42,565 bases of DNA from an uncultured Rhodospirillales bacterium (GTDB taxonomy: Bacteria; Pseudomonadota; Alphaproteobacteria; Azospirillales; Azospirillaceae), in NCBI GenBank assembly GCA_903931735.1, contig CAIZDL010000010.1, forward strand, positions 1 through 42,565, given 5' to 3'. A program made the position numbers and the translations under genes. Shown here piece after piece: positions 1 through 42,565 of this stretch. Every line of letters starts with the position of its first letter. Position 1 is the stretch's first letter. The notes below the pieces were generated by a model. The model saw only the letters and a program-made list of their open reading frames with translations, ran no database searches and was not told the DNA's origin.

Positions 1-14
1 CATCCACCCTAACC

Positions 15-106
15 CGCCCGCGATCCGTCGGAACCGGTGCCCGCCATCAATCGGTTTGACTGCCCGCCATCAATCGGAATCGGTGCCCGCCATCCGTCGG
101 ATTACG
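15..106. repeat. Four tandem 23-bp units, possible IS21-family end
   Basis: Four consecutive 23-bp units start at 15, 38, 61 and 84. Units 2 to 4 begin TGCCCGCCAT; unit 1 is the most diverged (CGCCCGCGAT). All share a CGG core about 15 bases in. Multiple direct repeats at the element ends, acting as transposase binding sites, are typical of the IS21 family, so this may be the end of a lost IS21-like element. That assignment is inference; the periodicity is seen directly. Confidence 0.55.
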
Positions 107-300
107 CACCTTGTCCGCAGTAAGGTCATCACGATTCTTTTTTCCGCTGGCGCAGACCGCACCATGATTACCACCAGAAAAGCGTGGGCGATGAGCGCCA
201 ATGTTATGTGCCTGTACCAAGGAAATCCATTGCCTGATATCATAATGGTCGGTCGAGTCCGACCGTTCGTGCACCATGGCTTCTCTAATCGGGCGCCAGG
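90..300 (-). pseudogene. IS701/IS4-like transposase C-terminal remnant
   Basis: On the minus strand the peptide DHYDIRQW occurs in one frame. A neighbouring frame gives WYRHITLALIAHAFLVV, and the first frame then resumes with KNRDDLTADKVR. Together these follow the C-terminal block of IS701-type DDE transposases (DHYEVR..W..HRHITLA..AHAFL, then a GG..DLI.LTV.EVR tail). The family match is from memory of that motif. Two frame changes are needed and there is no N-terminal catalytic part, so the copy is dead. Confidence 0.5.
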
Positions 301-330
301 AGTCAAGCACCTTCATCCCTTTGTTTGATC

Positions 331-729
331 TTTCAAGACCATCCCTTCGTCCCGACCTACCTTTTGGCAGAGCAGCGGACGCAACGAGTGAGTGCGATGC
401 TATACTTACAGCAGGACGGATAAAAGCATACTTGTCCTTAGCCGCACTCCAACGCACCTCACGGGATCAGAAGGATGGGGCGGGCCAATCTTCTGTGCGA
501 TCTCAACCGCGAGCTGTTGGGGCCGAGCCATTACACGATCCTCACCCTGTCCATCGTCCCTGTGAGAGACGTCGTTCCGCTGACGTGGGAACCGTTCATA
601 TCCTCCATGTCGCCGCTGTCGCCATTGGTGTGACCGGAATTAGAATATCAGGCCACCACGGGCTCCTTGTCCCACCGGAACTCGGTGCCATCGACCCACA
701 TCCGGTGTAGGATGACACCGGGTCGGCCC
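331..729. other. Degenerate stretch without assignable gene
   Basis: Open frames here are short, overlap on both strands, lack convincing ribosome binding sites and match nothing I recognise. Given IS fragments on both sides, this is probably further decayed mobile DNA. The minus-strand end near 660-715 encodes a peptide beginning MWVDGTEFRW that might be a transposase scrap, but I cannot name its family. Confidence 0.4.
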
Positions 730-1019
730 GCGCCACGTCGATCAATCTTGTCCAGGATGGTGAACGGTGGACGGCTCCCGGAGTGCCGCCAGCATTGGAC
801 CGGCGACCGCCGCGACCATCGGATAACCATCAACCAGTTCGCGAACTCGCGCCTCGAGAAGTTGCGTAACGTGCCGCGGAGATCATTTTCGATATCCAGC
901 CATTTTGTCAGGAGCAGTTTTCGGCTGGTCAACAGCATCCGGCGCTGCTGGCTTTGCAACGTCTTGAAGGCCCTGCCCACTGCATCAACCCGGCCGGTAC
1001 CGGCGCCCGATGACCCCAT
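730..1019 (-). pseudogene. IS110-family transposase fragment
   Basis: The minus strand reads KTLQSQQRRMLLTSRKLL, then a DIENDLRGTLRNF block. This is the linker between the RuvC-like DEDD domain and the C-terminal domain of IS110/IS1111 transposases. After RNF the reading frame slips; another frame continues EARVRELVDGYPMVAAVAG and PMLAALREPS, which is also IS110-like. Both the N-terminal catalytic part and the C-terminal serine domain are missing. It is a frameshifted internal fragment with no possible activity. Confidence 0.7.
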
Positions 1020-1125
1020 CTTCTGTAAATTCGGTACCCCCTGATAATGCCCCGGCGGGCGGTAAAATCAGAAAGTATTCATCGGCGATTTCTTCGGAAG
1101 TATTCCATCACCCCCTACGAAGGAG

Positions 1126-1442
1126 TTGTCTCTAATGGCACAGCGTCGGGCCGCCGAAAATCTTGACATAGATCTTGCCGCTTGGCGAGAACGCCCCCTC
1201 GATGAAACGCCCTACCTCGTTCTCTACGCCCGCTACGAACGAGTTCGCGAAGGCGGACACTTGATCGATTGCGCCGTCTTGGTCGCCGTCGGCGTCACCG
1301 CTGACGGTGTGCGCCGGGTGCTCGGCGTTTCGGTGGCTCTGTCCGAAGTCGAGGTCCACTGGCGCGCCTTCCTCGACAGCTTGACCCGACGCGGCCTGAT
1401 GGGGATCAAGCTGATCGTCTCCGATGACGTTGGTTCGACCTT
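1126..1442 (+). pseudogene. IS256 (mutator) family transposase fragment
   Basis: The protein text RAAENLDIDLAAWRERPLDE, followed by PYLVLYARYERVREGG and a VAVGVTADGVRRVLGVSVAL block, is the start of the catalytic core of IS256/mutator transposases (the usual DARYERVREGG is here YARYERVREGG, which loses the first catalytic Asp). It continues through FLDSLTRRGLMGIKLIVSDD and stops matching right after the second Asp of the usual SDDHAGL motif. The N-terminal third, and everything from the catalytic Glu onward, is absent. The open frame runs straight on into IS630-like sequence, giving a misleading 237-residue chimera. Confidence 0.75.
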
Positions 1443-1803
1443 TTGCGTGCCAATCGCACAAGCCATAGGCGAGCGGTCAAGCGCATGCTTGCGATCGCCC
1501 ATGCCCTCGAAGGGATGGAGCGGGCGGAAGCGGTTCGGCTTGCCGGCATGGATAGCGTTGCGTGAAGCGATTATCCGGTACAACGCCGAGGGGCTCGCGG
1601 GGTTCCATGACCGGCGTTTCTCCTCGACCTATAGTTACGCCGCCGTCTGTCCGGAAACCGGAGAGAGTTTTGCCCTGGTCATGGCCAAGGTCAATACAGT
1701 GAGCATGAACAGATTTCTCGAAGAGTTCTCCAAGTCCCTGGCACCGAATGTCCTGGCCCTGCTGATCATGGACCGGGCGGGATGGCATGGCGCCCGAAAG
1801 CTG
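1443..1803 (+). pseudogene. IS630-family transposase remnant, frameshifted and internally deleted
   Basis: From 1443 the third frame gives RAVKRMLAIAHALEGMERAE followed by AVRLAGMDSVA and a stop. This is the N-terminal helix-turn-helix of one IS630 subgroup. The first frame then supplies IIRYNAEGLAGFHDRR, the next IS630 block, and jumps to YAAVCPETGESFALVMAKVN and LALLIMDRAGWHGARKL, the later DDE-domain segments. The residues normally between HDR and AVCP are missing, so there is at least one frameshift and one large internal deletion. About 60 bp after it (1804-1866, encoding YASDTERLRSLTGYPWLPYV) come from something I could not assign. Confidence 0.7.
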
Positions 1804-1863
1804 TCTATGCCAGTGATACCGAGCGCCTTCGCTCGTTGACCGGTTACCCCTGGCTGCCGTATG

Positions 1864-2076
1864 TCAATCATTAGGCTCGATGGTATGACACAGCGCCTCG
1901 ATGCGTCGGCTCGACCGGCATCTGAAGCTGTAGGCATAAATCAGAAGAGAAAGAAGAACGCTCGGGGCAAACGGCACGTTCCCAGCCTTGCCGACCTTGT
2001 ATTCCTTGAGAACGGCCGAAAGGTCCATCAAGGACACCGCGTCAACGATCAAGTGGACAATGCCGGTCTCCGACAA
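1864..2076 (-). pseudogene. IS1182-family transposase N-terminal fragment
   Basis: The minus-strand peptide contains HLIVDAVSLMDLSAVLKEYK, then PFAPSVLLSLLIYAYSFRCR and SSRRIEALC. This is the N-terminal DUF772-type domain of IS1182/IS5-like transposases (PxxLLxLLLYAYxxGxRSSRRIExxC). Only about 70 residues remain; the DDE catalytic domain is absent. The fragment abuts the unassigned scrap after the IS630 remnant. Confidence 0.7.
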
Positions 2077-2361
2077 TCAGTCCATCATATCGACTGGAAA
2101 TAACGCCAACTGTCGCCGATCTGTCTCTCGAAAGTATTTCGCCATAACAGCCTAGTGCTCGAACAATGGCGATAGTGAATCACGTCCATTCTTGTATTTC
2201 AACTGGAAACGCCATGCCCTGTGGTGAGGGCGCTGCGTTTAGATAACAAGCTGATATAATTTATGAAAAACTTGATTCAGCAACAGGCACCCCTGTGTGT
2301 GGAAACTGTGGGAAACCCTGTGCGTTTATTCCGGCCGCCCCCCGCTAACCCATTGAAAAGA

Positions 2362-2438
2362 TGGCGACCCCAGCTGGACTTGAACCAGCGACCCCGCGCT
2401 TAGAAGGCGCGTGCTCTATCCTGCTGAGCTATGGGGCC
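2362..2438 (-). tRNA. tRNA-Arg (anticodon TCT)
   Basis: On the minus strand a 77-nt cloverleaf starts GGCCCCA and its 3' acceptor strand is TGGGGTC. The D arm is GCTC/GAGC, the anticodon arm has TCT in the loop, and the T arm has GGTTCAAGTCC. Discriminator G and an encoded CCA end the gene. It lies 17 bp downstream of the ETC complex I-like gene on the same strand. Anticodon TCT reads AGA/AGG arginine codons. Confidence 0.95.
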
Positions 2439-2455
2439 TGAGCCGGCTTTGCGGA

Positions 2456-2749
2456 TCAGTGATTGCGTACGGGACGGAAACGATCGGTGTAGCTCTTGGG
2501 GCGAATCCGGCGGGCGGCGGCATTCTGGATGGAGAACGCAAGCTCGTTCCGCTCGGCGTAGGCGACGGCGGCTTCTTGAGTGGCGAAGCGCAGACGAACC
2601 TGATTTAGCGAATCGGCAGAGCTTATCCAGCCCATGAGCGGCTCGGGAACGCGCGGGGTTGCCGGCTCGTATTCCAACACCCACTCGCGGGTTCTGCCCA
2701 ACCCAGACTGGGTGACAGAGCGACTCGGCTGATAAATGCGGGCGGTCAT
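2456..2749 (-). CDS. ETC complex I subunit-like protein (NDUFS4 type)
   Basis: A 97-residue protein starting MTARIYQPSRSVTQSG. The pattern of an early ARIYQPSR..TQSG, then REWVLEYEP, PLMGWISSAD, QVRLRF and AVAYAERN is that of the ETC_C1_NDUFA4/NDUFS4 family, an accessory subunit of NADH:ubiquinone oxidoreductase conserved between alphaproteobacteria and mitochondria. The length is normal for the bacterial form. It has no signal peptide or membrane span and would sit on the cytoplasmic arm of complex I. As is common, it is not beside the nuo operon but stands between two tRNA genes. Confidence 0.88.
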   Translation of the reverse strand: MTARIYQPSRSVTQSGLGRTREWVLEYEPATPRVPEPLMGWISSADSLNQVRLRFATQEAAVAYAERNELAFSIQNAAARRIRPKSYTDRFRPVRNH

Positions 2750-2814
2750 CGGTCGCGGTCTCCGAAACGGCTACATCGAGCAGGTTGGCAAAAAACGAAC
2801 GCAAACCAAAAAAG

Positions 2815-2892
2815 TGGTCGGGGCGAGAGGATTCGAACCTCCGGCATCCAGTACCCAAAACTGGCGCGCTGACCAGACTGCGCTACGCCCCG
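2815..2892 (-). tRNA. tRNA-Pro (anticodon TGG)
   Basis: The minus strand folds as a 78-nt cloverleaf: acceptor CGGGGCG pairs with CGCCCCG, and the anticodon stem CCAGT/ACTGG encloses loop TTTGGGT (anticodon TGG). The T arm has GGTTCGAATCC; discriminator A and an encoded CCA follow. It reads CCN proline codons. Confidence 0.95.
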
Positions 2893-2991
2893 AACTCCCC
2901 TTAGCTACATCAACTCACCTCCAGGAGCAAGGGCGACGCCTGAAAAATCGGTATAAAAGCGTGACATAGCGTAATGGGCGGAAATATCCGG

Positions 2992-3450
2992 TTATCGGAA
3001 GGCGGGGTGGAGCACCTTGTCGCCACCGTGAATGCCGAGGCGGCCGGTAATTCCGGCGTTAACCTCCAGCACCGCGATGACAGGGGCGGTTGAGCTGATA
3101 ATCGCAGTTGAACCGGGTGGGGCATTGCGATGAATATTGGTGATATGGCCATCACGGGCGATGAATATCATGTCGAGAGGAAGAAAGGTGTTGCGCATCC
3201 AAAAAGACGCCACTTCTTCGGTTCCAAGTAAAAAGAGCATTCCAGTATCATCGGCCATGGTCTCGCGAAACATCAAGCCTTGGTGAAGCTGCTCTTGCGT
3301 CTCCGCAATCTCGACAGCAAAGCGAAATGTCTTTCCGCCTATCGTGACAATGGTGATATCGGAGTGGCCAAAGGTTACCGGAGTCGACGAGTCCGCCAAA
3401 ACCGGAGCCGCGACCAGGAATAAAAAAAGTATCACCAAGCGGCTGATCAT
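2992..3450 (-). CDS. DUF192 family exported protein
   Basis: A 152-residue protein with a clear Sec signal peptide (hydrophobic run ISRLVILFLFLVAAPVLA, cleavage near ALA-D). The body is a DUF192 domain: FAVEIAETQEQLHQGLMFRE, then GMLFLL, the hallmark FWMRNTFLPLDMIFI, and a closing AVLEVNAG and GDKVL. DUF192 proteins are small periplasmic or secreted beta-barrel proteins of unknown biochemical role. The full domain is present at normal length. It stands alone between hisI and tRNA-Pro, in the same orientation as both. Confidence 0.88.
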   Translation of the reverse strand: MISRLVILFLFLVAAPVLADSSTPVTFGHSDITIVTIGGKTFRFAVEIAETQEQLHQGLMFRETMADDTGMLFLLGTEEVASFWMRNTFLPLDMIFIARDGHITNIHRNAPPGSTAIISSTAPVIAVLEVNAGITGRLGIHGGDKVLHPAFR

Positions 3451-3583
3451 GAGAGCGGGCCTCTGGGGTGTCGGGAATTGGAATCGGGATGGCTATCCCG
3501 TGGCTGCCGTTCAAATGATTTGATAGTCTGATTTGGATGGTTTGAAACAGCGCTTTCTTTAGCGCTTGGGAAATTAGCCGCGT

Positions 3584-3976
3584 TCAGGCCCCATAGAGCG
3601 CCTCTGGATCCGATTCGACATCAAGAATGGTGTTGAGCGCCCCGTTTTCCCAACTCCGGTAAAAACAGGAGCGGCGGCCGGTGTGGCAGGCGACCCCGGT
3701 TTGATCCACCTCCAGCAGCAGGGTGTCGCCGTCACAATCGAGGCGTAGCGATTTTAAAACTTGCACTTGGCCGGAACGTTCGCCCTTGCGCCATAAGCTG
3801 TTACGGGAGCGGGACCAAAAGCAGACCCGTCCGGTGGTCAAGGTCTCGATCAGCGAGTCGCGGTTCATCCAGGCCATCATCAGGACTTCGCCGGTTGCAG
3901 ACTGCTGGGCGATGGCCGGAACCAACCCGTCGGCGTTGAAGCTCACGGCGTCGAGGATCGCGGAATAATCAGCCAT
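3584..3976 (-). CDS. hisI: Phosphoribosyl-AMP cyclohydrolase
   Basis: The 130-residue product matches stand-alone HisI, which opens the purine ring of phosphoribosyl-AMP at the third step of histidine biosynthesis in the cytoplasm. Visible signatures are [30 protein letters not shown] and the metal-binding [14 protein letters not shown], followed by [14 protein letters not shown] with its conserved cysteines. There is no HisE domain, as in most alphaproteobacteria. The start lies 12 bp after the metC stop, so the two are probably co-transcribed although they serve different pathways. Confidence 0.95.
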
Positions 3977-3988
3977 GGCGGTTGGTCC

Positions 3989-5167
3989 TCAGCTCACGGC
4001 TTGGCGCAAACGGCCAAAGCCAGCGTCAAGATCACGAATCAGATCGTCAATGTCTTCAAGGCCGGTGTGAAAACGCAGCAACGGGCCATCATGCCCCCAG
4101 CGCGTCGCCGAGCGCACCGGCCGGGGGTCGAGCGGAAGGGCCAGGCTCTCGAAGCCACCCCAACTATAGCCGAGCCCGAACACCTCGAAATGATCAAACA
4201 TGGCCGCAATCGCGTGCTTGGCGAACGGCTCCAATAAAACCGCAAATAAGCCGCTGGTGCCGCGAAAATCCCGCCGCCACAGGTGATGGCCGGGGTGATC
4301 GGGTCGGGCGGGGTGCAAAACGTGCCGGACTTCCGGTTGACGCGACAACCAATCGGCCAGCGCCAAACTGGAGTCGCCATGACGTTTGAGGCGCACCGAA
4401 AGGGTCCGCAGCCCACGCAGGCCGAAATAAATATCATCGGGACCGGCAGCGGCGCCATAACGAACGGCCGCGCGCTTAACAACGTCAAAGGCGGCTTCGG
4501 TGCAATTCAGCACACCCAGCATAGCGTCCGAATGACCAACGATGTATTTGGTGGCCGCATGAATGGAAACGTCGACACCATGATCAAACGGACGAAAATG
4601 AAGTGGCGTCGCCCAGGTGTTATCCAATACAACCACGGCGCCCACCCGTTTGGCAGCGGCGGCGATGGCCGGAACATCTTGAATTTCAAAGGTCAGCGAC
4701 CCCGGTGACTCGAGGTAGACAAGACTGGTGTTCGGGCGAATGAGGGCATCAATGCCGGCGCCAATCAGCGGGTCGTAATATTCAACCGCCACCCCATAGC
4801 GGGTTAGCTCCTCGTTGGCAAAACGTCGGGCTGGCCCATAGGCACTATCGGTGATCAGCACATGATCGCCGGCTTTGGTGAAGGCCAAAAGAGCGGTGGT
4901 GATGGCGGCCAGACCCGAGCTGACGGTAACCGCCCGATACCCCCCCTCCAACTGAGCGATCGCTCGCTCAAAGGCATGGCTCGTTGGCGTGCCCAGGCGC
5001 CCATAATTGTAGATTTCAAAGGGGTTGGCGTCTGCCGCTTCCAGCGCGGCCAAGCTCGGAAACAAAACAGTCGAGGCATGGTAAACCGGCGGATTGACCA
5101 TGCCGTGCTGTTCAAATGGAGACGAGCCAGCATGAGTGGCAATGGTGTCGGGCTTAGCAGCTTTCAT
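3989..5167 (-). CDS. metC: Cystathionine beta-lyase (PLP-dependent)
   Basis: A 392-residue Cys/Met metabolism PLP enzyme that splits cystathionine to homocysteine, pyruvate and ammonia in methionine synthesis. Seen are YNYGRLGTPTSHAFE (phosphate and substrate binding), SSGLAAI, YLESPGSLTFE, VLDNTWATP and the PLP lysine in SIHAATKYIVGHSD. The TW pair after DN and the overall pattern fit the alphaproteobacterial cystathionine beta-lyase subgroup better than cystathionine gamma-synthase, but paralogue identity rests on motif resemblance. It is 30 bp downstream of the 399-residue unknown gene and 12 bp upstream of hisI. Confidence 0.88.
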   Translation of the reverse strand: MKAAKPDTIATHAGSSPFEQHGMVNPPVYHASTVLFPSLAALEAADANPFEIYNYGRLGTPTSHAFERAIAQLEGGYRAVTVSSGLAAITTALLAFTKAGDHVLITDSAYGPARRFANEELTRYGVAVEYYDPLIGAGIDALIRPNTSLVYLESPGSLTFEIQDVPAIAAAAKRVGAVVVLDNTWATPLHFRPFDHGVDVSIHAATKYIVGHSDAMLGVLNCTEAAFDVVKRAAVRYGAAAGPDDIYFGLRGLRTLSVRLKRHGDSSLALADWLSRQPEVRHVLHPARPDHPGHHLWRRDFRGTSGLFAVLLEPFAKHAIAAMFDHFEVFGLGYSWGGFESLALPLDPRPVRSATRWGHDGPLLRFHTGLEDIDDLIRDLDAGFGRLRQAVS

Positions 5168-5196
5168 GGTGACGCATCTCGAAACAGTGGCGGGCT

Positions 5197-6396
5197 TCAG
5201 TTAAAGTAATCGGCAATGTCGAGCTTTGCTGTGGGCTCGGCCTTGCGTCGGGGACCATTGGTCCGATCGCCCACCGTCTGGGAGACGATGTGAATCTGGG
5301 GTGGATTTTTGTCCTCCCAAGCCCGAAACTCGTTCCAGACTCGCTTATTGCGCGGATCAATATCGATGCGCATGTGAAAGCCACGGTTTTGCACCGTCAT
5401 CATAAGGTGACACATGTTGAAGACTATTTTTCCCCAATAACCATGAGCCGCTTCAAGGCGGGGCAGGGGTAGGAGTGAAACATTGGAGCCTTTGGGAATT
5501 GCCGACTGAACCACCGAAATCAGCGCCGAGTAGGCTTCCTCCAGGTCTTTTTCCAACGAGTTCTTTTTAGACTGAACGACTTCTCGCCGCTCCTTCAGCA
5601 CCAATGCACTGATACCGGTAGAAAACTTCTGCACGACCGGCGAGTTTGGGTCTACCGAAGCAAAATAGCGGGCGACCGTAAGCTTGAGATCGCCAAGTGC
5701 TTTCAGTTTATTCGCTTTGGCGTCTTCCGGCAGGCCATCAAGGTCAGCCATATCTTCGACCATACTGCCGCTGGCTTCGGCCACCCGCGCAAGCCAAGTA
5801 TCCCGGTCACCATGATCACCCTCGGCGAGAATTGAAGACAGCGTTCCCAACCCGGCCAGCGCTTTATCCTTGGCCATCGCCAGCTTTTGGTGCGCCGCAG
5901 TCCGAGTTGCCTCGTCCATGGAGGAGATCGCGCTGGGATCGGTCAGAAGGTCGTCGATCGCCTCCAGCGATTTGGTTGAGTTTTGTAAACTCACCAGCAG
6001 TTCACCGGGATCGGGAACGGGCGGTGGATCGGGCTCAACCTTGGCCTTGGGTTCGTTCAGGGCCAGCGCGTTGTCGGTGTGGGCAAAGGCCCGACCATCC
6101 TTGGCCCGGCCCACGATGATGGAGGGGTGGAATTCCACCAAAATACGCCGCCCACCAACATTGAACGAGCATGGGCCATCCCTCAGAAACATCTGCCGGG
6201 CCAAAAGCACGGCGTGTCGCTTGTCGGGTAATTTCATTGATGCGAGGCTACACGGCTCACCCTCGGCGCCGGGTAATGCTCCATCGGGCAACGTCATCCA
6301 GATATGGCCAGGATCGGGGATCGTCATTTTCACTTCACTCGCCATTCTTTCGGCTTCGGAAGCGATGCTATCCAGGGACGGCGAGGATGGCGGCAT
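5197..6396 (-). CDS. Conserved-looking protein of unknown function, 399 aa
   Basis: I do not recognise this family. The protein is soluble, with no signal peptide or membrane span. Residues 1-125 hold a compact beta-rich-looking part (GPCSFNVGGRRILVEFHPSI). Around 125-135 comes a proline-rich linker (DPPPVPDPGE). Residues 135-320 are strongly helical and charged, with a likely coiled coil near KKNSLEKDLEEAYSAL. The C-terminal part, about 330-375, has FNMCHLMMTVQNRGFHMRID and RVWNEFRAWED. Codon usage resembles neighbouring genes, so it looks like a real coding region. It ends 30 bp before metC, suggesting co-transcription. Confidence 0.7.
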   Translation of the reverse strand: MPPSSPSLDSIASEAERMASEVKMTIPDPGHIWMTLPDGALPGAEGEPCSLASMKLPDKRHAVLLARQMFLRDGPCSFNVGGRRILVEFHPSIIVGRAKDGRAFAHTDNALALNEPKAKVEPDPPPVPDPGELLVSLQNSTKSLEAIDDLLTDPSAISSMDEATRTAAHQKLAMAKDKALAGLGTLSSILAEGDHGDRDTWLARVAEASGSMVEDMADLDGLPEDAKANKLKALGDLKLTVARYFASVDPNSPVVQKFSTGISALVLKERREVVQSKKNSLEKDLEEAYSALISVVQSAIPKGSNVSLLPLPRLEAAHGYWGKIVFNMCHLMMTVQNRGFHMRIDIDPRNKRVWNEFRAWEDKNPPQIHIVSQTVGDRTNGPRRKAEPTAKLDIADYFN

Positions 6397-6495
6397 AAGG
6401 TCTGACCATTGGTCCGGTGCCGCTTCAACCGGATTTAAGGAAAGCGGCGCAAGGGAGCGTTATTATACCAAGTTTGTAAGCCGAGCGGCGGCCCT

Positions 6496-6711
6496 TCAAG
6501 TCCCGGTATTGTTGGCGCTGTCCTTTGTGGTGGTGGGTAAAGACACAGATTTGCGCTCTTCTTGTAGCCACTGGCGCGCAAAGACCTTATCCGACGAGAT
6601 ACGATCCGCCACCAAAGCCGCCGCCCGGATGTGTTTATATTCAACGGTGCGACTCGTCTTTCCATCGCTGACGGTCAGCACGGCGGCAGAGCGGGATACG
6701 GTGATCGCCAT
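6496..6711 (-). CDS. Small hypothetical protein, 71 aa
   Basis: This reading frame starts at an ATG preceded by GAGG seven bases upstream and encodes MAITVSRSAAVLTVSDGKTS followed by a helical segment (IRAAALVADRIS). A longer frame could begin at 6750 but has a weaker start. No motif, signal peptide or membrane helix is seen. The tail is polar and low in complexity (TTTKDSANNTGT). It lies between the 399-residue unknown gene and rcnA on the same strand. It may be genuine, but coding status is moderately uncertain. Confidence 0.45.
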   Translation of the reverse strand: MAITVSRSAAVLTVSDGKTSRTVEYKHIRAAALVADRISSDKVFARQWLQEERKSVSLPTTTKDSANNTGT

Positions 6712-6858
6712 TTCGACGCCTCGGACTCCAATAAAGCCTACTCGGCACAACGGTCCATTTGCTACCAGACTGCCGCCAGCATCACAAGGGGCATCGTGCT
6801 GAACATGGACATCTCAGGGAATTGCCAAGGTCAGTTTGCCTCAATTCTGCTAAGAAGC

Positions 6859-7980
6859 CTAAAGAAGCGCGTGCAATCCCTGCCAGCCGATATAAATGCC
6901 GACCACAAGGATCAGGGCTGAAGAAAAATAGGGCGCGGTGCGGGCAAACTCGCCAAAACCGGTCCAGCGCTGTGATAGGTGATGCACGCTCATGGCCGCC
7001 AACACACCAGACATCACCATTGTCAACGCAAGGCCAATGCTGAAACATAAAACCAGGGCCGCCCCCAGGACTATCTGTTTTAGTTGCAAACATAGCAGTA
7101 GAACTGTGATCGACGCGGGGCAGGGAATCAACCCGCCCGTCAATCCAAAGAGAATAATCTGGGGCGTTGTAACCGAACGACTACTAAACCTTCGACGAAT
7201 ATCATTGGCGTGAGCCAGTTCGTGAGGGTCCTGGTAGCCGGGGGCCGCCACATCCAACCCTTCATAGTCTTCTACGGCATGGTGATGGTGGGCGCGTTGG
7301 ACGAATTCAACGTCATAGTCGTGATGGTGGTGTCCGTGTCCGAGCCGAAGTCGGGCGATAAATTCATGGGGCTCCGGAATTTCCTGCCGCGACTCCAGGA
7401 ACCCCGCTCCGGCCATGCCCGCTTTGGCTATAAAGGTAAAGGTCTGGCGCGTGCCATCCGGCCGCTCGGTTTCAATTTGGACCTGATCGGCCCCCCAGCC
7501 ATGGCCATGGCCGTTGTCGCTGAACAAACGGAAGCGCGGCGGCACACCATCTTCAAACACATCAAGCCGCACGATGCCGTGGCCGGTATCGATGTGCTTC
7601 ACCTCATCGTGATGGTGGTCGTGATGGTTAAGCCGGGCGTGTTGCTCCCGCCATGTCCGGATCATCATCCAAAGGGCGACACCAAGGATAAGCAGGCCCG
7701 ACACGAGCTGAAGGTAGGGCTCGTTGGCCTCGGCATTCCAGTGTTGACCGAAATACATCCCCCCCAGCGCGATGGTCCACACGATGGCGGTATGGGAAAG
7801 CGTCGCCGCCAGCGCCAGCAACACGGCTTGAGAAACCGTCCCCCGCACCGCGATAATAAAGGCGGCCATCATGGTTTTTGAGTGCCCTGGCTCCAGGCCA
7901 TGCAAGGCCCCGAGCAAAATGGCGCTGGGTATAAACAGCCAGGAGTTGCCCTGCTGAATCAGGGTCGAAAAATCGGTCAT
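6859..7980 (-). CDS. rcnA: Nickel/cobalt exporter, NicO/RcnA family
   Basis: A 373-residue inner-membrane protein. Helix I contains GALHGLEPGHSKTMMAAFI, the metal-selecting signature of RcnA-type Ni/Co efflux permeases. Further membrane segments are LLALAATLSHTAIVWTIAL, LVSGLLILGVALWMMI, QIILFGLTGGLIPCPASITV, a long block near residues 300-330, and a last helix (SSALILVVGIYIGW). Between helices III and IV sits a roughly 150-residue loop very rich in histidine (HHDHHHDE, HGHHHHDYD, HHHHA), likely a metal-buffering domain. No RcnR-type repressor gene is adjacent. The exported metal cannot be told from sequence. Confidence 0.88.
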   Translation of the reverse strand: MTDFSTLIQQGNSWLFIPSAILLGALHGLEPGHSKTMMAAFIIAVRGTVSQAVLLALAATLSHTAIVWTIALGGMYFGQHWNAEANEPYLQLVSGLLILGVALWMMIRTWREQHARLNHHDHHHDEVKHIDTGHGIVRLDVFEDGVPPRFRLFSDNGHGHGWGADQVQIETERPDGTRQTFTFIAKAGMAGAGFLESRQEIPEPHEFIARLRLGHGHHHHDYDVEFVQRAHHHHAVEDYEGLDVAAPGYQDPHELAHANDIRRRFSSRSVTTPQIILFGLTGGLIPCPASITVLLLCLQLKQIVLGAALVLCFSIGLALTMVMSGVLAAMSVHHLSQRWTGFGEFARTAPYFSSALILVVGIYIGWQGLHALL

Positions 7981-8022
7981 GAGTTACTCTCGCGTTCCTG
8001 AATTCAGGGCATTCTCTATAAA

Positions 8023-9504
8023 TCAGGGAATCACTACGTTTGGGAAGGCCCGACGGATACCGGCCAAAATATCTTCCGTCAGCTCCTCGTCGGGAGCCAT
8101 CAGCCGGCGGCCTGTGAGCGATGCTTGGGTGCAGCGCATCTCGTCGGCAAGACGCCGGCTGAGCATCCGTGCCAGGGTGGAATCGCTCGCGAGCAACCGG
8201 CCAAGCGCCGGCTGGTCAAGCTCGGCCGCGCGCAATGCGGTGCGACACCGAACGGTTTCGGAATAGCCTTCGGCCATCAAGACCGCCTGGGTGCCGACCA
8301 GCCCGCCCGGCCCCTCAAGCCGGGGTGGGGCTGCTTTTTGGCCCTTGGGGGCGCGGCCGGCATCGATCAACACCAACCCTTCGAGAACGAGGTAAAGGCT
8401 GGCAGCCGCTTCCCCCGCCTGGACCAGCACCGCGCCTGCCGCAAATGTTCGATAGCGCACCAGGCTCGCAAGATGGCCGCGCGTGGCTTCCGACAAATCC
8501 CGAAACAGGGGCGTTGCGGAAAACAGCAGCGCCACTTCGGCCGGCGTCAGCCCCTCGCGCGGGGGCTCGGTGAGATGAGCTTCCGCCTGGGCCACTTTTG
8601 GCCACGCTGGCTTCAGACCAGCCTGGGTAAGGTGCTTCCACACCTGTTGAACCACGGCATCCCGGGCGCTAAGCCGCTTTTCAGGGGGAACGCGCAGGCA
8701 AATGATATAATCGACGCCGGTGCTGGTCAGCCCCTTGGCGGCAACCATCGGCGCCGAGCCGGTTGGGGACGTGAACGCCGCTATTCCTTCAACGGCCGCC
8801 GCTTCCAAAATGCGGATCGCGCGCGGCGGCGGCACGTCGGCATCCAGCGTCACCGGCACGATAAACCAGCAGGTGGGGTCGGGCGCCGAGAAGTTGGTGA
8901 TGGTTGCCGCCCCCAACCGGCTGTTGGGCACGATCACCACATTGCCGAAATCATCGAGCAGACGGGTTGCCCGCCAGCTTATTTCCAGCACCTTGCCTTC
9001 AACAAGCTGATCGCCCATGCGGTGAAGCTGCACGATATCGCCAAGCCGGATCGGGCGGTCGAGGTGGAGGGCGATGCCGGTGAAAACGTCAAGGATCATG
9101 TCCTTGAGCGCCATGCCAAACACCAAGCCCAACACGCCCGATGCCGCCCAAAGAATCGTGAGGTCCTGCTGGAACACGATGCTAAAAACGGCGGCAGCGG
9201 CGGTCACCACCACCATCAGCCCGGAAATCTGGATTAAAAGGGCCGGAACCGGCGTCCCCAGCGCCCGCGCCACCAACCCATCAAGCACGATGTAACGGAG
9301 GAAGCGGTGGACCAGCACCGCCAGCACGGCGATTTCGGCGATACCCAGCCCATAGGCTAAAACTTGACGCAGGCGATCGAGAGCGGCAAGCCCGATCACT
9401 TGATAGGACTGGCCACCGAAATAAAGCGCAACCCCGAGCACAATCGCGGCCAAGAGCGGCGGAATAAACTTCCGGGCAAGCAGAAACGCGGGGAGATCGC
9501 TCAT
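8023..9504 (-). CDS. MscS-family mechanosensitive channel with C-terminal cNMP-binding-like domain
   Basis: A 493-residue membrane protein. Three or four N-terminal helices are visible (about residues 13-31, 49-69, 88-110 and 114-137). The pore helix is SGVLGLVFGMALKDMILD, followed by the MscS beta domain (RPIRLGDIVQL, VEGKVLEISWRATRL, VVIVPNSRL) and the alpha/beta cage to about 310. From about 335 a CRP-like domain begins (LFRDLSEATRGHLASLV, AGAVLVQAGEAAASLYLVLEG). Its phosphate-binding cassette reads GGLVGTQAVL instead of the usual FGE..LL, so nucleotide binding is doubtful. This architecture corresponds to MscS-cNMP channels, some of which are reported as cyclic-nucleotide gated. It is the last gene downstream of the MCP. 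Confidence 0.9.
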   Translation of the reverse strand: MSDLPAFLLARKFIPPLLAAIVLGVALYFGGQSYQVIGLAALDRLRQVLAYGLGIAEIAVLAVLVHRFLRYIVLDGLVARALGTPVPALLIQISGLMVVVTAAAAVFSIVFQQDLTILWAASGVLGLVFGMALKDMILDVFTGIALHLDRPIRLGDIVQLHRMGDQLVEGKVLEISWRATRLLDDFGNVVIVPNSRLGAATITNFSAPDPTCWFIVPVTLDADVPPPRAIRILEAAAVEGIAAFTSPTGSAPMVAAKGLTSTGVDYIICLRVPPEKRLSARDAVVQQVWKHLTQAGLKPAWPKVAQAEAHLTEPPREGLTPAEVALLFSATPLFRDLSEATRGHLASLVRYRTFAAGAVLVQAGEAAASLYLVLEGLVLIDAGRAPKGQKAAPPRLEGPGGLVGTQAVLMAEGYSETVRCRTALRAAELDQPALGRLLASDSTLARMLSRRLADEMRCTQASLTGRRLMAPDEELTEDILAGIRRAFPNVVIP

Positions 9505-9547
9505 TGGTTGGACTCGGGGGCTTGGACTCGTGGGGCTGGGCTCGGTG

Positions 9548-11491
9548 TCAGGTCAGGGTGAAGCGCGACATTTCGGTGCGGGTCCGGTGGGCCATCCGCG
9601 CCAATTCTTCCATGGTGACGCTGATCTCCTCCACGGCGGCGGCGGTGGTTTCGCCGCCCGAGCGTAGGTCGTTGCTGCGCTCCGATAAAACCTGCACAGC
9701 ACTCGCCTGTTCGGTGATTGCCGCCGCAATGGTCTCCGAGGCGGAGCCGGCGTTTTCGGCTTTTATTGCGATTTCGTCCATGGTTTGACGGGCTTCGGCG
9801 ACCCCGCTCACCGTTCGTTGGACTCCCAGCCCGGCCTCGATGATCAGGGTGCCGATATCCCGGGCGGCGATGGCGGTTTCTTCGGCCAATCGGCCAATCT
9901 CGTGGGCAACCACGCCAAAGCCCCGGCCCTGGTCGCCAACCCGTGCCGCTTCAATGCCGGCGTTGATGGAGAGCACCTGGGTTTTGTCGGCAATTCGGGT
10001 GATGGTGGCGGTGATCCGATCGATGCTGCCTTGACGCGCGGCGATTTGCTCGATTTCCCCCGCCAGCCGCGATAACATCCGCCGCCCGCCGCCCGCCAGC
10101 TCGGCGGTGGAACGACTGAGCGCGTTGCCGGTGCCGGCATGGCTGGAAACTTCGCTGACCGCGCTCGCCGTTTGGCTGATCGCGGCTGCGATCTCACCCA
10201 GTGCGCCAATCTGCCCGGCGGTCGCCTGGGCCACCTGTTGGGCGGCGGCGGTGGTTTGACTGATTGCGGCTGAAACTTGGCTGGTATCGGCAACCAGCCC
10301 GGCCAGCGTTTCGCGCAATTGAGAGATGCCCCGATTGAAGTTGGTTTTGAGAACCGCGAACTCGCCCTGATAGTCATTATCGAGGGATCGCCGCAGGTCA
10401 CCTTCCGCCATTCCCGCCGCCAGTGTTCCAAGCTCGACCAGCAGCGTCACCAAGCCATCAAGACTACGATTGACGTTGATTTTGAGCGCCCGCAAGTCGC
10501 CCTCATAGGCGCCGGTCACGCGGTCCTTGAGATCGCCCGCGGCTAAGCGTTGCATGACTCGGGCAACTTCGGCCAGCGGATGCGCCAAGACATCGAGCAA
10601 GTCGTTCGCAGCCGCCAGCAAATCGGCAAACTCACCATTGAGGTCGCCCGCCTCGGCGCGCACCGAAAGATTTCCGGCTCGGGCCTCGCCGATCAGGCCG
10701 CGAAGTTCGCTCATTAGGTGTTGTAACGTCTTGGCGGTGGAAGCGATGGACCGGGCGATCATCCCCACCTCGTCCTGCCGCTCAACCCCCTTGGGCGTAA
10801 CCTGAAGATCGCCAGCGGCGAGCTTGCTCACAACTTCGGATAGCTCCTTGATCGGCCGCGACACGGCCCGCTCCAGGGCCACCGCCAGCCAAAGTGTAAT
10901 CAAGACCATAAAGGAAATTCCCGCCGTCAAGGCATAGCGGGTGTTGGTAAAGACCCTGGTGCTCTCTTTACCTTCCTGAGCCGCGCCTTCCCGGTTTATT
11001 TTAACCAGTTTATTCAAAAGAAATGCAATCTCGTCAAAGCTTACCTTTTCATTTTTCATTAAATCATTGGCCTGAGAATTTTGATTATTGCGTAATAATA
11101 CTAAAATATTTTTAGTCTGGACGTTAAAGTCGACATATTTATTTGAGAATATTGTATAGGTCTGGCGTTCTTCTTCAGAATCGATGAGTGGCTCGTAAAG
11201 AGCGCGCAGTCGGGCGATGTCGCGGTCGAACTCGGCCATCCGCTGTTCTCTTGCCGCCATACCGGGCGCATCGGTGGTCAGGATGTGGAGAGCAACCTCG
11301 ATCATTTTCTGGCTGAAGTCGGCGTGGAGCGCGGCGGTATAGGCCATGCTGGGAATCCAGTTGACTTCCATTTCCGTCGAACGGGCGTTTAGCGTCCCCA
11401 TTCGGTTAATGGCAAGAGCCCCAAATGCGATGAAGACTGCGGCTAAGCCGAAAAAGGCCAGTCGCAACTTCGTCTTGATCGTAAGGCTCAT
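9548..11491 (-). CDS. Methyl-accepting chemotaxis protein
   Basis: A 647-residue chemoreceptor, taking the ATG at 11491 preceded by AGGAG; a longer frame upstream would overlap the CheW-like gene. TM1 is about residues 9-28, a four-helix-bundle-like periplasmic sensor 30-188, TM2 about 189-210 (ISFMVLITLWLAVAL), then HAMP and a long HAMP-like coupling region. The signalling tip reads IADKTQVLSINAGIEAARVG then DQGRGFGVVAHEIGRLAEE, a variant of the usual IAxQTNLLALNAAIEAARAG hairpin. No CheB/CheR-binding pentapeptide is visible at the C-terminus. The segment encoding the sensor (about 11000-11170) is notably AT-richer than its surroundings. It lies 40 bp after the CheW-like gene. Confidence 0.92.
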   Translation of the reverse strand: MSLTIKTKLRLAFFGLAAVFIAFGALAINRMGTLNARSTEMEVNWIPSMAYTAALHADFSQKMIEVALHILTTDAPGMAAREQRMAEFDRDIARLRALYEPLIDSEEERQTYTIFSNKYVDFNVQTKNILVLLRNNQNSQANDLMKNEKVSFDEIAFLLNKLVKINREGAAQEGKESTRVFTNTRYALTAGISFMVLITLWLAVALERAVSRPIKELSEVVSKLAAGDLQVTPKGVERQDEVGMIARSIASTAKTLQHLMSELRGLIGEARAGNLSVRAEAGDLNGEFADLLAAANDLLDVLAHPLAEVARVMQRLAAGDLKDRVTGAYEGDLRALKINVNRSLDGLVTLLVELGTLAAGMAEGDLRRSLDNDYQGEFAVLKTNFNRGISQLRETLAGLVADTSQVSAAISQTTAAAQQVAQATAGQIGALGEIAAAISQTASAVSEVSSHAGTGNALSRSTAELAGGGRRMLSRLAGEIEQIAARQGSIDRITATITRIADKTQVLSINAGIEAARVGDQGRGFGVVAHEIGRLAEETAIAARDIGTLIIEAGLGVQRTVSGVAEARQTMDEIAIKAENAGSASETIAAAITEQASAVQVLSERSNDLRSGGETTAAAVEEISVTMEELARMAHRTRTEMSRFTLT

Positions 11492-11531
11492 AATCTTGCT
11501 CCTGGGTATTGGGGTTTGAAGCGTGCGTGTT

Positions 11532-12965
11532 TTAAGGAGTAACGCCCGGCGCCAACCGTCCGAGCAAGGCCAAAGCTCCGGCCCGGCGGATAAGATAGGG
11601 CAGGTCTTTAAGATCGAGCCCGGACTCCAGCCGAAGGCACCAGCGCCCAGTAACGGGGTCGGCACGAACGGCGGCAACCAACCGGGCCAGCCCCAAAGGC
11701 AAAGCCGGTGGTGGCAGCCAGGGTGCGGTGTTTCCCGGATCTTCAAGGGCGATGCGATCAACCCGTAGCGCGATCAAGGTTTGGTTGGCCGAGCGCATCA
11801 GTAAAGTTTCTGCTGGTTCCGATTTCGCCGGCCTCGATTTCGCCGGCCTCGATTTCGCCAGCCTCGATTTCGCCAGCCTCGATTTCGATAGCGGCAGGCT
11901 AGCGGGCGAGAACCAGCGGGCGGCATCGAACAGGGGGACGCCATGGCCGCCGGGTCCGTCCGGCACAATGGCCTGTCGCTCATCCACCCCCAGCATTCGC
12001 ACCACCAGTTCCAGCGGGATCAGCCACCGGACGCCCCGAACCTCAACCATCAAGCAACGGCAATCATGCCCCCAGCCCGAAAGCTCTGCCGGTGGGGACG
12101 ACGAAGTTTCTCTCGCGCGGTTCTTCACCCGCTCCAGCAAAGCCCGATAGCTTGCGCCAGCCGCAGCCCCGCCCCCGATATCACAAGTAAGCGTCGCAAA
12201 ATCCTGGAGACAAACGGGGTCGCCTCCCTCCATCGGAAAACACAGATTTTGACCGAGCGGCGCCCCCGGCAAAATCATCAGCCGATCAACGGCAATCCGT
12301 TCCAGCCCGATCAGCCGGCAGACCAGGATTGCCATCTCGCCCTTGGGTGGGCCGCCGATCACCGCATGTTCGGTGCCGCCTTCCGCCGATAATCGGCGGG
12401 CCGGCAGCAAACGATCATTGATGCTTGCCACCAAATGGCCGGTGCTGTCTCCGGTGCGGACCTCGACGCATTTTGTAACGTGGCCAACACTGACCCCGTT
12501 CTCAATCAGAATGCCGGTCCGGGTGGCGCCACTCGTGACCACCAGCGCGATTGCGGCGGGATTAGGGGGCTCCCGGGCGCTGGCGGGTGCAGCGTCCACC
12601 CGCCGGCAACTCGGTTGGGATGGCTCAACCAAACCTGGAATAATGGCCGCGACGGAAAAGCGGGGCGCCGTGGGATCGACCGACCGAGCCAACCCCCCGA
12701 CCCGCAGCGCGATGACTCCGGCCGCAGATTGAACCACCACGATTTTATCGCCGGCTTCGGGCGTGCGCGCCGATCCAGGACCGCCAAGCGCGCGGCCAAG
12801 GTCGATCTGGAGCACCGGCCGATTGTCGATGCTGATCAATCCCTCGATCCAATCCGGTACGAAAGGCAACGCCGTGACGGCCCCCGCAAAACCGACTCGC
12901 AAAAGCGCATCGGCTGTGAGAGTAACCGCTCGCCCGCCAACCGAAACCGTGACCGCGCCCGACAA
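11532..12965 (-). CDS. Multi-domain CheW-like scaffold protein
   Basis: A 477-residue protein that begins at TTG, supported by GGAGG eight bases upstream. The first about 115 residues form a CheW-like beta domain (LPFVPDWIEGLISIDNRPVL, QIDLGRALGG). A second, more diverged unit spans about 135-250, and a third about 290-470 (CRCLMVEVRGVRWLIPLELV, then ALRVDRIALED and GLARLVAAVRAD). CheW domains bridge chemoreceptors and CheA; a protein with several could cross-link arrays. A repeat of K-S-R-[LP]-A interrupts the third domain near residues 357-382. It lies directly upstream of the MCP, almost certainly one operon. No cheA, cheY or cheR is in the window. Domains 2 and 3 are weaker calls than domain 1. 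Confidence 0.72.
   Translation of the reverse strand: MSGAVTVSVGGRAVTLTADALLRVGFAGAVTALPFVPDWIEGLISIDNRPVLQIDLGRALGGPGSARTPEAGDKIVVVQSAAGVIALRVGGLARSVDPTAPRFSVAAIIPGLVEPSQPSCRRVDAAPASAREPPNPAAIALVVTSGATRTGILIENGVSVGHVTKCVEVRTGDSTGHLVASINDRLLPARRLSAEGGTEHAVIGGPPKGEMAILVCRLIGLERIAVDRLMILPGAPLGQNLCFPMEGGDPVCLQDFATLTCDIGGGAAAGASYRALLERVKNRARETSSSPPAELSGWGHDCRCLMVEVRGVRWLIPLELVVRMLGVDERQAIVPDGPGGHGVPLFDAARWFSPASLPLSKSRLAKSRLAKSRPAKSRPAKSEPAETLLMRSANQTLIALRVDRIALEDPGNTAPWLPPPALPLGLARLVAAVRADPVTGRWCLRLESGLDLKDLPYLIRRAGALALLGRLAPGVTP
11821..11895. repeat. 15-bp in-frame minisatellite inside the CheW-like gene
   Basis: The plus strand shows four exact-period 15-bp units, GATTTCGCCGGCCTC twice then GATTTCGCCAGCCTC twice, and a decayed fifth unit (GATTTCGATAGCGGC). 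Read on the coding strand each unit adds five residues, giving a KSR[LP]A-type basic repeat. Because the unit length is a multiple of three, copy-number change would not break the frame. Confidence 0.95.
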
Positions 12966-13185
12966 TCCCGTTTCCTCCCCTTGTCAAAGCCATTCATCCC
13001 TGAACTAAACGCATGACCGCCAGTATTCGCGCAAGGGGCAAATAACGGGATTCTGCGCGGGTCAGGGCCGCCCGTCCGCCCGTCTGGGCGAATCCGCAAA
13101 TCGGGTTTATGCCCCGATAGTGATTTCACCGATACAGTCAGATTTCCTCGGCCATTGCAAACAACGGTGAGGTATGGTCAGTTAG

Positions 13186-15783
13186 GTGACCGTCGACAGT
13201 TTGCGCCGGGGCGGCGGTGCTGGCGGGGCTTTCACATCGACTTTCACATCGATCGGAACCATGGCGAGCGAGACCGAGCCCGGATCGTCATCACCCACCG
13301 CGCACCCCGTGTTGGCGGGATGTGCTGGCTTCGAGGAGCTGTGGGACTGGTCGCTGATCGGTGGCGTTCTCGTCTGTTCTCCGCGTTTTCTGGCGTTGAT
13401 CGGTTTGGGGCAGGGCAAGGCACACTATCCGCTGACGGATTGGCTGTCGCGGATACATCCAGATGATTTGGCCTGGTTGCTCGCCTGCTTTGAAGGCCAG
13501 CAGGAGCATCTGGGCAAACCATTTCACCTTGATCACCGGGTGCGCGTCGATGGTGCCGGTTGGCGCTGGCTGGCGTGTCGCGGTCTTGCCGTTCCCGGTA
13601 ACAATGGTGGCCCCGTGCGGACGCTGGGGACGATTGCCGATATCAACGATTTGAAGGTTACCGAGCAGCAATTGCGTCTTGCCGAGGAGCGCTATGCCCT
13701 GGCTGCGGCAGCGGCCTCCGACGGGCTTTATGACTGGGATCTCGCCACAGGCCGAATTGATTATTCGCCGCGCTGGAAGGCTATTTTGGGGTTTTCCCCC
13801 TGGGAGATTGGGGATTCGCCCGAAGAATGGTTGGGGCGGGTGGTATCCGAAGACTTGATCTGGCTCCAGGCGACCCTTGATGAGCAGGTGATCCCTTCGG
13901 GGACGCCGATACCGTCATTCCAGATTGAATATCGCATTCGCGACTCGAAAAATGGTGTGCGCTGGATGGTTTGTCGCGGCATGACGGTGCGCGACGACAC
14001 TGGCCTCGCCCTCCGCATGATCGGGTCCCAGGCCGATATCACCGAACGTAAAACCGCCGAACAGCAACTTCGCCAGAGCGAAGAGCGCTATGTTCTGGCC
14101 ACCAGAGGCGCCAACGACGGGCTCTGGGATTGGCGGCTCGATAGTCGCGAAACCTACCTTTCACCACGCTGCATGGCGATGCTCGGTTATGGCGAAGTGG
14201 CGCTGGAAAACCGGCTCGCAGACTGGTATCGGCTGGTTATCCCCGATGACCGCGCCGGCCTCAAGATCGCGTTGCGCCGGCATTTTTCCGGCGAAAACGC
14301 CCATCTTGAGCACGAATTGCGGATGCGCCGCGCCGATGGTCAGGTGGCTTGGTGCCTGATCCGGGGGATGGCGGTGCGCGATGGCGAGGAGCGGCCGGTA
14401 CGGATCGCGGGCTCGGTCACCGATATTACTGCGCGGAAGAAGGCGGAGGTCCGGCTTCAATATAACGCCGTCCATGACACGCTCACCGGCCTGCCCAACC
14501 GTTCGCTGTTGATTGATCGCATTGGGCAGGCGCTCGGCCGGCTTGCCACCAGCGGTGGGCATTTTGCGGTGATGCTGCTGGACCTTGATCGTTTTAAGAC
14601 GGTCAACGACAGTCTGGGAGCCGATATCGGCGATTTGGTTTTGACCACCACCGCAACCCGGCTGTTGCGCCAACGCCGTCCCGGCGATACGCTGGCCCGA
14701 TTGAGCGCCGACGAATTTGGGTTGTTGGTTGATGATGTTGCGGACCCGCTGGAGGCCCAGCTTGTTTCTCAGCGCGCCGCCGAAGCGGTGGCGCGTCCGT
14801 TCCATTTTGAAAACCGAGACGTGGTGCTGACCGCCTCGGTTGGCGTTGTGCTCAGTATTTCCGGCTATCAACGCGCCGAGGATATGTTGCGCGATGCCAG
14901 CTTGGCGATGGTCCGCGCCAAAACCGGCGGGCTGGCGCGGGTGGAGGTGTTCGATAACCGTCTACGCGACCGGGCACTTAGTCAGGCTCAAACCGAGTCC
15001 GAGTTGCGCCATGCCCTCGAAGACGGCCAATTACGACTGGTTTATCAGCCGATTGTCGAGTTGGACACCGGGCATATCGCCGGGGTCGAGGCGCTGATCC
15101 GGTGGCAGCACCCCGAACGGGGCATGGTGCCGCCGCTCGACTTTATTGTGCTCGCCGAGGAGTCTGGGTTGATCGTGCCCATTGGCCGTTGGGTGATGGA
15201 AACGGCGGCGGCACAATTGATGGATTGGCGCCAACGCTACCCCGGACATGATCACCTCTTTACCAGTGTCAATGTGTCGACCCGCCAACTGCGCGATGAC
15301 GATCTTTTCGCGCTGGTCGAACGGGTGGTGCGCAAAACCGGCATTCCGCCCACCGCGCTCAAGCTGGAAATCACCGAGAGCGTGATGATGGTCGAGCAAA
15401 ACGAGGCCGAACCGGTGATGCGGGCAATCGAGGCCATGGGCGTTCACTTCTCGATCGATGATTTTGGCACCGGTTATTCGTCACTCAGCTACCTCCACCG
15501 AGTGCCGGCCGACACGCTCAAGATCGATAAAAGCTTCGTTCAGGCGATTGGGGAGGGCCAAGAGCAGGCCGCAATCGTCGAACTCATTACCAAGCTTGCC
15601 GTCCTCCTGGGAATGCAGGTCGTGGCCGAAGGGGTCGAGACCGAGACCGAGGAAAAGTTCCTGCGCGCCCTTGGGTGCAAATACGGCCAGGGCTACCGCT
15701 ATTCCAGGCCGGTGCCGCCCGAGCGGTTTGAAGAGCTGCTGGCATCGGGAGCGACCTTAACTCCGGGTTATCAGACGGCGTGA
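13186..15783 (+). CDS. PAS-PAS-PAS-GGDEF-EAL protein, probable c-di-GMP phosphodiesterase
   Basis: Up to 865 residues from a GTG at 13186; an ATG at 13261 would give 840 and either is possible. Three PAS/PAC units follow one another (about residues 48-160, 165-290, 295-420), each closing with an ADI/TDI element (IADIND, QADITERK, VTDITARKK). The GGDEF domain (about 425-590) starts DTLTGLPNR and has LLDLDRFKTVND, but its active loop is SADEF, not GGDEF. The EAL domain (about 605-860) keeps EALIRW, NVSTRQL, EITES, DDFGTGYSSLSYL, KIDKSFV and AEGVET, so phosphodiesterase activity is expected. No signal peptide or TM. It is divergent from the CheW-like gene across 220 bp. Confidence 0.92.
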   Translation: MTVDSLRRGGGAGGAFTSTFTSIGTMASETEPGSSSPTAHPVLAGCAGFEELWDWSLIGGVLVCSPRFLALIGLGQGKAHYPLTDWLSRIHPDDLAWLLACFEGQQEHLGKPFHLDHRVRVDGAGWRWLACRGLAVPGNNGGPVRTLGTIADINDLKVTEQQLRLAEERYALAAAAASDGLYDWDLATGRIDYSPRWKAILGFSPWEIGDSPEEWLGRVVSEDLIWLQATLDEQVIPSGTPIPSFQIEYRIRDSKNGVRWMVCRGMTVRDDTGLALRMIGSQADITERKTAEQQLRQSEERYVLATRGANDGLWDWRLDSRETYLSPRCMAMLGYGEVALENRLADWYRLVIPDDRAGLKIALRRHFSGENAHLEHELRMRRADGQVAWCLIRGMAVRDGEERPVRIAGSVTDITARKKAEVRLQYNAVHDTLTGLPNRSLLIDRIGQALGRLATSGGHFAVMLLDLDRFKTVNDSLGADIGDLVLTTTATRLLRQRRPGDTLARLSADEFGLLVDDVADPLEAQLVSQRAAEAVARPFHFENRDVVLTASVGVVLSISGYQRAEDMLRDASLAMVRAKTGGLARVEVFDNRLRDRALSQAQTESELRHALEDGQLRLVYQPIVELDTGHIAGVEALIRWQHPERGMVPPLDFIVLAEESGLIVPIGRWVMETAAAQLMDWRQRYPGHDHLFTSVNVSTRQLRDDDLFALVERVVRKTGIPPTALKLEITESVMMVEQNEAEPVMRAIEAMGVHFSIDDFGTGYSSLSYLHRVPADTLKIDKSFVQAIGEGQEQAAIVELITKLAVLLGMQVVAEGVETETEEKFLRALGCKYGQGYRYSRPVPPERFEELLASGATLTPGYQTA

Positions 15784-15825
15784 CTTCCCAAGTTTGCGTC
15801 ATCTTCGGTTGCCCAGTGTCAAGGC

Positions 15826-15854
15826 TTGGCAGGGGCGAAAAATTTAGCTATTGT
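15826..15854 (+). promoter_or_regulatory. Sigma-70-type promoter for rlpA
   Basis: A -35 element TTGGCA (15826-15831) and a -10 element TATTGT (15849-15854) are separated by 17 bp, with an AT-rich spacer end. Transcription would begin near 15861, about 25 bases before the rlpA start. Five of six and four of six consensus matches. Confidence 0.55.
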
Positions 15855-15884
15855 GCGGGCCGCTAGATATTGGGGCGGGGTTGG

Positions 15885-16871
15885 ATGTTCGCTATAGATA
15901 TTGGTTCGCGCACGGGGAGTCTGGTGGGCTTGGGGCAGCGGTTGGTTTCGGCGGTGTCGATGCTGGCGTCACTGCTGATGCTCACTGCGTGTGCCGGTGG
16001 GTATAGCGGACCAGGCGGCGTTGGCGACCGGGGGAAGCTTGCGTCCCACGGGACCTACAAAGTCGGAAATCCCTATCAGATCAACGGGGTCTGGTATTAT
16101 CCCGCCGAAGACTATGCCTATGACGAAACCGGGATCGCCTCATGGTACGGGCCGGGCTTCCACAAGGAGCGGACGGCAAACGGCGAGACGTTCGATCAGG
16201 AAAGCATCACAGCCGCGCACAAAACCTTGCCGATGCCGTCGCTGGTCCGGGTGACCAACCTCGATAACGGGCGCTCCGTGGTGGTGCGGGTTAATGATCG
16301 GGGGCCGTTCGTTGGCGGCCGAATCATCGATATGTCCCACCGCAGTGCCCAATTGCTCGGTTTCGATCGGGGGGGGACCGCCAAGGTCCGGGTGCAGATT
16401 TTGGCCGATGAAAGCCGGGCGGTGGCCGCTGCGGCCAGGGCCGGCACGCCAATCGAGTTATCCGATACCGGGCCGGCACCGAGGGCCGCGCCGCGCGGTG
16501 CGGTCGAGGTTGGCGGGCTGCCGCCGCCCACACCGCCCGCATCGAGGCCGCCGGTTGCAGCGCCGGCCACGGTGGCCGGCACGACGGAAGACGGACGGTT
16601 TTTGCCCGCAGCCGAGGTTCGTCAGGAGCCGGTGGAGACTGGGCACCAAATTTACGTTCAAGCCGGTTCCTTCAGCCAGTATGATAATGCAACTCATTTG
16701 AGGGACCGGGTTGCCGGGTTTGGCCCGGCTTCTATCAGTCAGGCGCGGATTGGCGCCACGCAGTTTTATCGCGTTCGTCTAGGTCCCATCGAGTCGGTGG
16801 ACAAGGCCGACGCGGTGCTCGCCCGGGTTGTCGGGGCCGGTAATTCCAATGCCCGGGTTATCGTTGATTGA
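15885..16871 (+). CDS. rlpA: RlpA family septal lytic transglycosylase lipoprotein
   Basis: The 328-residue product from the ATG at 15885 has a lipobox LTAC after a hydrophobic stretch (VSMLASLLMLTAC), so it should be an outer-membrane lipoprotein. A double-psi beta-barrel domain follows: IASWYGPGFHKERTANGETF, AAHKTLPMPSLVRVTNLDNG and VRVNDRGPFVGGRIIDMS. A Pro/Ala-rich linker leads to a C-terminal SPOR domain (IYVQAGSFSQYDNA..FYRVRLGP), which binds denuded septal peptidoglycan. RlpA cleaves such glycan during cell separation. A TTG at 15870 could add five residues, but the ATG is the better start. Its downstream partner is a D,D-carboxypeptidase. Confidence 0.93.
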   Translation: MFAIDIGSRTGSLVGLGQRLVSAVSMLASLLMLTACAGGYSGPGGVGDRGKLASHGTYKVGNPYQINGVWYYPAEDYAYDETGIASWYGPGFHKERTANGETFDQESITAAHKTLPMPSLVRVTNLDNGRSVVVRVNDRGPFVGGRIIDMSHRSAQLLGFDRGGTAKVRVQILADESRAVAAAARAGTPIELSDTGPAPRAAPRGAVEVGGLPPPTPPASRPPVAAPATVAGTTEDGRFLPAAEVRQEPVETGHQIYVQAGSFSQYDNATHLRDRVAGFGPASISQARIGATQFYRVRLGPIESVDKADAVLARVVGAGNSNARVIVD

Positions 16872-16875
16872 GGCT

Positions 16876-16964
16876 CCGGGGTGATGCCCATTCGCCGGGG
16901 GCGGTATCCCCCATTCGCCGGGGCGGTATGCCCCCATTCTCGCCGGGGTGATATGCCCCATTCG
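16876..16964. repeat. Four tandem hairpin-forming repeats between rlpA and the carboxypeptidase gene
   Basis: Four units, at 16876, 16895, 16918 and 16943 and 19, 23, 25 and 22 bp long, each begin CCGGGG and end CCATTCG or CCATTCTCG. Each holds its own inverted repeat (for example GGGG-CGGTAT-GCCCC or GGGGTGATATGCCCC), so the RNA could form four small successive hairpins. Length variation is confined to the G and C runs and the loop. Function is unknown; it could slow decay, attenuate or insulate transcription. Confidence 0.85.
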
Positions 16965-16986
16965 TGTGACGCAGAGGGACTTTGAG

Positions 16987-18141
16987 ATGGTTTCCGTTCG
17001 TGCGCTGATTAGCTCTGGTTTCGTGGCCGTGATGGTGCTGGTGGGGTTTGGGGTGCCAGCCGGGGCCGCGACCATCGATACCATCGCGCGTCAGGCGATT
17101 TTGGTCGACGCGAACACCAACACGGTGCTTTTTGAAAAAGCCGCCGATCAGCGGATGCCGACATCTTCCATGAGCAAGGTCATGACGGCCTACATGGTGT
17201 TTGAGGCGCTGAGAGAAAAGCGGTTGACCCTTGAAGACACGCTGCCGGTGAGCGAGCACGCTTGGCGCACCCAGGGCTCTAAAATGTTCGTAGAACTCGG
17301 GGGCCGCATTAAGGTCGAGGACCTGATCAGGGGCATGATCATTCAATCGGGCAACGATGCTTCGATTGTGCTTGCGGAAGGTTTGGGGGGGTCCGAGGAA
17401 GCGTTCGCCAAAAAAATGACCGAGCGCGCCCATGCCCTGGGCATGAAGGACAGTAATTTCGTCAACGCCACCGGCTGGCCGGATGAAAACCACTATTCGT
17501 CGTGCCGTGATCTTTCTACGTTGGCGCGTGCGTTGATCTTTAGCTTTCCCGAATTTTACCACTATGACGCCGAGCGCGAATTCACCTATCACGGCATCAA
17601 GCAGGGCAATCGCAATCCGTTGCTGTACCGGAACATGGGGGTTGACGGGTTGAAAACCGGTCACACCGACATTGCCGGCTATGGCCTGATCGCCTCGGCC
17701 CTCCGCGACGGCCGGCGGCTCATTCTGGTGATCAACGGCTTGCCGACCATGCAGGCGCGGGCCGATGAGCCGGCCCGGTTGATTGAGTGGGGCTTTCGGG
17801 AATTTAGCGCCTACACCCTGCTGAAGCCGGGCGAGGGTGTGGACAGACTGCCGGTTTGGCTGGGCCAGGCGCCCGATGTTGCGGCCGTTACCGGCGGTGG
17901 GCTCACAGTTACCATGGCTCAGGAGGAACGGCGGGGGCTCAAGGTCACCATGCAGGCGCAAGTGCCGCTACCGGCGCCGATTGTCAAGGGGCAGACGGTC
18001 GGCAAACTGGTCATTACCGCGCCTGGGTTCGTCACCCGCGAGGTTCCGCTGATTGCCGCCGAAGATGTCGCCCGCCTCGGCTTCTTTGGGCGGCTGGGTG
18101 CGGCGGCGCACCACGCGGTGTTTGGTAGCCCGGCCAAGTGA
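16987..18141 (+). CDS. D-alanyl-D-alanine carboxypeptidase (PBP5/6-like, peptidase S11)
   Basis: The ATG at 16987 gives 384 residues with a signal peptide ending near VPAGAA; a GTG at 16948 would put the repeat region inside the gene and is unlikely. Catalytic motifs are SMSK (SxxK serine and lysine), QSGND (SxN) and LKTGHTD (KTG). A C-terminal beta-rich PBP5 domain follows from about residue 275 (GVDRLPVWLGQAPDV). The enzyme removes the terminal D-Ala of peptidoglycan pentapeptides in the periplasm. The stop overlaps the tmk start by one base (TGATG), indicating translational coupling. Confidence 0.93.
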   Translation: MVSVRALISSGFVAVMVLVGFGVPAGAATIDTIARQAILVDANTNTVLFEKAADQRMPTSSMSKVMTAYMVFEALREKRLTLEDTLPVSEHAWRTQGSKMFVELGGRIKVEDLIRGMIIQSGNDASIVLAEGLGGSEEAFAKKMTERAHALGMKDSNFVNATGWPDENHYSSCRDLSTLARALIFSFPEFYHYDAEREFTYHGIKQGNRNPLLYRNMGVDGLKTGHTDIAGYGLIASALRDGRRLILVINGLPTMQARADEPARLIEWGFREFSAYTLLKPGEGVDRLPVWLGQAPDVAAVTGGGLTVTMAQEERRGLKVTMQAQVPLPAPIVKGQTVGKLVITAPGFVTREVPLIAAEDVARLGFFGRLGAAAHHAVFGSPAK

Positions 18142-18776
18142 TGGAACGCGGTCGTTTTATTACCCTTGAAGGGGGAGAAGGCGCCGGGAAGTCGACCCAG
18201 GTTCGGCGGTTGGCCTCCTCCTTGCGGGGGCGGGGGCTGGAGGTGGTGACGACGCGCGAGCCCGGCGGCTCGCCTGGGGCCGAGGAGATTCGGACCCTGT
18301 TGGTCACCGGGGACGCCGGACGCTGGAGCCCGGTCACCGAGACCCTGCTACATTTCGCCGCCCGCCGCGATCATCTGGAACGAACGGTGTGGCCGGCGTT
18401 GGAGCGTGGCGCTTGGGTGATTTCCGACCGCTTCGCCGACAGCACGCTTGCTTATCAGGGCTATGGGCTGGGGCTTGATAAAGAGGTCATTGTCCGGCTT
18501 TACGCCAATGTGGTGGGAAATTTTTATCCCGACCTGACCTTAATTTTGGACCTACCCGCCGGGGCTGGTCTTGCTCGCGCCAAAGCCCGCAGCGCCGCCG
18601 ATCGCTACGAAGACATGGATATTTCGTTTCATCGTCGTTTGTGCGAAGGGTTTTTGGATATCGCGGCGCACGATCCGCGCCGGTGCGCCATTATCGATGC
18701 TGCCGGAACCGAGGATTTCGTCGCCGCCGAAATTCTCGATCTGGTCGGCCGGCGCCTGCCGGTTCCGGGGTCATGA
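18141..18776 (+). CDS. tmk: Thymidylate kinase
   Basis: A 211-residue dTMP kinase that makes dTDP for DNA synthesis. Seen are the P-loop FITLEGGEGAGKSTQ, the TREPGGSPGAEEIR nucleotide motif, and SDRFADSTLAYQGYG, the DR(Y/F) substrate motif. The LID region (ARAKARSAADRYEDMD) looks like the type II arrangement with basic residues there. ATG at 18141 overlaps the preceding stop; the gene itself overlaps holB by four bases (ATGA). Confidence 0.96.
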   Translation: MERGRFITLEGGEGAGKSTQVRRLASSLRGRGLEVVTTREPGGSPGAEEIRTLLVTGDAGRWSPVTETLLHFAARRDHLERTVWPALERGAWVISDRFADSTLAYQGYGLGLDKEVIVRLYANVVGNFYPDLTLILDLPAGAGLARAKARSAADRYEDMDISFHRRLCEGFLDIAAHDPRRCAIIDAAGTEDFVAAEILDLVGRRLPVPGS

Positions 18777-19864
18777 CACCGAGGGAAAATCCCGATCTGG
18801 TTGGCCATGAAGAGGCCGAGCGGGCGTTGCTCGCCGCCTGGAACAGTGGGCGCATGGCTCATGCCTGGTTGATCGGCGGAATTTCGGGGATTGGCAAGGC
18901 GACGCTGGCGTTTCGGTTCGCCCGATTTGTGCTGGCAAACGGCGGGCAAAAACCCGAGCGGGGCGATGGGTTCGATATGTTTGGCGCGCCGCCGGCAGGC
19001 CCCACCAGCCTCTATCTTCCGCCCGAAGACCCGGTGTTTTGCCGGGTGCGCGCTGGCGGGCACACCGATATGTTGACCGTGGAGCGCCGCTACGACGACA
19101 AACGCGGTAAAATGAAAACCGAGATCGCGGTGGATGATGTGCGCGAAGTCAGCGCCTTTATGCGCCGCACATCGGGGGAAGATGGCTGGCGGGTGGTGAT
19201 CATCGACGGCGTTGAACAAATGAACGCCAGCGGTCACAACGCGTTGCTGAAGATTTTAGAAGAGCCCCCCGAAAAGGCGCTGTTACTGCTGGTGACCGAG
19301 ACGCCGGGCGGTCTTTTGCCGACCATCCGCTCGCGCTGCCGCAAATTACTGCTGAGTCCGCTGCCCAAGCAGGTGGTCACCGATTGGCTGGCCTGCAACC
19401 GCTCCGACCTCGCCGAGGCCGATCGGCTGGCGTTGGCCCAGCTTGCCGAAGGGTCCATCGGGCGGGCGCTCAGCCTTGCCGCGGCAGGCGGGCTGGAGTT
19501 ACACCGGAAACTGGTTGCGGTGCTGCAAACCTTACCCCAGCTCAACCTCAAAGCCGCGCACGCCTTTGCCGACTCCGTGACCCGAAAAGGTGACGATGAT
19601 CCCTGGTATACCGCGACCGGATTGTTGGTTTGGTGGCTGGCGCGCTTGGTTAAGGCGCGGGCGGTGGGGCAGCAACCAGCGGACGTCATCGCGGGGGAGG
19701 GCGCTTTGTTCGCCCGGCTTACCACGGCGCAACCCGGCCTTGATCGGTGGCTGGAGGTGTGGGAAAAAGTGACGCTGCTTTTCGCTCGGGCCGATGGCGC
19801 GAATCTCGATCGTAAATTGGTGATGCTGAACGCACTGTTGAGCATCGAGGCGGCCCTTCCTTAA
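18773..19864 (+). CDS. holB: DNA polymerase III subunit delta'
   Basis: A 363-residue AAA+ clamp-loader subunit. Residues 12-60 include AHAWLIGGISGIGKATLAFR (a Walker-A-like loop). Further motifs are VVIIDGVEQMNASGHNALLK (Walker B/sensor region), ILEEPPEK and LPTIRSRCRKLLL (the SRC motif). No four-cysteine zinc module is seen, unlike E. coli delta'. The C-terminal about 150 residues are helical and less conserved, as usual for the collar domain. The ATG at 18773 sits inside the tmk stop; a longer frame upstream is only an overlap with tmk. The tmk-holB-metG order is typical of alphaproteobacteria. Confidence 0.94.
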   Translation: MTPRENPDLVGHEEAERALLAAWNSGRMAHAWLIGGISGIGKATLAFRFARFVLANGGQKPERGDGFDMFGAPPAGPTSLYLPPEDPVFCRVRAGGHTDMLTVERRYDDKRGKMKTEIAVDDVREVSAFMRRTSGEDGWRVVIIDGVEQMNASGHNALLKILEEPPEKALLLLVTETPGGLLPTIRSRCRKLLLSPLPKQVVTDWLACNRSDLAEADRLALAQLAEGSIGRALSLAAAGGLELHRKLVAVLQTLPQLNLKAAHAFADSVTRKGDDDPWYTATGLLVWWLARLVKARAVGQQPADVIAGEGALFARLTTAQPGLDRWLEVWEKVTLLFARADGANLDRKLVMLNALLSIEAALP

Positions 19865-19891
19865 CGGCGGTGATCCCGCGGGAGTTTTCTC

Positions 19892-21448
19892 ATGGCCGGT
19901 AAGGCTCGCTATTATCTGACCACGCCGATCTATTACGTCAATGATGTGCCCCATATCGGCCACGCTTACACCACTTTGGCGTGTGATGTGTTGGCGCGGT
20001 TCAAACGGCTGGATGGTTATGAGGTCAAGTTCCTCACCGGCACCGATGAACATGGCCAGAAGGTGGAAAAATCGGCGGCGGTCGCAGGGGTAACGCCGCA
20101 GGCGTTCGCCGACCGGGTATCGCAAAACTTCCGCGACCTCCCGGCGTTATTAAACTTCACCAATGATGATTTTATTCGCACCACCGAGCCCCGCCATCGC
20201 GCCGCATGTCAGGCCTTGTGGCAAGTTTTAGTCGATAAAGGGCATGTTTACTTAGGCTCTTATTCGGGCTGGTACGCTGTTCGCGATGAAGCCTATTACG
20301 GCGAAGATGAGCTTCGCGACGGGCCGGGCGGTAAAAAGATCGCCCCCACCGGAGCGGAGTGCGAATGGGTCGAGGAACCGAGTTATTTCTTCCGTTTGTC
20401 GGCCTTTCAACAGCCGTTATTGGAGTTTTATGAGAATAATCCGGGGTTTGTTTTGCCGCTGGGCAAGCGCAACGAGGTGGTGGCGTTCGTCAAGTCGGGC
20501 TTGCGTGATCTTTCCATTAGCCGCACGACGTTTGACTGGGGCATTCGGGTGCCCGGTGCCGAAAAGCACATCATGTATGTCTGGCTGGACGCCCTTACCA
20601 ATTATCTGACCGCCGTCGGGTATCCTGAGACTGGCCTCGGCACGCCCTATGCCGAGTTTTGGCCTGCCGATCTTCATATGGTTGGTAAAGATATTCTACG
20701 TTTTCATGCCATTTATTGGCCGGCGTTTTTGATGGCTGCCGAACTGGAATTGCCGCGCCGGGTGTTCGCCCATGGCTGGTGGACCGTCGAGGGCCAGAAA
20801 ATGTCGAAGTCGCTGGGAAATGTCATCGCGCCCGAGGCGGTGGTGGCCAAATATGGTCTTGATGCCACGCGTTATTTCTTGATGCGCGAAGTGCCGTTCG
20901 GCAATGACGGTGATTTTTCGCAGCGGGCGATCCTCAACAGGATTAACGGCGATCTTGCCAATGATTACGGCAATTTGGTCCAGCGTGTCCTTTCAATGAT
21001 CGCCAAAAACTGCGGCGGCGTGGTGCCTCACCCGGGGCCATTCAATGCCGCCGACCAGAAATTGCTCGATGCCGCGCACGCGTTGCTGGAAACGGCGCGT
21101 AAAGAACTCGACGGTCAAGCCTTTCACCGGATGCTCGATGCCGTTTGGGGAGTGGTCGGCGCCGCCAACCGGTATGTCGACGAGCAGGGGCCTTGGACGT
21201 TGAAAAAGACCGATCCTCCGCGCATGGCGACGGTATTGTATGTCTTGGCCGAGACAATTCGCCATTTGGGGATTTTGACCCAGCCGGTGATGCCCGATGC
21301 CTCGGCGCGAATTTTAGATCAGTTGGTGGTGCCGGAGGATGCCCGCGCGTTCACCCATCTCGGTCCGGATCATGCGTTAACGCCGGGGGTAAAACTGCCG
21401 GCACCAAAGGGAGTATTCCCCCGTCATATAGAAGAGCCGAAAGCCTGA
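19892..21448 (+). CDS. metG: Methionyl-tRNA synthetase
   Basis: The 518-residue class I synthetase charges tRNA-Met. It starts with TTPIYYVNDVPHIGHAYTTL (HIGH signature), then FLTGTDEHGQKVEKSA, and has EGQKMSKSLGNVIAP (KMSKS). The connective-peptide region lacks the four-cysteine zinc knuckle, so it belongs to the short zinc-free MetG2-like form. There is no C-terminal EMAP/Arc1p dimerisation domain, which fits the length. It lies 27 bp after holB and four bases before tatD. Confidence 0.97.
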   Translation: MAGKARYYLTTPIYYVNDVPHIGHAYTTLACDVLARFKRLDGYEVKFLTGTDEHGQKVEKSAAVAGVTPQAFADRVSQNFRDLPALLNFTNDDFIRTTEPRHRAACQALWQVLVDKGHVYLGSYSGWYAVRDEAYYGEDELRDGPGGKKIAPTGAECEWVEEPSYFFRLSAFQQPLLEFYENNPGFVLPLGKRNEVVAFVKSGLRDLSISRTTFDWGIRVPGAEKHIMYVWLDALTNYLTAVGYPETGLGTPYAEFWPADLHMVGKDILRFHAIYWPAFLMAAELELPRRVFAHGWWTVEGQKMSKSLGNVIAPEAVVAKYGLDATRYFLMREVPFGNDGDFSQRAILNRINGDLANDYGNLVQRVLSMIAKNCGGVVPHPGPFNAADQKLLDAAHALLETARKELDGQAFHRMLDAVWGVVGAANRYVDEQGPWTLKKTDPPRMATVLYVLAETIRHLGILTQPVMPDASARILDQLVVPEDARAFTHLGPDHALTPGVKLPAPKGVFPRHIEEPKA

Positions 21449-21452
21449 TCCC

Positions 21453-22241
21453 ATGCTGGTCGATAGTCATTGTCACCTGGATTTTCCCGAGCTTGCACTA
21501 GAAGAGGCCGCGGTGATTGACCGTGCCCGCGCGGCCGGGATCGGGCTAATGGTTTCTATTTGCACTCATGTGAGCAAGTTTTCCCAGGTTCATGAGGTGG
21601 CGCAACGCTCACCGTTTGTTGTTTGCACCGTTGGGGTTCATCCTCACCATGCAGAAGATGAGCTGGAGGGCGCTCGTATCGAGCGGCTGGTTGAGCTGGC
21701 TGCGCTGCCGAAGGTGGTCGGGATCGGCGAGACCGGGCTGGATTTTTTTTATAATCACAGCACCCGTTCAGCCCAGGAGGAGAGCTTTCGCCGCCACTTG
21801 AAAGCTTGCGTTATCAGTGGGTTGCCTGCCATCGTCCATAGCCGGGACGCCGAGGTGGACACAGTGCGGATGATGCGCAACGAGAGTGCGGGCGGGCGGC
21901 TGACCGGACTCATCCATTGCTTCAGCGGCTCTCGGGCCATGGCCGAAGAGGCGTTGGAGCTGGGGTTTTATATATCAATTTCCGGAATCGTGACCTTTAA
22001 AAAGGCCGATGCGCTGCGCGACGTTATCGCCGCCGTTCCGTTGGATCGACTGTTGGTTGAAACTGATGCCCCCTATCTCGCGCCGATCCCCCACCGGGGC
22101 AAGCGTAACGAGCCGTCTTTTGTCGCCCACACGGCGGCAGTGGTGGCCAAAATCAAGGGGGTCGGCATCGCCGAGTTCGCCGACATCACGACCGGGAACT
22201 TCTTTCGCCTGTTTCCAAAGGCCCGTGCCGGATGCGCGTGA
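21453..22241 (+). CDS. tatD: TatD family metal-dependent DNase
   Basis: A 262-residue amidohydrolase-fold protein. Metal ligands fall in DSHCHLDFPE (HxH), GIGETGLDFFYNHS (Glu), IVHSRDAEVDT (His), LIHCFSGS (His) and LLVETDAPYLAPIPHRGKRN (Asp). TatD/YcfH proteins are 3'-5' exonucleases or DNases; the metG-linked copy is commonly annotated YcfH. All ligand residues are intact. The end overlaps the following hydrolase gene by ten bases. Confidence 0.93.
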   Translation: MLVDSHCHLDFPELALEEAAVIDRARAAGIGLMVSICTHVSKFSQVHEVAQRSPFVVCTVGVHPHHAEDELEGARIERLVELAALPKVVGIGETGLDFFYNHSTRSAQEESFRRHLKACVISGLPAIVHSRDAEVDTVRMMRNESAGGRLTGLIHCFSGSRAMAEEALELGFYISISGIVTFKKADALRDVIAAVPLDRLLVETDAPYLAPIPHRGKRNEPSFVAHTAAVVAKIKGVGIAEFADITTGNFFRLFPKARAGCA

Positions 22242-23002
22242 CGATTCTCGGTTGCGGCGGTTCCAACGGTGTGCCGACCATCGGCAATCGGTGGGGGGAG
22301 TGCGACCCCACCAACCCTAAAAACCGGCGCCGTCGCCCTTCCGTGCTGGTGGAAGAGGGGGGAACGACGATTTTGATCGACACCTCGCCAGACCTGCGCG
22401 AACAATTTCTCGATGCCGGCGTTGAACGACTGGATGCTGTTTTATATAGCCATGACCACGCCGATCATAGTCACGGCATCGACGATCTCCGGGAGATCAA
22501 TCGGTTGATGGCAGCCGATATCCCCGTTTATGGCCTTCAGGAAACCATGCAGACTTTGACGGCTCGTTTTTACTATTGTTTTGAGCAGATCAACCAGGGA
22601 CAGAGTTATTTTCGTCCGGTATTATTATCGAATATAATTTCAGGCGTGGAGCCGTTTACAATCAATAATATTGTCGTAACGCCATTTCTACAGGATCATG
22701 GCTACACGCTAACCGTTGGCTATCGCTTTGGGTCGTTCGCTTATTCGACCGATGTTTTGAGACTGGATGAGGCGGCCTTTTCAGTCCTTGATGGCATCAC
22801 CGATTGGGTGGTCGATTGTGTGCGCCGAGACCCGCACCCGGTTCATTCGCATCTCGAGAATACATTGGAATGGATTGATCGAGTAAAACCCCGGCGCGCC
22901 TGGCTTACTCACATGAATAATACTTTGGACTATGCAGCCTTGGCTGCCACGCTGCCGCCAGGGGTAATGCCGGCCCATGATGGATTGGTGATCGAGATTT
23001 AG
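22232..23002 (+). CDS. MBL-fold metallohydrolase (PhnP-like)
   Basis: This 256-residue metallo-beta-lactamase-fold protein starts ILGCGGSNGVPTIGNRWGEC and has a serial Asp/His motif in LYSHDHADHSHGIDDLREI. Later ligands are FLQDHGYTLTVGYRFG, YSTDV and the histidines of DPHPVHSHLENT and AWLTHMNNTLDY. It resembles PhnP cyclic phosphodiesterase and the conserved hydrolase that follows metG-tatD in alphaproteobacteria. Substrate unknown; no phosphonate genes are nearby. The central part (22610-22690) is AT-richer than the rest. Confidence 0.88.
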   Translation: MRVTILGCGGSNGVPTIGNRWGECDPTNPKNRRRRPSVLVEEGGTTILIDTSPDLREQFLDAGVERLDAVLYSHDHADHSHGIDDLREINRLMAADIPVYGLQETMQTLTARFYYCFEQINQGQSYFRPVLLSNIISGVEPFTINNIVVTPFLQDHGYTLTVGYRFGSFAYSTDVLRLDEAAFSVLDGITDWVVDCVRRDPHPVHSHLENTLEWIDRVKPRRAWLTHMNNTLDYAALAATLPPGVMPAHDGLVIEI

Positions 23003-23037
23003 AGCGGATCGCGCCCAGCCGCTTTTGGGCTGCGGCC

Positions 23038-23066
23038 TTGCCAGGACAGGGTGATTTTGTTATGGT
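23038..23066 (+). promoter_or_regulatory. Sigma-70-type promoter of the thi operon
   Basis: TTGCCA (23038-23043) and TATGGT (23061-23066) are separated by 17 bp. The predicted start, near 23073, falls at the very beginning of the TPP riboswitch, as expected for a riboswitch-controlled leader. Confidence 0.6.
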
Positions 23067-23070
23067 CCGG

Positions 23071-23158
23071 GCTCACCTGGGGTGCTGTCCTGCTTCGGCG
23101 TGGTGCGGCTGAGATCACACCCATTGAACCTGTCCGGGTAATGCCGGCGAAGGGAGTT
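23071..23158 (+). ncRNA. TPP riboswitch (THI element)
   Basis: The conserved THI core is present: CTGGGGTGC at the 5' side, then GGCTGAGATCACACCC (pyrimidine-sensing arm), TTGAACCTGTCCGG and GTAATGCCGGCGAAGGGAG (pyrophosphate arm). It ends eight bases before the thiO start, so the AGGGAG tail of the aptamer probably doubles as the ribosome binding site. TPP binding would then block translation of thiO directly. No separate terminator hairpin is visible between aptamer and start codon. Confidence 0.95.
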
Positions 23159-23165
23159 ACGAAAA

Positions 23166-24332
23166 ATGGTTGTTGCTCAGCCTGTCACCATAAAGGGAGA
23201 TTGCCCGAGTGTCGCCGTGATCGGGGGCGGCGCTATTGGGCTCGGCATCGCCTGGAGCCTTGCCCGCGCTGGTTGCGCGGTAACGGTGTTTGATCGCAGT
23301 GATGCCGGGCATTCGGCGAGCTGGGCTGCGGGCGGCATGTTGGCCGCAGGCGTGGAGACCGAACCGGGGGAGGAGTTGCTGTGGCAACTCGCCTCGCGCA
23401 GCCAACATCTGTGGCCGGATTTTCGCTATGCCCTCCAAGCCGATAGCGGCCGCGATATCGGTTATCGTGACGAAGGCACCATGGTGGTGGCGCTCACCCG
23501 TGACGATCTTGAGCAATTGCGCTTCAATTATGAGTTTCAACGCAGCCTGGGTATCGAGCTGGAATGGCTTTCCAGCATCGAGGCGCGGCGTCGGGAGCCC
23601 TATCTTAACACCGGGACCGCAGGCGCGTATTTCTGCAAAAACGACCATCAAGTGGATAATCGCGCGGTGGTCGAGGCGCTGAAGCGGGCGTTGGTGAAGG
23701 CCGGTGGGGTCTTGCGCGAACATGCCGAGGCGGCGGTGGAGATGGCCGGAGGCCGGGCGGTTGGCGTACGGGTTGGCGACGAAGTGCTTAAAGCCGACAT
23801 TGTGGTGGTGGCTGCCGGCGCATGGTCGCGCGGTGTTGAGGGATTGCCCGAGGAGGTCCGGCCGCCGGTCCGGCCGGTGCGGGGACAGTTGCTTTATTTG
23901 CGTATGAACCCGGCGGAACCGCTGGTGCGGCACGTTGTGTGGGCGCCCAAGGCTTACATTATTCCACGGCGCGATGGCCGGCTGCTGATTGGCGCCACCA
24001 CCGAGGAGCGGGGCTTTGATACCAAGCCGACCGCCGGGGGCGTTTTTAGTTTATTGGAAGGGTGCTGGCGCGCTTTCCCGGGGATCGAGGAACTGGTACT
24101 CGACGAAATCGTGGTTGGTTTCCGCCCCGGCAGCCGCGATGACGCGCCGATTTTGGGGCCAACCTCCGTGGAAGGGTTGGTGATGGCCACCGGGCATCAT
24201 CGTAATGGCATCTTGCTTTTACCCGTTACGGTTGAGGCAATTAGCCGCTACATCCTGAAGGGCAGGGTGCTGCCCGAGATTGAGGCCTATCGTCCCGATC
24301 GTTTCCGCAAGGTGACGGGAGGCAAATCATGA
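23166..24332 (+). CDS. thiO: Glycine oxidase ThiO
   Basis: The 388-residue FAD enzyme begins with a dinucleotide-binding fold (VAVIGGGAIGLGIAWSLARA) and is a DAO-family oxidase. It converts glycine to iminoglycine (dehydroglycine) for thiazole formation. Conserved parts include SASWAAGGMLAAGVE, GQLLYLR, YIIPRRDGRLLIGATTEE and the FAD-contacting ATGHHRNGILLLP near the C-terminus. The start is eight bases after the TPP aptamer; the end overlaps thiS by four bases. Confidence 0.94.
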   Translation: MVVAQPVTIKGDCPSVAVIGGGAIGLGIAWSLARAGCAVTVFDRSDAGHSASWAAGGMLAAGVETEPGEELLWQLASRSQHLWPDFRYALQADSGRDIGYRDEGTMVVALTRDDLEQLRFNYEFQRSLGIELEWLSSIEARRREPYLNTGTAGAYFCKNDHQVDNRAVVEALKRALVKAGGVLREHAEAAVEMAGGRAVGVRVGDEVLKADIVVVAAGAWSRGVEGLPEEVRPPVRPVRGQLLYLRMNPAEPLVRHVVWAPKAYIIPRRDGRLLIGATTEERGFDTKPTAGGVFSLLEGCWRAFPGIEELVLDEIVVGFRPGSRDDAPILGPTSVEGLVMATGHHRNGILLLPVTVEAISRYILKGRVLPEIEAYRPDRFRKVTGGKS

Positions 24333-24538
24333 GCCTCGCGATCCGCCTGAACGGCAAGGATGAAACGGTGGCGGCAGAGACCGTGGTTGATCTGCTGGTC
24401 GCTCTTGGCATCGATCCCGCGCGGCGTGGGCTGGCGGTTGCCATCAATGGCGAAGTTGTGCCGCGACGTGGTTGGCCCGACCATCGCCTTGCCACTGCCG
24501 ATGACGTGGAAATTGTTCGGCCGCTACAGGGCGGTTGA
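24329..24538 (+). CDS. thiS: Sulfur carrier protein ThiS
   Basis: A 69-residue ubiquitin-like protein (IRLNGKDETVAAETVVDLLV) ending in the diagnostic Gly-Gly (RPLQGG), which is adenylated and thiocarboxylated to donate sulfur to the thiazole. GLAVAINGEVVPR is the usual second conserved block. It overlaps thiO by ATGA and precedes thiG by 48 bp. No thiF adenylyltransferase is in the window. Confidence 0.96.
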   Translation: MSLAIRLNGKDETVAAETVVDLLVALGIDPARRGLAVAINGEVVPRRGWPDHRLATADDVEIVRPLQGG

Positions 24539-27236
<2,698 letters not shown>

Positions 27237-27469
27237 GGATGTATGCTGGCCTGCGCACTCCGGCCGAGGCTCGGTAGCTGAGGTCGGCGTTCGCCGGTCC
27301 GGGCAATTTGAATTCCCCTTGATTCCTGCGGACCAAACCGGTACTCCGGGTCTGCCTCATGCGTCGGTTCGCTTGTTCACTTGCGGCTGCGGAGATATGG
27401 GGTCAACGTTAGCGTGCCGGGTTAGCGACTGGTGCCTGACTTTATAGCCAGCTAGGAGGGGAGCGCCTC

Positions 27470-29080
27470 ATGGGGAGACTGTTAAATCGTCTCATTATCC
27501 GCGTCGGTCTGATCGTGGCGGTCCTGATGGGCATCGCCGGTCCGGGCTGGGCGGAAACGGTTCTGATGCGCGGCAACGGCGGTGAGCCGGGCTCGCTGGA
27601 CCCGCACGCCACTGACGGTCGGATCGAGTCGAATATTCTGCGCGATCTCTTCGAAGGGTTGGTCGTTTATGGCGTTGGCGGCCGGATTATCCCCGGTGTC
27701 GCCGAGTCGTGGGATATCTCGGACGACGGCACTGTTTATACTTTCCGTTTGCGTCCCAACGCCAAATGGTCAAACGGCGATGCCATCACAGCCGAAGATT
27801 TTGTCTATAGCCTCCGGCGCTCCATTGGGCCGCATCAAGGTGGCGGTTACGCCTTCAATATGGCGGTAATTCGCAACGCCGATGAGGTCATGAATGGCAA
27901 GAAGCCGGTTGAAGACCTCGGAGTGGAGGCGGTCGATCCCCAAACCGTCAAAATTACCTTGCGGGGTCCTACCCCTTATTTTCTTGCTTTGATTGCGGCT
28001 GACAACAACGCTACTCCGGTACATCGTGCCACGATCGAAAAGTTCGGCGACAAATGGACGGATAGCGGCAATATCGTCAGCAATGGCGCTTATATGCTTT
28101 CGGAGTGGGTCGCGAATCAACGGATCGTCTTGGTGCGCAACCCCAATCACTATGCTAACGCCGATACGAAGATCGATAAAGTTGTGTTCCTGCCAATCTC
28201 CAGTGCAGCCGAAGAACTTAAGCTGTTCCGGGCTGGACAGATGGACATGACCTCCGAGGTGCCGCAAGAGCAAGTGAAGTGGATTTCGCTCAGCGATCCC
28301 CAGGAGTTCTGGAACAAGCCCTACATCGCCACCTACTATTATGCGTTTAACCTGACGGCAGAACCCTTCAAGGGCAACAAAAGCCTACGCAAGGCGCTTT
28401 CGATCGCGGTTAACCGCGAGGCGTTGGTCGAGAAGGTCACCCGGGCTGGCGAGTTGCCAGCGTATAGCTTGGTGCCGCCGGTCGTTCCCGGGTATAAGCG
28501 CCAGCCGTTGCCGTTTATCGACCAACCGGTCGCCCAGCGTCAGGAAGAGGCGCGCCGACTGTTCGCCGAAGCCGGATACAGCCCAGCCCAGCCATTGACC
28601 ATCGAGTTGCTCTACAATACGTCTGATAATAACCGGAAGATCGCCAACGCAATCGGCGGCATGTGGCAGGATACCTTCGGCAAAGGGATTGTTGTTAACA
28701 CTGTCAACACCGACCGCGCCGACTATCTTAAGCGCCGCGCCCGCCGCCAATTCCAGGTGGTCCGTGCCGCTTGGATTGGCGATTATGCCGACCCGACGGT
28801 GTTTCTCAACCTGATGCTCTCGAATGCCGGCCCGCCCCGGAACGACCCGGGCTACAAAAATGCCGCTTATGATGAGCTGCTCAGCAAAGCCGGCCAGACT
28901 GTTGACCCGGCCGAGCGCGCCGCGCTGTTACAACAAGCAGAGCGACTGATGCTTGAAGAGTATACGCTAATCCCGATTTACCATTATGCAACCAAGTCGT
29001 TGGTCGCAAAAAAGGTCAAGGGGGTAATCTTCAACATTCGTGATGTCCATCTGACCCGCTTCCTCGATATCGCACCCTAA
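27470..29080 (+). CDS. ABC transporter solute-binding protein, family 5 (peptide/OppA type)
   Basis: The 536-residue protein has a signal peptide cut near GWA-ETV and is preceded by AGGAGGGGAG. It is a family 5 extracytoplasmic binding protein: GGEPGSLDPHATDGRIESNI, LRDLFEGLVVY, YTFRLRPNAKWSNGDAITAE and DFVYSLRRS. Late conserved blocks are RADYLKRRARRQFQVVR, WIGDYADP and LIPIYHYATKSLV. These proteins bring oligopeptides or similar solutes to Dpp/Opp-type permeases, but no oppBCDF-like genes are here. A terminator follows the stop, so it is probably monocistronic. Confidence 0.93.
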   Translation: MGRLLNRLIIRVGLIVAVLMGIAGPGWAETVLMRGNGGEPGSLDPHATDGRIESNILRDLFEGLVVYGVGGRIIPGVAESWDISDDGTVYTFRLRPNAKWSNGDAITAEDFVYSLRRSIGPHQGGGYAFNMAVIRNADEVMNGKKPVEDLGVEAVDPQTVKITLRGPTPYFLALIAADNNATPVHRATIEKFGDKWTDSGNIVSNGAYMLSEWVANQRIVLVRNPNHYANADTKIDKVVFLPISSAAEELKLFRAGQMDMTSEVPQEQVKWISLSDPQEFWNKPYIATYYYAFNLTAEPFKGNKSLRKALSIAVNREALVEKVTRAGELPAYSLVPPVVPGYKRQPLPFIDQPVAQRQEEARRLFAEAGYSPAQPLTIELLYNTSDNNRKIANAIGGMWQDTFGKGIVVNTVNTDRADYLKRRARRQFQVVRAAWIGDYADPTVFLNLMLSNAGPPRNDPGYKNAAYDELLSKAGQTVDPAERAALLQQAERLMLEEYTLIPIYHYATKSLVAKKVKGVIFNIRDVHLTRFLDIAP

Positions 29081-29095
29081 GTGCTGATTTTCTTC

Positions 29096-29143
29096 AAAGC
29101 CGCCGCCGGAGTCATGCCCGACGGCGGCTTTGTCGTATTTTTT
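29096..29143 (+). terminator. Intrinsic terminator after the family 5 binding protein
   Basis: A perfect 10-bp stem, AAAGCCGCCG / CGGCGGCTTT, encloses a 16-base loop and is followed by a T-rich tract (GTCGTATTTTTTG). It starts 16 bases after the stop codon. Confidence 0.85.
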
Positions 29144-29293
29144 GTGAATTTCCCGACGCGACGTTGTGCCCCCTTGCCCTGGCCCTCGGCTGTGGGCTAA
29201 GAAAAGCGCCTCGGATGGCTGCGCGCATGGCTGGGTTGCCGGGCTGGCGGGTCTTAGTGTTATCGTTCGGGTGCCTGTGCCCGACAAACAAAA

Positions 29294-30217
29294 ATGGCTA
29301 TGGAATACTTTCTTCAGCAACTCATCAACGGCCTGACCTTGGGGGCGATCTATGGGTTGATCGCCATTGGTTACACGATGGTCTATGGCATCATCGGTAT
29401 GATAAATTTTGCTCATGGTGAGATTTATATGATTGGCGCTTTTGTGTCGGTCATTAGTTTTTTGGTGTTGGGTGCCGCCGGGATCACCTGGGTTCCCTTA
29501 GCGGTGGCGGTGGTCCTGGTTGTTTCGATGCTGTTTACCGCCGTTTATGGTTGGACGATTGAGCGTATCGCCTACCGGCCGTTACGGGGCTCAACGCGCT
29601 TAGCCCCTCTGATTTCGGCAATTGGGATGTCTATCTTTCTTCAAAATTATGTGCAATTGGTTCAGGGTGCGCGGGTTAAGGCGTTGCCCCCGGTTATTTC
29701 AGACGTAATTGTGATAATGGTGCGTGAAGATGGATTTAAAGTCAGCATTTCCTATCTTCAGATTCTAATAATTTTACTAACTTTTGCTTTAATGGTCGGG
29801 TTCACACAGATTATTTTGAGAACCTCCCTGGGGAGAGCCCAAAGGGCTTGCGAGCAGGATATGAAAATGGCCTCCCTGCTTGGGGTTGATGTTGACAAAA
29901 CTATTTCCCAAACCTTTGTGATGGGAGCGGCTTTGGCCGGTGTCGCGGGGGTTATGGTTACAATGTATTATGGGGTAATCGATTTTTACATCGGATTCCT
30001 TGCCGGCATAAAAGCATTTACCGCAGCGGTGCTGGGGGGAATTGGCTCGCTGCCTGGCGCTATGTTGGGCGGCCTCACCATCGGCATGATTGAGGCGTTC
30101 TGGTCGGCGTATTTTTCGGTGGAATACAAAGACGTGGCAGCCTTCGCAATTTTGGTGTTGGTGTTGATCTTCCGACCAACCGGCTTGTTGGGCCGTCCTG
30201 AGATCGAGAAGGTTTGA
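29294..30217 (+). CDS. livH: Branched-chain amino-acid ABC permease LivH
   Basis: This 307-residue membrane protein has about eight helices and the LivH signature block LINGLTLGAIYGLIAIGYTM, then VYGIIGMINFAHGEIYMIG. GGIGSLPGAMLGGLTIGMIE near the C-terminus is the EAA-like cytoplasmic loop contacting the ATPases. The usual start is the ATG at 29294, with another in frame at 29300; neither has a strong ribosome binding site. It opens livHMGF with tight spacing (3 bp to livM). Confidence 0.94.
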   Translation: MAMEYFLQQLINGLTLGAIYGLIAIGYTMVYGIIGMINFAHGEIYMIGAFVSVISFLVLGAAGITWVPLAVAVVLVVSMLFTAVYGWTIERIAYRPLRGSTRLAPLISAIGMSIFLQNYVQLVQGARVKALPPVISDVIVIMVREDGFKVSISYLQILIILLTFALMVGFTQIILRTSLGRAQRACEQDMKMASLLGVDVDKTISQTFVMGAALAGVAGVMVTMYYGVIDFYIGFLAGIKAFTAAVLGGIGSLPGAMLGGLTIGMIEAFWSAYFSVEYKDVAAFAILVLVLIFRPTGLLGRPEIEKV

Positions 30218-30220
30218 ACC

Positions 30221-31693
30221 ATGACCGGTGGTGGCGCCGAGACCATCAATTTCAAGTCCGCGCTTCGTGAAGCAGCAATTGCTGGAGGGCTCGCCTTATT
30301 GCTGACCTTACCATTGATTGGCCTCAAGACCATTGAGACTAGTCATGGCTTGGTAATTCAGCCTCATTTTGCCGATGTTGCGGTCACTGTGCTGCTGGTG
30401 TTCATGGGGCGGCTTGGGTTGGTGTTGGCCGCGACGGGTCTGGGGTGGCCGGTGTTGGCGATCGCTGGCGCTGTGACTGCGGCGGGCTGGCTAGTCCCGT
30501 TTCCAACCGATGCCTTGCGCTGGCTCGATATCGCGGGGGGGGGCGTCGTGGCGATTTTCGCCTCCCTGGCGCTGCGCTCGAGCCGTGTCGGATTCGATCA
30601 AGCCGAGCGCGACAGGCGCATGGATCGGATCGGCGCCCGGCTGCAAGATGCCTCGCGACTGATTGGTCCGGCAGCGGTACTGTTTGCGCTGGCGCTGCCG
30701 ATGCTACCATTTGCCAACCGTGGGGTGGTAGACCTTGGCTGTGTGCTGCTTTCCTATATTATGCTTGGATGGGGATTGAACATTGTCGTTGGGCTGGCCG
30801 GGTTGCTTGATCTAGGCTATGTTGCCTTTTATGCGGTGGGCGCTTATTCTTATGCTTTATTAGCGCAAACTTTTGGATTCGGGTTTTGGCTGTGCTTGCC
30901 CTTGGCCGGTGTATTTGCCTCACTTTACGGGTTGATGCTTGGCTTTCCGGTGCTCCGACTTCGGGGTGACTATTTCGCCATCGTGACGTTGGCGTTTGCC
31001 GAAATTGTGCGCATGGTGTTACTCAATTGGACCAGCTTGACCAATGGCCCGGTGGGAATCGCGGCGATTCCCCGTCCGAGCTTTTTTGGAATCGCCGATT
31101 TTACCAATTCCCCGGCCGAGGGGCGATTGGCGTTTCACCAAATGTTTGGGCTCGATTACGCGCCGATTCACCGCATCATTTTCCTCTATTACGTGATTTT
31201 GGCTCTGGCGCTGGTGGTCAATTTTTTCACCTTGCGCATTCGCCGTCTGCCGCTGGGCCGGGCCTGGGAAGCTTTACGGGAAGATGATATCGCCTGTACC
31301 GCGCTTGGTATCAATAGTACCAATATCAAACTGGCGGCTTTCGCAATCGCAGGCATGTTTGGCGGCTTTGCTGGGGCATTTTTCGCTAGCAGGCAAGGTT
31401 TTATTAGCCCTGAGAGCTTCACTTTTATCGAGTCTGCGATTATTTTGGCTATAGTTGTTCTGGGGGGAATGGGAAGCCAAGTTGGTGTGGTAATCGCGGC
31501 GCTGCTTGTCGTTGGTCTGCCCGAAGCATTTCGCGATCTCGCCCAATACCGGATGCTGGCATTTGGTGCCGGCATGGTTTTGATCATGTTATGGCGGCCA
31601 CGAGGACTGCTGGCGCACCGAGACCCAACCATTTTGCTTCACGTTCGTAAAAGCGCGCGCCAACAGCAGGCGGAATCGGAGGCGCGGGGATGA
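30221..31693 (+). CDS. livM: Branched-chain amino-acid ABC permease LivM
   Basis: A 490-residue permease, long for the family because of an N-terminal extension of roughly 150 residues with three or so extra hydrophobic segments (GLALLLTLPLIGL, VAVTVLLVFMGRLG). The core begins ALPMLPFANRGVVDLGCVLL and includes YIMLGWGLNIVVGLAGLLDL, GYVAFYAVGAYSYALLA and the C-terminal EAA loop VVLGGMGSQVGVVIAALLVV. DUF3382-bearing LivM proteins have a comparable N-terminal extension. The stop overlaps livG by ATGA. Confidence 0.94.
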   Translation: MTGGGAETINFKSALREAAIAGGLALLLTLPLIGLKTIETSHGLVIQPHFADVAVTVLLVFMGRLGLVLAATGLGWPVLAIAGAVTAAGWLVPFPTDALRWLDIAGGGVVAIFASLALRSSRVGFDQAERDRRMDRIGARLQDASRLIGPAAVLFALALPMLPFANRGVVDLGCVLLSYIMLGWGLNIVVGLAGLLDLGYVAFYAVGAYSYALLAQTFGFGFWLCLPLAGVFASLYGLMLGFPVLRLRGDYFAIVTLAFAEIVRMVLLNWTSLTNGPVGIAAIPRPSFFGIADFTNSPAEGRLAFHQMFGLDYAPIHRIIFLYYVILALALVVNFFTLRIRRLPLGRAWEALREDDIACTALGINSTNIKLAAFAIAGMFGGFAGAFFASRQGFISPESFTFIESAIILAIVVLGGMGSQVGVVIAALLVVGLPEAFRDLAQYRMLAFGAGMVLIMLWRPRGLLAHRDPTILLHVRKSARQQQAESEARG

Positions 31694-32502
31694 CCGGGGA
31701 TCCAACTCGTCCACTCCTTATGGTGGAACACCTGACCCAGCGATTTGGCGGGTTGGTCGCGGTATCCGATGTTTCATTTTCGGCGCGCGACCGCGAAATT
31801 ACCGCGATCATTGGCCCCAATGGCGCCGGAAAAACCACGGTGTTCAATTGCCTGACCGGGTTTTACCCCCCAACGTCGGGTCGCCTTACCGTCAGCCATT
31901 GCGGCCGGTCCTGGCTGCTGGAGCGCATGGAGGCTCACCGCATCGCGGGCGCGGCCCGGGTGGCGCGGACGTTTCAAAATGTCCGGTTGTTTGGTGGCAT
32001 GAGCGTGCTGGAAAACCTGATCGTGGCTCAGCACAACAAGCTTATGAAGGCGTCGTTCTTCACGCTCGCCGGGCTGTTTGGTCTGCCGTCCTTTCGCCGG
32101 GCCGAGGTTGAGGCGGTGGATAAAGCGCGATATTGGCTGAATCGGGTCGGCTTGGTTGGTGTCGCCGATTGGCAGGCGGGAAATTTACCCTATGGTGCCC
32201 AGCGGCGGCTCGAGATCGCTCGGGCAATGTGTACCGAGCCGCGCTTGTTGTGCCTCGATGAGCCCGCCGCCGGCCTCAATCCACGCGAGTCGGCTGATTT
32301 GTCGGAATTGCTGCGGTTTATTCGGGATCAACACCAGATTGGCGTGCTTTTGATTGAACACGACATGAGCGTGGTGATGCAGATTTCCGATCATGTGGTG
32401 GTGCTCGATTATGGCCGGAAAATCAGCGAAGGCCCTCCCGAACAAGTCCGCCTCGATCCGGCGGTGATCGCGGCCTACCTTGGCGAAGAGGGGGATGGCT
32501 GA
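31690..32502 (+). CDS. livG: Branched-chain amino-acid ABC ATPase LivG
   Basis: The 270-residue ATPase has Walker A GPNGAGKTTVFNCL, Q-loop in ARTFQNVRLFGGM, signature LPYGAQRRLEIARAM (variant of the LSYGQQR of the family), Walker B LLCLDEPAAGLNP, and switch histidine VLLIEHDMSVV. The LivG-specific insertion after Walker A is present. It pairs with LivF on the cytoplasmic face. The start overlaps livM and the end overlaps livF by one base. Confidence 0.95.
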   Translation: MTGDPTRPLLMVEHLTQRFGGLVAVSDVSFSARDREITAIIGPNGAGKTTVFNCLTGFYPPTSGRLTVSHCGRSWLLERMEAHRIAGAARVARTFQNVRLFGGMSVLENLIVAQHNKLMKASFFTLAGLFGLPSFRRAEVEAVDKARYWLNRVGLVGVADWQAGNLPYGAQRRLEIARAMCTEPRLLCLDEPAAGLNPRESADLSELLRFIRDQHQIGVLLIEHDMSVVMQISDHVVVLDYGRKISEGPPEQVRLDPAVIAAYLGEEGDG

Positions 32503-33212
32503 TGCTGAAAATCAACAGTGTCCGCACCTTTTATGGCGCTATCGAGGCGCTGAAGGGGATCGACCTCGAGGTCGCCGAGGGCGAAATCGTGACGCTGATT
32601 GGCGCGAATGGCGCCGGAAAATCTACGCTCTTAATGACGATTTGCGGCAATCCCCAGGCGCGATATGGCCATGTGGTGTTCGAGGGGGAGGATATCGCCC
32701 GGCTGCCCACTGCGAGTATCATTCGGCGTGGTATCGCCCAAGTGCCCGAGGGGCGACGAATATTTCCGCGAATGACGGTGCTCGAAAACCTGCAACTGGG
32801 GGCGCTGATCGCCCCGCCGACCTGCTTCAAAGATGACATGGAGCGGGTGTTCACACTCTTTCCCCGGCTTAAAGAGCGCGCGGATCAACGCGGCGGCACG
32901 CTGTCCGGCGGAGAGCAACAAATGCTTGCCATCGGTCGCGCGTTAATGAGCCGTCCGCGCCTGCTACTGCTCGACGAGCCTTCTCTTGGGCTGGCACCGC
33001 TGGTGGTCAAACAAATATTCGAGATTATCCGGGATATTAACCGCGAGCAGGGCATGACCGTGTTTTTGGTCGAACAGAACGCCCATCGCGCGCTTCGCCT
33101 TGCGCACCGCGCCTATGTCATGGTCAATGGGCTGATTACTCTTTCCGGAACGGGTGCGGCTCTTCTTGTCAATCCTGAGGTGCGGGCAGCTTATCTCGAA
33201 GGCGGCCATTAG
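32502..33212 (+). CDS. livF: Branched-chain amino-acid ABC ATPase LivF
   Basis: A 236-residue ATPase with Walker A IGANGAGKSTLLMTI, Q-loop region GIAQVPEGRRIFPRMTVLEN, signature TLSGGEQQMLAIGRAL, Walker B LLLLDEPSLGLAP and FLVEQNAHRAL. All catalytic residues are intact. It is coupled to livG by a TGATG overlap and followed after two bases by the amidohydrolase gene. The operon contains no livK-type binding protein. Confidence 0.95.
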   Translation: MLKINSVRTFYGAIEALKGIDLEVAEGEIVTLIGANGAGKSTLLMTICGNPQARYGHVVFEGEDIARLPTASIIRRGIAQVPEGRRIFPRMTVLENLQLGALIAPPTCFKDDMERVFTLFPRLKERADQRGGTLSGGEQQMLAIGRALMSRPRLLLLDEPSLGLAPLVVKQIFEIIRDINREQGMTVFLVEQNAHRALRLAHRAYVMVNGLITLSGTGAALLVNPEVRAAYLEGGH

Positions 33213-33214
33213 CC

Positions 33215-34015
33215 ATGTCGCCCCGCTCGGGCCTTTTTACGCCCTCTGAGCCCCTTTTGCCGCTCCTGTGCGGGGAAGACCCGCCGCCGTTGGAGCTGCA
33301 TAATCCCAACGGCCAGGCGCCGGTGCTGTTGGTTTGCGATCATGCGTCGCGGCTCGTGCCGGGGGGACTGGGTGGGCTGGGGCTCGCCCCATCGGCGTTT
33401 GACTTGCACATCGCCTACGATATCGGGGCCGCCGAGGTGGCCCTGCTGCTTTCCAAAAGGCTGGACGCGGCCTTACTCTCGGCCGGCTATTCCCGCCTGG
33501 TCATCGATCTTAATCGCGGCCTTGATCAGCCGACCCTGATCCCCGAGGCCAGCGACGGCATCATCATATCGGGCAATCTGGGGTTGAGCCATGCCGCTCG
33601 CGGCGCCCGGATCGAGGCGCTTTACCACCCCTGGCACCGTGCGGTGACAACCGAACTCCGGCGGCTCGACACACGCACAAAGGTTCGCGGCGCTCTCATC
33701 GGTGTTCACAGCTTCACCCCTCGGTTGAATGGCAGCGCCCGGCCCTGGCAGGTTGGGGTGTTGTGGGATGGTGATTGCAAGCTGGCCCGGCCGCTGATGG
33801 CAGCCCTGGCGGGGGAGGGGCTGAGTGTGGGCGATAACCAGCCTTACACCGCTCGCAACCCCAGCGGAGGCACCCTGGAAACCCATGCCCTCGACCAAGG
33901 GCGCCCCGGCTTATCGATAGAAATCCGCCAGGACCTGATTGCCGACGAGCGGGGCTGCGTCGAATGGGCCGATCGCCTGGGGGGCGTGCTGGGGAGGCTT
34001 TTATGCCGGATTTGA
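33215..34015 (+). CDS. N-formylglutamate amidohydrolase family protein
   Basis: A 266-residue cytoplasmic hydrolase of the FGase family. Conserved elements are VLLVCDHASRLVPGGLGGLG, DLHIAYDIGAAEVA, SRLVIDLNRGLDQPTLIPE, ALIGVHSFTPRLNG and SIEIRQDLI. Family members hydrolyse N-formylglutamate in histidine degradation, but many alphaproteobacterial paralogues have no assigned substrate and no hut genes are present. It follows livF by two bases, so it is probably expressed with the transporter, and overlaps rnhB by 13 bases. Confidence 0.85.
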   Translation: MSPRSGLFTPSEPLLPLLCGEDPPPLELHNPNGQAPVLLVCDHASRLVPGGLGGLGLAPSAFDLHIAYDIGAAEVALLLSKRLDAALLSAGYSRLVIDLNRGLDQPTLIPEASDGIIISGNLGLSHAARGARIEALYHPWHRAVTTELRRLDTRTKVRGALIGVHSFTPRLNGSARPWQVGVLWDGDCKLARPLMAALAGEGLSVGDNQPYTARNPSGGTLETHALDQGRPGLSIEIRQDLIADERGCVEWADRLGGVLGRLLCRI

Positions 34016-34630
34016 GCCGCGAGTTGGCGCTGGGCTCGGCTGATGGCCGATTGATTTGCGGTGTTGATGAAGTTGGGCGCGGCCCGCTCGCCGGGCGGGT
34101 GATTGCCGCCGCGTTGATTTTGCCCCCAACCGGCTTACCGGCCGAGCTGGCAAGCCAGATTAAAGACAGCAAAATGCTGAGCCGTAAGGCGCGCGAGCGG
34201 CTGGCCCCGCAACTTCGCACCCTTGCCGCGTATTATGCCATCGGCGCCGCATCGGTCGAGGAGATTGATGCGATAAATATTTTTCAGGCATCCCGGCTGG
34301 CCATGGAGCGCGCGGTTGCCGGCCTTGGCTGCACGCCCCACCACGCCTTGGTGGATGGTCGGCACGTTCCGAAGTTGTTGGGCTGTCCGGGGACGGGCAT
34401 CATAAAGGGAGATAGCCTCAGCCTTTCGATTGCGGCAGCCTCGATTATCGCAAAAGTGTTCCGCGACAAGGAGATGGTGGAGCTTTCTGAGAGATTTCCG
34501 GCCTATGGCTGGGCGCATAACGCCGGCTACCCCACCCCTGAGCATATTGCGGCGTTACGTCGGCACGGGGCCACGCCCCATCACCGCACAAGTTTTAGTC
34601 CAGTACGTGAAGTTCTATCTATAACTAGAT

Positions 34631-34632
<2 letters not shown>
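34003..34632 (+). CDS. rnhB: Ribonuclease HII
   Basis: The ATG at 34003 follows GGGGAGG and gives 209 residues. RNase HII removes ribonucleotides embedded in DNA. The acidic catalytic residues lie in CGVDEVGRGPLAG (Asp-Glu), ALVDGRHVP (Asp) and the KGDSLSLSIAAASIIAKVFRDK block; YPTPEHIAALRRHG and HHRTSF close the domain. A frame extending to 33964 only duplicates overlap with the preceding gene. Confidence 0.95.
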
Positions 34633-35885
<1,253 letters not shown>

Positions 35886-36088
35886 AGCGGGTTGCAACGA
35901 GGGGATCTCTTCCGGCCGGGACTTTGTGCCAACATGGCGAGGGCAGGGGAATGGGACGGTCTCGCGCGCGCTCTGCACGCGCCGTTCTCCCTGGAAATGG
36001 CGGGGCATCTCTGCCATGATCGGTTTTTCGGCTGCGGTAGCGAGCGTATTTTTCCGATGCGGATTTGTGCGACACAGGTTGGCGCCTG

Positions 36089-36706
36089 ATGGTGGCCGGG
36101 AACGCGCATGGCGGCGTGCTGGCGGCTTTGCCACGGACGGTGGCGTTGGTTGGCCTGATGGGGGCAGGAAAGACTGCGATCGGCAAGAAATTGGCGGTTC
36201 GGCTCGGCTTGCCGTTCATGGACGCCGACGTTGCCATTGAGGCTGCGGCCGACTGCACCATTGAGGAATATTTCGCCCGTCATGGCGAGGCGGATTTCCG
36301 GCGCAAGGAGCGGCACGTTATCGCGCGTCTGCTTACCGAACCGGTACAAATCTTAGCGACCGGCGGCGGCGCCTTTATCGATCCCGAAACCCGGGCATTG
36401 ATGCGGGGACGAGCGCTTTCAATCTGGCTGCGGGCAGAGCTTGATGTTTTGCTCGCGCGCACCGCCCGGCGCACCAACCGGCCACTGTTAAAGCAAGGCG
36501 ATCCGCGCGAAATCCTTGGACGGTTGATGGCGACGCGCTACCCGTTATATGCCGAGGCCGATTTGATCGTGGACAGCGAGGAAGGCCCGCTGGATGAGAT
36601 GGTCGAGCGGGTGTTGCTCGCGATCGAACGTCATCTTGGACGGGAGTTGGTAAAACACCCCGTCCCCCCCGATCCCCATGTTGAAACCACCAAGGCCAGA
36701 CCATGA
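36089..36706 (+). CDS. aroK: Shikimate kinase
   Basis: The ATG at 36089 gives a 205-residue protein; a GTG at 36065 would add eight residues, and the start is not certain. P-loop VALVGLMGAGKTAIGKKLA, shikimate-binding FMDADVAIE, FRRKERHVI, GGGAFIDPETR and the adenine/LID NRPLL are all present. It phosphorylates shikimate in chorismate synthesis. The stop overlaps aroB by ATGA, the usual aroKB arrangement. The 200 bp upstream show no other gene. Confidence 0.93.
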   Translation: MVAGNAHGGVLAALPRTVALVGLMGAGKTAIGKKLAVRLGLPFMDADVAIEAAADCTIEEYFARHGEADFRRKERHVIARLLTEPVQILATGGGAFIDPETRALMRGRALSIWLRAELDVLLARTARRTNRPLLKQGDPREILGRLMATRYPLYAEADLIVDSEEGPLDEMVERVLLAIERHLGRELVKHPVPPDPHVETTKARP

Positions 36707-37824
36707 CCAATACGGTTTGTGAGCGGGTTCGGGTTGATTTGGGTGGCCGTGGCTACGACATTCTGGTCGGCTGCGGCGTGCTTGGTGAGGCCGGGCGCCA
36801 CATCGCGGGTGCCATCGGCCGGCAGCGCCGGTTGGTGATCGTGACCGACGAGTCCGTCAAGGTCGCAGGTCATCTTGCCGTTTTGGAGCACGCCCTTGAT
36901 GCCGAGGGAGTATCGACTATCGGCGCGCCGATCGTGTTACCTCAGGGCGAACGCACCAAAGATTTTGGGCATCTGGAACAACTCCTCGATTCGCTGCTCG
37001 GGCGCGGGGTGGATCGCAAAACGGTGCTGGTGGCGCTGGGCGGCGGGGTGGTTGGCGATCTCACCGGCTTTGCCGCCGCTTGCGCGTTGCGCGGGCTGGA
37101 TTTCATTCAAATTCCGACAACGCTCTTATCCCAGGTCGATAGCTCGGTGGGCGGTAAAACCGGGATCAATAGCCGTTACGGCAAAAATCTGATCGGTGCC
37201 TTTCACCAGCCGAAACTGGTGCTGGCCGACACCAGCGTTCTCGATACCCTGGACCCGCGAGAGGTTCGCTCGGGCTATGCCGAGGTGGTAAAATATGGGT
37301 TGATCAACGACCCTAACTTTTTTGAGTGGTTGGAACAGCATGGCTGCGCGGTCCTCAAGGGAGACGCCCTGGCGCGGCGCCATGCGGTTACCGTGAGTTG
37401 CCAAGCCAAAGCTGCAATTGTTGCTGCTGATGAGCGCGAGGCGGGGCAGCGCGCGCTGCTTAATCTTGGTCACACCTTTGGTCACGCCTTCGAGGCCGTC
37501 TGCGATTTTGGCGACACCTTGCGCCATGGCGAGGGGGTGGCGCTTGGCATGGCGTTGGCGTTTGATCTTTCGGCCCGTCTTGGGCTTTGCCCTGCCGCGG
37601 ATGCTTTGCGCGTGCGCGCCCACCTTTTCGAGATGGGTCTCCCCGCGAGTCGGGCCGATGTTCCCCGCGTCCGCTGGGTTCCCGCAGAACTACTGGCCCA
37701 TATGGGTCACGATAAAAAAGTTAGCGATGGCCGGATAACCTTCGTGCTCGCCCGTGGTATCGGTAAAGCATTCCTCACCGCCGATATCGACCCCGCCGAC
37801 GTTTTAAAGGTGCTGGAAGGGTAG
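36703..37824 (+). CDS. aroB: 3-dehydroquinate synthase
   Basis: The 373-residue NAD- and zinc-dependent enzyme closes the second step of the shikimate pathway. Visible motifs: LPQGERTKDF, VALGGGVVGDLTGFAAA, QIPTTLLSQVDSSVGGKTGI and N (NAD site), ReVRSGYAEVVKYGLI (metal Glu), NLGHTFGHAFE (metal His) and LRHGEGVALGM (metal His). Length is normal. It is translationally coupled to aroK and followed by a strong bidirectional hairpin. Confidence 0.97.
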   Translation: MTNTVCERVRVDLGGRGYDILVGCGVLGEAGRHIAGAIGRQRRLVIVTDESVKVAGHLAVLEHALDAEGVSTIGAPIVLPQGERTKDFGHLEQLLDSLLGRGVDRKTVLVALGGGVVGDLTGFAAACALRGLDFIQIPTTLLSQVDSSVGGKTGINSRYGKNLIGAFHQPKLVLADTSVLDTLDPREVRSGYAEVVKYGLINDPNFFEWLEQHGCAVLKGDALARRHAVTVSCQAKAAIVAADEREAGQRALLNLGHTFGHAFEAVCDFGDTLRHGEGVALGMALAFDLSARLGLCPAADALRVRAHLFEMGLPASRADVPRVRWVPAELLAHMGHDKKVSDGRITFVLARGIGKAFLTADIDPADVLKVLEG

Positions 37825-37853
37825 GGGGCGTTTTTATCTGCAAATAAAACGGC

Positions 37854-37884
37854 AACGGCGGGCTCTCGCTGAGCCCGCCGTTTT
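37854..37884. terminator. Bidirectional intrinsic terminator between aroB and the TPR pair
   Basis: A perfect 12-bp stem AACGGCGGGCTC / GAGCCCGCCGTT with a five-base loop TCGCT. TTTT follows on the plus strand, and AAATAAAA before it supplies a T-run for the minus strand. The hairpin lies between convergent genes and can end both transcripts. Confidence 0.88.
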
Positions 37885-37901
37885 GGTGCGTCAGCTCTGC
37901 T

Positions 37902-38999
37902 CTAGCCGCTGATTGCCGTCGCCGCCGCAGGCAGGTCCTTGATACGTCCAACCAGATTGTCGGTAAAAACTTTTTCCACCGGGGTCAGTTTCAGGGCCTT
38001 GGCCGTCATTTGCTGCGCTTCTTCGGGCTTGCCGTTGGCGCTCAACACTTCTGCCCAAGCCGAATACACATCGGAGAAGGTCGGGTCGGTGGCAATGGCT
38101 TGGCGAAACTTGTTCTCCGCATCCTGGGTGCGGCCAGTAAGCGCAAGGGCAAAGCCCCACTCGCTATAGGCTGCGGCCAATACGTCGACGTGCCCGCCCT
38201 TGCGCCAGATCTTAGTCACTTGTTGAAACTTCGCAATCGCCTCGTCCCGCTTACCCTGGCGCAACAACACAACCCCGCTGTTAAGCAAAGGAGACATAAA
38301 ACTCGGGTCAAGTTCCAACGCCTGCCGAAACTTTTCCCCAGCACCGCTGAAATCACCTTGCTGATAAAGCACGATACCCCACAAATTGAGCACCCACTTG
38401 TGATGACGAACATCGTCAGAAGCAAGCGCCCGCCGAATTACCCCTTCGGTTCCGGTGAAATCCCGGGTGAGGTAATCTTTTTTGAACTGGTAGGCGGCAA
38501 GCAACGTCGGCTCAACCACCCGCATCATCTCATAGGCGGTTTTGTTAACCAGGGTGTCGATATCGCCCAGCGGCGCGGCGGTGCGAATGAGCGACTCGCG
38601 ACGGCCAGCATCCTGACCGCGCAGCACCATCTCCATCACCTTGCCCTGAACCACGATTTCCCCGGAAAACGAATAGGGGATCAGGCCAAAACTGGTTTGC
38701 ACCACATGCAGCAGAGGGGTGAGGCCGAAATATTGCCCGAGAACCGCAGCCGAACCGCCATCGTCTTGCACGATTACCGGCGCATGGTCGGCACGCGACG
38801 ACGCCTGACTCTCGATCTCCTCCATCCGGTCGACCAGAGTCTTGATGAGAAAATCCGGTGTGATGCCCGTGTTGCCCACCGCTGAAGCGGGCACAGTCAA
38901 CGACTCGATATTAATCGCATCGACGCTGTTGAAGATCGCGAGCGTAAACGCGGCTAGGCCAGTGAAAACTGGGACCATTAAGAAACGCAATTGCATCAT
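37902..38999 (-). CDS. Membrane-anchored TPR protein, copy 1
   Basis: A 365-residue protein starting after GGGAG. A single hydrophobic helix at about 5-24 (LMVPVFTGLAAFTLAIF) should anchor it with the rest in the periplasm. Residues 28-150 are an unassigned domain (VPASAVGNTGITPDFLIKTL, GLIPYSFSGEIVVQGK, MEMVLRGQ). From about 170 come tetratricopeptide-like repeats (LNLWGIVLYQQGDFSGAGEK, FRQALELDPSFMSPLLNSGV, ATDPTFSDVYSAWAEVLSAN). I do not recognise a specific family. It is the downstream member of a tandem pair of clear paralogues separated by 28 bp. A role in envelope assembly or sensing is only inference. Confidence 0.85.
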   Translation of the reverse strand: MMQLRFLMVPVFTGLAAFTLAIFNSVDAINIESLTVPASAVGNTGITPDFLIKTLVDRMEEIESQASSRADHAPVIVQDDGGSAAVLGQYFGLTPLLHVVQTSFGLIPYSFSGEIVVQGKVMEMVLRGQDAGRRESLIRTAAPLGDIDTLVNKTAYEMMRVVEPTLLAAYQFKKDYLTRDFTGTEGVIRRALASDDVRHHKWVLNLWGIVLYQQGDFSGAGEKFRQALELDPSFMSPLLNSGVVLLRQGKRDEAIAKFQQVTKIWRKGGHVDVLAAAYSEWGFALALTGRTQDAENKFRQAIATDPTFSDVYSAWAEVLSANGKPEEAQQMTAKALKLTPVEKVFTDNLVGRIKDLPAAATAISG

Positions 39000-39027
39000 G
39001 GCGGGACTCCCAAGGCGGCGCAGCGGC

Positions 39028-40131
39028 TTAGTTGATCACCGAGGCGGTCGCCGGCAGATTTTGGACCGGGCCAACCAGATTTTCAGTGTAGATCACTTCG
39101 GTCGGGGCCATTTTTACCGAGCGCTCCGTCATGGATGCCGCCTCATCGGTGCGGCCAAGCGCACTCAGGACTTCGGCCCAACTGGCATAAACATCGGCAA
39201 ACCCAGGGTCCGTGGCCGCGGACTGGCGAAATTTGGCGAACGCCTGCTCATATTGACCGGTCAGCGCTTGAGTGAACCCCCACTCGCTATAGGTGGCTGC
39301 CACGGTCGCCGTCGAGGCATCGCCGCGACGATTCTCGATCACCGAACGGAATCGCTCGATCGCCTCTTGGTTGTGGCCCTGGCGAGTCAACACCACACCC
39401 CAGTTGAGCATCGGCGAGGCAAAATTCGGATCGATAGCCAATGCCGCCTGAAACTTCTCAATCGCCCCGGCCCGGTCGGCCTGTTGATACAGCACCATAC
39501 CCCACAGGTTGTAGAGCCATTTGCGGTTGGGACTGGTTTTCTTTTCCGGATCAGTCAGCTCGCTCTGAATGATCTCCAAAGTCGGAGTGTAGTCTCTGGT
39601 TTTAAAATCTTTGCGGAACTGATAGGCCGCTACAATATAAGGGTCAATCATCCGCATCGCCTCATAGGCGGTGACCTTAATCAGTTTATCGAGCTGATCG
39701 GGCGGGGTCTTGACAATGATGTGTCGGGACTTCTGGTGAGAGCCATGGCCCCGAAGAACCATTTCCAGGTCTTTACCAGAAACAATAACATCACCGGAAA
39801 AGCGGAACGGAATAAGGCCGGCGGTCTCTTGAGCCACGCGCATCAGCGGCGTTACCTTCATGAAGTCCGCAAGGACGGCGATAGCGCCTTTATGGCCAGA
39901 TAACTGTAGTTGGCGAGCCTCTGCGCGCGACTGCGCCAAACGCTCGATTTCATGCATTTCGTCGGCCAGATGCTTGACAACGACCTCAGGCGTATAACCA
40001 TTCGCGGCCGAGGCCACGGCCGCCGGCAGCGTGATTTTGTCGATAACAACCGTCTGGGTGTCGGTTACCACGGCAAAGCCGAACGCCAATGCCGCCATGG
40101 TCAGTGGAACGGATAAAAAGCCCAGGTCCAT
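39028..40131 (-). CDS. Membrane-anchored TPR protein, copy 2
   Basis: The 367-residue upstream partner of the pair, preceded by GGGAG. Same plan as copy 1: N-terminal helix (LTMAALAFGFAVVT), unassigned domain with LPAAVASAANGYTPEVVVKH, GLIPFRFSGDVIVSGKDLEM and VLRGHG, then TPR-like repeats (LYNLWGMVLYQQADRAGAIE, FQAALAIDPNFASPMLNWGV, ATDPGFADVYASWAEVLSAL). Alignment by eye is continuous from the helix to the last residues (YTENLVGPVQNLPA versus FTDNLVGRIKDLPA), so this is a whole-gene duplication followed by divergence. First gene of the minus-strand unit, divergent from the FYDLN_acid gene. Confidence 0.85.
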   Translation of the reverse strand: MDLGFLSVPLTMAALAFGFAVVTDTQTVVIDKITLPAAVASAANGYTPEVVVKHLADEMHEIERLAQSRAEARQLQLSGHKGAIAVLADFMKVTPLMRVAQETAGLIPFRFSGDVIVSGKDLEMVLRGHGSHQKSRHIIVKTPPDQLDKLIKVTAYEAMRMIDPYIVAAYQFRKDFKTRDYTPTLEIIQSELTDPEKKTSPNRKWLYNLWGMVLYQQADRAGAIEKFQAALAIDPNFASPMLNWGVVLTRQGHNQEAIERFRSVIENRRGDASTATVAATYSEWGFTQALTGQYEQAFAKFRQSAATDPGFADVYASWAEVLSALGRTDEAASMTERSVKMAPTEVIYTENLVGPVQNLPATASVIN

Positions 40132-40442
40132 CGCACGTCTCCCTGCGCCTGCCAGCTCTGCCTTAATTCAGGCGGTCGCGCCGACGATCAATACAGCAGC
40201 ACGGGGCAATCTTCCACGAATTTAATAACCCCACTTTTGCCTCCGAGGCTGCGCCGATTGCCCGATACGGGGCCTTTGCGCCGAGTTTGGGGGGGACCTG
40301 CGCAATTTAGATTTTGACAAGTGCGCGCGGCCATGGCACACGGCCCAACAGAATTGTTGCAGCGCCTTCGGGCGCTGTTCCCAACGAGGCCCCGTTACCC
40401 GCCGATGTCGTCGGGAATCGTGGAAGACACGGAGGACGAAGC
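40132..40442. other. Divergent intergenic region, no gene seen
   Basis: This 311-bp gap separates the divergent TPR gene and the FYDLN_acid gene. It should hold both promoters, but I see no convincing -35/-10 pair. A small hairpin GCGCCTTCGGGCGC lies near 40362-40375. An open frame runs from 40314 into the FYDLN_acid gene, yet the downstream GTG has the better ribosome binding site. Confidence 0.5.
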
Positions 40443-40829
40443 GTGGTAAAACCGGATTGGGGCATAAAGCGTATCTGCCCGAGTTGCGGCGCGCGCTATT
40501 ACGATCTGCGTAAAGATCCGCCGGTATGCCCAACTTGTGGCGCCGAATTTGATCCGGAAGCGCTCTTAAAATCGCGCCGCGCCCGCCCGACTCCCGCCGA
40601 AGAGCATATCAAAAAGCAGCCGTTGCCCCTTCAGGCCACCCTCGGCGTTGAAGTGGACGACGATGCCACCGATTTGGTGGATGCCGACGATACTCTGCCC
40701 GTTGGCGATCTGGAGGAGGACGCCGACGATGAGGAGGACGTTCTGATCGAAGACGCCTCTGAACTGGGTGAAGACGACATGGGCGAGGTCGTCGTCGACG
40801 GTAACGACGAGGACGAGGAAGGGCGCTAA
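40443..40829 (+). CDS. FYDLN_acid (TIGR02300) family protein
   Basis: The GTG at 40443 follows GGAGG by eight bases and yields 128 residues. The N-terminus WGIKRICPSCGARYYDLRKD and PPVCPTCGAEFDPEALLK contains two CxxC pairs (a zinc ribbon) and the family's FYDLN-like motif as YYDLRKD. The remainder is highly acidic and low in complexity (EDADDEEDVLIEDASELGED). The family is confined mostly to alphaproteobacteria and has no established function. In related genomes it precedes a tRNA-Ala and aroA; here the tRNA follows but aroA does not. Confidence 0.92.
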   Translation: MVKPDWGIKRICPSCGARYYDLRKDPPVCPTCGAEFDPEALLKSRRARPTPAEEHIKKQPLPLQATLGVEVDDDATDLVDADDTLPVGDLEEDADDEEDVLIEDASELGEDDMGEVVVDGNDEDEEGR

Positions 40830-41015
40830 AAAAGGAGATGGTCGGAGGTCGCATTTTTCCCTTGCACCTCCCCCCCACCTTGATCAATAACACTTCCACG
40901 AACGGCGCTGGCGCGCATCGGCCGGATAAACGAACTCCAGGGCTTACCGATCCGCCAAACGACGTTAAAAGCTTTCGCGGCCAAGTGCAGTAACGCACTC
41001 TAGCCGCATCGGTTT

Positions 41016-41091
<76 letters not shown>

Positions 41092-41099
41092 ATTAAATC

Positions 41100-41139
41100 A
41101 AGGAGTTAGCAAGAAATTGCTAACTCCTTGTGCGTTTCT
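41100..41139 (+). terminator. Hairpin terminator of tRNA-Ala
   Basis: A perfect 13-bp stem AAGGAGTTAGCAA / TTGCTAACTCCTT with a GAAA tetraloop (41100-41129), followed by GTGCGTTTCT. The trailing T-run is short, but the stem is very stable and AT-richer than local DNA. Confidence 0.7.
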
Positions 41140-41696
41140 AAGCCTAAGGTTGTCACAACCGAACTAAGATATTTGAGCATTTTCAATGGGTTATTTTTGG
41201 GCTTAGCCTGTCATCATTATACAAGCCCGTATACAAGGCTCAAGGAGGCTCAACTCTTTGATCTCAGGAGACGATTAGTCAGTGGCATTTTAGAACAAAA
41301 CAGAAACATAATTTTAGAGCCTACTGGACAAATTTTGTAGAAAATTCTGGTTACGGTGGAACTGCTTAACACTACGGCCGTTCGTATCGTTTTGAGAAGT
41401 GGCCGGCGTAAACGGGCACCCGCAGTATGTTAGTGTGAGCCTCGTCGCATTGTCTCAGAGTGGACGTCGGGCTGTAAACTCCCAGGGCGGATCACAAGGG
41501 TGCTGGCGGCAAAAAATAGTTGCCGTTTCTGGCGTTGATCAACCGACTCGGGACCGATAATTCATTTTACGATGCTCTCGATTGACCGTGTCAGTGTAAG
41601 AGGGCGGCCTGGGGCTCGTCGGGGCAGGTGTTTTCTTTGATGCGAGTCCCCCTAATTATCCAGGCTTATTTATCTCTAAATTTTTGGGTTCCCCCT
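41130..41696. other. Gene-poor, AT-richer segment of unknown origin
   Basis: No supported gene is seen. One 70-residue frame (41128-41340, containing YLSIFNGLFLGLACHHYTSP) has no ribosome binding site, overlaps the tRNA terminator and matches nothing I know. Composition to 41340 is clearly AT-richer than the rest of the window. Around 41389-41415 the sequence AGAAGTGGCCGGCGTAAACG looks like a scrap of an insertion-sequence end, but I cannot assign it. Confidence 0.45.
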
Positions 41697-41725
41697 CTTG
41701 ATGTTCGATGTCTCGTCCCCAATGT
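41697..41725 (+). promoter_or_regulatory. Sigma-32-like heat-shock promoter of hsp20
   Basis: CTTGATG (41697-41703), a 13-base spacer and CCCCAATGT (41717-41725) resemble the RpoH consensus CTTGAAA-N11-16-CCCCATNT with one inserted A in the -10 part. Transcription would start near 41732, giving a leader of about 105 bases before hsp20. Confidence 0.5.
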
Positions 41726-41732
41726 AAGGGAC

Positions 41733-41838
41733 GTCAGAGGACAGGGTGGCTCTGATAATGCAGAACTAAGTCGTGGTCTGTCGGCATGTCAATAATAGTC
41801 GGCCGCGGCGCTGTTGATCGCTCAATGGAGGATCATAT
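41733..41838 (+). promoter_or_regulatory. ROSE-like RNA thermometer in the hsp20 leader
   Basis: The leader ends in a hairpin that buries the ribosome binding site: GATC (41816-41819), bulged G (41820), CTC (41821-41823), loop AATG, GAG (41828-41830), GATC (41831-41834). The UCGCU it contains fits the UYGCU motif with bulged G that defines ROSE thermometers of alphaproteobacterial small heat-shock genes. A first hairpin GTCAGAG / CTCTGAT lies at 41733-41756. The start codon is three bases beyond the stem. Confidence 0.6.
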
Positions 41839-42304
41839 GAATACCTTCGACCTGTCACCACTGTTTCGTTCTACTGTCGGTTTTGACATCCTGAGCCGCA
41901 CTCTTGATGCTGCGCTTGCTCAAACTGAGGATGGTTATCCTCCGTATAATATTGAGAAGACAGGCCAGGATACCTACAGGATTTCCTTGGCTGTGGCCGG
42001 CTTCAAGATTGGTGACCTCGATATTGTAACTCACGAAGGTGTGTTGGCTGTTCGAGGCAGGATTAAGGGTGAGGATGAAAAGACGGTTTACCTCTATCGC
42101 GGGATTGCTGGACGTTCCTTCGAGCGCCGGTTCCAGTTGGCCGACTACGTCGAGGTCAATGGCGCACGGCTGAAAAGCGGCCTCCTTGAGGTCGATTTGG
42201 TGCGTAGGGTTCCCGAGGCACTGAAGGCCCGTCGGATAGAAATCTCCTGTTCACCCGCAGCCGATTCTGCTGTCGAACAGGCATCGATCAGTAAGGCCGC
42301 GTAG
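41837..42304 (+). CDS. Small heat-shock protein, Hsp20/IbpA family
   Basis: A 155-residue alpha-crystallin-type chaperone from the ATG at 41837, preceded by GGAGG; a longer frame from 41786 would swallow the leader. The N-terminus FDLSPLFRSTVGFDILSRTL and DAALAQTEDGYPPYNIEKTG is the IbpA/HspA class A pattern. The crystallin domain has YRISLAVAGFKIGDLDIVTH, YLYRGIAGRSFERRFQLADY and LKSGLLEVDL, and the tail keeps the I-x-I motif (RRIEIS). It binds unfolding proteins and would be induced by heat. Confidence 0.95.
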   Translation: MNTFDLSPLFRSTVGFDILSRTLDAALAQTEDGYPPYNIEKTGQDTYRISLAVAGFKIGDLDIVTHEGVLAVRGRIKGEDEKTVYLYRGIAGRSFERRFQLADYVEVNGARLKSGLLEVDLVRRVPEALKARRIEISCSPAADSAVEQASISKAA

Positions 42305-42316
42305 GCCTTGAGTGTT

Positions 42317-42360
42317 CGGCAGTTGGCGGCTGGTGGGTATTGGCTAGCCGCCGACTGTCG
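42317..42360 (+). terminator. Hairpin terminator after hsp20
   Basis: A 15-bp stem with two G-T pairs, CGGCAGTTGGCGGCT / AGCCGCCGACTGTCG, encloses a 14-base loop and is followed by TTGTGGTTGTT. It begins 13 bases after the hsp20 stop. Confidence 0.75.
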
Positions 42361-42506
42361 TTGTGGTTGTTCGTTTAACTTTCATATTTTGTCGTTTTTG
42401 TTGCCCCATCTCGCGGCCCCATTTGGTCAGGGAGCCGTATTTTTTGTGCGCGGCCCCACTATTAGTGGGAAATGGTTGCGGTTGGTCGCCCATCGTGTAA
42501 GCATAA

Positions 42507-42565
42507 TGGAAAGGTTTACGGGGTTTGGTATGGCACAGAAGCCGGCACAGATTGCATTTGTTCAA
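42507..42565 (+). CDS. Possible start of a gene cut by the window edge
   Basis: An ATG at 42507 opens MERFTGFGMAQKPAQIAFVQ and runs to the last base; a second ATG lies in frame at 42531. No strong ribosome binding site is visible and the fragment is too short to identify. It may be nothing. Confidence 0.2.

Follow-up and report, generated by a model that had tools for sequence, protein, structure and literature searches.

Whether the small heat shock protein gene at the end of this locus responds to temperature twice, through a heat shock promoter and through an RNA thermometer that covers its ribosome binding site, is the question considered here. The window, i.e. the whole stretch of DNA analysed (42,565 nucleotides), is contig C10 of an Azospirillaceae genome of 3.48 Mb in 291 contigs. 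An earlier note on it had described an hsp20 gene preceded by an RpoH-like promoter and a ROSE-like leader hairpin. The gene call was borne out, as the protein matches Pfam PF00011 with E = 2.4e-15 and is of the IbpA type, combining an alpha-crystallin domain with an IbpA-like N-terminus. Against the NCBIfam IbpA model it reached 5.6e-47 and 159 bits, which is under the curated equivalog cut-off of 212 bits. The hairpin had been placed correctly, while the start codon had to be shifted by one base to 41837-41839. The features of the region, all on the plus strand, are the following.

41695 to 41723, plus strand: RpoH (sigma-32)-like promoter with CTTG at 41697-41700 and CCCCAAT at 41717-41723, a matrix match.
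41730 to 41836, plus strand: 5' untranslated leader, its start point predicted from the promoter.
41733 to 41756, plus strand: possible hairpin I, GUCAGAG...CUCUGAU, seen in the MFE structure when the leader is folded at 37 or 45 degrees, missing at 25, and gone in folds starting one base later.
41770 to 41809, plus strand: possible hairpin II, in the centroid of one fold and in the MFE structure of whole-leader folds, not in the MFE structure of the former fold.
41815 to 41835, plus strand: ROSE-type hairpin with the anti-Shine-Dalgarno sequence UCGCU at 41818-41822, the bulged G at 41820 and the loop AAUG at 41824-41827.
41827 to 41832, plus strand: Shine-Dalgarno sequence GGAGGA, with 41828-41832 paired in the hairpin and 41827 in its loop.
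41837 to 42304, plus strand: gene of the ibpA-type small heat shock protein, 155 amino acids, the last gene of the window.
42317 to 42360, plus strand: intrinsic-terminator-like stem of 18 pairs 3' of ibpA, a chance-level pattern (one found, 1.6 expected in shuffles).

Elsewhere in the window, at 23068-23172 on the plus strand, a TPP riboswitch was reported with a score barely over the gathering score.

The structure suggested by RNAfold for 41815-41835 is UGAUC.CUC(AAUG)GAGGAUCA with G41820 bulged. UGAUC pairs with GAUCA and CUC with GAG, and G41820 is left unpaired between the two helices (UGAUC-(G)-CUC/GAG-GAUCA). All but one of the six bases of GGAGGA are paired. The Shine-Dalgarno sequence is bound to the U(U/C)GCU element in the 3'-most hairpin of the leader, and a bulged G lies opposite the ribosome binding site, which is the arrangement claimed by the earlier note and characteristic of ROSE elements. 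The folding energy is unremarkable (z = -0.18; 82 of 200 shuffled sequences fold equally well or better). The full signature is made up of T[CT]GCT, a loop of 3-11 bases, AGG[AG], at least three closing pairs, the first pair on the loop side and a start codon close by. With both strands counted, the window has one such site, as compared to an average of 0.06 per dinucleotide-shuffled window (six of 100 shuffles contained one).

For a comparison with homologues, 134 IbpA leaders were assembled including that of the window, 30 + 24 from its own genome and others and 80 from named genome contigs; some genomes occur in both leader sets, and 113 of the hairpins are distinct. The T[CT]GCT..AGG[AG] motif with its unpaired G was found in 128 of the 134, among them leaders of named Azospirillum, Skermanella and Oleisolibacter strains, and was missing from L002, L003, L049, L094, L136 and L140, where L049 had been dropped before counting and was scored as a miss. 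Outside this count are diverged paralogues in which the match begins near residue 13, and also two full-length rows, G007:C24 and G009:C42, both of which are matched by the covariance model R1 described below.

With the last AGG[AG] after the motif taken as the pairing register in all rows, the four pairs adjoining the motif are formed in 106, 93, 84 and 73 of the 113 distinct hairpins. The first pair on the loop side is present in 104 of 112, and values as high as these did not occur in any of 5000 shuffles. The fifth and sixth outer pairs gave a weak signal or none, the observed values being reached by 53 and 4866 of 5000 shuffles. As AGGAGGA holds two registers, the alternative one based on the first AGG[AG] is the weaker, with the four outer pairs formed in 71, 91, 59 and 60 of 114 and the fourth inside the shuffle range. 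From the 80 named leaders, 51 that carry the motif were selected and aligned with MAFFT. In this alignment 89.4% of the cells pair and 42 double changes were counted, as compared to 16.9 in shuffles; when the 3' arm was shifted by one to three columns, the paired share fell to 41-61%. Double changes of any kind affect 6 pairs, which is not above chance (5.2 in shuffles, the observed value being reached by 153 of 500). All these shuffle controls leave the relatedness among the leaders in place. Loss of the pairing in homologous leaders, which the earlier note had named as grounds for giving up the idea, is hence not what was found: the pairing is conserved and the stem covaries.

The closest relatives depart from this picture. 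Neither of the two nearest orthologues, L002 and L003 (72 and 67% identical), carries the UYGCU motif; in L002 the Shine-Dalgarno sequence is partly in a stem with a bulge on the opposite strand, and in L003 it is folded weakly. In a tree of 19 IbpA proteins the window protein joined these two (100/100), and a long branch separated it from L004 and L032, which are IbpA copies of the same genus with the usual leader. As the window copy groups with L002 and L003, it is these two sisters which appear to have lost the motif. In genome G004 the second ibpA copy, L032, keeps it. L001 has just three closing pairs beyond the motif.

A search with the Rfam ROSE models had been proposed as a check. No ROSE match was obtained at the site, whether in the window, in a 601-base segment around it at E up to 10 or with RF00435 over the own genome, and the hairpin stays below the RF00435 gathering score. 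Nor did Rfam give a ROSE match at E <= 1 when 20 motif-bearing loci were searched. When RF00435 was applied with stricter filters to a sample of 289 genomes of the class, 18 genomes gave matches at E <= 0.01, one of them over the cut-off; 16 of the 18 matches have the UYGCU..AGG[AG] core, and 14 have IbpA as the longest downstream frame. At E <= 1 it matched in two of four named genomes, one match being at the L111 leader and none over the cut-off. RF00435 is specific but insensitive. As one of 289 class genomes passes and none of the 20 motif loci match, failure with this model is not defining, and the statement that an element has no Rfam match says little about ROSE elements. Treating the Rfam miss as a refutation was rejected, RF00435 missing the other 19 motif loci as well.

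A model built from the homologues themselves did recognise the hairpin. R1, constructed from the 51 motif-bearing leaders with the window excluded, matched 41800-41839 with 21.3 bits and E = 0.00029, the next best place in the window scoring 13.4 bits. The covariance test thus failed with Rfam and succeeded with R1. Over the own genome the same match has E = 0.023. R1 as a stand-alone proof at genome scale was rejected, as two other places there score similarly (21.9 and 21.0 bits).

RpoH promoters consist of a CTTG-type -35 and a CCCCAT/CYTATNT-type -10 element. The strict pattern CTTG-N16-19-C[CT][TC]A[TA]nT occurs upstream in 51 of 131 distinct leaders, with 0.3 in mononucleotide shuffles. 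The window site lies outside this pattern, as do 80 of the 131 distinct leaders, the best matrix fit being at spacing 16. A weight matrix trained on 51 orthologous leaders, again with the window excluded, ranked CTCTTGATG-N-CCCCAAT at 41695-41723 first on both strands of the window with 13.6 bits, the next independent site having 12.4. The site is at -140 from the start codon; among the 51 leaders that fit the pattern, 48 have their match between -103 and -156. As a sequence match, the RpoH-like promoter reported in the earlier note therefore stands, with -35 and -10 elements of the right types at a matching distance by the matrix and not by the strict pattern. If this promoter is right, the leader would be about 107 nt long. 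The two upstream hairpins are present in some folds and absent in others. ROSE leaders have two to four hairpins and 60-120 nt or more (PMC13104619).

Taken together, the leader is read as a ROSE-type RNA thermometer, with a probability of roughly 0.87. At low temperature the last leader hairpin would pair the Shine-Dalgarno sequence with UCGCU, and the bulged G41820 would keep this pairing labile. Upon warming the hairpin would open, the 30S subunit could bind and IbpA would be made. Heat would also raise RpoH activity and with it transcription from the CTTG promoter. The double heat control proposed in the earlier note is in this way supported as an inference from an RpoH-like promoter followed by a ROSE-type hairpin. 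The temperature response itself is deduced by analogy with characterised ROSE elements that have the same core.

Among the alternatives an ordinary stem over the ribosome binding site, which lowers basal translation and leaves heat control to the RpoH promoter alone, fares best and is nevertheless unlikely. It would fit the loss of the motif in the two closest orthologues and the predicted stability of the hairpin, for which ViennaRNA gave no opening from 20 to 50 degrees (Shine-Dalgarno sequence unpaired at 0.17 to 0.18); when the whole leader was folded at 37 and 45 degrees, the hairpin lost its outermost pair. The predicted melting is taken as uninformative because the predicted changes in 11 other leaders were small as well (0.14 at most) and because ViennaRNA is not known to take account of the non-standard pairs found in ROSE elements. 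A plain stem needs no bulge, yet the unpaired G is kept in the 128 motif-bearing leaders while the arms change in step, and the stem would be 3.8 kcal/mol more stable at 37 degrees without it.

A second brake could be provided by IbpA binding to its own leader. In E. coli IbpA the residues Y34, R93, R97 and K98 are needed for leader binding (PMC10474464); by position number in that paper, they correspond to Y34, R93, R97 and R98 here, so that self-binding is possible. The authors of that paper have suggested such autoregulation for alphaproteobacteria. That the leader is mainly an IbpA-binding site, on which temperature acts via the pool of free IbpA and not by melting, is quite improbable, as it leaves the conserved Shine-Dalgarno pairing and the bulge unexplained. 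A chance hairpin, to which the shuffle-level energy would point, is very unlikely, since a signature expected 0.06 times in the window sits at the gene class best known for ROSE and is conserved and covarying in homologues.

The window hairpin is thus very likely an ordinary ROSE thermometer on ibpA. With the ROSE elements of alphaproteobacteria (rhizobia, Caulobacter; RF00435) it shares UYGCU/AGGA, the bulged G, the position in the last leader hairpin, the IbpA-type small heat shock protein and the RpoH-like promoter; it differs in not being recognised by RF00435 and perhaps in its upstream hairpins, which may not be homologous. The short ROSE-like elements of Pseudomonas ibpA have the same core, a sigma-32 promoter and the same gene, with hairpin energies of -4.1 to -7.6 kcal/mol as compared to -8.1 in the window, and with a leader shorter than that of the window, which has room for two more hairpins (PMC3669281). 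The expectation that a ROSE element in this background extends a range best known from rhizobia did not hold, because ROSE already has a known distribution in both alpha- and gammaproteobacteria, with over 40 elements of this type reported in 2005 (cited in PMC4166951), and the motif is present in almost all leaders compared here.

When R1 was run over 82 genomes of the family, matches were found in 77 at E <= 0.05. Beyond the ibpA leaders already known, 72 R1 places picked among the matches listed were examined, and these comprised 39 starts of an RpoH paralogue, 12 ibpA genes, one M48 protease and 20 others. A ROSE-type hairpin is predicted at the start of the RpoH paralogue in at least 39 places and at least 37 of 45 genomes of genus g11, which is taken for Azospirillum.

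L295, L297, L299, L308-L314 (including L312), L316, L319, L322, L329 and L330: RpoH-paralogue hairpins, genus g11.
L334-L340, L342-L353 and L404-L408: RpoH-paralogue hairpins, genus g11, continued.

All three of the paralogue proteins scanned exceed the curated RpoH cut-off (TIGR02392). The stem reads GUCAUAUC-(G)-CUU/GAG-GAUGUGAC. When 12 of these 39 leaders are aligned, no change is seen in the arms GUCAUAUCGCUU and GAGGAUGUGAC, with loop and flanks varying; there is therefore no covariation within rpoH, and the case is built on the invariance of the arms, on the bulge and on the resemblance to ibpA. Among 50 rpoH leaders from 59 genomes, UYGCU..AGG[AG] is present at the start in six, i.e. 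in one paralogue in each of the five g11 genomes of this set and in one paralogue of the window congener G001, the latter with an R1 score of 15.4 bits and E = 1.9. A looser script pattern flagged two further leaders, both without UYGCU, and on reading no motif was seen in the other 44 of the 50, including both copies of the window's genome. In genomes G348 and G362 the rpoH paralogue lies head to head with an ibpA paralogue, and the hairpin is found on both.

The candidate at Azospirillum rpoH resembles the E. coli rpoH thermometer in lying on the gene of a heat shock sigma factor and in its predicted translational heat control. The E. coli thermometer (PMC4166951) is a large structure reaching into the coding region, in contrast to the compact ROSE hairpin predicted before the start codon in Azospirillum. 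ROSE-type hairpins on genes other than those of small heat shock proteins, as proposed here, are also known from Pseudomonas aeruginosa, where rhlA has a ROSE and lasI a ROSE-like element; there the genes belong to quorum sensing and rhamnolipid synthesis, here to a heat shock regulator (PMC13104619). A literature search covering titles and abstract openings among the matches listed, with subscription papers thinly covered, yielded no ROSE element at rpoH, and absence from print is not claimed.

A further group of R1 matches leads to a protein family termed P0002.

G000:C118:1166-1693 (L152, L194), own genome: P0002 gene with an R1 match at its start, one of the three places there near 21-22 bits.

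This protein has no Pfam match, and its family gave no convincing match in Pfam, NCBIfam or PDB, with nothing significant in a PDB profile search; one member matched the NAD(P)H-hydrate dehydratase model with E = 0.0018. Homologues occur in 55 of the 82 genomes and in seven of 13 genera (loci L195-L205 and L211-L263, start codons chosen by rule). The ROSE motif stands before the in-frame start in 14 of 58 homologues, 14 of 16 outside g11 and none of 42 within it; in G336 and in the second copy of G358, both g11, an R1 hairpin lies further upstream of the homologue and not before its in-frame start. R1 reports 12 of the 14 with 17.8 to 29.5 bits, most above the score of the window, and gives no report at E <= 1 for L197 and L204, where the motif is present. 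The homologue follows an ibpA paralogue with a ROSE hairpin of its own in G017 and G025, and in G017 a DnaJ-like gene comes next, so that the homologue is flanked by ibpA on one side and dnaJ-like on the other. Upstream of the homologue in G016 there is a chaperonin gene. RpoH-like promoter scores above the 95% mononucleotide-shuffle level were obtained for eight of the 14 ROSE-bearing and 42 of the 44 other homologues.

Several further R1 places were seen. An M48 peptidase gene stands behind a ROSE-type hairpin at L304 (G007:C7, R1 27.7 bits), and another at L418 (G001:C55, 17180-17200) has a weak partial match of 17.1 bits and E = 0.6; both peptidases are HtpX-like but under the NCBIfam cut-offs. 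In the own genome, L154 (G000:C192:19051-19095) matches with 21.0 bits at what is, by eye, a CheA-like start, and this may be chance. L159 (G011:C337:41352-41394) reaches 31.8 bits before a hydrophobic protein of 111 amino acids without Pfam or NCBIfam match. A hairpin tgcatgttgct..ggagg precedes similar sequence in eight g11 genomes (L315, L318, L323, L324, L341, L409, L412, L415). A long reading frame is not consistently present behind this hairpin, which may belong to a small ORF or be an orphan thermometer.

The extensions to rpoH and P0002 are predictions from sequence. On this footing it appears fairly probable that in Azospirillaceae ROSE elements serve as a translational switch of a wider heat shock regulon, comprising an RpoH paralogue, the P0002 family and M48/HtpX-like proteases, and that this arose independently of the solution found at E. 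coli rpoH. For the P0002 family the ROSE-type hairpin would be the first functional lead. If the hairpin at rpoH works, one kind of RNA switch would open both the heat shock sigma factor and its target, forming a feed-forward heat circuit which, if true, is directly testable in the harmless and genetically tractable genus Azospirillum.
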